A stretch of 64,000 nucleotides of DNA from Adhaeribacter rhizoryzae (GTDB lineage Bacteria > Bacteroidota > Bacteroidia > Cytophagales > Hymenobacteraceae): the NCBI RefSeq assembly GCF_008629685.1, contig NZ_VWSF01000008.1:1-64000 (forward strand), read 5' to 3'. The notes below the pieces were generated by a model that made no database searches, was not told where the DNA came from, and saw only the letters and a list, made by a program, of their open reading frames with translations. How positions within the stretch are numbered: the first letter of the stretch is position 1; the number at the start of each line of letters is the position of its first letter. Both the position numbers and the translations under genes were made by a program. Of the stretch, positions 1 through 64,000 are shown in pieces.

Positions 1-339
1 TTAGTGCAACTCACGCTGCTGGCTTTGTTTGCCGCTAGCAAGATAATGCTCTTGCACCTGGCTTCTAAACAGAAAGAAGCCGTGCCGCTGGCAGAAAGCT
101 TTACCCGGCAAGAAGTCGCTTGTCTGCAGGCTTTACAAAAACGTTATGAAGGAAAAACAGCCAAGCAGCGGAATCCTTACCCCCAAGACTCTTTACAATG
201 GTGCTACTGGATAATAGCCCGATTAGGCGGGTGGAAACCCCACGAAAAGCAGGCGGGGGTGATTACCCTTTTGCGCGGTTGGAATTACTTCCAGCATATC
301 TTGCACGGGTGGACCCTGGCCCAAAAATTTGTGTCCTAA
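1..339 (+). CDS. IS4-family transposase, C-terminal fragment (cut by window edge)
   Basis: The frame is open from the first base and ends at TAA 337-339, so only the C-terminal 112 codons are visible. The end carries the pattern seen at the C-terminus of IS4/Tn5-type transposases: a conserved tryptophan-rich stretch (QWCYWIIARLGGW), then a proline/lysine turn and a GVITLLRGW motif just before the stop. The catalytic DDE residues would lie upstream of the window. A GTG at position 4 is not the true start. Whether the element is intact cannot be judged here, and I could not identify a terminal inverted repeat after the stop. Family assignment is from pattern recognition and is fairly secure; activity is unknown. 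Confidence 0.7.
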   Translation, partial: LVQLTLLALFAASKIMLLHLASKQKEAVPLAESFTRQEVACLQALQKRYEGKTAKQRNPYPQDSLQWCYWIIARLGGWKPHEKQAGVITLLRGWNYFQHILHGWTLAQKFVS

Positions 340-713
340 TCGTAGCCCTAAATTAGGGAAGGAGTTCGGCCGAACCAGAACGTTACTGATTAGCTTTGTT
401 GTGCTGGCTTATTAATTGATTTTTAATAATGATTTAGAAAAGCAGGAACTACGGAGCAAACTACAGCAGTTTGGGCAATGAGGGCCTTTCAGGTTTCCGG
501 TGCGCAGCATTGCGAGGTACGAGCAAAGGAAAGATGAGCAGCCCGAATGACCAAACGGGGCCTCGCGGCCTTGAGCAAACTTAGGCTTTAAAATACAGTT
601 AGCACCTCCGCATTGAAAGATGGAATCTTTCAAAAGATAAATAGTGAAAATTGATTATTTAAGGAATATAGTTAAGGAGCATTAGCATAATTGCTAAAAC
701 TACTTGCCATAAA
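340..713. other. Intergenic, no supported gene
   Basis: About 370 bases between the transposase tail and the ettA terminator. The one open frame here (reverse strand, 412-633) is cysteine-rich, lacks a ribosome site and resembles no family I know, so I do not call it. The right end of the insertion element should lie in this stretch. Confidence 0.5.
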
Positions 714-737
714 AAAGGCAGCGTTACGGCTGCCTTT
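714..737 (-). terminator. Rho-independent terminator of ettA
   Basis: A perfect 9-bp stem (AAAGGCAGC paired with GCTGCCTTT) with a 6-base loop. Read on the minus strand it is followed by a run of six T. It lies 22 bases past the ettA stop. Confidence 0.85.
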
Positions 738-759
738 CTATTTAAAATATTACTAAACT

Positions 760-2424
760 TTAATCTACCAGTTTTTTGTAACGGATGCGTTTAGGCTCTA
801 CATCGCCGAGGCGTTTACGCTTGGCTTCTTCGTAGTCTGAGAAGTTACCTTCAAACCAAACCACCTGCGATTCGCCTTCAAAAGCCAGAATGTGGGTGGC
901 AATTCTATCCAGGAACCAGCGGTCGTGGGAAATAACCACGGCACAACCGGCAAAATTATCTAAAGCATCTTCCAAAGCCCGGATAGCGTTTACATCCAAA
1001 TCGTTGGTAGGCTCATCGAGTAATAATAAGTTGGCACCTTGTTTCAGGGTCATGGCTAAATGCACGCGGTTGCGCTCGCCACCCGATAATACGCCTACTT
1101 TTTTCTCCTGATCGGAGCCGCCAAAGTTGAACTTGCTTACGTAAGCCCGCGAGTTAATCTGGCGGTTAGCCAGCAGCATGGTTTCGGTACCGCCCGAAAT
1201 GGTTTCGAACACCGATTTGTTCGGGTCTAAAGATTCGTGTTGCTGATCGACGTAAGCAATTTCTACAGTGGGGCCTACGCTAATATTACCGGCATCGGGT
1301 TTTTCGCGGCCGGTTAACAACCGGAACAACGTAGATTTACCAGCGCCGTTGGGCCCAATAATACCAACAATACCAGCCGGCGGCAGCGAGAAAGTTAAAT
1401 TTTCAAATAATAATTTATCGCCGAAGGCTTTCGTCAGGTTTTCGGCTTCGATTACCACATTACCTAAACGCGGGCCATCCGGAATAAATAATTCCAGTTT
1501 TTGTTCTTTCTCCTTAGCGTCTTCGCTGGCCATTTTCTCGTAGTTACCCAAACGGGCTTTCGATTTGGCTTGCCGGGCTTTCGGCGACATGCGGGCCCAC
1601 TCCAGTTCGCGCTGTAAGGTTTTCTGGCGTTTGCTTTCTTGTTTTTCTTCTTTGGCTAAACGGGCGGCTTTCTGCTCCAGCCAGCTCGAATAATTGCCTT
1701 TCCACGGAATGCCTTCGCCGCGATCGAGTTCCAGAATCCAGCCGGCAACATTATCCAGGAAGTAACGGTCGTGGGTTACGGCTATTACAGTACCTTTGTA
1801 CTGCTGCAAGTGTTGCTCCAGCCATAATACCGATTCGGCATCGAGGTGGTTGGTAGGCTCATCCAATAACAACACATCGGGCTCCTGCAACAACAAACGG
1901 CACAAAGCTACGCGGCGCTTTTCACCACCCGATAAATTACCCACAATAGCTTCGCCGGGCGGGGTACGCAGGGCATCCATGGCGCGCTCTAATTTATTAT
2001 CCAGTTCCCAGGCGTTATATTGGTCTAGTTTTTCCTGTACTTCGCCCTGGCGGGTTAATAATTTATCGTAGTCGGCATCGGGGTCGGCAAAGGCTTCGTT
2101 TATTTCGTCGAACTCTTTCAGGAGCGCCACTACTTCGGCTACACCTTCTTCCACAATTTCCTTCACGGTTTTGGTAGGGTCCAGTTGGGGTTCTTGCTCT
2201 AGGTAGCCTACCGAGTAGCCCGAAGAAAAAGCAACTTCGCCCTGGTACGCTTTGTCTACGCCGGCAATAACTTTTAGCAAACTAGATTTACCCGAGCCAT
2301 TCAGACCGAGCACGCCAATTTTAGCGCCGTAGAAAAAAGAAAGGTAAATATTTTTTAATACTTGTTTCTGGGGTGGGTAAATTTTACTTACACCGGCCAT
2401 CGAAAAAATAATGGTTTCGCTCAT
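760..2424 (-). CDS. ettA: Energy-dependent translational throttle protein EttA (ABC-F)
   Basis: A 554-residue soluble ABC-F protein with two ATP-binding cassettes and no membrane segment. Cassette 1 has Walker A GLNGSGKSS near residue 40, then the signature LSGGEKRR and Walker B with LLLDEPTNHLD. Cassette 2 has GPNGAGKST near residue 355, LSGGERNR and LLLDEPTNDLD. Length and both signatures fit EttA closely. EttA binds the ribosomal E site and slows the first steps of translation when ADP is high; that role is known from the family and is not shown here. The gene stands alone: a terminator follows it, and a divergent promoter region separates it from the DUF349 gene. A candidate -7 box (TAATTTTG, minus strand) lies at 2548-2555. 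Confidence 0.95.
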   Translation of the reverse strand: MSETIIFSMAGVSKIYPPQKQVLKNIYLSFFYGAKIGVLGLNGSGKSSLLKVIAGVDKAYQGEVAFSSGYSVGYLEQEPQLDPTKTVKEIVEEGVAEVVALLKEFDEINEAFADPDADYDKLLTRQGEVQEKLDQYNAWELDNKLERAMDALRTPPGEAIVGNLSGGEKRRVALCRLLLQEPDVLLLDEPTNHLDAESVLWLEQHLQQYKGTVIAVTHDRYFLDNVAGWILELDRGEGIPWKGNYSSWLEQKAARLAKEEKQESKRQKTLQRELEWARMSPKARQAKSKARLGNYEKMASEDAKEKEQKLELFIPDGPRLGNVVIEAENLTKAFGDKLLFENLTFSLPPAGIVGIIGPNGAGKSTLFRLLTGREKPDAGNISVGPTVEIAYVDQQHESLDPNKSVFETISGGTETMLLANRQINSRAYVSKFNFGGSDQEKKVGVLSGGERNRVHLAMTLKQGANLLLLDEPTNDLDVNAIRALEDALDNFAGCAVVISHDRWFLDRIATHILAFEGESQVVWFEGNFSDYEEAKRKRLGDVEPKRIRYKKLVD

Positions 2425-2687
2425 AGCTGTTTTCTTCGTAAAATATTCAGTTATCGGGTCATAAGGGCTTAGGCGTTTAGCAGTTAAAATAATAAACTAC
2501 AGGGTTTAACCTTTAATAAAAACAACTACCGCTTACGTATTAAGAAACAAAATTAAGATACTTCGGACTAGGAAAGAAGCATCTGTACTAGTTTAAAAAA
2601 CTTTTTAATCTGCATTAAGTATATTTTAAGGCCTATATTTTATAAAAATTCCTGTACAAATATCATAAAAAACAGGCACAATCGGTT

Positions 2688-2715
2688 TTTGGAACTGTAG
2701 AAAGTAGTAAACTTG
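2688..2715 (+). promoter_or_regulatory. Candidate -33/-7 promoter for the DUF349 gene
   Basis: TTTG at 2688-2691, a 16-base spacer, then TAAACTTG at 2708-2715, one base off the Bacteroidota -7 consensus TAnnTTTG. The ATG at 2741 follows about 25 bases later. The rest of the 316-base divergent interval (2425-2740) is AT-rich and holds no gene. Confidence 0.4.
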
Positions 2716-2740
2716 TAAAATTTTTTTTTACATCCGTTAA

Positions 2741-4045
2741 ATGGAAAATAAAGACTATCTGGAAGAGGCCCGCCAATATGGTTATGTTCAAGATAACGAA
2801 ATTTGGCTGAAACCCTTCATGAATTATCCGGCCCGTAAGGTTGGCGAAGTAAAAGAGGTGGAGGAAGAGTCGTTGCAATATTTTGCCTACCGTTTCGAAA
2901 TGTTTCGGGAAAAGGTTAATGCGCTCTTAAAGAAAATTGAAGAGTCCGAGAACAAAGGTTCTTTCCTGATGAAGGTAATGCACCTGAAAGAGCAGGTAGA
3001 AAAATACGATGCGCTCGGCGATTTTGAAGCTATTTACAACCAACTTTCGCAGGCCGAAAACGAAATTAAGGCTTCTATCAGCCGCAACCGCGATAAAAAC
3101 CTGAACGCGAAGGTGGCTCTGATAACCGAAGCCGAAGAACTGCAGGACAGCATTGATTGGAAAGGCACTACCGAAAAGCTGAAAGAATTGCGCCAGAACT
3201 GGATTAAAACCGGTCCGGTAGACAAAGCAATTGCCGACGAAATTGAAGAACGGTTCCGGAATGCGGTAGAAACTTTTTTTACGCGCAAGAAAGACTTTTA
3301 CGAAGACAAGCAAAGTCTGGTAAACCGCACCATCGATAAATACCGCGATCTGATAGCCAAAGCCGAAGCTATTCAGAATTCCGACGATTGGGACGTTGCC
3401 ACCGCCAAGCTGAAAGAATACCAGACTGCCTGGAAACAGGTAGGCGGTAATTTGCCGCGCAAAACAACCAACGATCTCTGGAACCGCTTCCGGAAAGCCA
3501 ACAATCATTTTTTTGAGCGGCTGAAAAACCGGATTACCCAAACCAAAACCGAATCGAAAGAAAAATATTTTGAGGAGAATCTATCCAAAAAACGTGCTTT
3601 GGTAGAAGAAGCCGAAGGTTTGGTAAACGTGGAAGTACAAAGGGCAGTACCACGGGCTAAAGAACTACAGGCCGCCTGGAAAACCGTCGGCCCGGTAAAA
3701 GGCGAAGAATCGGACCGGTTGTGGGAGCGCTTTATTATTGCCTGCGATAAAGTTTTTGAGCTAAGCAGCCTGGAGCATTACCTGCGCAAGAAAAATATGG
3801 GTGCTAAAATTGCGCCGAACGAGCAGGTTACCGTGCGGGTAAACGCCCTGAAAGATTTTATTAAATCGGATAGGCAGGAACTGGAAGTGCTGGAAACCAA
3901 CCTGGGCAAACTAGCCGATACGCCGGGCAACGAAACTTTCCGGAACATGCTGCAAAGTAAAATTAGAGGCTTTAACCGAAAAATTAAAACCAAGCAGGAG
4001 TTAATAGATTTAATTAAAAACAAACAGGTAGCGGGCAGTGAATAA
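2741..4045 (+). CDS. DUF349 domain-containing protein
   Basis: A 434-residue, highly charged, helical protein with at least three DUF349 repeats. Each repeat has the pattern of a tryptophan, then KLKELxxxWxxxGPV or a similar string, followed by a phenylalanine-rich helix; they lie near residues 135-205, 210-280 and 285-350. DUF349 proteins are widespread in Bacteroidota and their molecular function is not settled. No signal peptide or membrane segment is present, so it is probably cytoplasmic and coiled. The ATG at 2741 has a candidate promoter just upstream. The downstream barrel gene begins 67 bases after the stop and may be co-transcribed. Confidence 0.85.
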   Translation: MENKDYLEEARQYGYVQDNEIWLKPFMNYPARKVGEVKEVEEESLQYFAYRFEMFREKVNALLKKIEESENKGSFLMKVMHLKEQVEKYDALGDFEAIYNQLSQAENEIKASISRNRDKNLNAKVALITEAEELQDSIDWKGTTEKLKELRQNWIKTGPVDKAIADEIEERFRNAVETFFTRKKDFYEDKQSLVNRTIDKYRDLIAKAEAIQNSDDWDVATAKLKEYQTAWKQVGGNLPRKTTNDLWNRFRKANNHFFERLKNRITQTKTESKEKYFEENLSKKRALVEEAEGLVNVEVQRAVPRAKELQAAWKTVGPVKGEESDRLWERFIIACDKVFELSSLEHYLRKKNMGAKIAPNEQVTVRVNALKDFIKSDRQELEVLETNLGKLADTPGNETFRNMLQSKIRGFNRKIKTKQELIDLIKNKQVAGSE

Positions 4046-4111
4046 TTTGGCTTGGTTGCCTGTTTAACGCAGGCATTTACGCGCTGGTTTGCCTTTAACA
4101 CTATTTACACC

Positions 4112-4915
4112 ATGAAAAAATTTAAAATTTCGTTTTTCCTGTTGGCAATAATGGCTTGCTCCTGGCAGGTAAAAGCCCAAACCCAAAACGATTCGCTGGC
4201 GCTACAGCAGCAAGTTCGTATTCCGAAGGGCAATTTCCATTTTGGTATAACTACTGCCGTAAACAACACCTGGATTAAGGTAGATAATGACGAAGCGAAT
4301 AACGAACATTATAAATATAAAACCACCATTAAATGGGCCCCGATAGGTTTGGTAGCCGGTTATAAATTTAACGACCGCCACGATGTGCAACTGGAGGCTT
4401 ATTTATCGCAGCAAGGGCAAAACTATACGCTCACCGAAAACGGCGACGGCACGGGCCTGGAACTCGGCGAGAAAAGAATAAATTTAACTTATTTGCAGGT
4501 ACCGCTGCTGTTTAAATTTACCACCGGCGATGCTGTGCGGTTTAATGTGCACGTGGGGCCGCAGGTAGGCTTTTTAATTAAAGGCGAAGAAGTAAATGAA
4601 TTTCCGGAAGCTATTGCTTTAAACGACCGTACGCTGCAAGGCGAATACTCGCTCGCTAAAAAAGGAAAAGGTGATTCTTTGTTTAAAAATGCCGGCGGCT
4701 TTACGGCTATTGCGCCCATGGCGGTATTAGGGCTAGGGGTAGAAAAAGACATTAAAGATAACCTGTATTTATCGGGTAATGTGCGCTTTAACTACGGTTT
4801 TACCGATATTCGGGATACCGAAACCACCACCAGTGAATATGATTTTGACAAATATACGTTACGCTATAATATTTTTGGCGGAATACAGTTAGGCTTACAT
4901 TATGTGCTCGATTAA
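4112..4915 (+). CDS. PorT-like outer membrane beta-barrel protein
   Basis: I start this at ATG 4112, where a clear signal peptide begins (MKKFKISFFLLAIMACSWQ, cleavage near KAQ-TQ), rather than at an in-frame codon 60 bases upstream. The mature part (about 245 residues) alternates short amphipathic strands with glycine/asparagine turns (GVEKDIKDNLYLSGNVRFNYG, LGLHYVLD at the end). This is the usual look of the Bacteroidota PF13568-type outer membrane barrel. No ligand can be inferred. It follows the DUF349 gene closely. Confidence 0.75.
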   Translation: MKKFKISFFLLAIMACSWQVKAQTQNDSLALQQQVRIPKGNFHFGITTAVNNTWIKVDNDEANNEHYKYKTTIKWAPIGLVAGYKFNDRHDVQLEAYLSQQGQNYTLTENGDGTGLELGEKRINLTYLQVPLLFKFTTGDAVRFNVHVGPQVGFLIKGEEVNEFPEAIALNDRTLQGEYSLAKKGKGDSLFKNAGGFTAIAPMAVLGLGVEKDIKDNLYLSGNVRFNYGFTDIRDTETTTSEYDFDKYTLRYNIFGGIQLGLHYVLD

Positions 4916-5017
4916 TTTGCTTAAAACTTAAAATTTAATTTAGCATCAAACATTTAAGTAAGTTTACTCGTTGTTTGTTTAAAATATGAAAAGCATCTAT
5001 ATTTAAAGAAATTAATA

Positions 5018-5048
5018 TTTGCTTTTGAACTTTTTTTTCTAAATTTTG
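5018..5048 (+). promoter_or_regulatory. Candidate promoter for the DUF2795 gene
   Basis: TTTG at 5018-5021, an 18-base spacer, then TAAATTTTG at 5040-5048, which matches TAnnTTTG with one extra base. It lies 36 bases before the start codon, and a good AAGGAG ribosome site is at 5071-5076. Confidence 0.5.
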
Positions 5049-5084
5049 CAACCTGTAATTAAAGTCACTTAAGGAGAAAATGAT

Positions 5085-5306
5085 ATGTATTGGACACTGG
5101 AATTAGCCTCATACCTGGAAGATGCCCCTTGGCCAGCAACAAAAGACGAATTGATCGATTATTCAATTCGTTCAGGCGCTCCCATGGAAGTAGTAGAAAA
5201 CCTCCAAGCTCTGGAAGATGACGGACAACCTTATGAAAATATTGAGGAAGTTTGGCCAGACTATCCAACTAAGGAAGACTTCATGTTTAATGAGGACGAA
5301 TATTAA
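5085..5306 (+). CDS. DUF2795 domain-containing small protein
   Basis: A 73-residue acidic protein that begins MYWTLELASYLEDAPWPATK and ends in a run of Asp and Glu. It matches DUF2795, a small family well conserved in Bacteroidota whose biochemical role is unknown to me. The start at 5085 is set by AAGGAG eight bases upstream; an overlapping ATG at 5080 leads to an early stop. It has no signal peptide. It has its own promoter-like element and is followed by an AT-rich inverted repeat. Confidence 0.85.
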   Translation: MYWTLELASYLEDAPWPATKDELIDYSIRSGAPMEVVENLQALEDDGQPYENIEEVWPDYPTKEDFMFNEDEY

Positions 5307-5309
5307 AAT

Positions 5310-5388
5310 TTAATTATGAGTTATAAATTATGAATTAGAAATCCTGTGGTTTTTAATTCATGATTCATAATTTATAATTCATAATTAA
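5310..5388. repeat. AT-rich inverted repeat
   Basis: Two arms of about 27 bases, 5310-5337 and 5362-5388, are near-perfect reverse complements made of AATTATGA/TTCATAAT-type words, separated by a short centre. The right arm ends three bases before the ATG of the next gene, so the element fills the whole intergenic space. It could be a terminator for the DUF2795 gene or a small dispersed repeat. Confidence 0.75.
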
Positions 5389-5390
5389 GA

Positions 5391-6110
5391 ATGTTAGAAG
5401 TAAAGAATCTGGTTGCGGGATACGAACAGCGTGTTCTTATCCGCAACCTTTTTTTTTATGTATCGGCACCGGCTTTTGTAGCTGTGGTGGGGCATAATGG
5501 TGCCGGCAAATCTACTCTCTTCAAAATATTAACCCGTAACTTGCCTTACCAGGGCGAGGTGCTGCTAAACGGCCAGTCCTTACACCATCTTGCTAACCCA
5601 GCCGGTAGCGGGGTGTTGTCTTACCTGCCGCAAAAAAATACCGTTACCTTTCCTATTAAGGTGCGCGATTTGGTTGTAATGGGTTTATTCCGGCACAAAC
5701 GCTTTTTCGAGCAATATTCTGAGCAGGATTACCAAACGGTACAGCACTTATTAAGCGCATTAGAGATTGAACATCTGCTGCACCGGGAATTTACCGAATT
5801 ATCGGGCGGCGAGCAGCAGTTGGTGTGGCTAGCCCAGTTAATGCTGCAGGATGCCGCTATTTGCCTGCTGGATGAACCTACCCAGCAACTGGATATTTAC
5901 CATAAAAAGCGGGTTTTTAATTTGCTTACCAATTGGGTAACCGAAAAAAATAAACTGGTGCTCTGCATTACCCACGATTTAGTTAACCTGCACGGCCACA
6001 CAGGTTATTTATTAAATTTATCTAAACCGGTTCCCACCCTCGAAATTCTTTCACCCGAAATTATTCAGGAGAATATTTCTTACCTCGAAGCAAAGCCACA
6101 TTTAATATAA
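5391..6110 (+). CDS. ABC transporter ATP-binding protein (FecE/HmuV-like)
   Basis: A 239-residue single ABC ATPase. Walker A is GHNGAGKST near residue 34, the Q-loop follows LPQKN, the signature is LSGGEQQ, and Walker B is CLLDEPTQQLD, with the switch histidine in ITHD. The short form and DEPTQQLD resemble ATPases of iron-siderophore, haem or cobalamin importers. No permease or binding protein adjoins it, so its partner must lie elsewhere and its substrate is open. The start abuts the AT-rich inverted repeat, with no clear ribosome site. Confidence 0.75.
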   Translation: MLEVKNLVAGYEQRVLIRNLFFYVSAPAFVAVVGHNGAGKSTLFKILTRNLPYQGEVLLNGQSLHHLANPAGSGVLSYLPQKNTVTFPIKVRDLVVMGLFRHKRFFEQYSEQDYQTVQHLLSALEIEHLLHREFTELSGGEQQLVWLAQLMLQDAAICLLDEPTQQLDIYHKKRVFNLLTNWVTEKNKLVLCITHDLVNLHGHTGYLLNLSKPVPTLEILSPEIIQENISYLEAKPHLI

Positions 6111-6150
6111 CCTGGTTTTACCCGATTTATCAGCTTCAGGCTGGTAAATA

Positions 6151-6764
6151 TTACTTTTGTAGCAAAATTATCCGGAAATTCCCACCAAAATTAGCCGATT
6201 GGTCTAACTGTACTTTTAGGTTGGTTTGGGCTAAAATACTTTCGAAACTGCGGGTAATATCGCTGAACAAAAGATTAGCAAAAATATTAACCGTCCGCCT
6301 GAAAAGCCTGGTTGGTGCCCCGGCGGCAGAAACTTATCGAAAACAACAATATTACCGCCGGGTTTTAATACGCGTTCAGCTTCCTGCAGGCAGCGTACCG
6401 GGTCCGGAATTACTGCCAGAATCAGGTGCAGCACTATTTTATCGAAAGCATTATCTGGCAAAGCAAGTTGTTGCCCGTCCATAACCAAGGCTTTTACCGG
6501 TAGTTGCAACCGCGCACTCCGTTGGGCGAGCCGCGTTACCATGGCTGGCGTAATATCGGTAGCCGTAATAGCGGCAGTTGGGGGCAAAAAATCTAAATCT
6601 AAACCGGTACCAGCGCCTACCAATAAAACGGTATCAGTTGGTTTTACCTGCAGCAATTCAATCGATCTCTTTCTTGATTTAGAAAAAACCTTACCAATTA
6701 CATTGTAAAAAGGACTGTATAGGGTATAGCGGAGCCTGTTCCAGGTATTGGTGTTTATGTTCAT
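6151..6764 (-). pseudogene. Class I SAM-dependent methyltransferase, frameshifted
   Basis: The frame starting at 6764 encodes a normal methyltransferase N-terminus: the SAM-binding motif VLLVGAGTGLDLDFLP near residue 50, then AITATDIT, DNAFDKIVLHL and VLKPGGNIVVFDKFLPPG. After residue ~156 the frame turns into unrelated hydrophobic residues and stops at 6231. In another frame the expected C-terminus continues (NIFANLLFSDITRSFE ... FGGNFRIILLQK) and stops at 6151-6153. Restoring one base in the A4 run at 6302-6305 (T run on the coding strand) joins the two frames into a product of about 204 residues. This is either a real disabling or phase-variable deletion or a sequencing error. The gene converges with the ABC ATPase. 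Its substrate is unknown. Confidence 0.8.
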
Positions 6765-7091
6765 AATTAAAAAATCAGGTAAAAATAGCCTAATATTTAT
6801 GCATGTTTTTTTGTTAGAAGCAAGGGCAAATTTATAAGGTTTATGGCTTCCGCAATGTTTGGTTTGCCCCCATCTGCTTTAAGCAATTAAATATTAACAG
6901 AATATTAAGCTGGATTTTAGCAGGCAATTTAATTAGGGTTGAGCAGTTATTTGTAAATCAAAATAATATAGCCTGATTGAAATAAGCGATAAATTAAATT
7001 GGTTTAGGTAGTGGTTAAACCTAAATAGAATAAATTTGCGACGCTGCTTTCCTTATCCGGGAACTAGCCATTAATACCTGTGGTAAAAAAC

Positions 7092-8708
7092 ATGCAGTCA
7101 TCCGCCAGCCTACATAAAGACAACCCTGTTCCCACACCCGACCAGGTTGGTATCCACAACCGGTATTATATTTCGCTTTCCGTAATTATGGTTATCGCGT
7201 TGGGCATACGGTTGGTGGCGGCTTTTTTCTCGAAAGGTTTTGCTTACCACGACGATCATTTTGATATTATTTCTATTGCCCAGGATTGGGTTTATGGCAT
7301 TCCGGTTTGGTTGAACGAAGAATTGCCCCCGCGCCACAGCATGTTTTATGCCGGCTTGCACTACGGGCTCTTTTATGTGCTGGAACAATTAGGCGTAACC
7401 AATCCCGACACCAAGATGCTGCTGGTAAGGCTACTGCACGGGGTGTATTCGTTGCTGATAGTATATTATGGCTACAAACTAACCGAAGCCCTAACCAATA
7501 AGCGCGAAGCCCGCATCGTGGGCCTGATGCTGGCGCTGGTGTGGTTTATGCCGTTCATGAGCGTGCGCAACTTAGTAGAAATGGTTTGTATACCGCCCTA
7601 CCTGGCCGGCTTTTATGTACTGGTAAAACAATCAGGTAAAATAAAGTTAGGTCATTATTTCTGGGCAGGGGCTTTGTTTGCGCTGGCATTTGTTTTTCGG
7701 TACCATACCATTTTGTTTGCCGGTGGCGTTGGCTTGGTGTTATTGTACCAAAAACAATGGCGCAACCTGCTAGGCTTCGGCTTAGGTTTTTTAATTTTAG
7801 CCACCCTTATTCAAGGCACCATCGATTTAATTTTCTTTGATTATCCTTTCCACTCGGTGGTTACTTATTTTTTGTACAACGCCGAGAACGCTCAGAATTT
7901 TAGTACCGGGCCTTCTTACCGGTTTTTATTAACGCTGCTGGGCTTCATGGTGCCACCCTTGAGCGTTTTCCTGCTGGTAGGTTACGTCCGCACGGGCCGG
8001 CTCGCGCCCATGCTGTTTTTAGGAGGTCTGTTATTTTTTGTGGTGCATTCGCTGTTCCCGAATAAACAAGAGCGCTTTATTCTGCCCTTATACCCGCTTT
8101 TTATGATTTTGGGCGTTATTGGCTGGCAAAGTTTTGTGCGGCAATCCAGTTTTTGGCAAACAAAGCGAAAATTATTAGCCGCCTGCTGGAGTTTTTTCTG
8201 GCTTCTGAATATTATAACTGCTTTTGCCCTGGCCCTTACATATTCTAAAAAAAGCCGTATTGCCCCGCTGGTATATTTATCGGAGAAGCCAGACCTGAAT
8301 GGCATCTTGCTGGAATTCGGCGACCATAGCCTGAAAATGCCGCCTTTGTTTTACCTGGGCCGGATGAGTGCGCAGTCCGAAGATTTTACAGCCGACTCTA
8401 AAAACAAGTGGGGTAAATATAAAAACGGTACGCCGCTACCCCCAGACTTTGTAATGGTGTACAGCCTGAACGATGAAAAACCGCTTCACCAACTCCAAAC
8501 CGAAATATTACCGGCTTACACCCCAAGTTATGTAATTGTAGTGGGCCAGGATGATTTAAAGAAGCGCCTGCAACGGGTGCAACAATTATATCCGCGCCTA
8601 AAATTAGAAAAAACGATTACCCCCTCGCGCTACGATCAGGTATTGCACCAATTAAACCCCCGCGTACACAAAGACGAACGGATTCAGATTTACCAAATAT
8701 TGCCTTAG
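7092..8708 (+). CDS. GT22/Alg9-like mannosyltransferase, multi-pass membrane protein
   Basis: About 538 residues with roughly ten membrane helices in the first two thirds and a soluble C-terminal part. The first helix is followed by FAYHDDHFD, an acidic lumenal-loop motif of GT-C enzymes. The motif NKQERFILPLYPL near residue 345 resembles the HKExRF signature of GT22 mannosyltransferases (Alg9/PIG-B). Such enzymes transfer sugars from lipid-phosphate donors on the outer face of the inner membrane. The natural acceptor is unknown. A GTG lies 12 bases upstream of the ATG at 7092; I prefer the ATG. A -7-like box (TAAATTTG) is at 7031-7038. A hairpin terminator follows the gene. Confidence 0.65.
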   Translation: MQSSASLHKDNPVPTPDQVGIHNRYYISLSVIMVIALGIRLVAAFFSKGFAYHDDHFDIISIAQDWVYGIPVWLNEELPPRHSMFYAGLHYGLFYVLEQLGVTNPDTKMLLVRLLHGVYSLLIVYYGYKLTEALTNKREARIVGLMLALVWFMPFMSVRNLVEMVCIPPYLAGFYVLVKQSGKIKLGHYFWAGALFALAFVFRYHTILFAGGVGLVLLYQKQWRNLLGFGLGFLILATLIQGTIDLIFFDYPFHSVVTYFLYNAENAQNFSTGPSYRFLLTLLGFMVPPLSVFLLVGYVRTGRLAPMLFLGGLLFFVVHSLFPNKQERFILPLYPLFMILGVIGWQSFVRQSSFWQTKRKLLAACWSFFWLLNIITAFALALTYSKKSRIAPLVYLSEKPDLNGILLEFGDHSLKMPPLFYLGRMSAQSEDFTADSKNKWGKYKNGTPLPPDFVMVYSLNDEKPLHQLQTEILPAYTPSYVIVVGQDDLKKRLQRVQQLYPRLKLEKTITPSRYDQVLHQLNPRVHKDERIQIYQILP

Positions 8709-8734
8709 GTTACTCTAGTCCGGTAGAAAAAGAA

Positions 8735-8757
8735 GAGCCGGCTTTTAAAGCCGGCTC
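8735..8757. terminator. Hairpin terminator between convergent genes
   Basis: GAGCCGGCTTT and AAAGCCGGCTC form a near-perfect palindrome between two convergent genes. T-rich sequence follows on the minus strand, so it fits the alcohol dehydrogenase gene best but can serve both. Confidence 0.75.
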
Positions 8758-8789
8758 CGGTAAATATTAGTACAAAAGCTGCTTTGGGG

Positions 8790-9833
8790 CTACAGCGTGG
8801 CCATATCAATTACAAACCGATATTTAACATCGCTGCGGAGCATGCGCTCGTAAGCTTCGTTAATCTGAGCTATCGGAATTACTTCCACATCAGATAAAAT
8901 ATTGTGTTGGGCGCAGTAATCCAGCATTTCCTGGGTTTCGGGAATACCGCCAATCATAGAGCCAACCAGGCGTTTGCGCCGGCTAATTAAACTAAAACCC
9001 GAAACAGGGGCTGGCTCCGGCGGCGCGCCTACTAAAATCATGGTGCCATCGCGGCGCAGCAAACTCAAGTACATATCCAGGTTATGCGGCGCCGATACCG
9101 TATCTAGTATAAAATCGAAATAATTCCGGTACTCTTTTAGCTGGTCTTCGTCGCGGGTTACCAAAAACTTATGCGCACCCAGGGCCCGGGCATCGGCCTC
9201 TTTGTTTGGCGAGGTACTTAATACCGTTACTTCGGCCCCCATAGAAGCGCCCAGTTTTACGCCCATGTGTCCTAAGCCGCCTAAACCTACTACGCCTAAT
9301 TTATGTCCTTTACCTACCTGCCACTGCCGCAACGGCGAGTAAGTAGTAATACCAGCACAAAGCAAGGGCGCTACGCGGCTCATATCCTGATCGGGCGCTA
9401 TTTTAAGGGTATATTTTTCGTCTACTACAATCTGCGACGAGTAACCGCCATAAGTTGGGGTTTTCTTATCCAGTTCGTAGCTGTTGTAAGTTCCTACGTT
9501 GTGCACCTCGCAATATTGCTCCAGCCCTTCCTGGCAACTAGGGCAGGTACGGCACGAATCTACAAAGCAGCCTACGCCGGCAAAATCGCCTTCTTTAAAT
9601 TTGGTTACCTGGTCGCCTACTTTACTTACCCGGCCTACAATTTCGTGTCCTGGCACCATGGGGTAAATAGAGCCGCCCCACTCGTTGCGTACCTGGTGTA
9701 AATCGGAATGGCAAACGCCACAATATAATATTTCTATCAGCACATCGTGTGCGCCTACGTCGCGGCGGGCAAAACTAAACGGGCCCAGAGGGTTCTCCGC
9801 GTTTTGCGCCGCGTATCCACGCGTTTGTATCAT
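8790..9833 (-). CDS. Zinc-dependent NAD(P) alcohol dehydrogenase (cinnamyl-alcohol type)
   Basis: A 347-residue medium-chain dehydrogenase. The catalytic zinc site is visible as CGVCHSDLH near residue 37 and GHEIVGRV near 63; the structural zinc cysteines are in CRTCPSCQEGLEQYC near 95-110. The nucleotide-binding motif is GLGGLGHMGVKLG near residue 178. This is the YahK/CAD class, which reduces aldehydes to alcohols, usually with NADPH. The physiological substrate is not deducible. It is transcribed towards the mannosyltransferase and may share a transcript with the broken phosphatase gene upstream (66-base gap). Confidence 0.9.
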   Translation of the reverse strand: MIQTRGYAAQNAENPLGPFSFARRDVGAHDVLIEILYCGVCHSDLHQVRNEWGGSIYPMVPGHEIVGRVSKVGDQVTKFKEGDFAGVGCFVDSCRTCPSCQEGLEQYCEVHNVGTYNSYELDKKTPTYGGYSSQIVVDEKYTLKIAPDQDMSRVAPLLCAGITTYSPLRQWQVGKGHKLGVVGLGGLGHMGVKLGASMGAEVTVLSTSPNKEADARALGAHKFLVTRDEDQLKEYRNYFDFILDTVSAPHNLDMYLSLLRRDGTMILVGAPPEPAPVSGFSLISRRKRLVGSMIGGIPETQEMLDYCAQHNILSDVEVIPIAQINEAYERMLRSDVKYRFVIDMATL

Positions 9834-9899
9834 TGTTTAATTTGTTTTTAGATGTAAAAGTCTAAAACGGGCATTTACGTTTTAAGGTTAAAACAAATT

Positions 9900-10286
9900 T
9901 TAATCGTTGTATTTTTCTGAACTGGCCTGTTGGGCGGCTGAGGCGTTAAGCAGCGGGGTTTGGTTAGATGGCAGGAAAGGTTTTACCGCATCTTTCAACA
10001 GCTCTATTAATTCGGGGTCCATGTAGCGGTAATTGTCCGGAATAGCCAGTACCTTAATTTTGCGATTTTGCAACTCGGCTTTAAACTCTTGCCGCAACCG
10101 TTGTTGGTGTTTCCGTTCCATTACCAAAATTAAATCGGCTCAGGTAAGCAAAGCCGGTGTTACTTTACGGCGAGCGCCGGCAGCCGTACCCGCCGACCTA
10201 ACTTCTAAACCCGGATAGTACCGAAACACTTTTTCGGCGGTAGGGCTGCGCCACTGGTTACGGCTGCAAACAAACAAAATACGCAA
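9900..10286 (-). pseudogene. Low-molecular-weight protein-tyrosine phosphatase-like gene interrupted by TGA
   Basis: Only 75 codons (from 10127) are open, but the same frame continues upstream through a single TGA at 10140-10142 to a TTG at 10284-10286. The upstream part encodes ILFVCSRNQWRSPTAEKVF, which contains the CX5R-S phosphatase loop, and then a serine-alanine-glycine motif. The frame across the stop reads TPALLT-stop-ADLILVMERKH; homologues I recall have tryptophan (TGG) at the stop. So one G-to-A change would have inactivated a phosphatase of about 128 residues. The remaining open part lacks the active site. A sequencing error is the alternative. It precedes the alcohol dehydrogenase gene. 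Confidence 0.75.
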
Positions 10287-10414
10287 ACAGAAAATATTTA
10301 AAACGGAAAATAATGGAATATAGGGCTAAGTTAAAAGGTTGTTGCGAAAGTATGCCGGTAGTGTTTATTATTACTTTTTAATATTTTTAATTTTAAATAA
10401 ATAGTTCTTGCTTT

Positions 10415-11044
10415 ATGCTTTCAATTCCGTCTCCTGGTGCTTTGCGCAATATTTTCGGCGATTTAGATATTTATATTTTCGATCAGTTACTGAAAGGCCG
10501 GATTACCGAAAACACGCCACTTTTGGATGCCGGCTGCGGAAGTGGGCGCAATCTGCACTATTTACTGCAGGCCGGTTGCCCGGTTTTTGGTATTGATCAT
10601 GATCCGGAAAGTATTAGGCAGGTACAAGCCCTGGCGGCTACGCTGGCCCCCCACTTACCCGCAACTAATTTTTTAGTAGCCGATGTTGCTGATATTCCTT
10701 TTGATGATGCTGCCTTTAAGGTAGTAATTTGCAGTGCGGTGTTGCATTTCGCCCGCAGCGAAGCTCACTTCCGAAGAATAATACAAGAACTCTGGCGGGT
10801 ATTACAACCGGGTGGTATGCTGTTGTGCCGTTTAAGCACCATTATTGGCCTGGAAAATAAATTGCCGCACCTGCACGAGCGCTTTTACCAGATGCCCCAC
10901 GGCAAAACCTGGTTTTTAGCCGACGAAGCTTTACTACTAGAACAGGAAAATATATTAAGTGCCCACCGCCTGGAACCACTAAAAACGGTACTGGTTGAAG
11001 AACAGCGCGCCATGACTACCTGGGTTTTACAGAAGCCAGGTTAA
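10415..11044 (+). CDS. Class I SAM-dependent methyltransferase
   Basis: A 209-residue soluble protein. Motif I is LLDAGCGSGRNLHYL near residue 38, the acidic residue after strand 2 is in FGIDHDP, and later motifs are LVADVADIPFDDAAF and VLQPGGMLLCR. The YLL...VFGIDHD pattern recalls the TehB/UbiE-like group. The substrate is unknown. It starts at ATG 10415 and reads divergently from the broken phosphatase gene. It is not closely similar to the frameshifted methyltransferase at 6151-6764. Confidence 0.8.
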   Translation: MLSIPSPGALRNIFGDLDIYIFDQLLKGRITENTPLLDAGCGSGRNLHYLLQAGCPVFGIDHDPESIRQVQALAATLAPHLPATNFLVADVADIPFDDAAFKVVICSAVLHFARSEAHFRRIIQELWRVLQPGGMLLCRLSTIIGLENKLPHLHERFYQMPHGKTWFLADEALLLEQENILSAHRLEPLKTVLVEEQRAMTTWVLQKPG

Positions 11045-11117
11045 GTAAAGAATTTAGTACCGCTACATCTTGCCCTTTATAAACTAAAATGCTGTTTAGT
11101 GTGGCGGGCAAAAAAAA

Positions 11118-11138
11118 GGTGTAGTCAAAAACTACACC
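11118..11138 (-). terminator. Rho-independent terminator
   Basis: A perfect 8-bp stem (GGTGTAGT/ACTACACC) with a 5-base loop, followed on the minus strand by seven T. It terminates the barrel gene at 11198-12013. Confidence 0.85.
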
Positions 11139-11197
11139 CAAAGAATTAAATTGTCAGCTACAGCTTTGCTGAAGCCAATTAATATAATTAGCCGTTA

Positions 11198-12013
11198 TTA
11201 GAATTTAAAACCCAACGATAGCCCGCCTCTTAAGCCACCCCAAGGGCCTTCCAGCTTCAGGGAAGCGCTATTGGCATTCACGTTTACGGTTTTCTCTACA
11301 AACGGAATATCCAAATTCTCCAATTCTTCACGTACAGCCGCTTGATCACTTTGGCTTAATGGTTTGCTCGATAAGCCAACAAAATCACCTTTTCCGGTGC
11401 CAAAATGCGCACCTAATATCCACCAATCGAGGCAAACGTATTTACCTAATGCCCATTGCGCGCCCATCATTAAACCACCGGTGTTACTGGAGAATTTACC
11501 CGAAAGATTAATAGAATTTTCTTCGCCAGTATCTTCTGAATCCTCATAAGTAAACGGAATATTGTTTGTTTCGAAGGTTGCTTTACGATAAAAGGGTGCA
11601 AAGTAGAACCCTCTGCCATAGCCTTTTTTCCCTAAATACAGGCGAATTTCCGGCGTAATAGCCGAACCACTGATTCTTATATTATCAATAGTTTCCTCTC
11701 CTTCAATCCCTTCGTCACCCACTGCATCAGAAATTAAACTTTTAAAAGGTAATCCGGTACTCGGCATTGTACGGTAAGCTATAGCTACTGAAAATCTTTT
11801 CGATAAGGCCCGCTCATATTGGAAAGAATAATTTCTTAGCGGGATACCAAAAAGATTTACTTTAACAAAATTAAGTTGCCGTTTATCGGTCTTTACAATA
11901 GGAGAAGGTGCTGTTTGTTTAGATATGGTATCTGTTTTAACGGCTTGGGCATTAACCTGGACAGATAAAGCCAGGAGAAATGTACCTGCTAGACATAGTA
12001 ATTTTGATTTCAT
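11198..12013 (-). CDS. Outer membrane beta-barrel protein, hypothetical
   Basis: A 271-residue protein with a signal peptide (MKSKLLCLAGTFLLALSVQVNA) and a mature part built of alternating strands: NFVKVNLFGIPLRNYSFQYE near the start, GFYFAPFYRKATFE in the middle and GGLRGGLSLGFKF at the end. The aromatic final residue and the strand pattern are typical of outer membrane barrels. Homologues in Bacteroidota often carry DUF3575-like labels, but I cannot assign one firmly. It is followed by a good terminator and stands alone. Confidence 0.7.
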   Translation of the reverse strand: MKSKLLCLAGTFLLALSVQVNAQAVKTDTISKQTAPSPIVKTDKRQLNFVKVNLFGIPLRNYSFQYERALSKRFSVAIAYRTMPSTGLPFKSLISDAVGDEGIEGEETIDNIRISGSAITPEIRLYLGKKGYGRGFYFAPFYRKATFETNNIPFTYEDSEDTGEENSINLSGKFSSNTGGLMMGAQWALGKYVCLDWWILGAHFGTGKGDFVGLSSKPLSQSDQAAVREELENLDIPFVEKTVNVNANSASLKLEGPWGGLRGGLSLGFKF

Positions 12014-12581
12014 ACTTAAATTGTAATAAATGGTTAGAGTTTAAAAAAAATGGAATAATAATTTAAAAGTGAAGTGTAAAAAAATATTTATGAGGTAAGA
12101 GATAAAATGAATATTATTATAATTTCAGAAACAAATTATTTATATAAAGCAGCTATAATTATACTTTATTGATTTATAACAGCGGGAAAATGATAAAAAG
12201 TAGGTAATAATTTTTGCACTTTTGCTAAGCAACTTAAAACATGTATCTTAATATAAGAAATCATGTAAATATGATAAATTCAATAACTGTTCGCAAAGCT
12301 AAAGTAATAATTTGTGAAAAAGAATACCCAATAATGGGTATTTTACAATTTTTTAATACTAAAGCAGTTCTAGTTTGTTCCTACTTTTTGTACCTGTATT
12401 TTAAGTTAATGTAAATAGATTCAGAGGCTTGTTTAGTTAGGATTCTCTTGTGGTAGGTTATTTTCAGGTTCTTTACTTCTTACAATTTTATTTAGATTTT
12501 ACCAAAGACACACCAAATTAGCTTTAATTGGATAAAATTATGTGCCATTGGTAGTAATGGCAAATAATGGTAATTGCAAAA
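12014..12581. other. Long AT-rich intergenic region
   Basis: About 570 bases without a supported gene between two genes on the minus strand. It is markedly AT-rich and presumably holds the promoter of the barrel gene. I see no repeat, RNA gene or conserved motif that I can defend. Confidence 0.5.
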
Positions 12582-12612
12582 AAAACTCCGGCTTAGTATC
12601 AGCCGGAGTTTT
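12582..12612 (-). terminator. Rho-independent terminator
   Basis: A perfect 12-bp stem (AAAACTCCGGCT/AGCCGGAGTTTT) with a 7-base loop, followed by T on the minus strand. It lies 50 bases past the PfpI-family gene. Confidence 0.9.
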
Positions 12613-12662
12613 AGTAACAAGAAATAGCAGCAGCCGTTTCGGGTTTAAATAATTTAAAATAT

Positions 12663-13340
12663 TTATTTCAACATTTCTAGTAAAGCCTCCGCAGCCGGTT
12701 CCGAGGATGCTGGGTTTTGTCCGGTGATGAGTAAGCCGTCGGTTACCACGTACGGCGCCCAGTCGGCTCCTTTGGAGTAGTTGCCGCCTAACGCTTTTAG
12801 TTTATCTTCTACCAAAAAAGGCACAATATTGGTTAACTGCACAGCCTCTTCTTCGGAATTGGTAAAGCCGGCAACTTTTTTCCCTTTCACCAACGGCTCG
12901 CCGGTAGGCGCTTTGGCCTGGGTTAGTACCGCCGGCCCGTGGCAAACAGCCGCTACCGGCTTTTGCTGCTGATAAAACTCTTCAATCAGCTTTATCGAGT
13001 CTTGGTCGGTGGCTAAGTCCCACAACGGGCCGTGCCCGCCCGGGTAAAATACCGCGTCAAAGTCGGCTGCGCTCGCTTCGCTTAATTTTTTGGTTTGGCT
13101 TAGTTTCTCCTGCAACGGTTTATCCTGGTAAAACCGTTTGGTTGCTTCGGTTTGTGCATCGGGTTCTTCGCTTTTCGGGTCGATGGGTGGCTGGCCTCCT
13201 TTGGGCGAGGCAATGGTAATATCCACGCCCGCATCGGCTAATTTATAATACGGAGCCGCAAACTCCTCTACCCAAAAACCGGTTTTCTTACCGGTATTTC
13301 CCAATTGGTCGTGCGAGGTCATTACAAATAATACTTTCAT
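12663..13340 (-). CDS. DJ-1/PfpI-family protein (glyoxalase III/Hsp31-like)
   Basis: A 225-residue type 1 glutamine amidotransferase-like protein. The nucleophile elbow is AVCHGPAVL near residue 132, and the acidic partner is in GFWVEEFAAPYY near residue 23. The motif YPGGHGPLWDL and the ending KALGGNYSKGADWAPYVVTD match the Hsp31/HchA-like branch that handles methylglyoxal (reported as glyoxalase III or protein deglycase). It is probably cytosolic. It is a single-gene unit with a strong terminator. Confidence 0.85.
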   Translation of the reverse strand: MKVLFVMTSHDQLGNTGKKTGFWVEEFAAPYYKLADAGVDITIASPKGGQPPIDPKSEEPDAQTEATKRFYQDKPLQEKLSQTKKLSEASAADFDAVFYPGGHGPLWDLATDQDSIKLIEEFYQQQKPVAAVCHGPAVLTQAKAPTGEPLVKGKKVAGFTNSEEEAVQLTNIVPFLVEDKLKALGGNYSKGADWAPYVVTDGLLITGQNPASSEPAAEALLEMLK

Positions 13341-13466
13341 AGCTATTAATTAACAGATAAAATAGTAAAAGCCCTTGCCCACTAGCAGGGCTAAGCTATC
13401 TTTCACGGTATTTAGGGTGAAGTGGTTACAAAGTGCTAAGCTAATTGCCTACCTACTTGTTAAAAA

Positions 13467-14561
13467 TTAAGGAGCCGGCAGCTTCCGGGTCAGGTACAAA
13501 TAAGCACCCAGTAAATGATGCGTAAACGCGTTTTCGCTGGTGTTGGGGTAAATTTGGTAATAAGCCTCATCGGCGGGCAGTATAATAAAATTGCCGGCGC
13601 GCATATAGTTAGCCGATGGGAAGTAAGGAGGGGGTACAAATTCGGGCAGTTGTTTTTTTACAAATTTACCGGCCAGGGTGCCCAAATATTTCTGGTTTTT
13701 GCGCAAGGCCTTGCGGGTGGGTTTATCTAGTTGGTTAAAAGCATAACCCATGGCCAAATTCAGCGGAAACTTTTGCTTTTTAATTAGGCCGCGGGCATTT
13801 TTAAAAGGGTTTAGCGGGTTAAAATCATGAATGGTTTGGATGCTAACCGGCGTTTCGGGTACCCAATCGGCGGTATTTATTACGTTGCAGGCCCAGCCAT
13901 TGGCGGTAGCAGCTTCGTAATCGTAGGCAAAATACAGGTTACCAGGCTTTGGCGCGGCAATGCAATAAGTTTTAAACTGAATGTGTTGGGCTATCCGGCC
14001 TTCTTGCTGCAATTGCCGCAGGTAAGCCGTAAGTAAATACGCAATGGCGCCGCCCTGGCTATGCCCCACCACTATAAAGTTGCGGATACCCGTTCGGGAA
14101 CACGAATCTAATTTAGCCAGAATATCGCGCGAAAGCGCGGCCGTACCCAATAGCCAGCCCACGTGCACCGCTGCTTGCGGATTATTAGCCAGTTTATACT
14201 TAAAAGTAAAATCTTTAGATAAGGTAAGCTGTCCGGTGGCCGGTACCATGGCCGAGTAAAAATTTTCGAGCCAACTCTCCGAACTCCGGGTAGTACCCCG
14301 CACACTTATGGCCGCCACCGAATCTTTACTAATAGCCAAATCCCACCGGTTTAGTAAACCCATGATAGGCGAGCGGTACACAATTTTAAATTTTTCGGGT
14401 TTGGGAATATTTTTGTAATAAACCGTATCGGCGTGGCGTGCCGAGAGGTAAATCATTTCGAGAAATTCCTGCTTGTTAAAACCCGGTTTTAGCTTTTGCC
14501 CAAACAGGTTGGTTAACGAAGTAAAAAAGAAAAGTAAGCATAAAAAAAATACGCGATTCAT
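13467..14561 (-). CDS. Lipase, class 3-like alpha/beta hydrolase, exported
   Basis: A 364-residue protein with a signal peptide (MNRVFFLCLLFFFTSL, end near FGQ). The nucleophile elbow is VVGHSQGGA with the catalytic Ser at about 168. VAAISVRGTTRSSESWLENF near residue 85 supplies the oxyanion-hole region of class 3 (triacylglycerol) lipases, and INTADWVPETP is a likely acid-residue segment. Substrate range is not known. It is probably periplasmic or secreted. The start at 14561 is the only one that keeps the signal peptide. Confidence 0.75.
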   Translation of the reverse strand: MNRVFFLCLLFFFTSLTNLFGQKLKPGFNKQEFLEMIYLSARHADTVYYKNIPKPEKFKIVYRSPIMGLLNRWDLAISKDSVAAISVRGTTRSSESWLENFYSAMVPATGQLTLSKDFTFKYKLANNPQAAVHVGWLLGTAALSRDILAKLDSCSRTGIRNFIVVGHSQGGAIAYLLTAYLRQLQQEGRIAQHIQFKTYCIAAPKPGNLYFAYDYEAATANGWACNVINTADWVPETPVSIQTIHDFNPLNPFKNARGLIKKQKFPLNLAMGYAFNQLDKPTRKALRKNQKYLGTLAGKFVKKQLPEFVPPPYFPSANYMRAGNFIILPADEAYYQIYPNTSENAFTHHLLGAYLYLTRKLPAP

Positions 14562-14768
14562 GTACTAAATGCTAAATGTTTGGGGTTGCCGGACGGATAA
14601 TAAGTTGCTGTTTTTTAAGTTTTAAAAGAAATAAATTTAGCATACGGCTACTGCCGGTAAAAGTCAGAAATAAGAGGGCCAGCCCTTAACCACAATTATT
14701 TTAATTAAAACCAGAAGCGTACTTTTATATATTATTTTTAACCCTAACCCAAACCACTTTAATTTGTT

Positions 14769-15848
14769 TTGAACCCGCCCATCCGTAAAATTATTCACAT
14801 CGACATGGACGCTTTTTTTGCGTCGGTGGAGCAGCGCGATAACCCGGAACTACGTGGCAAACCCGTGGCGGTGGGTGGCTCGCGGGCGCGGGGCGTGGTA
14901 GCGGCGGCCAGTTACGAGGCGCGTAAGTATGGGGTATTTTCGGCGATGGCTTCTAAAATTGCGCAGCAAAAATGCCCTAATTTAATATTTGTAAAGCCCC
15001 GTTTCGAGGTATACAGCGCGGTATCAAGGCAAATCCGGGAAATATTTTATTCTTACACCGACCTGGTAGAGCCGCTTTCTTTAGACGAAGCTTACCTGGA
15101 CGTAACCGAAAATAAAATAGGAATGCCCTCAGCCAGTATTATTGCCAAAGAAATAAAAGCGCGCATTCTGGCCGAAACCAACCTGACGGCCTCGGCCGGT
15201 GTATCGTTTAATAAATTCCTGGCCAAAATTGCTTCGGACCTGAACAAACCCAATGGTTTTACGCTGATTACACCCGATAAAGCTGTAGATTTAGTTTCCA
15301 GTCTGGCTATTGAAAAATTTCATGGGATTGGCAAAGTAACTGCCGCCAAAATGCAGCGCTTAGGCATTAGTACCGGTGCCGATTTGCGCAAACGCTCCGA
15401 AGCTGAATTGGTGCGTAATTTTGGCAAGGTCGGGCATTATTATTATCGCATTGCCCGAGCCGAAGACGAACGCCTGGTTCAGCCCCACCGCCTCCGGAAA
15501 TCGGTGGGTTCGGAACGCACTTTTGAAGAAGATTTAACCGCCGAAGCCGATATGCTGGAACGCTTGCAGTTCCTGGCCCAGGAAGTAGCCCACGACCTGA
15601 ACCGCCTGCAAACCACCGCCAAAACGGTAACGCTCAAACTCAAATATTTCGATTTTGTGCAGCAAACCCGCAGCAAAACCCTGGTAACCCATTTAAACGC
15701 CGCCGATGCTATTTTTACCGTTGCCCGCGATTTGCTTCGTACACCGCAATTACCGCAATACCCCGTGCGGTTACTAGGCATCTCGGTGTCTAACCTGCTT
15801 TACGCCCACGATTTAGCCGTTAACTATCAGCTTACATTGGATTTTTGA
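14769..15848 (+). CDS. dinB: DNA polymerase IV (Y-family)
   Basis: A 359-residue Y-family polymerase. The metal-binding motifs are IDMDAFFASVEQ near residue 12 and SLDEAYLDVT near residue 103. GIGKVTAAKMQRLGI is a helix-hairpin-helix, and the C-terminus ends QLTLDF, which fits a sliding-clamp-binding motif. It carries out error-prone bypass synthesis past damaged bases. The start is TTG at 14769, as no in-frame ATG precedes the first catalytic motif; the ribosome site is weak. No SOS box is apparent to me. Confidence 0.93.
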   Translation: MNPPIRKIIHIDMDAFFASVEQRDNPELRGKPVAVGGSRARGVVAAASYEARKYGVFSAMASKIAQQKCPNLIFVKPRFEVYSAVSRQIREIFYSYTDLVEPLSLDEAYLDVTENKIGMPSASIIAKEIKARILAETNLTASAGVSFNKFLAKIASDLNKPNGFTLITPDKAVDLVSSLAIEKFHGIGKVTAAKMQRLGISTGADLRKRSEAELVRNFGKVGHYYYRIARAEDERLVQPHRLRKSVGSERTFEEDLTAEADMLERLQFLAQEVAHDLNRLQTTAKTVTLKLKYFDFVQQTRSKTLVTHLNAADAIFTVARDLLRTPQLPQYPVRLLGISVSNLLYAHDLAVNYQLTLDF

Positions 15849-16067
15849 GAGAACTGTAAAAACCTCCCATCGCTCTAGTAATTCCTGCACGCTGCTTATT
15901 GCAGGCAGTTTACTCTTTCCCAAACGAGCCCTTCTGCTACCATCCCGGTCTGTAAATAAAAAGCACGCACCAGTCCTGCCACTCAGGAAGAGCTAGAAGT
16001 GGTTTTGGCGTTAATCAGCATTAGTTATTATAGTTCTTAAATGCGCCAGAGTGGTTTTATATTGTTA

Positions 16068-19000
16068 TTAATTATCGAACCGGAAGCCAACACCAAACTG
16101 GAATAATATATTTTCTTCGCGCGAGTGCTGTAAGAGCGTTGAGAAAGTAAATCGTTCGGTGAATGGTGCAATATAAAAACCGCCGCCGTAGCCGCGGTGC
16201 CAGCCCCCAACTGCTTCGCCCTGATACCAAACCTTGCCCTGATCATAAAAAGTAAGGAGGCCATAGCGGAAAGGCAGAAATGAATTATTTACCTGCCCGA
16301 TATGGAAACGCAGTTCAGAGTTTAGGTAAGCACTAGCATCGCCGGAGAAGCGGTTTTGCACAAAGCCCCGCAAATTCTGGAGCAAGCCCAAAGTGGTATA
16401 TTTATAGAAAGGCAGGTTTTCGCCGTAGTTTTTGGCCCCACCCAACCGCAAAGCCAAGGTAATGGGCAAGCCCAACCGGGCAGTGGCGTAATAATCTAAA
16501 AAGCCCTGGCTAATACCAAAGTAATCTTTGGAATCTTGTAGCCGAAGGTATGTTTGGTGACTGGCATATAGCCGCAAGCCTTTTTGGGTAAATAATGGTT
16601 TATCGCGTAAATCTAAATTAAATACAGCACTGGCTCCGGCTAATTGCTGGTCGGCTAAATCGCCTTGCGGACCGGTATTTTCTTCTATAAAAGAGCCCGG
16701 CGTTATGCGCGAAGAAAAGGTTTCGTAGCGTGGGCCAATCCGGAAATAACTGCGGCGAAAAAACTGCCGTTGCAAATACACATGGCTAACCAAGCCGCTG
16801 AAGCGGGCTACGTAATAATTATCGTCGTATAAGTTTTCGTTTTTAGCGGTGTTGTTGCCCAGCCCGAAAAAGTTGTAGAACGGGAAGTTGCGGCCAATAT
16901 CCACGAAAGTACCAACATCCCAGTTGCCCAAAGCCTGGCGCCAGGTAAAATCGGTGGTAAGCTGCAAATTACCAAATTGCGTAGCCCTGAAGTTTACGCC
17001 GTATAAGCTGCCGTAATCGGGTTTCCGGAAACGCTGGCGCTTGTAATTAATGCCAAACGTTACGCCCAGGCCATCGCTTTTATTGTATAACAAACTGCCG
17101 CTGGGGTTGTAGGTGTTATACTCAAAAGCCTTTCGGTTATACTGATTTATGTTAGGTTTATCGGTGGTACGGTTACGGCTGGCCGGCCCTAAGGTTAATT
17201 TAGTGTCTGTGTTGTCGTAAATAAGGGTGTTTCCGCGCAAACTGCGGCGCACTTTAGAGGCATCCTGGATGCTATCGTTGCCGTAGCCCCCAATTACCCG
17301 CACCCGAATACTGGTGGGCACCTCGCCGCTAATATTTATTACATCTTTGCCGTCGAGGGCGTACAGGCGGATTTCTTTTGTTTCGTTTTTGTAAAAAGTG
17401 CGGTCGAAATAAGGCTTGCCTTCTTCCTGGTTGGTGGTTTTATCTTTTTCGAATACTTGCACCCGCACGCTGGCATTGGGCAAGCGTTCTACTTTAAAAT
17501 ATTCATTTTTGTTCGAGCCTACGATATCTACGTAGCGGGCCAATAATTTGTAATATGCTTCTAAGGCCTGTGGTAAACGCTCGCGGCGGGCTTTTAAGCG
17601 GTGGCCAATTTCCTGGCCATCAGTCGGAATAATTTCGGGAGGCAACTGCGCAATGGCTTCATGTATTACCTGGTCGGTCATTTTGGTTTGCAGGTAAGTC
17701 GCAAAATTCAGCCAGTCTTCCTTTTTTAAAGAGGTTAGTAATAACCGGTCGAGGTGGCGGGCTGTCCAGGTTAAGCTGGTAATGCCGCCTAATTTTTCGT
17801 CGAAATTCTGAATGCTGAGCGAAGCCCATTCCCGGTCGGCGAGCCAGAAAAATAAGCCTTCCCAGCGGCTAAAAGCCTGGTCGCGGTCGCGCGGAATAGG
17901 CCGGTAAAGTTTTTGTTTGCCATTTTGGTATTCGGCCCAGCGCCAATTATCGGCGTGCCGGTCAGTGTCGCCGATAAAAATATCGAAAGCGCGGGCTTTG
18001 CCGTAAGCCTGCACGTCTAAGCGGTTGTCGTGGTCCTGGAATAATTGCCGGAAGAAGCGGTAGCTTTTTTTAATATCGTCGGATTCGCCAAAGAAGGTCT
18101 TGCTATCTTCCGAGTCGCCGGGTCGTTCTTCCAAAAAGCCAATTAAATTTTTGTATTCGTCGCGTAACGGGCCCAAAGCCGGGTCATCGGCCAGTACGTA
18201 TAATTCGGGTCGGGCGTGTAAAATATCGGTGGCATCCAGGAGTTTGCTGGCAACCAGCGCTCCGTAAGGCTGGGTGGTGGGGTTTATTTCCTGCAATAAA
18301 TTGGTTACAGCGGTGTAGCGTAGTTCTGGGGGCACTACCCCAATGGGCTCTTTGGTAACCGAACGGAACACGTATTGCTTTTTGTTAGGTGCCTGCAACC
18401 GCAACGTTTTGGTTTGCAGGCCGCCGCCCGTCCGTAACAACGATAAATTTCGTGGATTTTGACCTAAATAAAAATAAGGCAACTTTACGGGTTGAGTCCA
18501 GCTTTTGCGGTAGATCTCGCCCAGAAAGAATTTTTTAAACCCAGAAGCTTTGTATTCCGGGCCGGGAACAACGGTAGCAAAATTATTTGGTTTAGGTGCC
18601 GGAATATTATGGTTTTCGGGATTAGTGCCCAACACGGAAAGGCAAGGGCCGAAAGACTGGTTAACGGGTGTTTGCTTATTTTGGGTTGGTGCGCAGGCCG
18701 AGGTAAATAATACTTTGGTGGCTAGTTCCTGCAAACCGTTTTTGGTAAAGGTGTAAAAAGTACTTGTTACTTTGCCGCTGCTATAATAAGTAAGTTTGCT
18801 GAAACCCGTTTTGGCTTCGTTTACCAGGCTCAAGGCATTTTTGCCTACAAAATCCTGCTGCACAAAACTACCCGAAACCAGATGGTAATTTTCTTCGGAA
18901 TAATTCAGGTGCAAATTATAATCGTGGGCAGCGGCGTATATTACGGGCGGATTTTCTTTTAACAAGCGCTCTAGCTTTTGTTTAAAGGCTTGGTAATCCG

Positions 19001-19787
19001 GATTAGCCATGTCGCGCGGGGTACCTACGTTTTGGCGGTAAGCGGCGTAAAAGCTACCTAATATTGGCAGCGGTACACGGTTGGCTGGGTTACGGTCGGC
19101 GAAGGGGAATAAGTGTTTCCGGAGCGGCATGCGCCCGCCGTACATGCCGTTCGAAATAATGGGGTGGTGGCCTACGAGTAAAATATTGCGGTTACCGGCT
19201 TCCGCAATAGCATCTTCCAGTTCTTCTAAAAAATCTTCGCGGGTGTTTATTTTACAATCGGTATCGGGTTCTATGGGCTTTTGGTGCGGGTGCATCCACC
19301 ATTGGGTATTCAGGGCAATAATGCGTAAGCCGGGGCCAATATCTATTATTTCGGGCCCGGGGCAGCCCTGGCGGGGCAGCAACACTTGTTTGCGGTTCAG
19401 GTTGCGGCTCAAATATTCTTCCAGGCGTTTTACATTGCTTAACCCATCGGGGCCCGAGTTATCCCAGTCTTTATCGCCGGGTACAAAGTACATGTTGCCC
19501 AATGGGTTGGTATTGGTAAGTTGCAGCAGCAAATCGAGTTTATCGGTAGTTAGTTTTTCTTTCTTACCTAAGCCTTGGTTAGCCGCAATGTCGCCGAGGT
19601 GTACCACCGTAAAAGAATTCTTTTGCTTGCTTAATTCCTGCTGAAAAGCAATCAGGTTAGCTTCCGGCACCGCTGCCGTAGCCGTGTTGCCAATTAAATA
19701 TACCTGGTGTAGTACAGAATCCGGCGTCTGCGCCCGGGTAGCGAAAGCCAACAGCCAAAAGTAAAGGAATAATAATTTTTTTTTCAT
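16068..19787 (-). CDS. Fusion: metallophosphoesterase-like / kinase-like / Omp85-type barrel
   Basis: A 1239-residue exported protein. I start it at ATG 19787, which begins a signal peptide (MKKKLLFLYFWLLAFATRAQ). Residues about 30-310 resemble a calcineurin-type phosphoesterase: VVHLGDIA, VPGDKDW, VGHHPI and AAAHDYNLH. The usual first DxH motif is not obvious and the GNHD box is GDKDW. Residues about 440-700 contain FIGDTDRHADNWRW (near 606) and PIPRDRDQAF (near 630), which look like the catalytic and metal-binding loops of HipA/CotH-type kinase folds. Residues about 840-1239 form a barrel typical of the Omp85/surface-antigen superfamily (FLPFRYGLLTFYDQGKVWY, ending FQFGVGFRFDN). The order implies an outer membrane anchor displaying two putative enzyme domains. 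The gene stands alone. Confidence 0.75.
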   Translation of the reverse strand: MKKKLLFLYFWLLAFATRAQTPDSVLHQVYLIGNTATAAVPEANLIAFQQELSKQKNSFTVVHLGDIAANQGLGKKEKLTTDKLDLLLQLTNTNPLGNMYFVPGDKDWDNSGPDGLSNVKRLEEYLSRNLNRKQVLLPRQGCPGPEIIDIGPGLRIIALNTQWWMHPHQKPIEPDTDCKINTREDFLEELEDAIAEAGNRNILLVGHHPIISNGMYGGRMPLRKHLFPFADRNPANRVPLPILGSFYAAYRQNVGTPRDMANPDYQAFKQKLERLLKENPPVIYAAAHDYNLHLNYSEENYHLVSGSFVQQDFVGKNALSLVNEAKTGFSKLTYYSSGKVTSTFYTFTKNGLQELATKVLFTSACAPTQNKQTPVNQSFGPCLSVLGTNPENHNIPAPKPNNFATVVPGPEYKASGFKKFFLGEIYRKSWTQPVKLPYFYLGQNPRNLSLLRTGGGLQTKTLRLQAPNKKQYVFRSVTKEPIGVVPPELRYTAVTNLLQEINPTTQPYGALVASKLLDATDILHARPELYVLADDPALGPLRDEYKNLIGFLEERPGDSEDSKTFFGESDDIKKSYRFFRQLFQDHDNRLDVQAYGKARAFDIFIGDTDRHADNWRWAEYQNGKQKLYRPIPRDRDQAFSRWEGLFFWLADREWASLSIQNFDEKLGGITSLTWTARHLDRLLLTSLKKEDWLNFATYLQTKMTDQVIHEAIAQLPPEIIPTDGQEIGHRLKARRERLPQALEAYYKLLARYVDIVGSNKNEYFKVERLPNASVRVQVFEKDKTTNQEEGKPYFDRTFYKNETKEIRLYALDGKDVINISGEVPTSIRVRVIGGYGNDSIQDASKVRRSLRGNTLIYDNTDTKLTLGPASRNRTTDKPNINQYNRKAFEYNTYNPSGSLLYNKSDGLGVTFGINYKRQRFRKPDYGSLYGVNFRATQFGNLQLTTDFTWRQALGNWDVGTFVDIGRNFPFYNFFGLGNNTAKNENLYDDNYYVARFSGLVSHVYLQRQFFRRSYFRIGPRYETFSSRITPGSFIEENTGPQGDLADQQLAGASAVFNLDLRDKPLFTQKGLRLYASHQTYLRLQDSKDYFGISQGFLDYYATARLGLPITLALRLGGAKNYGENLPFYKYTTLGLLQNLRGFVQNRFSGDASAYLNSELRFHIGQVNNSFLPFRYGLLTFYDQGKVWYQGEAVGGWHRGYGGGFYIAPFTERFTFSTLLQHSREENILFQFGVGFRFDN

Positions 19788-19890
19788 TTCGTAGCGGTGC
19801 CGGCCAGCGCAAATATTTGAGCCATAAGTGTAGCGGTAAACATTTACCAACACATACTTAAGGCCGCGCCGTAATGTTGGGGCAACTACG

Positions 19891-19928
19891 AAAAAAGCCA
19901 GACTTCGCGGCGTTATCGCAAAGCCTGG
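19891..19928 (-). terminator. Rho-independent terminator
   Basis: A 12-bp stem with two G-T wobbles between 19898-19909 and 19917-19928, followed by CTTTTTT on the minus strand. It lies 35 bases after the lipoprotein gene at 19963-20667. Confidence 0.75.
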
Positions 19929-19962
19929 TACCTAAATTAACGATGGCCGGTTAGCCAGCAGC

Positions 19963-20667
19963 TTAATAATGCAAGTCGAAATTATTCAGCACAAAAGGCT
20001 GTACGTAAACCGAATCTTTTAGCTCCTGAGTTTGGCCGTTGTGGGTTACTTTGTATTTAAGCCGGAGGTAAGTATTGGCAGCAACCGTACCCAACATTAA
20101 GGTTTGATCTTGAGTACCCTTGGACGTATAAACCCGGGGTGCTCTAACGAGGCCATCTTTTTCGCTCTCGCAGTTTGGGCAGGTTAGGGCAATTACATCG
20201 GAACTGGCCGCGGGGGCGGCGTTTTGCAGTTTAACCTCCAGGGTGCCCAGCGCGTACATCGGGAACGCTATGTTTTCTTCTTTTTTAAAATACTCTAATG
20301 TTTGAAAATCGGCGTAAGCATCTGGGAAGCCGTTTTTACCTTTCGAGAATTTCCTATAAGTATACCAGGGCTTACTTACCTCTACCCGGTACGTATCTTC
20401 CACCCGTTCATAGGTAATTTCAAACTTTCCGGTTGCATCTGTCATAACACTTTTTACCTCATGCGAAGGAAAAAGAATATTATCATCATCGGCAATTAAT
20501 ATTACCCAAACACCATCCAGCGGTTTACCGGTAGCCTGGTCGGTTACCACGCCCGAAACTTTCCGGGTTTTATCCAGAATAGAATCTTCGGTACAGGCAG
20601 TAAAAAGCAATAAAAGGGCTATCAACGATAGACCGATTACATTTATCTTAGAAAAGAACAGGTTCAT
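19963..20667 (-). CDS. Lipoprotein with carboxypeptidase regulatory-like domain
   Basis: A 234-residue protein with a lipoprotein signal (LLLLFTAC, Cys about residue 25). It then has a single carboxypeptidase-D regulatory-like fold: VSGVVTDQATGKPLDGVWV near residue 38, followed by TDATGKFEITYERVEDTYRVEV. The C-terminal 90 residues are strand-rich and contain a CPNC motif (ALTCPNCESEKDG). This fold is a common substrate-facing or adaptor module in Bacteroidota surface proteins. No enzymatic site is seen. Upstream lie the hairpin repeats and the first SH3 gene on the same strand. Confidence 0.7.
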   Translation of the reverse strand: MNLFFSKINVIGLSLIALLLLFTACTEDSILDKTRKVSGVVTDQATGKPLDGVWVILIADDDNILFPSHEVKSVMTDATGKFEITYERVEDTYRVEVSKPWYTYRKFSKGKNGFPDAYADFQTLEYFKKEENIAFPMYALGTLEVKLQNAAPAASSDVIALTCPNCESEKDGLVRAPRVYTSKGTQDQTLMLGTVAANTYLRLKYKVTHNGQTQELKDSVYVQPFVLNNFDLHY

Positions 20668-20739
20668 GTAAGAGTAAAGTGAAGCAGGAATAGACTGAGA
20701 AGCGAGGTAAGCGGAATATTTATTTGTAAAGAAAATTTG

Positions 20740-20785
20740 CTGGCTTTCCGGAAATGCTGGCTAATTATCCGGAAAGCCAGTTTTT
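20740..20785 (+). terminator. Hairpin with T tract on the plus strand
   Basis: A perfect 12-bp stem (CTGGCTTTCCGG at 20740-20751, complement at 20769-20780) is followed by TTTTT on the plus strand, although all nearby genes are on the minus strand. On the minus strand a weaker T-rich stretch follows, so it may be bidirectional. A comparable hairpin occupies the same place in the second SH3 module (27656-27680). Confidence 0.6.
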
Positions 20786-20807
20786 AATATTTTAAGAGTA
20801 CCAGCGG

Positions 20808-20939
20808 AAGCCTTACGGGGCTAGCAGAACTGGCAAGAAGCCTTACAGGGCTTGATTTAAGTTATAAGCCTCACGGGGGTTAAATTTTGTGAAACCTTAC
20901 GGGGTTAAACAGTTAATTTAAGTAAAGCCTTACGGGGCT
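20808..20939. repeat. Hairpin repeat cluster, copy 1 (five units)
   Basis: Five copies of a 15-16 base unit, AAGCCTTACGGGGCTT or close variants, at 20808, 20838, 20866, 20892 and 20925. Each can fold as AAGCC/GGCTT with a TTACG loop. In the fourth unit the left arm reads AAACC and the right arm GGGGTT, so a G-C pair became A-T and pairing was kept. The cluster lies between the SH3 gene stop and the downstream lipoprotein gene. Confidence 0.85.
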
Positions 20940-21013
20940 AAACAAATAATATATTGGCTAAATAACTTAATTAATGGCCGTTAGCCTAGGGAGCAAACGG
21001 CCATTAATTAAAC

Positions 21014-21307
21014 TTACTTTTTAGCAATTACCGAGGTTTTAGTAACCTGCGGTTTACCTAACTCGGCGGTAAGCACGTAGCCCACCTGGCCATCTACGGT
21101 TACAATACTCCAGGCGCTGTTGTAGCGGCGCACCACCACAATTTCGTCGGAGCTTTTTAAGGCTTTGAGTACTTCGGTAGAAGTGCCGGGCTGGCGGTAC
21201 ATTTTACTGTTTTCGTAACGGGCACTGGCCATTACGGCCTGGCGGTCGGTAGCAAAACCGAAAGCGGTTTGGGCGGCCAGGGCTAAGGTTAAAATAATCT
21301 TTTTCAT
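21014..21307 (-). CDS. Small exported SH3-domain protein, copy 1
   Basis: A 97-residue protein: signal peptide MKKIILTLALAAQTAFGFA, then a bacterial SH3 domain (MYRQPGTSTEVLKALKSSDE, SAWSIVTVDGQVGYVLTAEL). Such domains often bind peptidoglycan or cell-surface ligands. It is nearly identical to the gene at 27870-28166: a stretch of about 190 codon-aligned bases and the bases just before the start match with only scattered changes. A lysine-rich tail differs slightly (PQVTKTSVIAKK here). It is followed on its strand by hairpin repeats and then the lipoprotein gene. Confidence 0.8.
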   Translation of the reverse strand: MKKIILTLALAAQTAFGFATDRQAVMASARYENSKMYRQPGTSTEVLKALKSSDEIVVVRRYNSAWSIVTVDGQVGYVLTAELGKPQVTKTSVIAKK

Positions 21308-22044
21308 AGTTTTGGTGTTTTAGGGGTCGGGGTATTAATTATTTAATTTTTAACTGGCTGGCATTTTAATCTTTTATTTATCTCTAAACAAAGTGGCTTC
21401 TAAATGCTTTACCAGTTGAGCTAACTTAAGTAACAGACAATTTTTTCTTGTTTATGTACTGTGTTTAAACTTATGCAACTGCCATGCCAAATATTTTACT
21501 TTACTATATATATTCTAAAAATATGCTGTTAATCTGGCTGGTTTGCTGCGCGTTAGCATTACAAAGGTGTAAAAAGCTTTAATTATCTTAAAATAATATT
21601 CTCTGAAGTGCTCATTATACCGGTTGAATGACCAGATTAATACCTTGAATAGCGCAGGCCGGCCGGTAAATGTTCTTATTTAAATTTACAGCATGGTTAA
21701 ATAATGCCTGCCAGTATTTAAATATTTAGAAAAAAGATAGTTAGAAGTATTTCCAAAAGCGTCCGTATCCGGACAGCGGTGTACGATTATGTAGCAACTG
21801 CTCCGTTATGCAGGAATTTTCCGGATAGAGGAATAGATTAAGTTTAAAGCCCGAAAGAAGATTCAGCTATTTATTTTAATAGCTCCGATGCTTCTTTAAT
21901 CAGACGTGAAGTAAGAAACACCTGGGTGCAGGCTAACGGGTAAATTTATCTTTTTGCCAAAAAATTTATTTGAACACAGAAGAAGCCAGAAAAACCGGAA
22001 TTATTATTGTGTATCTTTATACTTGTTTATATATATAGTATATT
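21308..22044. other. AT-rich intergenic region left of the cassette array
   Basis: About 740 bases with no supported gene. It separates the first SH3 gene from the cassette array. I looked for an integron integrase gene or fragment in all frames and saw none. No repeat is evident. Confidence 0.5.
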
Positions 22045-22054
22045 CGTTAGTTCA

Positions 22055-22120
22055 GGTGCGTTTATATCTTAGAAAATGGTGTTATAAACGCACCACTTAC
22101 GTTTATAAACGAGTTGTGCG
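22055..22120. other. Palindromic left-end site of the cassette array (attC- or attI-like)
   Basis: A perfect 12-bp inverted repeat, GGTGCGTTTATA at 22055-22066 and its complement at 22083-22094, is followed by the palindrome CGTTTATAAACG (22100-22111) and the core GTTGTGCG (22113-22120). CGCACCAC just before that palindrome complements the core with one mismatch. The core is where cassette 1 begins. It may be a decayed attC of a lost cassette or an attachment site; the sequence does not decide. Confidence 0.55.
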
Positions 22121-22132
22121 CAATTTTTAAAT

Positions 22133-22576
22133 ATGCTTAAGGAAATAAAAACTTCATTTAGTACTCTTCGTCAAACTTCTGACAGAATCATCAAGGTGGT
22201 TAGTGAGATGAGTGGTGTAGAAAAGCATGAAATTTCTATCAGCAGTTCTATCAATATTGACTTAGGCATTGATGGTGATGATTGGACAGACCTGCAAGAG
22301 ACTTTAGAAAATAAGGAAGGCATCTCTTTAGAAGGTTTAAGGTTCTATGATTATTTCTGGGATGAAGGTCAAATTGCTGGTTCTAGTAATTTTATAATAC
22401 CTACAATCATGTTCATTTGGTACCTCATTTCCTTTAAATGGCTAAATAATAAGTTTGTAAATTATTATGAGCGGCCTGGACAATCGACAGATGTGCTGAC
22501 AATTGGTGATATAATCACCTCAAAATATGAAGGCAGGTTTGTTAAACGGTCCGAGAGAAAGTTCGTCCTACAATAA
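22133..22576 (+). CDS. Cassette 1: DUF1493-like protein, hypothetical
   Basis: A 147-residue protein starting 19 bases into its cassette. It contains INIDLGIDGDDWTDLQETL near residue 45, then F..E spacing and LTIGDII near the end. These match the look of DUF1493, a small acyl-carrier-like family (the Dxx-GDDA motif followed by LTVGDL). Here the serine normally modified in true carrier proteins is not evident. A hydrophobic insert (IIPTIMFIWYLISFKWL) interrupts the family's usual layout. It is probably cytoplasmic or weakly membrane-attached. Its role is unknown. Confidence 0.55.
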   Translation: MLKEIKTSFSTLRQTSDRIIKVVSEMSGVEKHEISISSSINIDLGIDGDDWTDLQETLENKEGISLEGLRFYDYFWDEGQIAGSSNFIIPTIMFIWYLISFKWLNNKFVNYYERPGQSTDVLTIGDIITSKYEGRFVKRSERKFVLQ

Positions 22577-22580
22577 ACTC

Positions 22581-22647
22581 CGCACAACCCTGTGTATACC
22601 AAACCTTCGCTACACTTCGGCTTGGCATACACGCGGCCCGTTGGTGG
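22581..22647 (+). other. attC-like site 1 (palindromic type)
   Basis: CGCACAAC at 22581 complements the cassette 1 start. An inner stem pairs TGTGTATACCAA with TTGGCATACACG with one mismatch, and the site ends CCCGTTGG at 22637-22644, where cassette 2 begins. Size and symmetry fit a standard short attC. Confidence 0.85.
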
Positions 22648-22697
22648 TAATTAAAACAAATTAAAATACTTTGGTATATCGCCTCTTACCTAAAAAA

Positions 22698-23402
22698 ATG
22701 AGATTATCGTTTTTGCTTATCTTCTGGTTGTCTATTCTTTCTTTTCGTGTTACTGCACAACAATTAATAGATAAAACAAATCCAGAAACAAAATTTTATG
22801 TAGGATTAGGTTTAATAAATATATCCCATCATATCTATTATAAAAATCCAACCACATCTGGCGAAGTACAGTCAGGATATTTTACGCCAGTAAGTTTAAA
22901 TGTAGGGTATAAGTTAAATAAAAGAGCAAGTCTGCAAATAGGAACTGCTTATGGGGGTAGTAAAGGGCACGTGGAAAGTTTTAATAAAGATGCATCTTTT
23001 GAAGATATAGCATATAAATTTAACGCTCGAACCCGTGTAGTTGCCATTCCAGTAACGATGAACTTTATTTTATTTAATGCAGCCAAAAGTTTACCCATCT
23101 ATGCTACTGCCACTCTAATGCCTGCTTTTGGAACAACAAAAGAAAGGGGTACTAAAACTTACAAAAATCAAACGACTACTATTCATTCCTCTAAGGATGC
23201 TGGTATAAATACATTTATAACTGCTGGTTTAGGAACTAACTTTAAATTAATTGAGCAATTCAGCGCTTTTACGGAAGTTCGATTTTTAAAAAGCAATCTG
23301 AATGGAAACAATTCTAAATATTACGACTGGAATTATGAAAGTCCGGAACTATTCAAATTTATTGCTTCAATTGGTTTAGGTATTAACTATAATTTTAAAT
23401 AA
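22698..23402 (+). CDS. Cassette 2: outer membrane beta-barrel protein, paralogue of cassette 5
   Basis: I use ATG 22698, which starts a signal peptide (MRLSFLLIFWLSILSFRVTA); a TTG 27 bases upstream is less likely. The mature 210 residues have PorT-like barrel strands (GYFTPVSLNVGYKLNKRASLQIG, and ASIGLGINYNFK at the end). It shares HHIYYKNP, GYFTPV, VGYKLN, PIYATAT, MPAFG and a YDW motif with the protein of cassette 5, so the two cassettes carry homologous genes. The ligand is unknown. Confidence 0.75.
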   Translation: MRLSFLLIFWLSILSFRVTAQQLIDKTNPETKFYVGLGLINISHHIYYKNPTTSGEVQSGYFTPVSLNVGYKLNKRASLQIGTAYGGSKGHVESFNKDASFEDIAYKFNARTRVVAIPVTMNFILFNAAKSLPIYATATLMPAFGTTKERGTKTYKNQTTTIHSSKDAGINTFITAGLGTNFKLIEQFSAFTEVRFLKSNLNGNNSKYYDWNYESPELFKFIASIGLGINYNFK

Positions 23403-23432
23403 TTTTTTAGATAGTTAAAGAGAAATCAACTA

Positions 23433-23488
23433 CCACCAACAACAATTAAAGCCCATTAAAACGGGCCCTAGCAGCGGCCCGTTGGCGG
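23433..23488 (+). other. attC-like site 2 (non-classical type)
   Basis: CCACCAAC complements the start of cassette 2 and the site ends CCCGTTGGCGG at the start of cassette 3. The body shares AAAGCCCATTAAA and TAGCAGCGGCCCGTT with sites 4 and 6. It lacks the clear inner stem next to the cores that sites 1 and 3 have; GGGCC/GGCCC near its right side can pair. Confidence 0.75.
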
Positions 23489-23507
23489 TAATAAGACAAA
23501 TAATCAA

Positions 23508-23729
23508 ATGAACTCAGGAAAAAGAATAGCTTTAGGAATAACATTAATATTTCTTGGCTGGCTTTCTTTAGGATTAGGGTACGGAGCATCCTTAGGCGGA
23601 CATCCATTCAATACTATTGTCTTTTTATTGGGCTTTGTTTTTATAATATCAGGAATCATTATTTTATCTTCTAGACGGACAAAGAAATTAAAAGAGAAAA
23701 GCCTAACAGAAGAAATAATACATCCATAA
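23508..23729 (+). CDS. Cassette 3: small two-helix membrane protein, hypothetical
   Basis: A 73-residue protein with two hydrophobic helices (IALGITLIFLGWLSLGLGYG and TIVFLLGFVFIISGIIIL) and a basic C-terminal tail (SSRRTKKLKEKS). It has no recognisable family. It is followed directly by another short gene, with the stop at 23727-23729 and the next ATG at 23730, so the two are probably co-translated. Confidence 0.6.
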   Translation: MNSGKRIALGITLIFLGWLSLGLGYGASLGGHPFNTIVFLLGFVFIISGIIILSSRRTKKLKEKSLTEEIIHP

Positions 23730-23975
23730 ATGTGTCCAGACTGCTTTGAAAACGAATTTAGGTCTTTCCCAACAGAGAAGGCATGGCTAGAATTTGACCT
23801 GTCGCTGACGAAAAAACTCGGCAGTAAAAAAATGAGAAATGTAGAATTTCGACCTGATGGGAAAAGAGACAAAGATGATGGAGAATATATTTATGAATGT
23901 ATGAATTGTAAAGAAAGGTGGAAGTTAAAAGACCCAGATTATTCTATTAGAGGATATTTCTTAAAAATATATTAA
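23730..23975 (+). CDS. Cassette 3: small zinc-ribbon-like protein, hypothetical
   Basis: An 81-residue protein with two CxxC pairs: MCPDC at the start and CMNC near residue 58. Together they could hold one zinc ion. It has no signal peptide and I do not recognise a family. The ATG adjoins the stop of the preceding gene. Confidence 0.55.
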   Translation: MCPDCFENEFRSFPTEKAWLEFDLSLTKKLGSKKMRNVEFRPDGKRDKDDGEYIYECMNCKERWKLKDPDYSIRGYFLKIY

Positions 23976-23985
23976 AAAATTACTC

Positions 23986-24055
23986 CCGCCAACACTGTAT
24001 AAACATCAAGCTACGGCCGACGGCCTTGCTCGTTGTTTATACTAGTCCGTTAGCA
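23986..24055 (+). other. attC-like site 3 (palindromic type)
   Basis: CCGCCAAC complements the start of cassette 3. The inner stem GTATAAACA at 23996-24004 pairs perfectly with TGTTTATAC at 24034-24042. The right core is GTTAGCAG, where cassette 4 begins. The terminal part contains further GC-rich pairing (ACGGCC). This is the most classical attC in the array. Confidence 0.88.
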
Positions 24056-24063
24056 GCAAATAA

Positions 24064-24564
24064 ATGAAAGCTAAATCAGACAAAACAATAGCTTATATAA
24101 TTATTGGGTATGGAATGATTTTCATAATTCCTGCTCTAGTATCACCTTCGTTAGGAATTAATTCTCCTGCTGGAATATTTTGGTGCGTCGTAGGTTTGAT
24201 TCTTTTTGTGCTTCCGGGATTATGGAAAATTGAAAGCTACGAACTGGTTGAAAACAGTTTATTTAAATATAATTTTGGAGGATTATACAAAAGAACTGTT
24301 GACTTAACTGCTTTAGTGCATTATAAAACTAAGCTAGTTAATACAGACTTTGCATCTAATCCCTTAAATGTTGTCCGATTCTTTTCTAAAGATATAAAGT
24401 ACCTAAAATATAGAAAATTAACCTTGGAATTTGAGCATAGTTCAAAAATGACAATAGACGAAAGAGTATTAGAAAAGGCGGACTTTAATAAACTTTTGAA
24501 TAAGATTGCTGGAATTAAAGGTAGAAGAAATAATCAACTGCTAACACAAATTAAAGCCCATTAA
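24064..24564 (+). CDS. Cassette 4: membrane protein, hypothetical
   Basis: A 166-residue protein with two N-terminal helices (IAYIIIGYGMIFIIPALVSP and GIFWCVVGLILFVLPGLW) and a soluble C-terminal part of about 100 residues with a strand pattern like a PH-type or bacterial membrane-flanked domain (LFKYNFGGLYKRTVDLTALV, RKLTLEFEHSSKMTI). The assignment is weak. The last 9 codons run through the R'' core of attC-like site 4, so the C-terminus is encoded by the recombination site and would change if the cassette moved. Confidence 0.6.
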   Translation: MKAKSDKTIAYIIIGYGMIFIIPALVSPSLGINSPAGIFWCVVGLILFVLPGLWKIESYELVENSLFKYNFGGLYKRTVDLTALVHYKTKLVNTDFASNPLNVVRFFSKDIKYLKYRKLTLEFEHSSKMTIDERVLEKADFNKLLNKIAGIKGRRNNQLLTQIKAH

Positions 24565-24592
24565 AACGGGCCTTAGCAGCGGCCCGTTAGCG
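24538..24592 (+). other. attC-like site 4 (non-classical type)
   Basis: CTGCTAAC complements the start of cassette 4; the site ends CCCGTTAGCGA at the start of cassette 5. The body is nearly the same as site 2 (AAAGCCCATTAAAACGGGCC, TAGCAGCGGCCCGTT). The gene of cassette 4 ends inside it. Confidence 0.75.
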
Positions 24593-24605
24593 ATAATTAA
24601 ATTTT

Positions 24606-25298
24606 ATGATTAAAAGAAGTTTATTCTTTTCGTTTCTATTCTTAATTAATTTAGTTGTCTTTGGCCAAGATTCTCTTTCCCAAGTTCAACACAGAAGGTA
24701 TATAGGTTATTATATAACTAATTTGTCTTATCATATCTATTATAATAACCCAGAAACAGCAGGAGAAATGCCATCGGGTTACTTTACACCCGTTACTGTT
24801 AATTTTGGATATAAATTGAACAATAGAATAACCCTTCAGGCAGGGCTTAGTTACGGGCGGGATAAGATTTCAAAAGAATTTCAGACATTACTTTCTCCGG
24901 ATAATTATTTAAACTATGATGGGGTTTCGATTACAAACGCAATCGCTTTACCTCTGACCTTACGGTTTATTTTCATTGGAATAAATAAAAAGCTGCCTAT
25001 CTATGCGACTGCTACCTGTATGCCAGCTTATGGAAGAACCAGATTAAAAACAACCGTATCGCGGGGTGGAGTTATTAATAGCAGAAATGTAACCGATTCT
25101 GGTTTAAACACTTTCTTTAACGCTGGTTTTGGGATTAATTATAAAATTAAAAAGCGGTTTTCTGGATTTACCGAAATTCAACTGGTCAAAAGTAATTTAG
25201 CTGGTTACAATTCTAGATATTATGATTGGTATGGCGATGCTCCTAAATTCTTTCAGTTAAGTGGCTCATTAGGTTTAGGCATAACTTATGATTTATAA
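24606..25298 (+). CDS. Cassette 5: outer membrane beta-barrel protein, paralogue of cassette 2
   Basis: A 230-residue protein with a signal peptide (MIKRSLFFSFLFLINLVVFG). Shared features with the cassette 2 protein are HIYYNNPETAGEMPSGYFTP, NFGYKLN, PIYATAT, MPAYG, YNSRYYDW and the barrel-type C-terminus (LGLGITYDL). The similarity extends over most of both proteins. The function is unknown. Confidence 0.75.
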   Translation: MIKRSLFFSFLFLINLVVFGQDSLSQVQHRRYIGYYITNLSYHIYYNNPETAGEMPSGYFTPVTVNFGYKLNNRITLQAGLSYGRDKISKEFQTLLSPDNYLNYDGVSITNAIALPLTLRFIFIGINKKLPIYATATCMPAYGRTRLKTTVSRGGVINSRNVTDSGLNTFFNAGFGINYKIKKRFSGFTEIQLVKSNLAGYNSRYYDWYGDAPKFFQLSGSLGLGITYDL

Positions 25299-25329
25299 CC
25301 CTGTATCTTTAAATAAAAACCAATACTAT

Positions 25330-25383
25330 CGCTAACCACACCTTTACGGTAGCTGCACCACCGCAAAGGCTTGTACGTTAGCC
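25330..25383 (+). other. attC-like site 5 (palindromic type)
   Basis: TATCGCTAAC (25327-25336) complements the start of cassette 5. An inner stem joins CACCTTTACGGT with ACCGCAAAGG with mismatches, and the site ends TACGTTAGCC, the start of cassette 6. It is clearly palindromic. Confidence 0.8.
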
Positions 25384-25441
25384 AAAAAAAGACATTAGGT
25401 ACTGAAACGGCTTCCTTTGTTAAATATTTTTCCATAAACCT

Positions 25442-25873
25442 ATGATGCTAAAACAACTGGTAGATTTTAGAGACTTTTGCTACGTCTGGGCCGTGAAGCA
25501 ACAAGGAGAAAGTTATGCTGAGTTTAGGGGTAAGATGAAATTAAAGGCAATGTATGGAACTTACTACCTCGCATTGTTAATGTTAATCAGTGTTCTCAAT
25601 TATAAGGCTGGTAATCCCATCCCCATACCAAGAATTCTGGAGGAAAATGTTTTTGCCCAATTAATAGCAGGATTATTTTTATTAGTCCCTTTTAACTTTT
25701 TTATGAATTTCCTTTTAAAGAAAATATCTTCCTTACCGATAGACAAAGATATGTCGCCTGAAAGATATAGGATGTTAAGACCGAAAGTTATTGTATTTTT
25801 TATATTAGGAATGACATTAGCAATAGTCTTTCCCTTTTTATTAGATGGGCTTCTCCCTCCATTCTATAATTAA
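25442..25873 (+). CDS. Cassette 6: membrane protein, hypothetical
   Basis: A 143-residue protein with three hydrophobic helices: MYGTYYLALLMLISVL near residue 38, VFAQLIAGLFLLVPFNFFMN near 70, and a strongly hydrophobic helix near the C-terminus (VIVFFILGMTLAIVFPFLL). No family recognised. The start could be 25442 or the ATG at 25445; neither has an obvious ribosome site. Confidence 0.6.
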   Translation: MMLKQLVDFRDFCYVWAVKQQGESYAEFRGKMKLKAMYGTYYLALLMLISVLNYKAGNPIPIPRILEENVFAQLIAGLFLLVPFNFFMNFLLKKISSLPIDKDMSPERYRMLRPKVIVFFILGMTLAIVFPFLLDGLLPPFYN

Positions 25874-25928
25874 TTTTAGGGTGGTACGATTTTGCCAAAT
25901 GAGAAAAATAAAGAACAAAGAATGACTT

Positions 25929-25983
25929 TGGCTAACAAAAACGAAAGCCCATTAAAGTGTGCCCTAGCAGCGGCCCGTTGGAA
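25929..25983 (+). other. attC-like site 6 (non-classical type)
   Basis: TTGGCTAAC complements the start of cassette 6. The body shares AAAGCCCATTAAA and CCTAGCAGCGGCCCGTTGG with sites 2 and 4, although an inner ACGGG has become GTGTG. It ends at the boundary with the 56-bp remnant. Confidence 0.75.
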
Positions 25984-26040
25984 GTTAAATAATTAAATCT
26001 AAAGTTGACATCGGGCTTCGCATATACTAACCGTTAGCCG
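25978..26040 (+). other. Cassette remnant: right half of an attC site
   Basis: From GTTGGAAG to CCGTTAGCCG there are only 56 bases and no gene. The right part, GGGCTTCGCATATA then ACCGTTAGC, resembles the right half of attC-like site 1 (CTTGGCATACACG, then CCCGTT). The complement of its own start tag (CTTCCAAC) is missing, so the left half and any gene were deleted. Confidence 0.65.
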
Positions 26041-26120
26041 TTGTGGTAATAAACTTTATTGGTTTCAGGTAGAACAACTAAGCTGCTGTTATAATAGTTG
26101 ACCGGCAAAATATTCAGAGA

Positions 26121-26864
26121 ATGGAATTTAACCCAAACAACCCTGTTGTTAAACGCTGTCTGCAAGGTATGGCCATGGAAGAAAATGGCCAACCGGAAGA
26201 AGCAAGCAAGCTGTTTCAGCAAGCCTGGCACGAAGCCACAAACGACTTTGAAAAGTTTTTGGCTACTTACTATGTAGCCCGCCAGCAAAAAAATATTGCT
26301 GATAACTTAAAGTGGCTCGAAACAGCTTTAGCGTTTGCCTTAAAAATAAACGATGATGCCGTTAAGAGTGCTTTTCCGGCGCTGTATTTAAATATTGCCC
26401 AATGCTACGAAGCTTTAGGCGAACCGGACAAGGCAAAACAGCATGATGCTTTAGCTACTGCGTTTAAAGAGAAACCAGCCGATAAAGGTCCTTTTTATCA
26501 TGGCACAAAAGCAGATTTGCAGGTTGGCGATTTGCTAACGCCAGGGGGCAACTCTAATTACAAAGCCGAACTCAAAATGAATCATATTTATTTTACAGCC
26601 CTGGTTAATGGGGCAGGGCTTGCGGCGGCATTAGCCCAAGGCGATGGGCGTGAACGGGTTTACATGGTTGAACCAACCGGGAGTTTCGAAAATGACCCGA
26701 ATGTGACAGATAAAAAATTTCCGGGTAACCCGACCCGTTCTTATCGCTCCGAAGCACCCTTAAAAATTATTGGCGAAGTAACCGATTGGGTGAAACAAAC
26801 ACCGGAGCAACTCCAGCAATGGCGCGAAAAGCTGGCCAATAACAAAGGCGAGATTATTAATTAA
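26121..26864 (+). CDS. arr: Rifampin ADP-ribosyltransferase with N-terminal TPR-like extension
   Basis: A 247-residue protein. Residues about 125-240 match Arr enzymes strongly: FYHGTKADLQVGDLLTPG, YMVEPTGSFENDPNVTDKKF, PGNPTRSYRSEAPLKIIGEV. Arr moves ADP-ribose from NAD to rifamycins and confers resistance. Residues 1-120 are helical with TPR-like pairs (GQPEEASKLFQQAW, LNIAQCYEALGEPDKAKQHD); this kind of extension also occurs in other Bacteroidota Arr proteins. It follows the last array boundary (GTTAGCC at 26033), but the complement of that tag is not found after the gene. It may be a cassette that lost its attC or simply flanking chromosome. Confidence 0.9.
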   Translation: MEFNPNNPVVKRCLQGMAMEENGQPEEASKLFQQAWHEATNDFEKFLATYYVARQQKNIADNLKWLETALAFALKINDDAVKSAFPALYLNIAQCYEALGEPDKAKQHDALATAFKEKPADKGPFYHGTKADLQVGDLLTPGGNSNYKAELKMNHIYFTALVNGAGLAAALAQGDGRERVYMVEPTGSFENDPNVTDKKFPGNPTRSYRSEAPLKIIGEVTDWVKQTPEQLQQWREKLANNKGEIIN

Positions 26865-26889
26865 TTTTCTTGGGTGCGTGTAGTTTAAA

Positions 26890-26932
26890 CCAAAGCGGCC
26901 TGTAATCTTTACGGAGATTACAGACCGTTTGG
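26890..26932 (+). terminator. Hairpin after arr
   Basis: CTGTAATCT and AGATTACAG pair around a TTACGG loop, extended by CGG/CCG and CCAAA/TTTGG with one mismatch and one bulged G. It lies 26 bases past the stop. There is no strong T tract, so it is probable but not certain as a terminator. Confidence 0.6.
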
Positions 26933-26972
26933 CTGTTGCTGGCTTACGGGCCGGCAGTTTAATTATTAAATA

Positions 26973-27584
26973 TTAGCCTCTTATTTTGTTAAAGCTACCG
27001 GCACGCTTACCTTTCAGGGTTTTACCGTTAGCCAACGTTAAATCATACTCAATGGTGAAATTAGGCGAAGAACCAGAAACTTTTACGGTACCGCCGTTGG
27101 CCCGAATCGGGTCCTCGTCTGAGAGAACGCCATTGCCGTTGGTATCTATGTAAACAGAGGAAGCAAATACCGATTTGTTTTTATATTTAGTCTGTAGCTG
27201 GCTGTCGCTTAAGCTGCCGTCGTTAGAGGCGTCTACAAAACTAAAGCTACCGGTTTTAAACTCCGAATCGCCGAAAGAATAGCACTCGGTAAATATACCA
27301 AAGCTGCCCTGAATCTCTTCTACTTCGTCGCCGTTGTTTTCAATATCGCCGTCCGATACATAAAAGTCGTAGTCGTAGTGGGTATCGTTGTTGCCGTATA
27401 AGTTGGCGGCTCCTAAATCAACAATTAAGCCTTGGTCTAAGTTGTAATTAGTGCCGTTGTATTCTACTTCGTTTTTGGCGGGTTTGGGGTCATCTTTCTT
27501 TTCGAATAAACTACAAGAAGTAGAAGCAAAAGTAAGCGCCAGGGCCAGGGTAGATAATTTTAAGAAGTTAAATGATGTTTTCAT
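26973..27584 (-). CDS. Hypothetical lipoprotein
   Basis: A 203-residue protein with a lipoprotein signal (ALTFASTSC, Cys about residue 23), a lysine/aspartate-rich linker and a strand-rich body (VEYNGTNYNLDQGLIVDLGA, FTIEYDLTLANGKTLKGK). It contains an EF-hand-like loop DTNGNGVLSDED near residue 147 that could bind calcium. I cannot name a family. It lies downstream of the second hairpin-repeat cluster and SH3 gene, in the same relative place as the lipoprotein gene at 19963-20667, but the two are not similar. Confidence 0.65.
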   Translation of the reverse strand: MKTSFNFLKLSTLALALTFASTSCSLFEKKDDPKPAKNEVEYNGTNYNLDQGLIVDLGAANLYGNNDTHYDYDFYVSDGDIENNGDEVEEIQGSFGIFTECYSFGDSEFKTGSFSFVDASNDGSLSDSQLQTKYKNKSVFASSVYIDTNGNGVLSDEDPIRANGGTVKVSGSSPNFTIEYDLTLANGKTLKGKRAGSFNKIRG

Positions 27585-27655
27585 AGTTTTGGTTTTGAGC
27601 TAGTTTGTTTTTATAATTTAAAGTTTTAAGAATTTAACAAGCAATACCTCCTGCG

Positions 27656-27680
27656 CCGGCTCTGAGAAAGAGCCGGTTTT
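27656..27680 (+). terminator. Hairpin with T tract on the plus strand
   Basis: CCGGCTCT and AGAGCCGG pair across a 5-base loop and are followed by TTTT on the plus strand. All genes around are on the minus strand. It corresponds in place to the hairpin at 20740-20785. Confidence 0.5.
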
Positions 27681-27722
27681 AAGTTTGCTTTAGCAGGATT
27701 AGGTATTTAGGAGAACCAGCGG

Positions 27723-27794
27723 AAGCCTTACGGGGCTAGCAGAACTGGCAGGAAGCCTTACGGGGCTTGGTTGGGGTAAAGCCTTACGGGGCTT
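27723..27794. repeat. Hairpin repeat cluster, copy 2 (three units)
   Basis: Three AAGCCTTACGGGGCTT-type units at 27723, 27753 and 27779. The first two units and their spacer match the first two units of copy 1 (20801-20854) with only two differences, so the blocks share a recent origin. Confidence 0.85.
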
Positions 27795-27869
27795 AACCAG
27801 GGTAGGGCGCAAAAGCAGTTTGGGCTGAAACAGTTGGCTTACGGGCGAACCGCCACCCAAAATACTTTT

Positions 27870-28166
27870 TTACTTTTTGGCAATTACCTGGTGGGTAGCC
27901 GGTTTAATGGGTTTGGCCAACTCGGCGGTAAGCACGTAGCCCACCTGGCCATCTACAGTTACAATACTCCAGGCACTGTTGTAGCGGCGCACCACCACAA
28001 TTTCGTCGGAGCTTTTTAAGGCTTTAAGTACTTCGGTAGAAGTGCCGGGCTGGCGGTACATTTTACTGTTTTCGTAACGGGCACTGGCCGTTACTGCCTG
28101 GTGGCCATCGGCAAAACCAAAAGCGGTTTGGGCGGCCAGGGCTAAGGTTAAAATAATCTTTTTCAT
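27870..28166 (-). CDS. Small exported SH3-domain protein, copy 2
   Basis: A 98-residue protein with the same signal peptide and SH3 domain as the gene at 21014-21307, with a few changes (FADGHQAV for FATDRQAV, tail IKPATHQVIAKK). Identity also covers the bases just before the start codon. It is followed on its strand by hairpin repeats and then a lipoprotein gene. It is probably periplasmic or surface-exposed; its ligand is unknown. Confidence 0.8.
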   Translation of the reverse strand: MKKIILTLALAAQTAFGFADGHQAVTASARYENSKMYRQPGTSTEVLKALKSSDEIVVVRRYNSAWSIVTVDGQVGYVLTAELAKPIKPATHQVIAKK

Positions 28167-28638
28167 AGTTTTGGTGTTTTTAGGTTCGGGGTTTAAATTA
28201 CTTTAGCAACTGCTGTTATTATCTGGTTGCGATACAAATATGCAGCAGGCCGGAAGCGAATAAAAATTAGTTTAAATGAAGGGCAGAAGACACCGGATGA
28301 ATGCCTAAAATTAAGGGTTAAAAGCCTCTAATCTGCTCATCGTAAACTGCTGTGGTAAGCGTATTTGGTTGGTAGTAATTAATTGATATTTACGTGTTTA
28401 TTGCTTTTTAAGCCTGTATTTAATACAGTAAGCTCCTGAATTACCGGCAAATTTTAAGCAATATATTTTGCGCCGGCAACCTGGCTGCATTCATTTTTAA
28501 TTAAAACAAAGGATAGGGAAATCTGGCCGAAAGCCTTTACTTTGAGTTCAAGTTCAGGCCTCTGAACAAAATTTATTCAGACCAGTTAATAAGGGTAATC
28601 TCAGGTTTACTATTGCCTGACCAGCCCAACCAATTTAT
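28167..28638. other. Intergenic region between SH3 copy 2 and polA
   Basis: About 470 bases of divergent promoter region. No gene, repeat or RNA is supported. Confidence 0.5.
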
Positions 28639-31482
28639 ATGAGCGAAAGAACCAAAAAACTGTTTTTGCTGGATGCCATGGCCCTAATTTTCCGGGCGCA
28701 CTTTGCTTTTAGCAAAAATCCCCGCATCAACTCCAAAGGCATGAATACCGGGGCCGCCCTCGGCTTTACCAATACGCTGTTCGAAGTATTATCCAAAGAA
28801 AAACCTACGCACATTGGTGTAGCCATGGACGGACCATCTAAAACGTTCCGGCACGATAGCTTTACCGAGTACAAGGCCAACCGCCAGGCCATGCCCGAAG
28901 ATATTGGCATTGCTATTCCGTACGTCAAAAAAATTGTAGATGCCTTTAATATTCCGCTGTTAATATTGCCCGGTTACGAAGCCGATGATATTATTGGTAC
29001 ACTTTCGTGCAAAGCCGAAAAAGCCAATTTCGATGTGTACATGATGAGCCCCGATAAAGACTTTTGCCAGTTGGTAACCGACCACGTGTACTTGTATAAA
29101 CCCGCTTTTTTGGGCAACGGCGTCGATATTCTGGACGTGAAAAAAGTATGCGAAAAGTGGGAAATCAGCAACGTAAAGCAGGTAATTGATATTTTGGGTT
29201 TGCAGGGCGATGCCGTAGATAATATTCCGGGCATTCCGGGCATCGGCGAAAAAACCGCTAAAACGCTGATTCAGAAATACGGCTCCGTTGAGAATTTAAT
29301 TGCCCACGCCGATGAGCTTAAAGGCAAGCAGCGCGAAAATATTATTCAGTTTGCCGAGCAAGGTTTATTATCGAAAGAATTAGCGACTATTCATTTAGAT
29401 GTGCCCATTACTTTCGACGAAAGTCAGTTTGAGTACAAAGGTCCCGATGTAAATAAATTAACGGCTTTGTTCGAAGAACTGGAATTCCGGCAACTGGCGC
29501 AGCGGATTTTAGGTACTAGCTTGGCGGCGGCTCCAACTAAAACACCCGCCAAAGCTACCCGCACGTTGGTAAAAGGTAAAAAATCGGACCAGCAAAGTTC
29601 TTTATTTGAACAGCTAGACGAAATATTGGTAGATGCCCCCGAACCGGCGCCCGTTGCAACCGGCCAGAAGAAAAATATTAACAATACGCTGCACAACTAC
29701 CATTTAATTAACACGCCCGAACTACGCGCCAGCTTAATTAAATATTTAAAACTGCAAAAAGAAATTTCCTTCGATACCGAAACCGACCGCCTCGACCCGA
29801 TTACCGGCCGTTTAATTGGTATGTCGTTCTGCTATTTGCCCGGCGAAGCTTATTACGTAACCGTACCGCTGGATTTGGCCGAGGCGCAACCCATTGTGGA
29901 TGAGTTCCGGGAAATTCTGGAAAACCCGAATATTACCTTAATTGGCCAAAATATTAAATACGATATTTTAATCCTGAAATCGTACGGCATTGAGGTTAGG
30001 GGGCAAATATTTGATACCATGCTGGCGCATTATTTACTGGAGCCCGATATGCGCCACAACATGGATTTGCTCTCGGAAACGTACCTGGGCTACACGCCGG
30101 TTTCTATAACGGAACTGATTGGTAAAAAAGGTAAAAAACAAATTACCATGGCCGATTTAACGCCGGAGGAGGTGTATGAATACGCCTGCGAAGATGCCGA
30201 TGTAACGCTACGCCTGAAAAATTACTTTCAGCCGCTGCTGGAAAAAAATGGCTTGCTAAAGCTGTTTAACGAAGTAGAAAACCCGTTGGTGCCGGTGCTG
30301 GCGGGTATTGAAAAAGAAGGGATTGCCATTGATGCCAACGCCATGGCCGAATCTTCGAAGGAATTATCGGGATATATCGCGGAGTTTGAGCAGCGCATTT
30401 TCCAGATTGCCGGCACTGAGTTTAATATTGGTTCACCCAAGCAGCTCGGCGAAATATTATTCGAGAAGTTAGGCATTCAGGAAAAAACCAAAAAAACAAA
30501 AACCGGCCAACACGCCACCGGCGAAGAAATATTATCGAAGCTGGCGCACAAGCACGAAATAGCCCAATTAATACTCGACCACCGGGAACTGAGCAAACTT
30601 AAATCAACGTACATCGATGCCTTGCCGCAATTAATTTGCGAGTCGGATGGGCGGGTGCATACCTCGTTTAACCAGGCGGTAGCCGCTACCGGGCGCTTAA
30701 GTTCTACCAACCCCAACCTGCAAAATATTCCTATCCGGACCGAAAAAGGCCGCGAAATACGCAAAGCTTTTGTGCCCCGCGATAAAGACCATTTGCTTAT
30801 TTCAGCGGATTATTCGCAGATAGAATTGCGCATTATGGCTCATTTCAGCGGCGATGCCACCATGAAAGAAGCTTTTCAGAATGGTTTGGATATTCACTCC
30901 TCCACGGCGGCCAAAGTGTTCCGGGTAACCTTGGACCAGGTAGACAGCGATATGCGCCGGAAAGCCAAAACCATTAATTTCGGTATTATTTACGGTATTT
31001 CGGCTTTTGGCCTTTCCGAGCGGTTAAATATTCCGCGCCGCGAAGCTGCCGATATTATTGAGGCTTATTTCCAGGAGTTTCCGGCTATAAAAGAATACAT
31101 GGACGAAGCCATTAACAAAGCCCGCGAGCAGGAATACGTGCAAACTTTATTGGGTCGTCGCCGCTACCTCCGCGATATTAATTCGCAGAATGCCAATATT
31201 CGGGGCTACGCCGAGCGTAACGCGATTAACGCGCCCATACAAGGTACCGCCGCCGATATTATTAAAATTGCCATGATTAACATACATAATTGGCTGAACA
31301 CGGAAAAACTGAAAACCCGCATGATATTGCAGGTACACGACGAATTACTCTTTGATACGCCCAAAGACGAAATAGATTACATAAAACCGCACATAGAAGA
31401 ATTAATGAAAAATGCCTTGCCGCTGAGTGTACCTATGGAAATAGGCTTGGGCGTTGGCGAAAACTGGCTGGCCGCACATTAA
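28639..31482 (+). CDS. polA: DNA polymerase I
   Basis: A 947-residue protein with all three domains. The N-terminal 5' nuclease has AMDGPSKTFRHD and GYEADDIIGTL, then DAVDNIPGIPGIGEKTA. The 3'-5' exonuclease looks active, with FDTETDRLD near residue 380. The polymerase has DYSQIELRIMAH (motif A) near 725, RRKAKTINFGIIYGISAFG (motif B) near 775 and QVHDELLFD (motif C) near 900. It fills gaps and removes RNA primers. A proline/alanine-rich linker near residues 290-340 joins nuclease and exonuclease. It is monocistronic with a strong terminator. Confidence 0.97.
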   Translation: MSERTKKLFLLDAMALIFRAHFAFSKNPRINSKGMNTGAALGFTNTLFEVLSKEKPTHIGVAMDGPSKTFRHDSFTEYKANRQAMPEDIGIAIPYVKKIVDAFNIPLLILPGYEADDIIGTLSCKAEKANFDVYMMSPDKDFCQLVTDHVYLYKPAFLGNGVDILDVKKVCEKWEISNVKQVIDILGLQGDAVDNIPGIPGIGEKTAKTLIQKYGSVENLIAHADELKGKQRENIIQFAEQGLLSKELATIHLDVPITFDESQFEYKGPDVNKLTALFEELEFRQLAQRILGTSLAAAPTKTPAKATRTLVKGKKSDQQSSLFEQLDEILVDAPEPAPVATGQKKNINNTLHNYHLINTPELRASLIKYLKLQKEISFDTETDRLDPITGRLIGMSFCYLPGEAYYVTVPLDLAEAQPIVDEFREILENPNITLIGQNIKYDILILKSYGIEVRGQIFDTMLAHYLLEPDMRHNMDLLSETYLGYTPVSITELIGKKGKKQITMADLTPEEVYEYACEDADVTLRLKNYFQPLLEKNGLLKLFNEVENPLVPVLAGIEKEGIAIDANAMAESSKELSGYIAEFEQRIFQIAGTEFNIGSPKQLGEILFEKLGIQEKTKKTKTGQHATGEEILSKLAHKHEIAQLILDHRELSKLKSTYIDALPQLICESDGRVHTSFNQAVAATGRLSSTNPNLQNIPIRTEKGREIRKAFVPRDKDHLLISADYSQIELRIMAHFSGDATMKEAFQNGLDIHSSTAAKVFRVTLDQVDSDMRRKAKTINFGIIYGISAFGLSERLNIPRREAADIIEAYFQEFPAIKEYMDEAINKAREQEYVQTLLGRRRYLRDINSQNANIRGYAERNAINAPIQGTAADIIKIAMINIHNWLNTEKLKTRMILQVHDELLFDTPKDEIDYIKPHIEELMKNALPLSVPMEIGLGVGENWLAAH

Positions 31483-31519
31483 GCTTAAATATTTAATTTG
31501 CTAAACGTATTTCTTAGTA

Positions 31520-31557
31520 AACCTCACCGATCTAAAAGATTGGTGAGGTTTTTTTTT
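31520..31557 (+). terminator. Rho-independent terminator of polA
   Basis: AACCTCACC pairs with GGTGAGGTT, extended inward by ATCT/AGAT, and is followed by eight or more T. It lies about 40 bases past the polA stop. Confidence 0.92.
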
Positions 31558-31609
31558 AACAGCCGGTTTATACTACAATCAAATAAATATTGCGCTTAAA
31601 GTCAATTTT

Positions 31610-31685
31610 GTCATCTTGAGCCTGTCGAAGGATCTATTACAGTTATGAAAAGTAGGGTTAGATGTTTCGACAAGCTCAACATGAC
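31610..31685. repeat. Imperfect inverted repeat (dispersed-repeat type)
   Basis: Arms of 20 bases, 31610-31629 (TCATCTTGAGCCTGTCGAA) and 31666-31685 (TTCGACAAGCTCAACATGAC), pair with a few mismatches around a 36-base centre. Elements with this TTGAGCCTGTCGAA look recur in many Bacteroidota genomes as intergenic repeats. The rest of 31558-31868 holds no gene. Confidence 0.7.
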
Positions 31686-31868
31686 GCAATAACGTAACCG
31701 TATTAACCAATTGATAATAGTATTAGCACCATTGGTGGTGTTATCACCGCCAATTTTAAAGCTTCTGCCAACCTGCTTGCTGGTGCCTCCACAGCAAGGG
31801 CAAAGGATTAATTTGTAAAATGCTAAGCAGCTTCTATGCTAATAATAAGAATGGCATCTCTAGTCAGA

Positions 31869-32333
31869 TTATTTTGAAGTATAAGTAATTTTTAATATAT
31901 AATTACTGCCCTGCTCGCTAAAAGTACGTTCCAGCACCATCTGTTTTGAGGTTAGCTCCAATATGGTATAAGTTTCGGTAAAATGCCCGCGCTGAAACGG
32001 GTACGTCCATTTTAAAATATTATCCGAAATAACCCAGGTGCCTTCCTGGTAAATTTGCGGGTCGTTTTGGAAACACCTGGTTGCGCCTTCATCAATTATA
32101 TAATTACCATTAGAAGAGAACTTATAAATATCGTCTTTGGTACAAACGGTAATATTAGGCATAGCAAATAAGTCGTAGGACGGGCGACTATCTTCCGTAA
32201 CCAAATAATTGGTAATCAGCCAATCTTTGCCAATTATTAATTCCGAATTACTCGGCGGGTCGTTGTCTTTCTGGCAGCCAACAAGCGTTAACAGCAATAA
32301 AATTATTACTAATGAGGAGTTAAAGTTTCGCAT
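31869..32333 (-). CDS. Lipocalin-like lipoprotein, copy 1 of 3
   Basis: A 154-residue lipoprotein (signal ends LVGC, Cys about residue 20) with a small barrel domain. It has the family pattern CTKDDIYKF, then a DEGATRC segment, then GTWVISDN, then the barrel end YILKITYTSK. This is the lipocalin-like domain common in Bacteroidota (PF13648 type). The two conserved Cys after the lipid site probably form a disulfide. It is the third of three tandem paralogues in transcription order. Confidence 0.75.
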   Translation of the reverse strand: MRNFNSSLVIILLLLTLVGCQKDNDPPSNSELIIGKDWLITNYLVTEDSRPSYDLFAMPNITVCTKDDIYKFSSNGNYIIDEGATRCFQNDPQIYQEGTWVISDNILKWTYPFQRGHFTETYTILELTSKQMVLERTFSEQGSNYILKITYTSK

Positions 32334-32523
32334 GGTTAAAAAATATTAGGAAAAACAAGCTTAAGCGGATAAGGGTTGTGCCAAAAAACCGGGCCAGGAA
32401 AAATAAACAGGCCTAAGTATTATTTAACGGAATTGCTGGTGTTTGGGGTAAGCTGACGCAAATAGCTTTTTAATTGGGTGAATACCAGATTAAAAAGGTG
32501 AATGGACTAATATACAAAAAGAT

Positions 32524-32542
32524 AGCCGCTGGTAAAGCGGCT
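32524..32542 (-). terminator. Hairpin terminator after lipoprotein copy 2
   Basis: A 7-bp stem (AGCCGCT/AGCGGCT) followed on the minus strand by ATCTTTTTG. It lies 32 bases past the stop. Confidence 0.7.
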
Positions 32543-32573
32543 TGTATAATATTTTTGTTTTTAGTAGCAGCCG

Positions 32574-32996
32574 TTACTGGGCCGTAAAGGTTATGGTAAT
32601 GCTGGAGCCCGCCGCATTAGAGGCTTTTAACTTAAACCTTTGCCGGTTTAATTCCTCAATGGTATAATCATCTCCGTCCCAGGTAAAAGTGTTTCCGTCC
32701 TTGAACCAGGTTCCCTGCTCTACAATTTGTGGGTCAGTAGCATTACATTTACTGGCCCCTTCGTCCCGGACATAAGTAGCATCGTCCCGGAACCGGAAAA
32801 TATCATCGGCATCGCAGGTAGCCATCGTCGGAATTTGATCTACGGTACCCCCAATACTCGTTGAAAGTACAAGCTGGGTTATTTTCCAGGTTCGGCCAAT
32901 TGGTAAGTTATCTGGTTCCGCATCTTCGTCTTTCTTACAGCCAACAAATAGCAGGGTTGTTACTAAAACAAGTAAAAGCGAGTTGACTTTATTCAT
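32574..32996 (-). CDS. Lipocalin-like lipoprotein, copy 2 of 3
   Basis: A 140-residue lipoprotein (LLFVGC lipobox). It repeats the family pattern with CDADDIFRF, RDEGASKC, PQIVEQGTW and the C-terminal strand ITITFTAQ. It is shorter than its neighbours. It has its own terminator and a 240-base gap on each side, so it may be transcribed alone. The ligand is unknown. Confidence 0.75.
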   Translation of the reverse strand: MNKVNSLLLVLVTTLLFVGCKKDEDAEPDNLPIGRTWKITQLVLSTSIGGTVDQIPTMATCDADDIFRFRDDATYVRDEGASKCNATDPQIVEQGTWFKDGNTFTWDGDDYTIEELNRQRFKLKASNAAGSSITITFTAQ

Positions 32997-33185
32997 GAAC
33001 AGCGGGTTAAATAATTATTAAACAAGGTGTTTGTTTTAAAGAATAACGAGGAGTACTTCTAACAAGCGTTTATAAGATTCTCTACGGTATTTTTATTATT
33101 CAGATACACCTGGTAAACGTTATTCAAGCCGCTCTTTTTCAACCTTTCGCCCTGGTTATAATAGTTAATAGCGGTATATAAAAAA

Positions 33186-33210
33186 GAAAGCCGCTGTTCA
33201 GGCGGCTTTC
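33186..33210 (-). terminator. Rho-independent terminator after lipoprotein copy 3
   Basis: A perfect 9-bp stem (GAAAGCCGC/GCGGCTTTC), followed by TTTTTT on the minus strand. Confidence 0.85.
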
Positions 33211-33233
33211 GTTGGTATGGTTAAGCACAATAT

Positions 33234-33743
33234 TTATTGCGCGGTAAATGTTAAATTAATTGTAGATGGAACCTGCGTGGTGGTGCCGGGTAAAGTTAAC
33301 CCTTCGTTAAAAGTTACTTTTAAAGTTTGGTTATTTAGGGTTACTACCTTTAAGTTTCTAGGGGCGGTAGAGGTTAAACCATAAGCAAGTAAAATATTGC
33401 CATTAATATTTAATATATCGCCGGTGGTTGCATTTTCCTGAAGGCTCCAGGTGCCCGAAACAGTTTGGGGCGCATTAGGCGTACATTTTGTTGGTCCTTC
33501 GTCAACCACTACAGCGCCGCCGGTATTAAAATCTAAAAAATTATCTTTTTGGCAATCAACCAGCAAACCATAAATATCAAATTCAGTGGATAAACCCGTA
33601 GGTACTGCTTTGGCTTCTGTTACCTTCCAGTTTTTAGCCATTAAAATATCTTGTTTTGTTGGTTTAGCATCGTCGTCTTTGTCGCAGCTAGCCATTACAA
33701 AGGTTAAAACAAACAAGAAGATAAGTGCACTGTAATTTTTCAT
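33234..33743 (-). CDS. Lipocalin-like lipoprotein, copy 3 of 3
   Basis: I start this at ATG 33743 (MKNYSALIFLFVLTFVMASC), as the longer frame adds 14 residues before an obvious lipoprotein signal. The 169-residue product has CQKDNFLDF, VVDEGPTKC, PQTVSGTWSL and a final strand INLTFTAQ. It is the first of the three tandem paralogues and the most diverged in the middle. Confidence 0.75.
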   Translation of the reverse strand: MKNYSALIFLFVLTFVMASCDKDDDAKPTKQDILMAKNWKVTEAKAVPTGLSTEFDIYGLLVDCQKDNFLDFNTGGAVVVDEGPTKCTPNAPQTVSGTWSLQENATTGDILNINGNILLAYGLTSTAPRNLKVVTLNNQTLKVTFNEGLTLPGTTTQVPSTINLTFTAQ

Positions 33744-33889
33744 AGTAAAAGATTTATTTGAATAAATTATTGATGAATAAAGCAAAAGTAGTAAAACATT
33801 CTACAGAAAAAATAATCTTTCGGGTAAGGTAACCGGAAGCCGGACCGTACTATAACCGCTGAACTTACCCTATTATTGCCTGCAAAAAT

Positions 33890-33916
33890 AAAAAGCTGCC
33901 TAATCGGCAGCTTTTT
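33890..33916 (-). terminator. Rho-independent terminator
   Basis: A perfect 11-bp stem, AAAAAGCTGCC/GGCAGCTTTTT, with a 5-base loop and T tracts on both strands. It terminates the SGNH hydrolase gene. Confidence 0.85.
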
Positions 33917-33933
33917 ATTTTATTCAGGTTGTT

Positions 33934-35421
33934 TTAAGGCGTTGGCAAATTATTCAGGCGGTAATCGCTGAGCTTAACTGGGGGCAAGGTAGACCCAAAA
34001 GCCGCATTAATAGCCTTAATAAATTCGTTGGCAATTAGGGCCTGGCCGCGCGGGTTGGGGTGTACGCCATCTAACGAAAACAGGCCGGCCGGTGGTGCCA
34101 GGGTATTCTCCAGGGCACTTAAATTACTTAAAGCAATATTCATATCGGCCAGGGCAACCCGGTTGTTGCGGCCGGCTACTTCCTGCTTTATAATATTATT
34201 TAATGCGTTTACGCGGTTGGTTACCAACGTTGCTTCGGCCTGATCGAGTACGTACTGGTTTGGAATAGGCGTGGTAATGCCCCAACCGGCTCGTTGGTTT
34301 GGATTGCAAGCACTAATAGGACCGGCCAGTAAATTATCCTGGGGTGTTAATAAAGTCAGGAAATCTTTGGTGGGGTCTAGGTGGCGCAAGCCGGTGGCGG
34401 TGGTAATTACCGGGTAATTTACTTTACCAGCCTGAAAGTTTACGCCGGCCGCAGCTGGTCCTAACTGGCTGTAAGCCGCATTGAGGCCCGCCGCCTGGGC
34501 TGCCGATAAATTAAACGGAATAGGAGCATTGGCCCCGCCTGCGGTAAGTCCGGCGTTTACCAACTGAAAGAAAGGCAATTTGGTAACATTTGGTACGGTA
34601 GCAATTGCGCCTTTGGTATTAGCCCCTGTAGAAAGCAAAGCATCTAAGGCACTCTTTAGCGCGGCCCCAAACACCAGCGGGTCGGTCATGTCGTTCGGGC
34701 CATAAGTTGCGGGGTCGGTACCCGGATTGGCGTTAGCGTTGCCGCCGTTTATGGCATAAAGCAGTACATCGTTATTACCTAACCAGTAAGTAAAGAAAGT
34801 GCCTTTAGCCGCTACCGCATCGGCAATAACACTGGTAGCCGGAGATGAAGCAAAACGCCAGAAAAACGGATTGCCAACGGTGGGGCTGGCACCGTAACCC
34901 GGTATCAGCACATGGTAACTCCGGGCGCCCGGTACACCAAAATTGTTCAGTTCGGCTTTATTACCGGTAAAAGGGGCCAGGTTTTCGCCGGGTATGGTTG
35001 GGCCGGGAGTTAGGCCCAGCGTTTTGGTTGCTTCTGCATTGGCACAGGTAGGTAATAAAAACTTAAACCGGCCCACCGGCACACTAGCACCGTTTACCGT
35101 GGCAAAACCACCAAAGCCCACTCCGCCTTCTGTGCCAAATATTGGAAAATTAAAAGGTTTATCGCCGTTTACTGATTTCATTCTTTCGGCCAGAATAGCC
35201 GCATAAGCATTTCGCTGCCCTTCCAGGTACAAGGCATTATCCATAAACCCGGCTGTAATAGAATTACCTACAGCTACATATTTGCTAAAATCAGCGGTGC
35301 CGGCTACCGGCGGGGTTCTTGGGTTGGTGGGGTCTTCGGCCGGTTCGGGCGGGTTATAGGAACATGCTGAAATCAGGCTGCTGAACAACAAGCCGGCAGC
35401 TAATATTTTTATATTTTTCAT
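33934..35421 (-). CDS. SGNH/GDSL-family hydrolase lipoprotein
   Basis: I start at ATG 35421 (MKNIKILAAGLLFSSLISAC), which gives a lipoprotein of 495 residues. Block I is YVAVGNSITAGFMD, with Ser in a GNS-type variant of GDS. Block III includes YWLGNNDVL with the N of the oxyanion hole. Block V is DGVHPNPRGQALIANE with the catalytic Asp and His. It is an esterase or lipase with an unknown substrate, presumably anchored in the outer membrane. It follows the TonB-dependent receptor gene by 55 bases, so the two are probably one operon: a receptor with a surface esterase. Confidence 0.8.
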   Translation of the reverse strand: MKNIKILAAGLLFSSLISACSYNPPEPAEDPTNPRTPPVAGTADFSKYVAVGNSITAGFMDNALYLEGQRNAYAAILAERMKSVNGDKPFNFPIFGTEGGVGFGGFATVNGASVPVGRFKFLLPTCANAEATKTLGLTPGPTIPGENLAPFTGNKAELNNFGVPGARSYHVLIPGYGASPTVGNPFFWRFASSPATSVIADAVAAKGTFFTYWLGNNDVLLYAINGGNANANPGTDPATYGPNDMTDPLVFGAALKSALDALLSTGANTKGAIATVPNVTKLPFFQLVNAGLTAGGANAPIPFNLSAAQAAGLNAAYSQLGPAAAGVNFQAGKVNYPVITTATGLRHLDPTKDFLTLLTPQDNLLAGPISACNPNQRAGWGITTPIPNQYVLDQAEATLVTNRVNALNNIIKQEVAGRNNRVALADMNIALSNLSALENTLAPPAGLFSLDGVHPNPRGQALIANEFIKAINAAFGSTLPPVKLSDYRLNNLPTP

Positions 35422-35476
35422 GGGAATATGCTTGATTAAAATGCGCATCTGTAAAAAAGTTTTTTCGCGGGCCTGC

Positions 35477-38287
35477 TTATTTCAATAATTCGTCGAAGGT
35501 GATAGAAAGGTAATAAACGCCGCCTACATAAGGGCCACCGTACACGGTGCGGTAGTAATTGTTGGTAATATTAGAGCCACCCAGTTTAAAGATAGATTTA
35601 ATGCTGGGTACCTTATAACTTACCTGCGCATCTAAAGTGCCATAAGCCGGGATCTCGGCATTATTTATACCCGGTATAAAGCTCGATTGCCAGATGTAAG
35701 CATCGGACCAGCGGTAAGCCACACTAAAGCCGGCATTTTTATAGAAATTACGATTGGCCAGGGTTACGTTAAATTTCCATTCGGGGGTATTAAAGCCGGG
35801 TACCTGGTCCGGATCGTAATCTTTGCCCAAGTTTAATTTATTCCAGTTGGTGTTGCCGCTAAGGGTGTAGCCTTTGGGTAAGGAATAAGTAAGGCCTAAG
35901 CTGGCGCCCTGGGCCGCTACTTTTTGGGTAGCATTAGAATATAACTGGTAAGGCTGGAAATTATTCGTGGCCACATCAAAAGCTACGGCTTCGTTGCCGG
36001 TACCGGTTTCGTTGCGCACCACCTGGCTGTTACGGGGCTGAATAACCGTGTAGTTCAGAATAAAATTATTGTAGCTGCTGTAATAATAATTTAGATCGAA
36101 TAATAACGATTTATTCAGGGTAAGGCCTTTGTAGCCAATTTCGAAAGCTTTAATCTGCTCTGGTTTTACGTAATTAACGTTGGCCGGCCGCAGCAGCCGC
36201 GCGTTTTGAATAACTGCCCGGGATGAATTAGCACCATTCGCCACATCGGCCCCTACCTGCGCGGCAAAAGCCTGCACCGATGATAAACTTATTGCATTTG
36301 CGTTTGGACCGTAGAGGTTAAGCCCCTGGCTGGCACTCGGCACACCGCCGACCAATATAGCCTGGCCTACGTTTAAGAAAATAAACTGATCCTGGGTAGT
36401 AGGGTTCCGGAAACCGGTTTGGAAAGAAGCCCGGAGGTTGTGGTTTTCGGCTAAGGTAAATACTGCCGAAGCGCGGGGCGTGAGGCGGCCTTCAAAATTC
36501 TCATTTTTATCGAAACGCAGCGAGCCGGTAACTTTTAAGCGATCGCTCATCAGGTTTTTAATGGCTTGCAGGTAAGCGCCGTATTCGTAAATGGTAATAT
36601 CGTTGCCGGTAGTATCACTAAAAATAGTGCCGCTGGAGTTTAAATCGAATAACCGGTAACTGCCCCCCACTTGCACATCGGCTATTTTACCTGTCCACTT
36701 ACTAAAATCGTACTGGCCTTCGGTGTGGTACAAACCGGTTGCATCTTTAAACTGGGCACCGGTCCGGAAATCGGGCTCGCTGGCTAAGCGGTCTTTTTCC
36801 CGGTCAAATTCGGGCGTGCCGGGCAGCAGCCGGTTTCTATCGGCAAAGGTGCGGGCGGCATCGTGGTTGCTGGGGGTAATGCCCGGTACCGCACCCAGGT
36901 AAGCGCCGGCATATTCCGAAAACCATTGTTGATCTGGTTTCCAGGTACGGTTTAAGTTAAGCGCCAGAAAGCGGGAGTCGTAAGAATTACCGGCATCTTC
37001 GAGGGTAGCATACGACCGCAGAAAATAATTAGCGCCGCGCAGTTCTACCTTATGTTGCTGCAAAATAAAATCTTTAATGCCGTAACGGTTAGCCCCTTGG
37101 TAAACAGCGGTACCCTGGCCTATTTTAAATTGGTAAATAGCTTCCAACCCTTCGGTTACCCGATAATGCAAAGCCGCATCGCCTTTTAAGCTGAAAGTAT
37201 TATAATCTACCAGGTCTTTCTCTTCGTAAGGTGTACGCGCTACCCGCACCGAGGAGCCACCCGGACCAATGGGTATACCGGCTACGGCTTCGTCGCCGTA
37301 TAAATTTAAAGCGTTATAAGCCGGATTACTAGGGTCGTTGCCCAGGGTAGGACGGGTAAACGGATCAACGTTTTCGGTGCTACTGGCGTGCCAATCCAAC
37401 GCTTTGGAGTACGAAAAGTTTACTTTAAAGGCAAACCGGTTATTAAAAGCTTTGGCGTAGCGAACCATGCCTTCGTACATGGGGCTGGCGTCGGCATCGG
37501 CGCTGTTAATATGGTTTACTCCAATGCGGGCCATGGCGCTCAGTCCCTGAAACTCAAACGGGCTTTTGCTGGTCATGGAAAGTACGCCGTTAAAAGCATT
37601 AGGACCGTATAAAGCCGAAGCTGCACCCGGCACAATCTCTACGCTGTGCGCATCCAAATCCGAAAGGCCTACCATGTTCCCTATCGGAATATTCAGGCCG
37701 GGTGCCTGGTTGTCCATGCCATCGATAAACTGTACAAAGCGCGGATTGGTGGTACTGTTAAAACCACGGGTATTTATTACCTTAAAACCCATACTGCTGG
37801 TAATCATATCCACCGATTTTAGGTTTTGCAAGCCTTCGTAAAAGCTAGCGGCCGGCGTTTCCCGGATGGCCAAAATATCCATCTTTTCGATACTGATGGG
37901 TGCCTTCAAAATATTCTCTTCTACCCGCGAAGCCGTAACTACTACTTCCTGCCCCAGCACCGATACCTCACTTAGCACCACGTTCAGGTCTGAGCGGTTA
38001 CCCGTTATATTAAATTCCTGGGTCTGAAATCCTACATAAGAAAATACCAGTGCAAAGGGTGTTTCGGTAGCAGTGGTAAGCGTATAGGTACCACGGTTGT
38101 CGGAGGTAGTACCAATTACTTTGCCTTTTACATAAATATTCACCCCGGCCAGGGGCGTATTTGTTTTGGCATCGGTAACCCGCCCACTAATTGTTACGCC
38201 GCTTTGGGCGTAGCTTTCAGCACAACAACTAAATATTAGGGCGAGTAATAAAATTAAAAGTGGTGGTTTTGGTAAATAAGTAGGCAT
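35477..38287 (-). CDS. TonB-dependent receptor, SusC-like organisation
   Basis: A 936-residue outer membrane receptor. It has a signal peptide (end near SYAQSG), a carboxypeptidase-like domain (GRVTDAKTNTPLAGVNIYV near residue 35), a plug with QEVVVTASR near residue 110 and SSMGFKVINTRGF, and a long barrel that ends LSITFDELLK. No SusD gene adjoins it; a lipoprotein SGNH hydrolase follows instead. The ligand is unknown, perhaps an ester-containing compound given the neighbour. Confidence 0.88.
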   Translation of the reverse strand: MPTYLPKPPLLILLLALIFSCCAESYAQSGVTISGRVTDAKTNTPLAGVNIYVKGKVIGTTSDNRGTYTLTTATETPFALVFSYVGFQTQEFNITGNRSDLNVVLSEVSVLGQEVVVTASRVEENILKAPISIEKMDILAIRETPAASFYEGLQNLKSVDMITSSMGFKVINTRGFNSTTNPRFVQFIDGMDNQAPGLNIPIGNMVGLSDLDAHSVEIVPGAASALYGPNAFNGVLSMTSKSPFEFQGLSAMARIGVNHINSADADASPMYEGMVRYAKAFNNRFAFKVNFSYSKALDWHASSTENVDPFTRPTLGNDPSNPAYNALNLYGDEAVAGIPIGPGGSSVRVARTPYEEKDLVDYNTFSLKGDAALHYRVTEGLEAIYQFKIGQGTAVYQGANRYGIKDFILQQHKVELRGANYFLRSYATLEDAGNSYDSRFLALNLNRTWKPDQQWFSEYAGAYLGAVPGITPSNHDAARTFADRNRLLPGTPEFDREKDRLASEPDFRTGAQFKDATGLYHTEGQYDFSKWTGKIADVQVGGSYRLFDLNSSGTIFSDTTGNDITIYEYGAYLQAIKNLMSDRLKVTGSLRFDKNENFEGRLTPRASAVFTLAENHNLRASFQTGFRNPTTQDQFIFLNVGQAILVGGVPSASQGLNLYGPNANAISLSSVQAFAAQVGADVANGANSSRAVIQNARLLRPANVNYVKPEQIKAFEIGYKGLTLNKSLLFDLNYYYSSYNNFILNYTVIQPRNSQVVRNETGTGNEAVAFDVATNNFQPYQLYSNATQKVAAQGASLGLTYSLPKGYTLSGNTNWNKLNLGKDYDPDQVPGFNTPEWKFNVTLANRNFYKNAGFSVAYRWSDAYIWQSSFIPGINNAEIPAYGTLDAQVSYKVPSIKSIFKLGGSNITNNYYRTVYGGPYVGGVYYLSITFDELLK

Positions 38288-38823
38288 AAAATTTATAAGC
38301 GTTTAAGTTAATGCAGTGGCCAAAATAATTGTAACAAAGTAAGGATAAATTGTAATGTAAGCAATGAAGTATTACCTATATTTTATATGGAAAAATGCCT
38401 TTTTTTGGTTCGTATCGGTATATTCTAGCTATTTTGAGCACTAGTAAAGTTAAAGGGGTAAAAAGAAGTTTGTTAAAATGGCTACGCTTGTTAAAAGGCC
38501 TGGGCCTAAGCATTTTTTACCCGCAGTGCAGTAGCTTACAACCAAAAAAAATACCACCGTAAACAGGTTTAATAGGGCGGCTCCTAACATGTCTGTTTCT
38601 TTATTATTTTAATGATTCAAATAATTAAAAGTCAACTGTTTAATCTAATTATTTTTGGCGTTGCCTGGTTTCAGATGAAGCTGATTTTAGTAGAAATGCT
38701 TATTAACAAGCTTTTTAGATAAGCAGAACCGCGACTTTAAAAATAATATTTAATTTTTGCGGGTTTCTGTTTACCTAAATGCCCGAACAACGTTTAGTGA
38801 AACCTGTAACTTTTAGGTAGAAT
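38288..38823. other. Long divergent intergenic region
   Basis: About 535 AT-rich bases between the divergent receptor gene and the flavoprotein gene. It must hold both promoters. No gene, repeat or RNA is supported. Confidence 0.5.
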
Positions 38824-39717
38824 ATGTACGATGTAACCATAATTGGAGGCGGGCCGGCCGGTTTAAGTGCGGCGTTGTTGTTGGGGCGCTGTATGCGCAA
38901 GGTTATTTTATTCGATAGCGGCGAGTACCGCAATGCCTGGTCAGATGCCATGCACGCTTTTATTACCCGCGACGGCATTAATCCCCGCGATTTTATAAAA
39001 GAAGCCCGGAAAGATCTGGAGAAATACGATTTTGCGTTTAAAGCCAAAGAAATAGTAAAAGCGCGCTGCTCGGGTGGCTTTTTTGAAGTGACAGATAGCG
39101 ACGACCAGGTTTATCTTTCCCGGAAATTATTACTGGCCACCGGTATTCAGGACCGCTGGCCCCAGATACCCGGCTGCGAACCTTTTAATGGCAAAAGTAT
39201 ACACCACTGTCCGTATTGCGATGGTTGGGAACATAAAAATACCGCTTTGGGTGCTTACGGCAAAAACCGCGATGCCATTGGGTTGTCGTTGTCGTTAAAA
39301 ACCTGGAGCAGCGATGTTACACTTTACACCGATGGTACCCGCCGGTTACGCGCCGCCGATGCGCAATTACTGGAGCGAAACAAAGTAAAAATATGTACTG
39401 CCCCTATTGAACGGTTAGAAGGAGAAGGTTCTACGCTGCAAAGAATAATATTACAAGGCGGCGGCAGTATGCCCTGCGATGCTATCTTTTTTTCAACCGG
39501 CCAGGATCAGCGGTCTACCCTGGGTCGCCAGTTAGATTGCGATTTCACCAGCAAAGGTGTTATTAAAACGTATCATCAGCAGCAAACCAACGTGTCTGGT
39601 TTGTACGTAGCCGGCGATGCGGCCCGCGATATGCAATTGGTAATTGTGGCTGCCGCCGAAGGTACCAAAGCCGGCGTAATGATTAACAAAGAACTTCAGG
39701 AAGAATTCCGGCTGTAG
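38824..39717 (+). CDS. Thioredoxin reductase-like FAD/NAD(P) oxidoreductase
   Basis: A 297-residue flavoprotein. The FAD motif is IIGGGPAGLSAALLLGR near residue 7. The CPYC motif in HHCPYCDGWEHK near residue 132 has the position of the redox cysteines of thioredoxin reductase. VAGDAARDMQLVIVAAAEGTKAG is the C-terminal FAD-binding segment. Its nucleotide-binding loop (GAYGKNRDA) departs from the usual GGG-SA motif. It may reduce a thiol partner or be a diverged member acting on other disulfides. Confidence 0.8.
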   Translation: MYDVTIIGGGPAGLSAALLLGRCMRKVILFDSGEYRNAWSDAMHAFITRDGINPRDFIKEARKDLEKYDFAFKAKEIVKARCSGGFFEVTDSDDQVYLSRKLLLATGIQDRWPQIPGCEPFNGKSIHHCPYCDGWEHKNTALGAYGKNRDAIGLSLSLKTWSSDVTLYTDGTRRLRAADAQLLERNKVKICTAPIERLEGEGSTLQRIILQGGGSMPCDAIFFSTGQDQRSTLGRQLDCDFTSKGVIKTYHQQQTNVSGLYVAGDAARDMQLVIVAAAEGTKAGVMINKELQEEFRL

Positions 39718-39737
39718 CAGATACATCAGCCACTAAC

Positions 39738-39785
39738 AAACGGTTAAAATATTTGTAAACAAAAACGGTTAAAATATTTGTAAAC
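39738..39785. repeat. Two-copy 25-base tandem repeat
   Basis: AAACGGTTAAAATATTTGT and the bases after it occur twice with a 25-base period (39738-39760 and 39763-39785), just before the next gene. It could include regulatory sites or be a simple slippage duplication. Confidence 0.8.
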
Positions 39786-39822
39786 AAATATTGCCATACG
39801 AGCCGATAAAGAATATTTCGGG

Positions 39823-40791
39823 ATGAAAAAACACATGGTTTTTTTGTTATTGCTGCTCTTCTGGCCGGCTGGTAATATTTTTTCGTGGGGTTTTTACGCG
39901 CACCAACGCATTAACCGGTTAGCGGTGTTTACCCTGCCGCCCGAAATAATTGGGTTTTATAAAAAGCACATTATTTATATTACCGAGAATGCCGTTAACC
40001 CCGATAAACGGCGCTACGTGGTAAAAGCCGAAGGTCCGCGCCATTTTATTGATTTAGATGTTTACGGCGATAGCGCCCAATACAAATTGCCCCGCAACTG
40101 GCCGGAAGCCGTAGCCAAATTTGGCGAAGACTCACTGGCAAAACACGGGGTACTGCCCTGGCATTTAAATTTTGTAAAATATCAGTTAACCGAAGCTTTT
40201 AAGCACCACGATGTACCGGCAATATTGCGGCTATCCGCCGATTTAGGCCATTATTTAGCGGATGCCTGCGTACCCTTGCATACGACCCGCAACTACAACG
40301 GGCAATTTACGAATCAGCACGGCATTCATGGGTTTTGGGAATCGCGGTTACCGGAGTTGCTGGCCGGCAATTACGATTTTTTTGTAGGACCGGCAGCTTA
40401 TGTAGAAAAACCGCAGCAGAAAGCCTGGGATATTATAATCCGGTCGCATGCGGCCTTAGATTCGGTGCTCCGGTTCGAGAAAGAAGTAGCCGCCCAATTA
40501 CCCGAAGACAAAAAATATACCTTTGAGGAACGCAACAATATTACCGTTAAAACCTATTCCAAAGCTTACACTACTAATTACCACCAAAAGCTGAAAGGGC
40601 AGGTAGAACGGCAAATGCGCTACGCTGTTTGGTTGGTGGGTTCTTTCTGGTACACCTGCTGGGTAGATGCCGGACAGCCAGATTTAAATAATTTACAACC
40701 CCTCACCGAAGCGCAAAAACAACAACTGGCAGCAGAACGCCAACAATTAAAACAGGTTGTAGCCCCAGACCGGCCACACGAAGCCGAATAA
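39823..40791 (+). CDS. Zinc-dependent phospholipase C/S1-P1-nuclease-like protein, exported
   Basis: A 322-residue protein with a signal peptide (MKKHMVFLLLLLFWPAGNIF). The mature protein begins SWGFYAHQRINRLA; the tryptophan and histidine are the zinc-binding N-terminus of the phospholipase C/P1-nuclease fold. Further ligands fit HFIDLD, DLGHYLADACVPLHTT and HGFWE. Bacteroidota proteins of this type are annotated as zinc-dependent phospholipase C family; the substrate is uncertain. It is a single gene, probably periplasmic. Confidence 0.75.
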   Translation: MKKHMVFLLLLLFWPAGNIFSWGFYAHQRINRLAVFTLPPEIIGFYKKHIIYITENAVNPDKRRYVVKAEGPRHFIDLDVYGDSAQYKLPRNWPEAVAKFGEDSLAKHGVLPWHLNFVKYQLTEAFKHHDVPAILRLSADLGHYLADACVPLHTTRNYNGQFTNQHGIHGFWESRLPELLAGNYDFFVGPAAYVEKPQQKAWDIIIRSHAALDSVLRFEKEVAAQLPEDKKYTFEERNNITVKTYSKAYTTNYHQKLKGQVERQMRYAVWLVGSFWYTCWVDAGQPDLNNLQPLTEAQKQQLAAERQQLKQVVAPDRPHEAE

Positions 40792-40947
40792 AATATTTTA
40801 AATACCCATCCGTTAATATCTCTAATGTTTTTCGAGCTGAATGAGCCTGGAAGGCTACAGTTAAAATATTAATAAAGCAGGCGCTAAAATACGTGCGGCT
40901 GAACTGGGCTTATTTCGTAATTTCGAAAATTAAACAGTACTTAATTA

Positions 40948-43149
40948 ATGATGAATAAAACCACTTCTTTACTGGTTGCTGGGGGCATAAGCTTACTGGT
41001 TGCCTGCCAATCGGCCAAAAATAATACGCCGGAGACCCAGGATGCTGTTGCCACGGCCACCGAAGATACAACCAACATGAATAAGGCCGCTATCGCATAT
41101 CCCGTAACCGAAAAAGTAACCCACACTGATAATTACCACGGCACCGAAATACCCGACCCGTACCGCTGGCTCGAAAATGATACTACCGCCGAAGTTGCTG
41201 CTTGGGTACAGTCCCAAAACAAGGTTACTTTCGATTATTTAAATAAAATTCCGTTTCGGGATAAAATAAAAGAGCGCTTAACCAAAATCTGGAATTACCC
41301 GAAATATGGTACCCCTTTTAAGCGCGGCGAAAAGTATTATTTCTACAAAAACGACGGGCTGCAAAATCAGGCAATATTATATGTGCAGCAAGGCCTAACG
41401 GGTACCCCACAAGTTTTCATCGACCCAAATAAATTTTCTTCGGATGGTACCACTTCTTTAACCACCGTCAGCTTTTCGAAAGATAATAAATACGTGGCTT
41501 ACGGTACTTCGGGCGGCGGCTCCGACTGGAACGAATTTTACGTGCTCGATGCGGTTACGAAAGAAAAATTAAACGATAAACTGGAATGGATTAAATTTTC
41601 GGGGGCAGCCTGGTTTAAAGATGGCTTCTTTTACAGCCGCTACGATGCGCCTAAAAATGGCAGCAAACTGGCCGCCAAAAACGAATACCACAAAGTCTAT
41701 TACCACAAATTGGGTACGCCGCAGAGCCAGGATAAATTAATTTACGAAGACAAAACCAAGCCACTGCGGTACTTCAGCGCCCAAACCACCGACGATGAAA
41801 AATATTTAATAATTACCGTTTCGGAAGGTGCTACCAGCACCAATGCCTTGTACGTAAAAGACCTGCGCGACGAGAAAAACGCATTTATGCCGGTGGTTAG
41901 CAATTTTACCGCCGAATATAATGTAGTTGATAATATTGGTGATAAGCTGCTGGTACAAACCACTTATAAAGCGCCAAAAAACCAGTTAGTACTCATCGAT
42001 CCCAAAAAGCCGCAACCAGCTAACTGGAAAACCGTGGTACCCCAATCGGAGAACGTAATTACGGGTGTCTCTTTAATTGATAACCGGTTAATTGTAGATT
42101 ACATGAAAAATGCCGCCAGCGAAGTAGTGGTGTTTGATGTAAACGGCAAGCGCCTGCACGGGTTAAAACTGCCCACTTTGGGTACCGTAACTGGTTTTAG
42201 CGGGAAGAAAGAAGATAAAGAAGTGTTTTATACTTTCAATTCCTTTACTTATCCCAGCGCCATTTATAAATATACGGTAGCCACCAATACCTCCGAGCTG
42301 TTCCGGAAAACCGATCTGGATGTGAACATGGACGGCTACGAAACCAAACAAGTATTTTACCCGAGCAAAGACGGCTCCAAAGTGCCCATGTTTATCGTGC
42401 ATAAAAAAGGCTTGGTGTTGGACGGCAAAAATCCTACTTACCTGTATGGCTACGGGGGGTTTAACGTGTCGTATACCCCAAGTTTCAGTATTTCGCGGAT
42501 GTTGTGGCTCGAAAATGGCGGTGTGTTTGTGCTGGCTAACCTACGCGGCGGGGGCGAGTTTGGCGAAGAATGGCACCAAGCCGGCATGACCCCCAACAAA
42601 CAAAACGTGTTTGATGATTTTATTGCGGCCGCCGAATATTTGATTCAGGCGAAATATACCTCCCCGGAAAAACTGGCTATTGCGGGCGGCTCTAACGGTG
42701 GTTTACTGGTAGGGGCTGTAGCCAACCAGCGTCCCGAATTATTTAAAGTGGCTCTGCCGGCCGTGGGCGTAATGGATATGCTGCGTTTTCATAAGTTTAC
42801 CATTGGCTGGGGTTGGGTACCAGAATATGGCTCCAGCGATAACCCCGAGCAATTTAAAAACCTGCTTCAGTTTTCGCCGCTGCACAATATTAAAGAAGGC
42901 GTTAGCTATCCGGCTACATTGGTTACCACCGCCGACCACGACGACCGCGTAGTACCGGCCCACTCGTTTAAATATATTGCCCGCTTGCAGGAGAAAGGCG
43001 CCGGGCCAAACCCGTACTTAATTCGCGTAGCAGTAAATGCCGGCCATGGCGCTGGTAAATCTACGGCCCAGCAAATAGCAGAAGCCACCGATATCTGGGC
43101 TTTTGTGTACCAGAATATGGGCGTGAATCCGTATAACTCGCCTAAATAA
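40948..43149 (+). CDS. Prolyl oligopeptidase-family serine peptidase (S9A), lipoprotein
   Basis: A 733-residue protein with a lipoprotein signal (MMNKTTSLLVAGGISLLVAC); either ATG, 40948 or 40951, can serve. The N-terminal beta-propeller begins after DPYRWLENDTTAEVAAW, a family hallmark. The catalytic Ser is in AGGSNGGLLVGAV, the Asp in DHDDRV and the His in NAGHGAG near the C-terminus. It should cleave small proline-containing peptides. It is probably periplasmic or outer-membrane anchored and is transcribed alone. Confidence 0.93.
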   Translation: MMNKTTSLLVAGGISLLVACQSAKNNTPETQDAVATATEDTTNMNKAAIAYPVTEKVTHTDNYHGTEIPDPYRWLENDTTAEVAAWVQSQNKVTFDYLNKIPFRDKIKERLTKIWNYPKYGTPFKRGEKYYFYKNDGLQNQAILYVQQGLTGTPQVFIDPNKFSSDGTTSLTTVSFSKDNKYVAYGTSGGGSDWNEFYVLDAVTKEKLNDKLEWIKFSGAAWFKDGFFYSRYDAPKNGSKLAAKNEYHKVYYHKLGTPQSQDKLIYEDKTKPLRYFSAQTTDDEKYLIITVSEGATSTNALYVKDLRDEKNAFMPVVSNFTAEYNVVDNIGDKLLVQTTYKAPKNQLVLIDPKKPQPANWKTVVPQSENVITGVSLIDNRLIVDYMKNAASEVVVFDVNGKRLHGLKLPTLGTVTGFSGKKEDKEVFYTFNSFTYPSAIYKYTVATNTSELFRKTDLDVNMDGYETKQVFYPSKDGSKVPMFIVHKKGLVLDGKNPTYLYGYGGFNVSYTPSFSISRMLWLENGGVFVLANLRGGGEFGEEWHQAGMTPNKQNVFDDFIAAAEYLIQAKYTSPEKLAIAGGSNGGLLVGAVANQRPELFKVALPAVGVMDMLRFHKFTIGWGWVPEYGSSDNPEQFKNLLQFSPLHNIKEGVSYPATLVTTADHDDRVVPAHSFKYIARLQEKGAGPNPYLIRVAVNAGHGAGKSTAQQIAEATDIWAFVYQNMGVNPYNSPK

Positions 43150-43237
43150 CTGATAAATAAATTCAGCTGGGAAGTACGCTGCATAATATTAATCCGAAAT
43201 AATCTGAATGGCTTAAAAGAATTTTTCGAACTCACAT

Positions 43238-43298
43238 AAATTAAAAATGGTAACCCGAATGAATAAATGCTGTTCGTTCTGGTTACCATTTTTAATTT
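43238..43298. terminator. Long AT-rich inverted repeat, probable bidirectional terminator
   Basis: An 18-bp perfect stem, 43238-43255 paired with 43281-43298, contains AAAAATGGTAACC and its complement. It lies about 90 bases past the peptidase stop and ends in T-rich sequence on both strands. Confidence 0.7.
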
Positions 43299-43335
43299 TA
43301 CATTATTATTAATGACCAATATTTATACCCATAGC

Positions 43336-43815
43336 ATGAATATTATAATCCGGAGAGGAGTAAAAGCAGATTTGCCCCAGGTTTACGGGCTTATTCAGGA
43401 ACTAGCCGAGTACGAACGCGCGCCCCAGGAAGTAACCAATACCCTCGCCGACATGGAAGCAGATGGTTTTGGCGAAAACCCGGTTTTTGAGTTTTTTGTG
43501 GCCGAAGCAGAAGAAAAAGTAGTGGGTATTTGCCTGTACTACATGGCTTACTCTACTTGGAAAGGCAAAATGCTGTTTCTGGAAGACTTAATCGTAACCG
43601 AAGCTTACCGCCGCTACGGTTTGGGTAAAAAGCTGTTCGATGCGTTTGCCCGGCGGGCCCAGGAACTCGGCGCTAAGCGCCTGAAGTGGCAAGTGCTGGA
43701 ATGGAACGAACCCGCTATTACTTTCTACAAAAAACTAAACTGTAACCTGGATGCCGAATGGATTAACTGCAATATGAATGAGCAGGAAATTGCGGCGTAT
43801 GTAGAAAACCTTTAG
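43336..43815 (+). CDS. GNAT-family N-acetyltransferase (SSAT-like)
   Basis: I use ATG 43336 (MNIIIRRGVKAD), since a longer frame adds an implausible hydrophobic leader. The 159-residue product has LIQELAEYERAP near residue 15, LEDLIVTEAYRRYGLGKKLF with the acetyl-CoA binding loop, and WNEPAITFYKKL. The ELAEYE and LEDL..R.xGxG pattern is that of the diamine (spermidine/spermine-like) acetyltransferase group, but the substrate is not proven. Confidence 0.85.
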   Translation: MNIIIRRGVKADLPQVYGLIQELAEYERAPQEVTNTLADMEADGFGENPVFEFFVAEAEEKVVGICLYYMAYSTWKGKMLFLEDLIVTEAYRRYGLGKKLFDAFARRAQELGAKRLKWQVLEWNEPAITFYKKLNCNLDAEWINCNMNEQEIAAYVENL

Positions 43816-43882
43816 CTACTAGATAATAACCATAAAACTTTAACAAAGAGTAATTCCGTAGCATATATTTAGACTATAAAGT

Positions 43883-43922
43883 AAACTAGAAAGCCTTCCT
43901 GGTCAGGAAGGCTTTCTAGTTT
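43883..43922. terminator. Bidirectional terminator between convergent genes
   Basis: A perfect 19-bp palindrome (AAACTAGAAAGCCTTCCTG and complement) with a 2-base loop. AT-rich ends serve both the GNAT gene (+) and the DUF4286 gene (-). Confidence 0.9.
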
Positions 43923-43943
43923 AACAGGATAAAACAGCCAAAA

Positions 43944-44252
43944 CTAATCTACTACTTCCAGCAACGACTCAAAAGTTACAAACTGATTGGGATAACGGCT
44001 GGCGTGCTTGGCTTGTAGGGTTGGAGCGTAATCTTGCTGGTATTCTTCAAAATCGGCCATGTTGCGGCAGAAATATTGTACGGCGTAGGTTACCCCGCCG
44101 GTATCAGCTTCCTCAGTAAGCATGCGGGCAATCTGATATTTTACAAAATAAGTAGTAGCCATTACTTCTGGTATGTGGGTTTCTTTCATCCACGTTAACC
44201 ATTCTTCGGCCACGGCATTGTCGATACTAACAGTAATGTTATATAAAAGCAT
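43944..44252 (-). CDS. DUF4286 family protein
   Basis: A 102-residue soluble protein (MLLYNITVSIDNAVAEEWLT, ending FVTFESLLEV). It matches DUF4286, a small ferredoxin-like-fold family found throughout Bacteroidota, with no assigned activity. It has its own terminator and starts at ATG 44252. Confidence 0.85.
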   Translation of the reverse strand: MLLYNITVSIDNAVAEEWLTWMKETHIPEVMATTYFVKYQIARMLTEEADTGGVTYAVQYFCRNMADFEEYQQDYAPTLQAKHASRYPNQFVTFESLLEVVD

Positions 44253-44295
44253 GTATGGTTTTACTCTTTAATCCTCAAGATAATATTTACTTAAT

Positions 44296-44338
44296 TTAAA
44301 ACAAAACGCTGCCAAGGTAGGCAGCGCTTTTGTTTTAA
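44296..44338 (-). terminator. Rho-independent terminator of the TonB receptor gene
   Basis: A 7-bp GC stem (CGCTGCC/GGCAGCG) extended by TTAAAACAAAA/TTTTGTTTTAA with one bulged C. It lies 22 bases beyond the receptor stop. Confidence 0.85.
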
Positions 44339-44360
44339 CAATTATATTAATAAAAATAGT

Positions 44361-46835
44361 TTATTTCCGGAAAGCCAGGGGCACGATTACTTTAACTCTA
44401 ACATTGCGGCCCATGTTGTAAACGCCCCGGCGGCCGGTAGCCTCGTTTACGGCGGTATATTTCAGGCGGCTCAAATGGTTCTGGTAAGCCATATCAAAAA
44501 TATTATTCACCGACAGGTACACCGAAAGCAAGGTTAACTTGCGGCCGTTAGGTACATCTAAACCAGCACCGAAGTTTAGCAAGGTATAAGCCGGCGTAGT
44601 TGTTTCGGTGTTGTAAGCTGAATATATTCTGTTTTGCCGGAAATTATGTTCCAGTTCCAGGCGGGTAAACCAATTGCGTACCAGGTTGCTGTTGGCCCTA
44701 AAATTTAAACGTACTTCCGATTGCAGCCGGGGTGCCGGAATAAAAGGCAGGTTCCGGGTAGAATCGGGTTGGTTTAACTGGATGCCGCGCACCAGCGAAA
44801 ACGTATTTTCGAAGTGCAGCCAATCGAGCGGGTGCGGGTGAATATCCATGCCAATCTCGAAACCGTAAAGGCGGGCATCGCCCTGTACGTATTTAAAGGT
44901 AGCCGCCGGATCGGCGGGGTCGCTGATGGAGTCGCTGCCAGCTACGCTGCGCAGTTTCTCGGCGAAAATATACTTGTCAATATTATTATTAAACCCATTT
45001 ATATCCAACGTTATATGGTCGGTGTCCAGGCTCAGGCCGGCATCTACCTGGAAACTGGTTTCGGGTTTTAGGTCGGGGTTGCCAACTTCGTAGCGGACGG
45101 TGCCTTCGTGGCGGCCGTTAGAGGCCAGTTCCGAAATATTGGGTGCCCGGAAACCACGCGCAATATTTAACTTACCCGAAAGTTTCTGCGAAAAATCGAC
45201 GGTAGCACCCACCGACCCGGAAATATTAGAAAAATTTCGCTTAAAAGCTATAAATTTAGTTTGCTCAATCTCGGCCGGACTAGTAGTAGGTTCGCTATGA
45301 TCGTTTAAATACAGCGCATCAGAATCTACAGATCGCCGATCGTAGCGCAAGCCACCGCTCAGGTGCAGGTTACCAAAATCTTTGCGGGTGAAGCCAAAAA
45401 CGCCAACATCAGCCAGACGATATTCCGGAATCAGAAATTCTTCACCGCGGTTCTGGTTAGTTTGCTGCATGCCGCCCAAGCCAAAAGTGGTATTCCAGCC
45501 AGCCGCTTCGGGTAAAAAATATTTTAAGTCGTAGCCCAGCGTTTGCAAATCAAAAATAAGCGAAGCTTCGTCTTCGTGGCCCGCTTCACCCTCATGTTCG
45601 TGCTCGTGTTCGTGCTCATGTTCATCTTCGTGATTACCGTGGTCGTGGCCAAATTCCTGGCGCAGGTTACGTTGCCAATCCAGGTTTAAGGTTACCCGCG
45701 AAGCACCCAAAATAAAGTTATTCTGCGAAGCAAAACGCAAATGGTTTACCTGCTGCCGAGGGTCGTTCAACTCGTAGCCTTTCAAATCATCCGAAGTTAC
45801 GGCTACTTCCTGTTCTTCACCGTCTATTTCGGCCAGCTTCAGGAAATTGCCTTGTAAATCGCGTTCGCCTTCTGTTAATCCTAAATTTTGGTTAAAGCTA
45901 CTAAAGTTCAGGTGCGAGTAGCCCCAGCTTTTGTTCAGGCCCACGTAGCCGTTCAGGTTTAATTCGTTAAAGCCCGAATTATATACCCGGCCATCGTAAC
46001 GGTTGCGGTAATTGCCGGCAGCTTTCTGGCTCAGGCGGGTTTGCCAGTTAAAGCCATTCAGGTTACCAGCGTTCATCAGGGAGTTAGCAATTAAACCATT
46101 ATTGCTTTGGTAATTGCCGGAGTAGGAACCGGTTATTTTGCCTTCTTCCACGGGGTCCGGCGAAATAAAATTAATAACGCCGGCCATGGCATCGGAGCCG
46201 TACATAATGCTGCCGGGGCCTTTTACGATTTCGGCGCGGTCCACCGAATATTCATCGATCTCAATGCCGTGTTCGTCGCCCCATTGCTGGCCTTCCTGGC
46301 GCATGCCGTTGTTTAGCGTAACCACCCGGTTGGCGCTTAAACCCCGGATAACCGGTTTGGCAATGGCTGCGCCCGTAGTAACCTGCGATACACCCGGTGT
46401 ATGGGCAATAGCATCGATAATATTATTACCCGCCCGACGGCGGAGTTCATTGGGGCCAACTACGGCCGTAGGTACCGGATTACGGCGCTTTTCGGTAGAG
46501 GCCGATACCCCGGTTACCACCACCGTACCCAGTTCGGTAACCGATGGGGTTAAGGTTTGGTCTAAAGTTGTAGCACCCGAAATAACCACGGTTTTAATAA
46601 TCGGGCTGTAACCAATTAATTTTACCTGTACCAGAAACCGGCCCCGCGGCAAATTATTTATACTAAAGTGGCCCAGTTCATCGGTAGCGGCACCTTGCCG
46701 CAAATCGGGTAGGTAAACCGAAACGCCTATTAAAGGTTCCTGGGTGGTATTGTCGGTAATAAGGCCGCTCAGGCTGTTCTGACCAAAAGCGGCAACAGAA
46801 ATAAATATTAAAAATATAGAAAAACTTAATTTCAT
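44361..46835 (-). CDS. TonB-dependent receptor with histidine-rich loop, probably metal-related
   Basis: An 824-residue outer membrane receptor: signal peptide (MKLSFSIFLIFISVAAFG), carboxypeptidase-like domain (GLITDNTTQEPLIGVSVYLP), plug with GTVVVTGVSASTEKR near residue 105, then a barrel ending RVKVIVPLAFRK. Near residue 395 an extracellular loop contains a run of Asp, Glu and His (HDHGNHEDEHEHEHEHEHE and more), typical of zinc or other divalent-metal receptors such as the ZnuD type. A small exported histidine-containing protein is encoded upstream. Metal uptake is a sound inference, not shown. Confidence 0.88.
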   Translation of the reverse strand: MKLSFSIFLIFISVAAFGQNSLSGLITDNTTQEPLIGVSVYLPDLRQGAATDELGHFSINNLPRGRFLVQVKLIGYSPIIKTVVISGATTLDQTLTPSVTELGTVVVTGVSASTEKRRNPVPTAVVGPNELRRRAGNNIIDAIAHTPGVSQVTTGAAIAKPVIRGLSANRVVTLNNGMRQEGQQWGDEHGIEIDEYSVDRAEIVKGPGSIMYGSDAMAGVINFISPDPVEEGKITGSYSGNYQSNNGLIANSLMNAGNLNGFNWQTRLSQKAAGNYRNRYDGRVYNSGFNELNLNGYVGLNKSWGYSHLNFSSFNQNLGLTEGERDLQGNFLKLAEIDGEEQEVAVTSDDLKGYELNDPRQQVNHLRFASQNNFILGASRVTLNLDWQRNLRQEFGHDHGNHEDEHEHEHEHEHEGEAGHEDEASLIFDLQTLGYDLKYFLPEAAGWNTTFGLGGMQQTNQNRGEEFLIPEYRLADVGVFGFTRKDFGNLHLSGGLRYDRRSVDSDALYLNDHSEPTTSPAEIEQTKFIAFKRNFSNISGSVGATVDFSQKLSGKLNIARGFRAPNISELASNGRHEGTVRYEVGNPDLKPETSFQVDAGLSLDTDHITLDINGFNNNIDKYIFAEKLRSVAGSDSISDPADPAATFKYVQGDARLYGFEIGMDIHPHPLDWLHFENTFSLVRGIQLNQPDSTRNLPFIPAPRLQSEVRLNFRANSNLVRNWFTRLELEHNFRQNRIYSAYNTETTTPAYTLLNFGAGLDVPNGRKLTLLSVYLSVNNIFDMAYQNHLSRLKYTAVNEATGRRGVYNMGRNVRVKVIVPLAFRK

Positions 46836-47007
46836 GAGTATAATATATTGCCAGCCATCGCCAGTAGCTGCTAAAAGCTATGGGATTGCTCTTTAAACGA
46901 TAAAGATTTTGTAAAAGATGGAGCCTAAAAAGTTGTATGATAAATAGATACGCCAATTATTGCCTTACATAAAACAGGCAGTAATGGTAAAATCTAAATA
47001 AAACGTA

Positions 47008-47352
47008 TTAGGCCAGAAGAGCAGGCAGAGAAGGGGGGCCGCGCAGGCAAATTGTATTCGGAAAAGTAAATTTCCAGATACTGTTAAATTTATTCAGGTA
47101 AGTTTTGGCTGGCTTAATCACAACCAGCCAGCTAACAGTAGGAGGTAAATGGTAAAAGCTGCTGTCGAATAAGTGCTCTACCGGGCAGTGAATGTGCTTT
47201 TCGCCTAACTGGTGTTTGGCGGCCGGATGATTTATTTTTACTTCTTCGGTGTGCGTGTGCCGGTGTAAGGCCAATACCAAACTATCGGGTACCAGTACCC
47301 GAAAGAATACTGCCAGCAGGAAAAAAGAAATAAATTTGCTGTAGACCGACAC
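47008..47352 (-). CDS. Small exported protein with histidine motif upstream of TonB receptor
   Basis: A 114-residue protein with an N-terminal hydrophobic segment (FISFFLLAVFFRVLVP) and histidine clusters HRHTHTEEV near residue 31 and KHIHCPVEH near residue 53. It ends CLRGPPSLPALLA; an RGPP ending of this sort recurs in small exported Bacteroidota proteins of unknown function as far as I recall. It lies 172 bases upstream of the histidine-loop receptor gene on the same strand, so a joint role in metal handling is plausible. Confidence 0.65.
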   Translation of the reverse strand: MSVYSKFISFFLLAVFFRVLVPDSLVLALHRHTHTEEVKINHPAAKHQLGEKHIHCPVEHLFDSSFYHLPPTVSWLVVIKPAKTYLNKFNSIWKFTFPNTICLRGPPSLPALLA

Positions 47353-47565
47353 GTTAGAAAATTATACAACACAAATGTAATCCATTGCTTCAACGTAAGC
47401 AAATAGGTTGCAGGTACTAAACAGGTTAAGATATTTACAAAATAGCCTTTATGGTCGCAAATGCTGCCAACCTGTCATTATTTAGCCGGTATAACTTAAC
47501 TGGAATAACTTTTGAGTTGCCGGAATAAAGAGAATTCAAAACCAAAAAATATAGATAGCATTACT

Positions 47566-49392
47566 ATGGAAGAAAGAGGCAATATCTCCATTCATACCGA
47601 GAATATTTTTCCGATTATTAAGAAGTTTTTGTACTCCGACCACGAAATATTTTTGCGTGAGCTCGTTTCCAACGCCGTGGATGCTACCCAAAAACTAAAG
47701 CGTTTATCGGCTATTGGTGAGTACAAAGGCGAACTCGGCGATCTGAAAGTAAAGGTAAGCGTGGACAAAGAAGCCCGCCAGATTATTGTGCGCGACCGTG
47801 GCATTGGGATGACCGCCGAAGAAATTAAAAAATATATTAACCAGATTGCTTTTTCGGGTGCGGTTGAATTTGTGGAAAAATACAAAGACAAGCCGGAGCC
47901 GAACCAAATAATTGGTCAGTTTGGTTTAGGTTTTTACTCGGCGTTTATGGTGGCCGATACCGTAGAGATTGTTACGAAATCGTTCCGGGAAGAGGCAGAA
48001 GCGGCGCACTGGGTTTGCGATGGTAGCACCGAATTTACCATTACCTCTGCCGATAAAGAAGACCGCGGTACAAACGTAATTTTAAATATTGCCGCCGATT
48101 CGGATGAGTTTCTGGAAGAAGCCCGCATTCGGACCATTCTGAATAAATATTGTAAGTTTTTACCGATTGAGGTAGAGTTTCAGGACGAAGTTATTAATAA
48201 TCCAAATCCTATCTGGACGAAACAACCATCCGAATTAACCGACGAAGATTACCAGAATTTCTACAAAGAACTGTATCCGTTCTCCGAAGCACCTTTATTC
48301 TGGATTCACCTGAACGTAGATTATCCGTTTAACCTGACCGGTATTTTGTACTTCCCGAAAGTGAAAAACGATTTTGAGCTGCAGAAGAACAAAATACAGC
48401 TCTACAGCCGCCAGGTATTTATTACCGACGAGGTGAAAGATGTGGTGCCGGAATTCCTGATGTTGTTACACGGGGTTATCGATTCGCCGGATATTCCGCT
48501 GAACGTATCGCGCAGCTTTTTACAGGCCGATGCCAACGTTAAGAAAATCAACACCTACATTACCCGTAAAGTAGCCGACAAACTGGCCGAAATATTCCGC
48601 AACGACCGCGAGGGCTTCCAGCAAAAATGGAGCGACATTGGCCTGTTTGTAAAATACGGTATGCTCAGCGACGATAAATTTTACGACAAAGCCAAAAATT
48701 TTGCTTTGCTACAGAACGTAGAAGATAAATTCTTTACGCTGGATGAGTACAAAGAATACGTGCAGGCGAATCAGCAAGATAAAAACGATAACCTGGTATT
48801 GCTATACACCACCGACGAGGAAAAACAACACGCTTTTGTAGAAGCCGCCAAAGACCGCAGCTACGATGTGTTAAAGCTGGATAACATGATCGACAGCCAC
48901 TTTATTGGCATGTTGGAGCAGAAACTCGAAAAAACCACTTTAAAGCGTGTAGACTCCGAAACCATTGATAAGCTGATTGAGAAAGAAACGACACAGGACA
49001 CCATTCTGACCGAAGAAGAAAAAACTTCGCTAAAAGAAGTTTACGAAAAAGCCATCAACAACCAGCACATGCACGTTAGCATCGAGCCGTTGTCGCCGAA
49101 CGATTCGCCGGTAATTATTACCATGCCCGAGTTTATGCGCCGCATGAAAGACATGAGTCGTACCGGAGGCGGTGGCGGTATGATGTTTATGGGCAACATG
49201 CCCGATACGTATAATGTAAGCATCAACGCCAACCACCCGATTAACAGCCGCATTTTAAAAGCGAAAGACGAGAACAAAGAAATTATTGCCAAACAGGCTT
49301 TCGATTTAGCTTTGTTGTCGCAGAACATGCTTACCGGATCTGCCTTAACCGCTTTTGTAAAACGCAGCGTGGAGTTAATTGAAAAAGAATAG
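47566..49392 (+). CDS. htpG: Molecular chaperone HtpG (Hsp90)
   Basis: A 608-residue protein; I use ATG 47566 (MEERGNISIHTENIFPI), since the upstream extension is unusual. The GHKL ATP-binding motifs are present: LRELVSNAVDATQKL, VRDRGIGMTAEEI, and GQFGLGFYSAFMVAD. The middle and C-terminal domains follow with a stable length for HtpG. It is an ATP-dependent cytosolic chaperone, monocistronic with a strong terminator. Confidence 0.96.
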   Translation: MEERGNISIHTENIFPIIKKFLYSDHEIFLRELVSNAVDATQKLKRLSAIGEYKGELGDLKVKVSVDKEARQIIVRDRGIGMTAEEIKKYINQIAFSGAVEFVEKYKDKPEPNQIIGQFGLGFYSAFMVADTVEIVTKSFREEAEAAHWVCDGSTEFTITSADKEDRGTNVILNIAADSDEFLEEARIRTILNKYCKFLPIEVEFQDEVINNPNPIWTKQPSELTDEDYQNFYKELYPFSEAPLFWIHLNVDYPFNLTGILYFPKVKNDFELQKNKIQLYSRQVFITDEVKDVVPEFLMLLHGVIDSPDIPLNVSRSFLQADANVKKINTYITRKVADKLAEIFRNDREGFQQKWSDIGLFVKYGMLSDDKFYDKAKNFALLQNVEDKFFTLDEYKEYVQANQQDKNDNLVLLYTTDEEKQHAFVEAAKDRSYDVLKLDNMIDSHFIGMLEQKLEKTTLKRVDSETIDKLIEKETTQDTILTEEEKTSLKEVYEKAINNQHMHVSIEPLSPNDSPVIITMPEFMRRMKDMSRTGGGGGMMFMGNMPDTYNVSINANHPINSRILKAKDENKEIIAKQAFDLALLSQNMLTGSALTAFVKRSVELIEKE

Positions 49393-49414
49393 AACCATTT
49401 TTTAGTTGTTGTTT

Positions 49415-49444
49415 AAAAGAGGCAGAAGCAATTCTGCCTCTTTT
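49415..49444 (+). terminator. Rho-independent terminator of htpG
   Basis: A perfect 13-bp stem, AAAAGAGGCAGAA/TTCTGCCTCTTTT, with a 4-base loop and a following T tract (TTTTGTTTTT). Confidence 0.92.
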
Positions 49445-49574
49445 GTTTTTAAAGTAATATTTAAACCTTAATTTCTCCGGAACTCATTCGGGGTGCTGGT
49501 TGTATTGTGGAAATACTTTTTATTTACATCTTTACGTTTCTTCATAGGAGCGTTAAACAACCCGTAGTAGCTTA

Positions 49575-50489
49575 ATGGTTTTTACCAGAAAATTTCTTCT
49601 GATCTGTGTCGGCCTGTTGTGGCTTTTTTCGTGCAGCAAGCGCAACTACAACGTAGATGCCGAAACTGCTATAGATCTGCCGGACGAAAAAACCGGCTTG
49701 TTTAAGAAAAGATCGGAACCCGTAGCCTTAGCCGATACCGCCAAACCCCAGCTTAACGTAGCCATTGATACCACGGCGCTGGCTAATGCTAAGCACAAAA
49801 ACAAAAAGCGTAAAAAGAAGAAAAAAGAATTTCTGGGTTACCAGGTTAAGAAAGGCTTTACCAAAACCGGTAGCGGTAAAAATGCCACCATCGAAATATT
49901 TTATTACCTGCCCAAATACGTAGAACCCAGCCAGTACGCGCCGGCCAAATATTATTATAGTATCCGCCGTAAACGTATTTTACGGGGTACCCCAACTAAA
50001 CTTTCGGATGCCCGCATTCCGCACGGGCCTTACAAAAAGCTGGTGGGCAAGCAGGTTGTAACCGAAGGTTACCATTATTTGGGTACCCGCCATTTGCGTT
50101 GGGAAACCTACAACCGCAACAATATTTTACTTACCAAAACCCACTACGAAAAAGGATTTCAGCGCGATGCCATTATTAATTATTACGATGCCGCTAAAAC
50201 CAAAATAAAAGAAGTTATCCCTTATTCCGAAGGCAAAATTCACGGCGAGTACGTGTCGTTTCTGGAAAACGGCCTGAAAGCCTGGGAAGGACAGTACGAA
50301 GCGGGCAAAAAAGTAGGCGTTTGGATAGAATATTGGCCATTCCGGAACCGTAAACATTTTGAATATCAGTACCCCGAGGCAGCCGATGCGGAACCCTTTG
50401 AACCTTATTTGCTACGGGAGTACGACCGCCACAGCACGCTTATTTACGAACACGGTAAATTAGACAAACGTCCGGCGGCCAAACAATAA
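49575..50489 (+). CDS. MORN-repeat (YwqK-like) lipoprotein, hypothetical
   Basis: A 304-residue lipoprotein (LLWLFSC lipobox near residue 20). After a proline-poor linker comes a very basic stretch (KHKNKKRKKKKKEF near residue 75), then an insoluble-looking region (IEIFYYLPKYVEPSQYAPAK). Later it has MORN/YwqK-type repeats: GPYKKLVGKQVVTEGYHY, and EGKIHGEYVSFLENGLKAWEGQYEAGKKVGVW. YwqK-type labels such as antitoxin are unproven for such proteins. It is probably an outer membrane lipoprotein of unknown role. Confidence 0.75.
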   Translation: MVFTRKFLLICVGLLWLFSCSKRNYNVDAETAIDLPDEKTGLFKKRSEPVALADTAKPQLNVAIDTTALANAKHKNKKRKKKKKEFLGYQVKKGFTKTGSGKNATIEIFYYLPKYVEPSQYAPAKYYYSIRRKRILRGTPTKLSDARIPHGPYKKLVGKQVVTEGYHYLGTRHLRWETYNRNNILLTKTHYEKGFQRDAIINYYDAAKTKIKEVIPYSEGKIHGEYVSFLENGLKAWEGQYEAGKKVGVWIEYWPFRNRKHFEYQYPEAADAEPFEPYLLREYDRHSTLIYEHGKLDKRPAAKQ

Positions 50490-50609
50490 ATTTATTGCTG
50501 CCTGCTGCTGGCAACGGTAAATTGCTGAATAGTAGCGCCAAGGCTTTTATTTATTAAAATCATATTTCTTCTTTTCCGGAAGATGTAAAAAAACTATTCA
50601 CAGAAGATG

Positions 50610-50963
50610 TTAATGAAAGGCATCTTCGATGTGGTAACAGGAATATTCATTTCCTGAAGTAGTAACCGCAATTATATCAAACCTAATATCGTGCGGCCAG
50701 TTTATTTGGTGAATATATTCTTCGGCCGCTTCCTGAAATAATTCCACTTTTCGCCGGCTTACAAATTCTTCCGGATAGCCATATTTAAGCGTAGAACGGG
50801 TTTTTACTTCTACAAACACCAGCAAATTATTTAATCGGGCAATTAAATCTACTTCGGCCCTTTTGTAGCGAAAATTTCGGGCCAGAATACTATAACCTTT
50901 CTGGGTTAAAAAACGAGCGGCCATTTCCTCGCCGGCAAAGCCTGTTTTGTTATGTTCTGCCAT
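50610..50963 (-). CDS. YraN family protein (UPF0102)
   Basis: A 117-residue protein with the YraN pattern: GFAGEEMAARFL near residue 8, GYSILARNFRYKRAEVDLIAR, VFVEVKTRS and RFDIIAVT. The D-ExK arrangement is that of a Holliday-junction-resolvase-like nuclease fold. The function is not settled. It is divergent from pgi. Confidence 0.9.
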   Translation of the reverse strand: MAEHNKTGFAGEEMAARFLTQKGYSILARNFRYKRAEVDLIARLNNLLVFVEVKTRSTLKYGYPEEFVSRRKVELFQEAAEEYIHQINWPHDIRFDIIAVTTSGNEYSCYHIEDAFH

Positions 50964-51078
50964 TAATCAAACGTTTTTCTGCGCCTCAGCAATGCTGTAA
51001 TACGGTTGAAAATCATATATTTTAACTGCAGGTAACTTTTATTTTAATATATGTTGTTAATTTTACCCGATTTTTAAA

Positions 51079-52740
51079 ATGAGCGCCATGTTACAAAATA
51101 TTAATCCGGTTACAACTAATGCCTGGAAAACGCTGGAACAACATTATGAAGTAATGAAAAGCAAACACATGATAGATATGTTTGCCGTTGATCCGAACCG
51201 TTTCTCCAAATATTCGCTGCAGTTCCGGAATATGCTCGTCGATTATTCCAAAAATATCATCAACGACCAAACCCTGGAGGCGTTGCTGGCTTTGGCCGAA
51301 GAATCGCAGTTGAAAGATGCCATTGAAAGAATGTTCAGTGGCGAAAAAATAAATTTGCGCGAAAACCGGGCCGTGCTGCACGTAGCCTTGCGTAATTGTT
51401 CTAACGACCCAGTTTACGAAGATGGTGAAGACGTAATGCCGGCCGTAAACCAGGTACTGGAGCAGATGAAAGCTTTTTCCGATAAAATTGGCGCGGGCGA
51501 ACTGCTGGGCTACACCGGCAAACCAATAGAAAATATCGTAAATATTGGTATTGGTGGATCTGACTTAGGGCCTTACATGGTTACCGAGGCTTTAAAACCG
51601 TACCAGCGCGAAAATTTAAAATTATATTTTGTATCGAACGTAGACGGTACCCACATTGCCGAAACCCTGAAAAAGGTAGATCCCGAAACTACTCTTTTCA
51701 TGATTGCCTCTAAAACTTTTACCACCCAGGAAACCATGACCAACGCCGAAAGCGCTAAAAAGTGGTTTCTGGAGCACGCTAAAAATGAAGCCGAAGTAGC
51801 CAAGCATTTTGTAGCCATTTCTACAAACCTGGAGGCGGTTAAAAAATTCGGGATTGCCGAAGAAAACATGTTTGTTTTCTGGGATTGGGTGGGCGGCCGT
51901 TATTCGCTTTGGTCTTCTATCGGGCTTTCCATTGCCTGTGCTATTGGTTTCGATAAATATAAAGAATTACTGGAAGGCGCGCACGCCATGGATCAGCATT
52001 TCCGGACGACGCACTTCGATAAAAATATTCCGGTATTACTGGCGCTAATTGGCATCTGGTACGTAAATTTCTTTGGTGCGCACACCGAAGCTATTTTGCC
52101 TTACGACCAATATATGCATCGTTTCCCGGCTTATTTCCAGCAAGGCAACATGGAAAGCAACGGCAAGTACATCGACCGCGATGGCAACCAGGTTACTTAC
52201 AGCACTGGCCCAGTAATCTGGGGCGAACCTGGCACCAACGGTCAGCACGCTTTCTACCAGCTTATTCACCAGGGTACCCAATTAATTCCCTGCGATTTTC
52301 TGGCGCCGGCTATTAGCCAAAACCCAATCGGCGATCACCATGCCAAATTGCTGTCTAACTTTTTTGCTCAAACCGAAGCTTTAATGAATGGCAAAACTTT
52401 GCAGGATGTAATTGCCGAACTAAAAGCCGATGGATTAACAGACGAGGAAATTCAGGAACTGGCGCCTTTTAAAGTATTTACCGGCAACCGGCCTACTAAT
52501 TCCATCCTGTTCAAAAAGCTCGATCCTTTTACGCTGGGCAGTTTAATTGCCATGTACGAACACAAAATATTTGTGCAGGGTGTTATCTGGAATATTTTCA
52601 GTTTCGACCAATGGGGCGTAGAATTGGGTAAGCAATTGGCTAAAAAAGTACTACCCGAGTTAGTTAACGACGACGAAATACAAGCGCACGATTCCTCTAC
52701 CAACGGCCTGATTAATGCGTATAAGGAGATGCGAAAATAA
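51079..52740 (+). CDS. pgi: Glucose-6-phosphate isomerase
   Basis: A 553-residue protein. Motifs are [44 protein letters not shown] near residue 270 (a PGI signature) and the HNK-type ending with [16 protein letters not shown]. It interconverts glucose-6-phosphate and fructose-6-phosphate. A second in-frame ATG lies 9 bases after the first. It is followed by a long inverted repeat. Confidence 0.95.
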
Positions 52741-52755
52741 TTTTAATTAATATAC

Positions 52756-52819
52756 CAGGTTATTTGCCGCTAAGAAACTATTTATAATAACAGATAATTC
52801 CTTAGCGGCCAATAACCTG
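52756..52819. repeat. Long inverted repeat between pgi and lipB
   Basis: CAGGTTATT, then GCCGCTAAG, at 52756-52774 pairs with CTTAGCGGC and AATAACCTG at 52801-52819, with a single mismatch in the middle of the arms and a 26-base loop. It is probably a terminator-like structure for pgi, though without a T tract. Confidence 0.75.
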
Positions 52820-52846
52820 CTGCTTTTACTGCTACCCTATTTATAA

Positions 52847-53575
52847 GTGAATAACAGATTAAATAAAGAAATTAACTTTATTCAGTTAAACCAGATTGAT
52901 TACCAGGAAGCCTGGAATTATCAGGAAAAACTTTTTGCCGAAATTGTTGACCTTAAAATAGCCAACCGGAAATTAACGCCCGCCGAAGAAATAACAACGC
53001 CTAATTATTTGCTGTTCTGTCAGCATCCGCACGTATTTACGCTGGGCAAAAGCGGTTCTGAAGACCATTTATTGCTTAACCCAGTTGCATTAGCCGAAAA
53101 AGAAGCAACTTTTTATAAGATAAACCGCGGCGGCGATATTACTTATCACGGTCCTGGCCAGGTAGTAGGTTATCCTATTCTGGACCTCGATAATTTTTTT
53201 ACCGATATTCATAAGTATTTGCGCTACCTGGAGGAAGCCGTAATATTAACCTTAGCCGAGTACGGTATAGCAGCCGGTCGAATTGAAGGCTTAACCGGCG
53301 TTTGGATCGACTACGAAAAGCAGGAAAACCCCCGGAAAATTTGCGCCATGGGCGTGAAGTGCAGCCGCTGGGTTACCATGCACGGCTTTGCCTTAAACGT
53401 AAACACCAATTTAGATTATTTTAATTATATAGTGCCCTGTGGTATTCCGGACAAAGCCGTAACTTCTATAGAAAAAGAACTGGGGCATTTGGTTGCATTG
53501 CCCGAGGTTGAGCAAAAACTGCTGAAGCAGCTGGCGCAGCTTTTTGAAGCAAATATTAAGGTAGGAAGCAGATGA
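52847..53575 (+). CDS. lipB: Octanoyltransferase LipB
   Basis: A 242-residue protein with start GTG at 52847. The catalytic pair is in ICAMGVKCSRWVTMHG (Lys) and IVPCGIPDKAVTS (Cys). The substrate-binding region GGDITYHGPGQVVGYPILDL is well conserved. It transfers octanoate from acyl carrier protein to lipoyl domains. It overlaps the next gene by four bases (ATGA), so the two are probably co-translated. Confidence 0.95.
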   Translation: MNNRLNKEINFIQLNQIDYQEAWNYQEKLFAEIVDLKIANRKLTPAEEITTPNYLLFCQHPHVFTLGKSGSEDHLLLNPVALAEKEATFYKINRGGDITYHGPGQVVGYPILDLDNFFTDIHKYLRYLEEAVILTLAEYGIAAGRIEGLTGVWIDYEKQENPRKICAMGVKCSRWVTMHGFALNVNTNLDYFNYIVPCGIPDKAVTSIEKELGHLVALPEVEQKLLKQLAQLFEANIKVGSR

Positions 53576-53976
53576 AAAAGGATATTGATTTTGAACCCGT
53601 AGAAGGCGTATCTATTGCCATTGCCACCTCTGAGAATGAATTTGGCCAGCCTGTTTGGAACGTATACTTGTTAAACAACAACGCCGAATACCTGGATAAT
53701 GTATTGGTAACCTCCAAAGGCTATGGGTCTTACCAAAACGAAGAAATTAAAACCTCGGTTTTACGGCACATGTTTGAGCAGGTAGAACCCAAAAGCTTTG
53801 TTAAAATTGAACCCATTGATCCGGCCATTTTTCATATTTATAACGAGTACTGGGTAAGCTATTACATTGGCCGTAAAATCTACGATAAGAAGTATATTTT
53901 TGTGCCTGATTCTATTATAGAAAGTAACCTGATTGATATTGCTATGCTAAATATGCGGGGCGTTTTGCATAATTAA
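53572..53976 (+). CDS. Hypothetical protein translationally coupled to lipB
   Basis: A 134-residue soluble protein, starting at ATG 53572 inside the lipB stop (ATGA overlap). It has no signal or membrane segment. It contains VWNVYLLNNNAEYLDNVLVT and WVSYYIGRKIYDKKYIFVPD. I do not recognise a domain. Its close coupling to lipB suggests constant co-expression, though other gene contexts would have to be checked. Confidence 0.65.
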   Translation: MKKDIDFEPVEGVSIAIATSENEFGQPVWNVYLLNNNAEYLDNVLVTSKGYGSYQNEEIKTSVLRHMFEQVEPKSFVKIEPIDPAIFHIYNEYWVSYYIGRKIYDKKYIFVPDSIIESNLIDIAMLNMRGVLHN

Positions 53977-54203
53977 AGGAAGGTATAGCTTTATTTTGTA
54001 AACTTTTAGAGAACTAAGAGTAAAATAATTATAGAATTAAGAATTTGTCTTAAATTGGACTTTTAAAAGGCCCAGACTTTTGAACAAAGTAAAATATTAA
54101 ATAACGTCAGGGTTTTAAGTTTATTTTAATTTTTGGCACATTTTTTTCTTGACGTGAAGCATTTTTAAACCACCAAGGGTAAAAATACTTTGTTACTGCA
54201 TTT

Positions 54204-55235
54204 ATGATTCAACTGGTCCTTTCTTTTTGCTGGTCTTTTCTGGTGGCCTTGTTTGCTGTACCTTCTATAATATACGTAGCGCATCTTAAAAATATTCTCG
54301 ATCAGCCTAACAAACGGACGGTACACGAATCGTTAACGCCTCGTTTGGGCGGCTTGGCCGTGTTTGCGGGGTTTATGTCGGCGCTTACCATTTTTGGTAA
54401 CTTAAATAACGGCGTGCAGCAATTATTAGCTGGGTGTATTATTTTGTTTTTTATTGGTTTAAAAGACGATTTGGTAACTATTTCGGCTTTTAAGAAATTT
54501 ATTGTGCAGTTACTGGCTTCGGGGGTAGTTATGGTTATAGCCGATATCCGGATAACGAGTTTTCAGGGAATATTTGGCATTAACGAACTACCGGTAGGGG
54601 TAAGCTATGCTTTTTCGTTTTTGGTTATTGTGGGTATTACCAACGCTATAAATTTAATCGATGGCTTAGACGGGCTGGCTGGTACCATGGTGCTGATTAT
54701 AGCATCAACCTTCGGTTGGTTTTTTTATCAGTACGGCGGTCCGCTTTTCGAGAACTTTGCTTTTGTTGCCGTGTGTTTATTGGGCGGTATTATGGGCTTT
54801 TTGCGCTATAACTTTCATAAAGCTACTATTTTTATGGGCGATACCGGCTCGCTGGTGTGTGGGTTTATTATTTCAATTCTCACCATTCAGTTTATTGAAA
54901 TGCGCGCGGTACCTTCTTCGCCGTCAGTGGCCCTGGGTATTTTATTTGTGCCTTTGTTCGATACCTTGCGGGTTTCTTTAATCCGGATTTCCAAAGGCAT
55001 TTCTCCTTTTTCGCCAGATAAAAATCACATTCATCATTGCATATTGGGCATGGGTTTCCGGCAAATAAGTACCGTGGTTATCCTGGCTATTATTAATATA
55101 TTTGTAATATTATTCGTAATCAGGTTTGCCGATTTAGGCAATCAGTACATTATTACGGTGCTGTTGGGATTCTCGGTTATTTTAAGCATAATTTTAGGTG
55201 TTTACAGGGTTAAAAGAACGCAAACCGTTACTTAA
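54204..55235 (+). CDS. WecA/TagO-like undecaprenyl-phosphate sugar-1-phosphate transferase
   Basis: A 343-residue protein with about ten membrane helices. Family motifs are DQPNKRTVHESLTPRLGG (with HESLTPR-type loop), INLIDGLDGLAGT, FMGDTGSLVCGF and HIHHCILGMGF. It should transfer a GlcNAc-1-phosphate-type group to undecaprenyl phosphate and so start the synthesis of a surface glycan. No other glycan genes adjoin it. It overlaps the next gene by 38 bases. Confidence 0.9.
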   Translation: MIQLVLSFCWSFLVALFAVPSIIYVAHLKNILDQPNKRTVHESLTPRLGGLAVFAGFMSALTIFGNLNNGVQQLLAGCIILFFIGLKDDLVTISAFKKFIVQLLASGVVMVIADIRITSFQGIFGINELPVGVSYAFSFLVIVGITNAINLIDGLDGLAGTMVLIIASTFGWFFYQYGGPLFENFAFVAVCLLGGIMGFLRYNFHKATIFMGDTGSLVCGFIISILTIQFIEMRAVPSSPSVALGILFVPLFDTLRVSLIRISKGISPFSPDKNHIHHCILGMGFRQISTVVILAIINIFVILFVIRFADLGNQYIITVLLGFSVILSIILGVYRVKRTQTVT

Positions 55236-56415
55236 AATTAAGTTAGCCATTAGGCTGAGCGGGCTGTTATTTCTTTTTCTGTCCTCTTTAAATTTGTTTG
55301 GGCAAGCCAAGCTGCCGCCAGTTAAGTTTAGCTACACCAACCAGCTTAATTCCGATTGGCTCATTTATCAGCCCCAAACCAGTCAGTTTTCTTTATATAT
55401 TCCGGAATACCACGGGCAGGTAGGAGCACTTTACCAATGGGTTAACATCCGGCCCGATAAACCTTTTCGCATAAACTTTACCGCTAAAAAAGATTTATGC
55501 ATATTCCTGAACAACAAACTAATATTTGCCGCCGATTCGGCGGCCACTTATGCCCTGGACCTGGCAGACCTGGTAGTTACAAATAAGTTAGGGCAGGCGC
55601 AAACCAGCCGATACCTGCTTTGTCTTTGGCATCCTACCGAGCAACCTAACCTGAGTACCTTCCGGAACGAGGGCGATATTAAAATTTCGGCCACTTCTCC
55701 ACAGCAAAAAAATACCATCGTAAACCAGTACCGGAGCAGCCTGAATTACAATGCTTTTATAATATTTTTGCTGTTGATTGGCTTAATTTACGGCTGGCTG
55801 CGCACCACTTATACTTCCGACTTCAGAAGCTTATTTAGTTTAAGTAATTTTTTGCGACGCTCGGCATTGGATGAAGGTTTTCTGGCCAAGCCTATTAGCA
55901 GTTGGTCCAGTGTAATATTTATTATAGCCTTTGCGCTTTCGTTTGCGCTTATTATTGTGGCTATTCATACCAATATTCAGAATATTGTAATATTTAACCG
56001 GTTGTTTTCTGTATCAGAAGCCGATATTACTTCTAAAATATTGTTTTATACCATTCTCATCTTTTCTTTTATCTTATTTAAATATTTATTCCTGAGTGTA
56101 ATGGGTTATACCTTTGATTTAACCGCCCTGGTGTCTTTGCAATACCGGGAGTTTATCAGGACTTTGCTGTTCTTTGGCATGTTTTTGCCGCTTATTATGG
56201 TGTTGTACCTGGCCCTGAATACCACTATGCCCCAAACAGTATTGCTAATTTCTACCTTAGCCGTATCGGGCATTCTGATTATAACCGTTTTAAGAATTTT
56301 CTATACTTTAAATAAAAAAGTCTCTCTTAGAAATTTGCATTTATTTTCGTACATTTGCGCCACGGAAATAATACCATTAATCATTTTACTAAAACTAATA
56401 GTATTTAATTATTAA
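55198..56415 (+). CDS. DUF4271 domain-containing membrane protein
   Basis: A 405-residue protein starting with GTG 55198, 38 bases inside the previous gene. No better downstream start precedes the signal-like helix LAIRLSGLLFLFLSSLNLFG. The N-terminal 150 residues are probably extracytoplasmic. The C-terminal half has about six membrane helices, starting with NYNAFIIFLLLIGLIYGWL, and is the DUF4271 domain, a Bacteroidota family of unknown function. It lies just upstream of hemD and the gliding genes, as I recall for related genomes. Confidence 0.8.
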   Translation: MFTGLKERKPLLKIKLAIRLSGLLFLFLSSLNLFGQAKLPPVKFSYTNQLNSDWLIYQPQTSQFSLYIPEYHGQVGALYQWVNIRPDKPFRINFTAKKDLCIFLNNKLIFAADSAATYALDLADLVVTNKLGQAQTSRYLLCLWHPTEQPNLSTFRNEGDIKISATSPQQKNTIVNQYRSSLNYNAFIIFLLLIGLIYGWLRTTYTSDFRSLFSLSNFLRRSALDEGFLAKPISSWSSVIFIIAFALSFALIIVAIHTNIQNIVIFNRLFSVSEADITSKILFYTILIFSFILFKYLFLSVMGYTFDLTALVSLQYREFIRTLLFFGMFLPLIMVLYLALNTTMPQTVLLISTLAVSGILIITVLRIFYTLNKKVSLRNLHLFSYICATEIIPLIILLKLIVFNY

Positions 56416-56470
56416 AACATTGTTTTGCCACCAGGTAAACCACGGTTTTAGTTTGATACCCAAGTAGAAT

Positions 56471-57247
56471 ATGGCTGCGAATCCAGATCGGCATAATAAG
56501 AAAATAACCAGTATTCTGGTTACCCAACCTAAACCAACCAACGATAATTCTCCTTATTTAGCCATTGCCGAAAAGTATGGTATTAAGGTTGATTTCCGGG
56601 AGTTTATTCAGGTTGATCCTGTGCCTTATAAAGAATTCCGGAAAGATAAAATTAATATTCTCGACCATACCGCCATTATTTTTACTAGCCGGAATGCCGT
56701 GGATCATTTTTTCCGTATTTGCCAAGAAAGCAAAATAGAAATGCCGGCCGAAATGAAGTACTTCTGTATTTCGGAGCAAACCGCCCACTACCTGCAAAAA
56801 TACATTGTGCTGCGTAAGCGCAAGCTTTTTACCGGCGAAAGAACCGCCACCGACTTATTTGATGTAATTAAAAAGCACAAAAACGAGAAATTCCTTTTCC
56901 CGTGCTCCAACATTCGTAAAAACGATATACCGGAATTTATGCGGGAAAATAACCTGCATTTTACTGAAGCCGTTATTTACAAAACCGTGCCCGCCGATTT
57001 ATCGGACCTGGCCGAAGTGAAATACGATTGTCTGGCATTTTTCAGCCCTTCTGGTATCCATTCTTTGTTTATGAACTTCCCTGACTTTGTGCAGGGCAAC
57101 ACCCGTCTTGCTGCATTTGGCCCAACTACTGCCCAGGCTGTAATTGATGCCGGTTTAGAACTGGATATTGTGGCACCTATGCCCAATGCCCCTTCCATGA
57201 CCGGAGCAATTGAAATGTATATCAAAAAACATTTCCCAAATATATAG
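56471..57247 (+). CDS. hemD: Uroporphyrinogen-III synthase
   Basis: A 258-residue two-domain protein. Motifs include SILVTQPKPT at the start, IIFTSRNAVDHFF, VIYKTVPADL and FFSPSGIHSLF followed by AAFGPTTAQAV near the C-terminus. It cyclises hydroxymethylbilane in tetrapyrrole synthesis. In Cytophagales this gene commonly neighbours the T9SS cluster. A 170-base gap separates it from the PorP/SprF gene. Confidence 0.9.
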   Translation: MAANPDRHNKKITSILVTQPKPTNDNSPYLAIAEKYGIKVDFREFIQVDPVPYKEFRKDKINILDHTAIIFTSRNAVDHFFRICQESKIEMPAEMKYFCISEQTAHYLQKYIVLRKRKLFTGERTATDLFDVIKKHKNEKFLFPCSNIRKNDIPEFMRENNLHFTEAVIYKTVPADLSDLAEVKYDCLAFFSPSGIHSLFMNFPDFVQGNTRLAAFGPTTAQAVIDAGLELDIVAPMPNAPSMTGAIEMYIKKHFPNI

Positions 57248-57415
57248 TATCATACTTAGTTTTTTTTCGTACCGTTGCTAAGTAAAGGATATTACGCTGG
57301 TGTGTGTAGATAAGAGATTTGGTGTAAGTTTCTAAGATAATTTTAGAAATTTATACCAATGGAAGCGTTTGTATCGTTACCCATGAAAATCTTATTTATA
57401 TACATTTAGGTGTAA

Positions 57416-58381
57416 ATGAAGAAAACTTTTTACGCATTTTTTCTCAGTTTATTATTTACCGGTACTACTTCGTTGGCGCAGCAACTACCGCAGTTTAGCC
57501 ATTATGGCTTTAACGGCATGTACTTAAGCCCGGGATATGCCGGTATAACCGGGCAAGCAGAATTAAATGGTTTGTTCAGGTACCAATGGGCGGGCTACCA
57601 GGGAAGTTTTGATGCTGGCGGCGCTCCCCGAACGGGGTTATTTAGTCTTTCGTTGCCGGTAAATGCCCTGAGAGGTGGTGTGGGGGCGTATGTGGTGCAA
57701 GACCAGCTCGGAGCAACTAAAATGACTAATGTGGCGTTATCTTATTCGCAGCACATTAAAATTGGTGCAGGTAAGTTAGGTATTGGCGTACAGGGTGGTA
57801 TGATGCGGATACGCAAAGGCGAATACAGGGCAAATGACCCCGGTGATCCTAGTGTACCCGAAAACAGTGCGGACCGGAAATTTGATGCAGGCGCCGGAAT
57901 TTGGTATCATTCAGAAAAATTTTATTTTGGGGCCGGAATAAACAATCTTTTGCGATCGAAATACGTTTTTGAAGATAGTTTAGGAGTGGAAACGCCTGAT
58001 GCAGGTAATATTACAGCAGAAAATCATTTGCACGTAACGGGTGGCTATAACTACGAAGTAAATCCGGGATTGGTACTAACCCCAACGGCTATTGTAAAAT
58101 ATGATTTTAATAAAATATCATTCGAAGGTGGCGTGCGCGGAACCTTTAATCAGAAATTCTGGTTAGGAGCCGGTTACCGGTATCAGGAGGCTATTACAGG
58201 TATGGCTGGAGCTTATTTATTAAAAGATAATACCTTGCGGCTGGGATACGGATTAGATTTAACAAATTTTGGAGTGGAAGCAAAAGCACGTACCTCCCAC
58301 GAAATTATGCTATCTTATATTTTCCCGAAACCTGCCAATATTATTAAACCTCCGGTAAAAACACCACGTTATAGCTTTTAA
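57416..58381 (+). CDS. PorP/SprF family type IX secretion membrane protein
   Basis: A 321-residue outer membrane protein with a signal peptide (MKKTFYAFFLSLLFTGTTSLA). It has the family start LPQFSHYGFNGMYLSPGYAG, the segment FRYQWAGYQGSFD and repeated barrel strands (FYFGAGINNLL, LGAGYRYQEAITG). PorP/SprF proteins help surface display or assembly in type IX secretion. It precedes gldK by 195 bases and the gldK promoter. Confidence 0.88.
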   Translation: MKKTFYAFFLSLLFTGTTSLAQQLPQFSHYGFNGMYLSPGYAGITGQAELNGLFRYQWAGYQGSFDAGGAPRTGLFSLSLPVNALRGGVGAYVVQDQLGATKMTNVALSYSQHIKIGAGKLGIGVQGGMMRIRKGEYRANDPGDPSVPENSADRKFDAGAGIWYHSEKFYFGAGINNLLRSKYVFEDSLGVETPDAGNITAENHLHVTGGYNYEVNPGLVLTPTAIVKYDFNKISFEGGVRGTFNQKFWLGAGYRYQEAITGMAGAYLLKDNTLRLGYGLDLTNFGVEAKARTSHEIMLSYIFPKPANIIKPPVKTPRYSF

Positions 58382-58493
58382 TAAATAGAAGAAATACTGC
58401 TTTTATGGTATTTTATTTTAGTAAAAAACTGTAAAATATTAAATATCATTGCTGTTTCTCTGTAGAAGTTAAATTATTCGGGGATTAGTAGTA

Positions 58494-58524
58494 TTGTTTT
58501 TAAAATCTTATTGGTATATATTTG
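58494..58524 (+). promoter_or_regulatory. -33/-7 promoter of the gldKLMN operon
   Basis: TTGT at 58494-58497, a 19-base spacer, then TATATTTG at 58517-58524, an exact TAnnTTTG match. The ATG of gldK follows 52 bases later. It is the best promoter match that I found in the window. Confidence 0.6.
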
Positions 58525-58575
58525 CTAGTCTTTAAAAAGTAATAAAAAGTCAAAAAAATTATCTTGTAATAGATC

Positions 58576-59601
58576 ATGAATAAGTTTATCAAATTGTTCT
58601 CTTTGGCTCTTGCTGCCGGTTATTTAAGCAGTTGCGGATTGCTGGGAAGGGGTAATGAAGACACCGGCGATTTGTATGGTACAATGGACCGTCCGGAGTT
58701 TAATCCGCAGGAAGTGCCTTATGGGATGGTGCCATGTCCGGGAGGTACATTTCACATGGGACAAACCGATGAAGATGTAGCTGCTTCTATGTCTAACCTG
58801 AACAAGCAGGTTACTATTCGTGGCTTTTACATGGACGAAACCGAAATTACAAATAACGAATACCGGCAATTTATGGATGCCATTAAGCAAGACTCCATGG
58901 ATGTGCTGACACCGGAATACGTAATGACCGAACTCTACCCGGATACCACCGTTTGGATGCGCGACTTTACTTATTCTATGGGTGACCCCATGATGCAGTA
59001 TTATTATTCTCACCCGGCTTTCGACGAATATCCGGTAGTAGGGGTAGATTGGTTTGCTGCTAAATATTTCTGCGACTGGCGTACTAAACTGAAAACAGCT
59101 AGCAATATTGAAAATGAACTGGCTGCCAGCGTAAACTTCCGGTTGCCATCTGAAGCCGAATGGGAATATGCAGCCCGGGGCGGCCGCGATTTAGCAACTT
59201 ATCCATGGGGCGGTCCTTATATGCGAAATGCCAAAGGTTGTATGCTGGCTAACTTTAAGCCAGGTCGTGGCGATTATTATAGCGATGGATATAGCTATAC
59301 GGCACCGGTTGGTAAATATTTACCTAACGATTTTGGCTTGTACGATATGGCAGGTAATGTTTCGGAGTGGTGCGAAGATGCTTACAACGAAGCAGCCATG
59401 CCGGTAGTTTGGGATTTGAACCCTACTTATTATAATGATAATGAACCGCGCAAAGTGGTAAGAGGCGGCTCCTGGAAAGATATTGCATATTATTTAGAAA
59501 CTGGTACCCGTAACTTTGAATATCAGGATTCTGCCCGTTCTTATATAGGATTCCGGTGCGCTATGATTATGCTGGGAGATACCGAAAGTAACCGCCGATA
59601 A
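58576..59601 (+). CDS. gldK: Gliding motility lipoprotein GldK (T9SS PorK)
   Basis: A 341-residue lipoprotein (AAGYLSSC lipobox near residue 20) with a formylglycine-generating-enzyme-like domain: CPGGTFHMGQTDEDVAAS, DETEITNNEYRQFMDAI, LPSEAEWEYAARGG, YDMAGNVSEWCED and VVRGGSWKDI. GldK forms a ring with GldN on the periplasmic side of the outer membrane. The enzymatic cysteines are not needed. It starts a four-gene operon in the standard order. Confidence 0.95.
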   Translation: MNKFIKLFSLALAAGYLSSCGLLGRGNEDTGDLYGTMDRPEFNPQEVPYGMVPCPGGTFHMGQTDEDVAASMSNLNKQVTIRGFYMDETEITNNEYRQFMDAIKQDSMDVLTPEYVMTELYPDTTVWMRDFTYSMGDPMMQYYYSHPAFDEYPVVGVDWFAAKYFCDWRTKLKTASNIENELAASVNFRLPSEAEWEYAARGGRDLATYPWGGPYMRNAKGCMLANFKPGRGDYYSDGYSYTAPVGKYLPNDFGLYDMAGNVSEWCEDAYNEAAMPVVWDLNPTYYNDNEPRKVVRGGSWKDIAYYLETGTRNFEYQDSARSYIGFRCAMIMLGDTESNRR

Positions 59602-59706
59602 AAAAAAAAGTTAATTGTATTTTTTTTATAAATGTAATTTTTCTTATTTTTACAGCACTAATAAAAAAACCATAAAAAAACCAAAAACAATAAACAGTAA
59701 AAAACA

Positions 59707-60516
59707 ATGAGTACAGCAAAAGGCGGCAACTTCTTTTTTGACAAAGTAATGCCAAAAGTTTATGGAATAGGCGCAGCAGTAGTAATTATTGGTGCCCTCT
59801 TCAAAATCCTGCACTGGAAAGGTGCAAACGAAATGCTAATGGTTGGTTTAGGAACAGAGGCATTAATATTTTTCTTAAGTGCTTTCCAACCAACCGGACA
59901 TGATGTAGACTGGACCCGGGTTTATCCGGAACTGGCCGATGATTACGATGGTCCGAAAAGAAAAGTGCCACAAATTGCCGCTTCTGGCCCATCGCTGACC
60001 GATGATTTAGATAAAATGCTGCGCGATGCCAATGTAACGCCGGCTACTATTAACTCATTAGGTCAAGGATTAAATCGTTTGAGTGAAACAACGGCGCAAA
60101 TGGCTGATTTAAGTAATGCTACTGTGGCAACCCAGGAGTATACTACTAAAGTAAGAACAGCCGCTAACTCTTTAGACAAGATTAACCAGGCTTATTCTTC
60201 TACCGTGGAGGCTATTACGGCTATGGCTGGTGCCACCGCCGATGCCCGCGAATACCACGAGCAGGTGCAAAATGTAACTAAAAATTTAGGTGCATTAAAT
60301 GCTGTTTACGAAATGGAATTGCAGGATGCGAACAACCACCTGAAATCTATGAACAAGTTCTACGGCAGCTTAGCGCTGGCAATGGATAACTTAACCGATG
60401 CTACTAAAGATACCGAGCAGTTTAAAAATGAAGTTGGTCGATTAACTCAGAACTTACATTCCTTAAATACTGTTTACGGTAATATGCTAAACGCCATGCG
60501 GGCACCTACTGCCTAA
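59707..60516 (+). CDS. gldL: Gliding motility protein GldL (T9SS PorL)
   Basis: A 269-residue inner membrane protein with two helices near the N-terminus (VYGIGAAVVIIGALFKIL and MLMVGLGTEALIFFLSAF, with Glu in the second) and a long cytoplasmic coiled-coil-type domain of Asn/Ala/Thr-rich repeats. The FKILHWKGANEMLMVGLG signature is typical. GldL and GldM form the proton-driven rotary motor of type IX secretion and gliding. Confidence 0.95.
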   Translation: MSTAKGGNFFFDKVMPKVYGIGAAVVIIGALFKILHWKGANEMLMVGLGTEALIFFLSAFQPTGHDVDWTRVYPELADDYDGPKRKVPQIAASGPSLTDDLDKMLRDANVTPATINSLGQGLNRLSETTAQMADLSNATVATQEYTTKVRTAANSLDKINQAYSSTVEAITAMAGATADAREYHEQVQNVTKNLGALNAVYEMELQDANNHLKSMNKFYGSLALAMDNLTDATKDTEQFKNEVGRLTQNLHSLNTVYGNMLNAMRAPTA

Positions 60517-60566
60517 TTTGCGTAGCCTAATATAAAACATCAAAAACATAATTTATTAATTAGTAT

Positions 60567-62153
60567 ATGGCTGGACTAAAAGAGACCCCGAGGCAGAAGA
60601 TGATCGGTATGATGTACCTGGTACTGACCGCACTTCTCGCCCTTCAGGTAAGCTCAGCAATCATTTTGAAATTTAAATACCTCGATGACAGTTTAATGAC
60701 TGTTAACAACAAAACCGTAGGCGATAACACCGGCTTGGTTAAAGGTATTGCCAAAGCGGTTTCCGAAGGTGGTAACCGGGCAAACGACCAAAAAGTAGTG
60801 GCACAAGCCAATGAGGTGCGCACCAAAACGGCCGAAATGGTATCTTACATTCACGAGTTACGCGAAACAATAATTACTAAATCGGGCGGACGCGAAGGTG
60901 AAGGATATAAGAACGCCGGCGAAGAAGAAGCAATTGCTGTAACTATGATTGGTGGCAAACGCAATGGCAAAGCTTACGAACTGGAGCAAAAGCTGAATGA
61001 GTATGCTACTTTTATGCGGCAATACAATGCCAATGTACCGGCCAAATTAGCTTTAGGAGGTTCCGAAGACCCAACTGCTAGAAAAGACCCGGACCAGCGT
61101 AAAAAGGATTTTGCTCATTTAAATTTTGAAGCCACACCTTTAGTAGCTGCTTTAGCCGTAATGGCGCAAAAAGAAACCGAGATTCTGAAATACGAAGCCG
61201 ATGCATTATCGTCGTTAGCCAGCAAAGTAGGTGCTGATATTATCAAGTTTGATAAAATATTAGCAACGGCCAGCGCTGAATCCAAAACAGTTGCTGCTGG
61301 TACTAAATACCGCGCCGAAATGTTCTTAACCGCTTTCTCCGATGCAATTTCGCCTAAAATGAGTTCTAGTGCCGGACCGGTAAAAGTAGTAAACGGTAGA
61401 GGTCAGATTGAATTTACGGCTGCTGCTGGTGGTGCTAAAAACAAAGACGGCTTAATTGAAAAACAGTGGACCGGTAAAATTACTTTAAACAATAATGGCC
61501 GTGATACTACGTTTAATGTTTCACAGAAGTATTTTGTAGTAGAACCAGAATTGCAAATTCAGTCGGCTTCGGTAAATGCATTGTATTTCAAATGCGGTAA
61601 CCGCTTAAATGCACAAGTGCCGGCTTTAGGAGCATTGTACGACCCGGTATTTTCCGGCTCAGGAGCATCGTTTACCAAAGGCAGTAAAAAAGGCGAAGTT
61701 TTAATTAACCCAACTGCCAAGCAGGTAACCATGAACGTGAGCAGCGGCGGTGTTAAGGTTGGTTCACAAACCTTTGATGTGCGGAAAACGCCTAAACCAG
61801 ACGTAATTGTATTGGTTAATGGCCGCCCGGTAGATCCTATGAGAGGTTTGCCAGCTAGTTCAGCCCGTCAGGTTAATATTAGAGTAGAGCCGGATGAAGA
61901 TTTTGCCCGCGCTTTTAAAGAAGATGCCCGTTATCAGGCTACCCAGGTTAAAGTAACTTTAGGTAGAGGTACCGATAAAATTGGTGAGCAAACATTCCCT
62001 AGTGGCGTGGCCAATATTTCGGGCTTGATGAGCAGAGCGCGTCCTGGCGATAAATTGGTTATCCAGGTTGGTGAAGTGGTTCGTTTAAATTATAAAAACG
62101 ACATCGAAGAAATTCCGAACGCTTCGAAACCAACTATCGTAACATTGAATTAA
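60567..62153 (+). CDS. gldM: Gliding motility protein GldM (T9SS PorM)
   Basis: A 528-residue protein with one N-terminal helix (MIGMMYLVLTALLALQVSSA) and a long periplasmic part of several domains. It begins AGLKETPRQKMIGMMYLVLT, a family hallmark. It spans the periplasm from the motor to the GldK/GldN ring. It has a normal length and starts 50 bases after gldL. Confidence 0.95.
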   Translation: MAGLKETPRQKMIGMMYLVLTALLALQVSSAIILKFKYLDDSLMTVNNKTVGDNTGLVKGIAKAVSEGGNRANDQKVVAQANEVRTKTAEMVSYIHELRETIITKSGGREGEGYKNAGEEEAIAVTMIGGKRNGKAYELEQKLNEYATFMRQYNANVPAKLALGGSEDPTARKDPDQRKKDFAHLNFEATPLVAALAVMAQKETEILKYEADALSSLASKVGADIIKFDKILATASAESKTVAAGTKYRAEMFLTAFSDAISPKMSSSAGPVKVVNGRGQIEFTAAAGGAKNKDGLIEKQWTGKITLNNNGRDTTFNVSQKYFVVEPELQIQSASVNALYFKCGNRLNAQVPALGALYDPVFSGSGASFTKGSKKGEVLINPTAKQVTMNVSSGGVKVGSQTFDVRKTPKPDVIVLVNGRPVDPMRGLPASSARQVNIRVEPDEDFARAFKEDARYQATQVKVTLGRGTDKIGEQTFPSGVANISGLMSRARPGDKLVIQVGEVVRLNYKNDIEEIPNASKPTIVTLN

Positions 62154-62167
62154 TATTTTAGAATGTC

Positions 62168-63112
62168 ATGAGCAGAGTTTATTTATTAGTTTTGTTAATT
62201 GCGGGTATGTCTGTTCAGGCCCTTGGACAGACCAGAACCCCAGCTGCCGGTGGCACCCAGCCCAGACAGGCAACTGCTACGCAAACTACTACTACACCGC
62301 CGGCGGCTCCGGCCAATACAGCTTATAGTGGTACGCCATCTGTTCGGCCTATTCCGGAAAGTGATATGATGTATCGCCGCACGGTATGGCGGGTAATAGA
62401 CTTGCGCGAAAAGCAAAACCGGCCTATGTACTCTGTAAACCATGAAGTTACTAAAATAATATTAGATGCGGTTAAGCGGGGTGAGTTAACGGTTTACAAA
62501 GATGATTCTTTGAACAAAACCATGACTCCTGAAGAATACCGTAAAGTTCTGGTGAAGCCTGGTGAAGAAATGGAAGAAACAGAAGAAGATCGCCAGGCCC
62601 GGCTCGAAGCTGAAAAGCAACTAGCACAAATTAATGCTGCCAGAAGACGCCAGGGGGGTGCTGTTGAGGCCGCACCTGTTGCAACAGCTGCCATGGGACC
62701 AATTGAGTATAGCCCGCGTGACATCAAAAAACTGGAACTGAAGGAAGACGTAATTTTTGATAAGAAGCGTTCTCGTATGTATTACGACATACATGCCATA
62801 ACTTTAAAAGTGCCAAACGCTGTAACTGGCTTTGATGATGTTATTGGGGCGTTTGCTTATAAAGATTTAGTTAAAGTTTTCCGGAACCATCCAAAAGAGG
62901 CTATCTGGTACAACCCACAGAATAATGCGAATCATTTAAATTTAGCCGATGCTTTTGATTTACGGATGTTTGGCAACTACATTAAGAAAGTATCTAACCC
63001 GAACGATGATGATTTAAAAACTATTCATGGTGGTTCAGAGCAAGCTATTCTGGCAGCCCAAAGAGCTTTAGAAGAAATGATAGAATTTGAATATAGCTTG
63101 TGGAGCTATTAA
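62168..63112 (+). CDS. gldN: Gliding motility protein GldN (T9SS PorN)
   Basis: A 314-residue exported protein: signal peptide (MSRVYLLVLLIAGMSVQALG), a proline/threonine-rich linker, then the conserved GldN core (MMYRRTVWRVIDLREKQNRP, SRMYYDIHAITL, EAIWYNPQNNANHLNLADAF). It completes the GldK ring. It is the last gene of the operon, 14 bases after gldM, and has a strong terminator. Confidence 0.95.
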   Translation: MSRVYLLVLLIAGMSVQALGQTRTPAAGGTQPRQATATQTTTTPPAAPANTAYSGTPSVRPIPESDMMYRRTVWRVIDLREKQNRPMYSVNHEVTKIILDAVKRGELTVYKDDSLNKTMTPEEYRKVLVKPGEEMEETEEDRQARLEAEKQLAQINAARRRQGGAVEAAPVATAAMGPIEYSPRDIKKLELKEDVIFDKKRSRMYYDIHAITLKVPNAVTGFDDVIGAFAYKDLVKVFRNHPKEAIWYNPQNNANHLNLADAFDLRMFGNYIKKVSNPNDDDLKTIHGGSEQAILAAQRALEEMIEFEYSLWSY

Positions 63113-63130
63113 TTAAAATTTAGAATCGAC

Positions 63131-63161
63131 AAGAAAAGGAAGCCAGCGGCTTCCTTTTCTT
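63131..63161 (+). terminator. Rho-independent terminator of the gld operon
   Basis: A perfect 14-bp stem, AAGAAAAGGAAGCC/GGCTTCCTTTTCTT, with a 3-base loop, followed by GTTTT. Confidence 0.92.
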
Positions 63162-63452
63162 GTTTTAAGCCTTTTGTAGCACAATATTGCAAGTTCTTAT
63201 GGAGTAGCGAGCTTTGTAAAGATTACCGCGCATTATATTCACTACCATATTAAAAATTGCGCCTTAGCTTCGCTCGTAATGTTTGTTAAGGAATTCTTAC
63301 GCATCCCATTAAAATATTCTATCACTTAAAGTTTATTTGTTCAATAATATTAAGCTTTGTAGCAAAAGCTAAACGAGTACTTTTAGTAGCGGTAATTATA
63401 CCGAAATGAGATGATTGCTGCGCTTTATAAATAAAGCAAATGCCATGCCTCC

Positions 63453-63521
63453 CACCGCGGTCATTCCGCAGGAATCTTATTGGTTGCCTACAAATTAGAT
63501 TCCTGCGGAATGACCGCGGTG
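63453..63521. repeat. Perfect 25-bp inverted repeat
   Basis: The arms at 63453-63477 and 63497-63521 (CACCGCGGTCATTCCGCAGG... and its complement) match exactly, with a 19-base centre. It is GC-rich in an AT-rich 435-base gap (63162-63596) that otherwise holds no gene. It looks like a dispersed intergenic repeat unit. Confidence 0.85.
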
Positions 63522-63596
63522 AGCGGGTATGTCTGAGAAAATATTAATAAAGAAGCTAATGAGCCATTTCAATTTGATAGGGTAATTACCAAGTAT

Positions 63597-64000
63597 CTAC
63601 AACTGATTTAAGTTAAAAACCAACTGATTCATGTTGAAGATGGCATCGGCAATTTTGTTTAACTGCTCGTGTACAATTTCGGTTTGGAGAATTTCGGTAT
63701 CTAAGTGGAGGTTGATATTCTTAGCCGTAGAAACCAGACCTGTCTTTAACTCCAGATTAAATTTGTAAGCCGGGAAAGGTAGATCTTGGGGAATATTGCC
63801 GGCAACATTTTTTTCGGTAATTAAAGCAGTCATAATTTCTTCCAGTTGATCAGCGGCCTGGCGTAAGTAAGTATCGGTTTCGGCGTAAGTGGGGCTATCA
63901 ACTTTTATTTGAGGCAGCAAGGCGGCCAGCGAAAGCAGCTCCCGCGACAGCCGAACGTTATAAAATGCCAGGTTTTGGGCTATTTCCTGCTTTTGTTTTT
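63597..64000 (-). CDS. Hypothetical helical protein, cut by window edge
   Basis: The frame is open to the last base of the window, so the N-terminus is missing; the 134 visible codons run to a stop at 63597. The TTG at 63920 is unlikely to be the start. The visible part is helical, with leucine-rich segments (ENLAFYNVRL-like region, YLRQAADQLEEIMTALI, EQLNKIADAIFNMNQLVFNL). No family recognised. Confidence 0.6.
   Translation of the reverse strand, partial: KQKQEIAQNLAFYNVRLSRELLSLAALLPQIKVDSPTYAETDTYLRQAADQLEEIMTALITEKNVAGNIPQDLPFPAYKFNLELKTGLVSTAKNINLHLDTEILQTEIVHEQLNKIADAIFNMNQLVFNLNQL

Follow-up and report, generated by a model that had tools for sequence, protein, structure and literature searches.

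The POTRA domain is not universal in the Omp85 superfamily, and members without an N-terminal extension are listed in a paper that also describes a "Metallo" subfamily, in which a PF00149 domain, there called a metalloprotease, is joined to an Omp85 barrel (Heinz and Lithgow 2014, PMC4104836). With it, a phosphatase-Omp85 fusion is already in print; according to that text, in which the word "kinase" does not appear, such families are conserved at the genus level (PMC4104836). PlpD, a patatin-Omp85 protein, has an N-terminal catalytic domain that proved to be periplasmic (PMC11116518). Among phosphatases, GAP50 of Plasmodium is a membrane anchor that resembles purple acid phosphatases; with its reported phosphatase activity (PMC8949495), it offers a parallel for an anchoring role rather than a case of a proven pseudoenzyme. 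Our literature search, covering open-access texts, returned no account of an Omp85 protein that carries a kinase-like domain.

Here, we describe such a combination in Adhaeribacter rhizoryzae, encoded on the first 64,000 nucleotides of contig NZ_VWSF01000008.1 (the window). The window protein consists of three parts (Table 1), as the original prediction had proposed from the sequence: fold matches identify a purple acid phosphatase fold in front and a kinase-like fold in the middle, and NCBIfam Omp85_fam together with the LRG(Y/F) motif identifies the C-terminal Omp85-type barrel. The open reading frame begins with ATG and a signal-peptide-like stretch; an upstream in-frame GTG is an alternative start that would give 1261 residues. 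Relaxing the Pfam threshold to E ≤ 10 brought no family match for the full-length protein, and a weak HemolysinCabind match to the linker domain (best E 0.29) is seen in 4 of 64 members. Scans for sigma-70 and terminator signals stayed within chance expectation. In each domain, dN/dS is 0.03–0.06 against the nearest orthologue (L008) and 0.05–0.11 against another (L009), and the protein of the window clade is under strong purifying selection.

Table 1 Features of the window gene and its product (positions in the window)
Feature	Residues	Coordinates	Strand	Basis or remark
Whole gene, class B of the family	1239 aa	16068..19787	(-)	ORF and orthologues
Signal peptide-like N-terminus, without lipobox	1-20	19728..19787	(-)	Sequence and pattern scan
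Purple-acid-phosphatase-fold domain, degenerate metal site	~25-380	18648..19715	(-)	AlphaFold2 model, fold match, ligand count
Kinase-like (CotH/PI4KII/HipA-type) domain	~435-750	17538..18485	(-)	Model, fold and profile comparison
Gly-rich loop GGGLQT	454-459	18411..18428	(-)	AlphaFold2 model
RSVTK	475-479	18351..18365	(-)	R475 in 141/148, K479 in 145/148 rows
GDTDRHADNWRW, catalytic-loop match	606-617	17937..17972	(-)	D609 in register with CotH/HipA catalytic Asp
PIPRDRDQAF	630-639	17871..17900	(-)	D634/D636 in register with CotH DxDxxF motif
Beta-rich linker domain, RTX-like GGxGxD motif	~752-872	17172..17534	(-)	Strands in AlphaFold2 model
Omp85-type beta-barrel	~880-1239	16071..17150	(-)	NCBIfam match; Pfam match in relatives
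LRGF, Omp85/TpsB signature	1139-1142	16362..16373	(-)	R and G in 58/58 rows

Relatives of the window protein, in several architectures, occur in 114 of 296 Bacteroidota genomes; a single-protein query of the genome contigs, which reaches less far than an alignment query, found four near relatives, and a scan of IMG/VR found none. The family alignments were reduced at an 88% redundancy cut, to 64 of 73 rows (A1) and to 45 of 53 rows plus two stand-alone phosphatases, 47 in all (A4). We infer that the "Metallo" subfamily (PMC4104836) is identical with this family, whose members differ from that description in an intervening kinase-like domain and a phylum-wide spread, and in the window in a degenerate phosphatase.

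The front domain was correctly foreseen as phosphoesterase-like with partly altered metal motifs. Its AlphaFold2 model (residues 22–408, pLDDT 90.0) matches mammalian tartrate-resistant purple acid phosphatase (TRAP; 1ute) with Z 28.3 over 269 residues (rmsd 2.9) and Plasmodium GAP50 with Z 26. Ligands were counted at the seven positions that we take to hold the dimetal center of purple acid phosphatases. Unlike TRAP, the window protein keeps only three of them (D66, H207, and H288), the others being replaced by N34, A69, D105, and Y290, and exactly three are kept and four replaced in all 21 class B rows. Judged by these residues, the front domain is probably inactive as a phosphatase. All seven ligands are kept in 26 of the 27 class A rows.

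The middle domain belongs, according to its model (residues 400–890, pLDDT 91.5, pTM 0.92), to the kinase-like fold of the CotH/PI4KII/CtkA/HipA type, without a Pfam name of its own. The two lobes match CotH with Z 15.4 over 253 residues (rmsd 4.0), type II phosphatidylinositol 4-kinase (PI4KII) with Z 14–15, CtkA with 13–14, and HipA with 11–12, although Foldseek TM-scores by query length are low (0.15–0.34); DrFam20C1 appears at rank 46 (E 2.2e-3), and the profile scan of members returned no Fam20C family. Profile-profile scores are 30.2 against CotH and 28.4 against HipA_C; among 100 column-shuffled controls for each, the highest scores were 23.9 and 23.2, respectively. The hhalign probabilities against both reach only 6–7%. 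The predicted kinase core recalling HipA/CotH-type loops is thus borne out by fold and register, whereas the HMM cut-offs were not reached: CotH (PF08757) had no match in the Pfam scan of the window protein and stayed below gathering in family members (best E 0.015, and in another scan 0.058 with 13.3 against a 23.8-bit cut-off), and HipA_C (PF07804) scored 12.5 bits against a gathering cut-off of 30.5 (E 0.11). A PDB sequence search gave nothing useful, and the best hit of the profile search was CtkA at E 0.47. With the CotH spore-coat kinases, the domain shares the fold and the GNxD...DxDxxF register, but it differs from them in identity (~15%), in a Gly-rich loop of the GGGxQT type, and in being accompanied by a phosphatase fold and a barrel. 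The GNxDDHxxN motif of HipA/CtkA pairs with GDTDRHADN of the window, and the longer GDTDRHADNW is in register with the catalytic loops of both CotH and HipA; HipA and CtkA are soluble kinases, and we know of none joined to a barrel. PI4KII is a eukaryotic lipid kinase that shares the fold, with no sequence match found.

The C-terminal barrel is matched by Omp85_fam at E 3.2e-15, below the curated cut-off of 200 bits, and PF01103 exceeds its cut-off in two relatives (L042 and L028). LRGF represents the (V/L)RG(Y/F) signature of Omp85/TpsB proteins. Sequence search of the window protein with a limit of E ≤ 10 detected no POTRA domain. In this it would differ from PlpD, which carries another enzyme and whose superfamily is said to contain a POTRA domain; both proteins have a catalytic-type domain N-terminal to an Omp85 barrel (PMC11116518). 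Because that domain is periplasmic in PlpD (PMC11116518), the same side is expected here, and by this analogy periplasmic exposure of the N-terminal domains is likelier than surface exposure, so the original label of a surface protein is not supported.

With a probability of about 45%, we read the protein as anchored in the outer membrane and facing the periplasm, with an active kinase-like domain and a pseudophosphatase that take part in polyphosphate- or phosphate-linked envelope metabolism or signaling. The barrel would be the outer membrane anchor, with the N-terminal domains most likely on its periplasmic side, where ATP is not expected, a point against this reading. The kinase-like domain, which in the window clade keeps every candidate catalytic residue (K479, D609, N614, D634, and D636), would probably use a presumed donor to phosphorylate an envelope protein or lipid. 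The front fold would in class B have lost catalysis and become fixed as a module for binding or regulation, and the class A phosphatase looks intact.

The conservation of residues in the kinase-like domain was counted over 148 of 156 kinase-domain matches chosen for covering the catalytic sites, with the window excluded and one gene (G005) present twice, as L027 and L167. R599, D602, D607, E553, K479, and W615 are kept in 145–148 of the 148 rows (D607, two residues before D609, in 146), W617 hardly varies, and the candidate metal-binding residues D634 and D636 are each kept in 141; R475 and K479 of RSVTK are candidate nucleotide-binding residues. The Mg-binding Asn position is Gln in 121 rows. 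The D609 position holds Asp in 118 rows, Gly in 19, Ser in 7, and Asn in 4, which rules out a universal DRH motif, and only 3 of the 21 class B rows, including the window clade, keep the Asp. On the tree, this pattern needs two changes, either one loss and a regain or two losses; the Asp of the window may be ancestral or regained. The original prediction therefore stands in its kinase core and only partly in the conservation of its DRH motif, and the domain can persist without D609, since 18 of the 21 class B rows and 30 of the 148 in the family have lost it. Against the further idea of that prediction, a single chain carrying active enzymes of opposite types, speak this loss, the probably inactive phosphatase with its four replaced ligands, and the likelier periplasmic side.

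That D609 varies while D602, D607, R599, W615, and W617 hardly do, that other class B proteins live without it, and that the front phosphatase is degenerate too would suit a pseudokinase throughout, binding a ligand or protein in an outer membrane scaffold or receptor, with the DRH of the window incidental or a reversion. We consider this unlikely, though it is the most serious alternative, as the window clade keeps D609, N614, D634, D636, and K479 together at a dN/dS of 0.055–0.078 and most family rows retain D609. Among stand-alone members, moreover, an Asp-less copy adjoins a DRH copy in 7 of 7 cases, which suggests that activity lies with the DRH copy.

By its gene neighborhood, the family belongs to envelope metabolism or signaling linked to polyphosphate or phosphate, and we infer a polyphosphate link for the window gene as well. 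A barrel-bearing family gene lies within 15 kb of at least 51 of 107 ppk1 genes, in at least 39 of 61 ppk1-bearing genomes; these are lower bounds because only listed barrel-bearing loci were used, with G007 ("not near") outside the ppk1 search. Of 12 wide class B loci, 7 encode Ppx-GppA and Ppk1 downstream of class B, and these are 7 of 7 outside Adhaeribacter; in Adhaeribacter, the window included, class B does not adjoin ppk1. Further context genes are ppx, sixA, and an SdiA-regulated gene. Of the 19 genomes that have PycTM, 18 carry it near a family gene, and an HD-PycTM gene adjoins class A-type genes. PF00211, which lies near a family gene at 5 of 20 loci, gives a weak link to Pycsar-like cyclases. 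A PAP2 gene was seen near one locus. In Adhaeribacter, genes for a lipid kinase (DAGK-type) and a phosphatidate phosphatase (APP1) lie in the same stretch as stand-alone members.

These lipid genes, the tie of PI4KII with CotH in Z, and the precedent of PlpD, which is thought to act on phospholipids (PMC11116518), would fit an enzyme whose PI4KII-like and PAP domains handle phosphorylated outer membrane lipids. We regard this as doubtful, more so than the pseudokinase, since the barrel-bearing genes lie near ppk1/ppx/sixA rather than lipid genes, the DAGK/APP1 context comes from one genus, and CotH and HipA, equal or near-equal fold matches, act on proteins. Quite improbable, in our estimate, is an envelope kinase independent of ATP, in which polyphosphate from the neighboring Ppk1 would replace ATP and the PAP domain would reverse the reaction (class A) or sense polyphosphate or phosphate (class B); its targets may be envelope proteins or lipids, and in the window clade a former pseudokinase may have regained the catalytic Asp. 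Export of the N-terminal domains by their own barrel to external substrates at the cell surface would follow an earlier model of PlpD but is hardly probable, since PlpD itself proved periplasmic (PMC11116518) and the lipobox pattern of class A (15 of 26 rows, against 0 of 21 in class B, by pattern scan) would tether the N-terminus to a membrane.

An active periplasm-facing kinase-like protein, the preferred reading, touches an open question, the phosphorylation of envelope proteins in the presumed absence of ATP. The series of classes A, B, and C represents a graded loss of phosphatase ligands, and the protein of the window's clade is still under selection; the paired DRH and Asp-less stand-alones look like enzyme-pseudoenzyme partners. 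Spread across the phylum, the outer membrane family combines kinase and phosphatase folds with a link to polyphosphate genes, which makes envelope phosphorylation testable in laboratory Bacteroidota.

An AlphaFold2 model of residues 400–890 of the window protein (64 alignment rows) predicts a kinase-like N-lobe and C-lobe (pLDDT 91.5, pTM 0.92), in agreement with the original prediction of a kinase-like middle between a phosphoesterase-like front and an Omp85-type barrel. The top Foldseek matches were PI4KII, CtkA, HipA, and CotH, with E-values of 6e-6 to 1e-3 and low TM-scores. In VIA-align, where Z values no more than 1 apart were taken as ties, the model resembled CotH (Z 15.4), PI4KII (14–15), CtkA (13–14), HipA (11–12), and PI3K-type structures (11–12). 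Both motifs singled out earlier lie where they were said to be, and in profile-profile alignments GDTDRHADNW lines up with the GNxDxY loop of CotH and the GNxDDHxxN loop of HipA, and PRDRDQAF with the DxDxxF motif of CotH, with scores of 30.2 (CotH) and 28.4 (HipA) against shuffle maxima of 23.9 and 23.2 (n = 100 column shuffles each) and an hhalign probability of just 6–7 %. By this register, we equate D609, the DRH Asp, with CotH D228, and D634/D636 with D251, as putative counterparts; CotH with D228 or D251 changed was reported inactive (PMC7821199).

Features of the window gene, its neighbour, and a split orthologue
Feature	Location	Strand	Details
Gene of the window protein	16068-19787	-	1239 residues
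Modelled segment with predicted purple acid phosphatase (PAP) fold	residues 22-408		AlphaFold2, 47-row alignment; pLDDT 90.0
Predicted kinase-like lobes	residues ~435-750
NCBIfam Omp85_fam match	residues 1057-1235		E 3e-15, under curated cut-off
Class 3 lipase (PF01764), adjoining ORF	13467-14561	-	no sign of belonging with the window gene
L027, class B orthologue from an Adhaeribacter species	G005:C1:3740948-3744654		two ORFs, 812 + 386 aa

The kinase-like profile matched 114 of 296 phylum genomes, and the whole window protein as query matched 44 of 59 near-relative genomes; the A. aerolatus protein is 95 % identical, and the split of L027 may reflect decay in that species or a sequencing error. 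Family members combine PAP, kinase-like domain, and barrel (classes A, B, and C, the window protein being class B), carry kinase-like domain and barrel without PAP, or are stand-alone kinase-like or stand-alone PAP genes. A lipobox pattern occurs in 15/26 class A, 7/16 stand-alone, and 0/21 class B rows. The PF00149-Omp85 fusion was published in 2014 as “Metallo”, its PF00149 domain being named a metalloprotease and the word kinase being absent from the paper (PMC4104836); we infer that the window family belongs to that subfamily. A bacterial kinome survey on Legionella treats FAM20/CotH-like groups in passages that do not describe the window-type kinase-like domain (PMC9758233). The kinase-like part, which has no Pfam name, is hence the probable new element on a known fusion.

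Among the 148 family rows that span the catalytic site, D602 is invariant, followed by R599 and W615 (147 each), D607, E553, and W617 (146 each), K479 (145), and D634, D636, and R475 (141 each); at position 614, 121 rows have Gln and 25 have Asn. Position 609 is Asp in 118 rows, otherwise Gly (19), Ser (7), or Asn (4), so that the DRH Asp is common but not universal and the adjacent D607 is more tightly held. Conservation of DRH among homologues thus stood for most of the family but not for class B, where D609 occurs in 3/21 rows, all in the window's own clade, which is nested within class B (support 99); by parsimony, the tree takes two changes at position 609. Four barrel members without PAP (L192, L194, L196, and L197) have Asn at 609 and a further changed DRD motif, and this strongly diverged branch is probably pseudokinase. 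Ser-609 stand-alones adjoin a DRH stand-alone in 7/7 cases (L045/L044, L051, L052, L077, L078, L079, and L201), which look like enzyme-pseudoenzyme pairs. In Adhaeribacter (L211 and L213), a single conserved stretch carries a stand-alone PAP-type phosphatase gene and stand-alone kinase-like genes together with genes for a DAGK-type lipid kinase and an APP1 phosphatidate phosphatase, and ORFs resembling a transglycosylase and M48 proteases.

The front-domain model resembles pig PAP (Z 28.3 across 269 residues) and Plasmodium GAP50 (Z 26.3). Of the seven dimetal-ligand positions of TRAP, the window protein retains three (D66, H207, and H288), bearing out the altered metal motifs noted originally. 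The same three, and no others, are kept in 21/21 class B rows; all seven occur in 26/27 class A rows, and 0–2 in five class C rows. The PAP domain of the window protein has a dN/dS of 0.062 in comparison with the closest orthologue and of 0.110 with the second closest, and is therefore maintained; from the ligand loss we read it as a putative pseudophosphatase.

The relatives L042 and L028 score above the PF01103 cut-off, and RG of the LRG(Y/F) motif is unchanged in 58/58 rows. A beta-rich segment with RTX-like GGxGxD and weak Pfam support separates kinase-like domain and barrel. N-terminal domains of Omp85 proteins face the periplasm. The PlpD patatin domain, formerly believed exported, stays periplasmic, and PlpD loss changes lipids (PMC11116518). 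From the Omp85 rule and this precedent, we expect the N-terminal domains of the window protein to be periplasm-facing.

Twenty loci with barrel-bearing genes, either class A-type or PAP-less, were sampled, and their recurrent neighbours were HD-PycTM (16), SdiA-regulated (8), GAF (7), ppk1 (5), and SixA-like His_Phos (3) genes. PycTM occurs in 19/20 sampled genomes, mostly as a single copy, and lies at most about 10.5 kb from a family gene in 18/19, the remaining one being on a different contig. Across many Bacteroidota families, the near single-copy, Pycsar-effector-like HD-PycTM is linked to the family at loci L216–L235, outside any obvious defence setting; in several families (L227, L228, L229, L222, and L230) an ~800-aa GAF-domain protein adjoins it.

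There are 107 ppk1 genes (PF02503) across 61/62 genomes. Measured against the barrel-bearing family places listed for these genomes, at least 51 of them, in at least 39 genomes, have such a gene no more than 15 kb away; at least 12 genomes contain a pair of ppk1 genes, both next to a family gene, and at least 6/25 genomes outside the window's taxonomic family show the pairing. These counts are lower bounds and not independent because the genomes are related; for each ppk1 gene, rough chance expectation is 1–3 % (from some one to five family genes × 34 kb / 4.5–5 Mb). Ppx-GppA (PF02541) and Ppk1 lie downstream in 7/7 class B loci with wide flanks outside Adhaeribacter and in 0/5 Adhaeribacter class B loci (window, L243, L244, L245, and L253), so the polyphosphate link comes from the family, not from the window itself.

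Alongside the observed architecture, folds, ligand counts, selection, and gene context of the family, we infer membrane side, catalysis, donor, and substrate of the window protein, and put at roughly 0.45, a little short of even odds, the reading in which a periplasm-facing enzyme with a kinase fold would be held by an Omp85 barrel anchor and regulated by its degenerate PAP domain as a pseudophosphatase, in a setting of polyphosphate/phosphate-linked envelope biology.

Follow-up and report, generated by a model that had tools for sequence, protein, structure and literature searches.

A gene-cassette array in Adhaeribacter rhizoryzae and an apparently undescribed patchless-integrase type of integron in Bacteroidota, with tet(X) as a putative cassette

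Introduction

Bacteroidota are listed among the phyla that carry integrons (PMC9668308), and the integron integrase IntI is recognised through an extra domain (PMC2426708, PMC9024848); the structural literature ties recognition of the attC site to the IntI patch. Clusters of at least two attC sites with no intI nearby are classed by IntegronFinder as CALIN (PMC9024848). The literature on tet(X) also bears on this work—the arrangement xerD-tet(X)-res-ISCR2 has been described without a link to an integron integrase (PMC7530245), and no integron was found adjoining tet(X14), in a study that called testing the role of XerD of interest (PMC7473080).

Here we follow up a prediction that a stretch of 64,000 nucleotides from Adhaeribacter rhizoryzae (hereafter the window) holds an integron-type cassette array with no integrase nearby. 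The window lies on contig C52; the genome totals 6.5 Mb in 53 contigs. The comparisons led to a type of integron in Bacteroidota, widespread and apparently undescribed, whose integrase is without the IntI patch (patchless). We found no description of patchless integron integrases, or of tet(X) as a cassette, in the literature searched; most subscription papers and all bioRxiv preprints were outside that scope, and priority is not established. The putative cassettes of these integrons include tet(X), a last-resort-antibiotic resistance gene; moreover, if the patchless enzyme works, the patch is not required for attC recognition, which offers a direct mechanistic test.

Architecture of the window array

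Six consecutive units occupy positions 22114–25977, each bounded by G^TT; the junctions fall at 22113, 22640, 23481, 24049, 24586, 25377, and 25977, giving unit lengths of 527, 841, 568, 537, 791, and 600 bp in that order. In all six, the first 7–9 nt (the start tag) recur as an exact reverse complement 49–64 nt before the end of the same unit, while between different units no such match exceeds 5 nt. Because random 110-nt tails from the same region gave a match of at least 7 nt at a rate of only 56/12375 per unit (0.45%), six matches out of six are far beyond chance. The units are filled by ORFs on the + strand, and the GC content of the cassettes is 0.32–0.38 versus 0.44 in the flanks. The original prediction was thus right about six consecutive segments of 0.53–0.84 kb, about self-complementarity within and not between units, about a single gene direction, and about AT-richer cassettes; it also placed an exact tag complement at the end of each unit, which holds, with a tag length of 8–10 bases, which does not.

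The cassettes, all read on the + strand, carry mostly small unknown genes, as those of integrons and sedentary chromosomal integrons do. Cassette 1 (22114–22640; tag TTGTGCG, with its complement) holds an ORF at 22133–22576 encoding 147 aa, with weak acyl-carrier-protein similarity (weak NCBIfam matches), and an attC at 22581–22640. Cassette 2 (22641–23481; tag TTGGTGGTA; attC 23433–23481) encodes an outer-membrane beta-barrel-like protein at 22698–23402, for which PF13505 gave 7e-6, slightly under the cut-off; a paralogue of this protein (PF13505, 8e-5) is encoded at 24606–25298 in cassette 5 (24587–25377; tag TTAGCGATA; attC 25329–25377). The two ORFs of cassette 3 (23482–24049; tag TTGGCGG; attC 23986–24049), at 23508–23729 and 23730–23975, are unknown, as are the ORF at 24064–24564 in cassette 4 (24050–24586; tag TTAGCAG; attC 24538–24586) and the ORF at 25442–25873 in cassette 6 (25378–25977; tag TTAGCCAAA; attC 25929–25977); a Pfam search with the last returned zero matches. 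A truncated seventh unit on the + strand (25978–26033) closes the array—it retains the right part of an attC-like end, and the complement of its own tag is absent. The conserved right flank begins at the base after 26033, and homology with Adhaeribacter aerolatus sets in again at 26035.

Taken as observed, 22114–25977 is confirmed as six gene cassettes of integron type. A tblastn search of the window found neither an integrase of the family described below nor a remnant of one, in keeping with the prediction that no integrase lies nearby.

The attI-like site and the attC folds

The array is headed by an attI-like site at 22081–22113 (+ strand), where an inverted repeat, TTATAAACGCA...TACGTTTATAA, is followed by ACGAG^TT. 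This site aligns without gaps over 33 nt to the attI of three Hymenobacteraceae integrons (20–21/33 identities with each), ranks first among 4194 GTT sites in that similarity, and is conserved in A. aerolatus. We call it attI-like on the strength of this similarity and of the inverted repeat; attI activity is inferred. A second attI-like match, at C9:19297, has no convincing array and is regarded as chance.

For folding, each attC was rebuilt as in a circular cassette, from R'' through G to the cassette's own TT-tag. The bottom strand was the more stable in five of the six, with one tie. The attC of cassette 3 reaches a fold z of -4.8 on the bottom strand; that of cassette 6 folds poorly in situ. 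The window array thus resembles integrons and sedentary chromosomal integrons in its R''/R' tags, its G^TT junctions, its bottom-strand-folding attC, and an attI at the array head; unlike theirs, the attI of the patchless system consists of a palindrome that ends shortly (a few bases) before the junction. With six attC-like sites and no IntI nearby, the array also meets the definition of a CALIN, the term used in the prediction. It differs from a bare attC cluster, however, in having an attI-like start and a matching integrase elsewhere in the genome; because the array starts at such a site, the reading as an integrase-less integron is supported over that of a bare cluster.

A candidate integrase on a plasmid-like contig

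We searched the contigs of the same genome for IntI and for tyrosine recombinases at large. No protein passed the IntI cut-off, and apart from one contig, C36, the search returned only sub-threshold Xer-like matches. C36 is 14 kb long and plasmid-like, with Rep3, a ParA-like ATPase, and a MobB-like relaxase; it is unclosed, with no overlap between its ends. It encodes a tyrosine recombinase of 483 aa and carries an attI with cassettes: 171 nt past the recombinase comes a G^TT, followed by the cassette TTAGGGAAA...TTTCCCTAA with the attC AAAGCCCATTAAAACGGGCATTAGCAGCGGCCCGTT. Group II intron sequence lies near the attCs on this contig.

The C36 attC is nearly identical to three attCs of the window array; these four copies of the subtype are the only ones in the genome, and 11 relatives have none. 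The C36 integrase is the likely enzyme for the window array, a link that rests on site similarity. The prediction had attributed the array to a tyrosine integrase encoded elsewhere or lost, and this claim is supported because the C36 unit—integrase, attI, and cassette—has the attC subtype of the window.

The C36 integrase is not a canonical IntI. Against the IntI model TIGR02249 it scores 199.6 bits (cut-off 265) and aligns only before and after the patch; the 41-residue patch is missing from it and from its relatives. Because it is without the patch, a patch-reliant search would not call it IntI. It also falls under the NCBIfam equivalog cut-offs for XerD (188.2/329.6) and XerC (187.4/335.15). 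Its best NCBIfam match is XerA / NF040815, 'site-specific tyrosine recombinase/integron integrase', at 200.3 bits (below the cut-off of 220), and the predicted structure has an Xer/IntI-like core with XerA 5hxy as the best structure match; unlike archaeal XerA, the patchless integrase heads cassette arrays. In the AlphaFold model (pLDDT 84) the N-terminal domain consists of two repeats, which had zero PDB matches at E <= 0.001. A suspected HARP-like resemblance of this domain was unsupported by any Pfam match.

A patchless integrase family in Bacteroidota

Relatives of the C36 integrase were collected from Bacteroidota. High-scoring members occur in about 18% of a phylum-wide sample (71 of about 390 genomes); integrase plus cassette units lie on closed plasmids of Pontibacter and Chryseobacterium and also on chromosomes of relatives at the genus and family level. 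The K-box and HxLRH are 58–63 residues apart in all 63 members measured, against exactly 100 residues in each of six canonical IntI from Bacteroidota. The W..FP motif of the patch occurs in 0/65 members, compared with 6/6 canonical IntI. Canonical IntI form one clade in the tree (SH-aLRT 100). Because the branching of patchless members relative to that clade is poorly resolved, we make no claim as to which came first; neither the structure nor the tree reveals the mode of attC recognition or the relation of the family to IntI.

First cassettes were called by a strict rule: an 8-nt tag within 260 nt of the integrase stop, its exact complement 0.25–2.5 kb on, then CGTT. A looser finder of tag chains at any GTT was abandoned for this controlled rule, having given too many chance chains. 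A tag-verified first cassette follows 38 of 55 high-scoring integrases versus 19 of 468 control ORF ends (p = 2e-30), and 17 of the 55 have none under the strict rule. Since a reversed-sequence control with random anchors was positive in 167/1100 (15%), the rule carries information but also makes errors, and calls of single cassettes need caution.

The attCs of the family show a sharp length peak at 126–127 nt, with a second group at 46–63 nt, mainly in Hymenobacteraceae. Twenty-nine long attCs share a common stem in which 11/11 pairs have compensatory changes, and of 82 rebuilt family attCs, 73 fold more stably on the bottom than on the top strand, with a mean of -3.0 kcal/mol (p = 3e-14). 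Together with the window folds and the differing cassettes of the sister locus, this bias upholds the central claim of the prediction, an integron-type array. A covariance model built on the long attC finds matches in most genomes with a high-scoring patchless integrase (66/71, versus 123/319 others; p = 2e-18), and at least five attC sites are present in 49/71 versus 42/319 without such an integrase. Because of those 42 attC-rich genomes and the 17 cassette-less integrases, some arrays are partnerless or served by another enzyme.

Could a canonical IntI, with its patch, have built the window array and later been lost, or have visited on a mobile element, leaving the patchless recombinase as a passenger? 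Canonical IntI accept a wide diversity of attC (PMC9668308), and 6 of 30 genomes with patchless arrays also have an IntI over the cut-off; however, none is found over that cut-off in the A. rhizoryzae genome or in 24 of the 30 others. In 38/55 loci, moreover, the first cassette directly follows the patchless gene (co-orientation follows from how the test was built), whereas at L143, the only canonical locus in Bacteroidota to yield an array, the array runs divergently from intI. We therefore give this account little credence. Patchless integrons would instead differ from known integrons in an integrase without the 41-residue patch, co-oriented with its array and often bearing an N-terminal repeat domain; its gene is not adjacent at the window locus, and is adjacent on C36 and in the 38 relatives.

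Proposed assembly of the array

We hold it highly probable that a patchless Bacteroidota tyrosine integrase, acting in trans, assembled the window array at a fixed attI on the chromosome. In a circular cassette, the bottom attC strand would be offered in folded, single-stranded form, with R'' paired to the cassette's own start tag; the integrase would cut R' at G^TT, joining it to attI at the G^TT there. Further cassettes would enter at the same attI position, and recombination of attC with attC could remove or shuffle cassettes. By inference, attC would be recognised through a feature other than the patch; one candidate is the N-terminal repeat domain found in many members.

Anatomy, attI-like start, bottom-strand bias, stem covariation, phylum-wide association of integrase and array, and cassette differences between sisters are established, at the level of sequence comparison; that an enzyme of the C36 family acts on the window locus and recombines folded single strands is inferred. 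The data strongly imply that the patchless enzyme acts as the recombinase of attC; however, there is no biochemical evidence, catalysis and a cassette promoter Pc are undemonstrated, and the tie between attC recognition and the IntI patch in the structural literature counts against a patchless mechanism.

tet(X) as a putative cassette

A search of plasmids with the C36 integrase led to 'xerD' fragments beside tet(X3) and tet(X5). The fragment is a truncated recombinase, 52% identical to the C36 integrase across the C-terminal half, and on this similarity we identify it as a truncated member of the patchless integrase family. In Acinetobacter a palindrome follows it, then ..CCACTTG^TTATGTGCC; the start of tet(X3) lies 18 nt past the G^TT. 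This copy is ruled out as a perfect cassette: its start tag, TTATGTG, and R'', CTACTAAC, are mismatched, and the attC is truncated.

More complete copies occur elsewhere. On a Bacteroidota chromosome (G059, locus L207), an attI-like site comes after a degraded integrase, and tet(X) then stands as the first cassette, with the tag TTATGTGCC, the complement GGCACATAA, an attC of 128 nt, and two more cassettes downstream. The same tet(X) cassette is found in Empedobacter falsenii, after an attC-type end, and in Bacteroides fragilis, with one tag mismatch; the attC model finds all three attCs, none of which was in its training. The 9-nt tag, the family attC, and the G^TT junctions, which recur in several contexts, identify tet(X) as a cassette of the patchless-integrase system. 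The Acinetobacter modules share a truncated recombinase, an attI-like palindrome, and tet(X) with this system; unlike the papers that describe them (PMC7530245, PMC7473080), which read the recombinase as Xer, we read it as a Bacteroidota integron fragment.

Chance similarity, or repeats spread by transposons, introns, or Xer-pdif modules, might be invoked for all of these sites, given the group II intron sequence close to the C36 attCs and ISVsa3/ISCR2 on the tet(X3) plasmids. This is hardly tenable, as tag complementarity is unit-specific and far above control rates, no transposase is among the ORFs of the window array, and the G^TT junctions are base-precise in independent contexts. We judge it likely, with some reserve, that tet(X) owes its mobilisation as a cassette, and the Acinetobacter tet(X3)/tet(X5) plasmids their 'xerD' fragment, to a second class of Bacteroidota integrons—patchless, with a co-oriented integrase and non-patch recognition of folded attC—rather than to canonical integrons or housekeeping XerD.

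Apparent exchange of cassettes between loci

The locus in A. aerolatus is 87–88% identical to that of the window on the left flank up to the junction and 83% identical on the right flank from the last junction; between the same junctions lie two unrelated cassettes. The prediction would have been refuted by the same genes in the same order with unconserved tags, and the opposite is found. The divergence of the sisters dates the cassette change only to after the species split.

The array may still be a dead relic, its cassettes passively inherited and long without recombination. Both Adhaeribacter species have the patchless integrase gene elsewhere in the genome and none at the array locus, the attC at 25929–25977 folds poorly in situ, and the last unit is truncated; a relic is nonetheless unlikely, for the A. 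aerolatus cassettes are entirely different between junctions whose flanks are 83–88% identical, five of six tag pairs and the attI remain recognisable, and the C36 attC is nearly identical to three of the array. By comparison alone—of the sister locus, Kordia, and tet(X)—cassettes appear to move between arrays at G^TT. The Kordia loci have one attI in common and differ in their first cassettes, and a homolog of window cassette 4, with 75% nucleotide identity, occupies the first cassette position in an intact integron of another genus (L183, 2653–3153).

Tet(X) loci

The gene annotated 'xerD/TnpF' upstream of tet(X3) and tet(X5) on Acinetobacter and pHH1107 plasmids (L195 5010-7110, L194, L196) is a truncated patchless integron integrase, that is, a member of the Bacteroidota tyrosine recombinase family that lacks the 41-residue IntI patch. 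An attI-like site follows the truncated gene on these plasmids. The attC behind tet(X3) is cut off by a res/ISCR2 segment, and the start tag of tet(X3) does not match the R'' of its attC. In a Bacteroidota chromosome (L207, genome G059; reverse complement of 5286-6613), a degraded integrase is followed by an attI-like site and then by tet(X) as the first cassette—two further cassettes lie downstream.

Cassettes and recombination sites

Window cassette 4 (24050-24586) shares its ORF and start tag with its homolog in L183 (2653-3153), an intact integron from another genus, but the attC bodies of the two are unlike; that of the window cassette instead resembles the attC of the cassette on C36, a plasmid-like contig of the same genome. 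It seems that the attC body has been exchanged within a cassette.

Long-type attC matches were also found outside the window in this genome (C4:137378-137511, C45:114490, C6:120203, C2:160151, and C12:29467); hence, it probably contains further arrays that are small or consist of a single cassette. The window attI is adjoined by a 12-bp inverted repeat, GGTGCGTTTATA / TATAAACGCACC (22053-22097), and similar GGTGC/GCACC motifs lie beside the C36 attI (L016 3440-3560); the sequences beside both attI sites are possible accessory binding sites.

The attC is a known target of class C group II introns. On C36, group II intron D1-D4 sequence (RF02001; L016 1871-2041) directly adjoins the R'' of the cassette 2 attC and runs against the direction of the cassettes, on the other strand. 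This contig holds a 345-bp copy twice (203-547 and 2019-2363), which may reflect assembly collapse.

The integrase and the array flanks in Adhaeribacter aerolatus

The reading frame of the integrase of this sister species (L020 / L180) is interrupted by a stop codon within the matched region; since the stop lies toward the N-terminal part, the N-terminal repeats may have been lost. The gene immediately right of the window array (26121-26864) combines a TPR region and a rifampin ADP-ribosyltransferase (Arr) domain in one fusion, above the NCBIfam cut-off, and A. aerolatus keeps this gene at the same locus. Two nearly identical minus-strand SH3-domain genes (21014-21307 and 27870-28166), some 1-2 kb either side of the window array, likewise flank the array in A. 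aerolatus.
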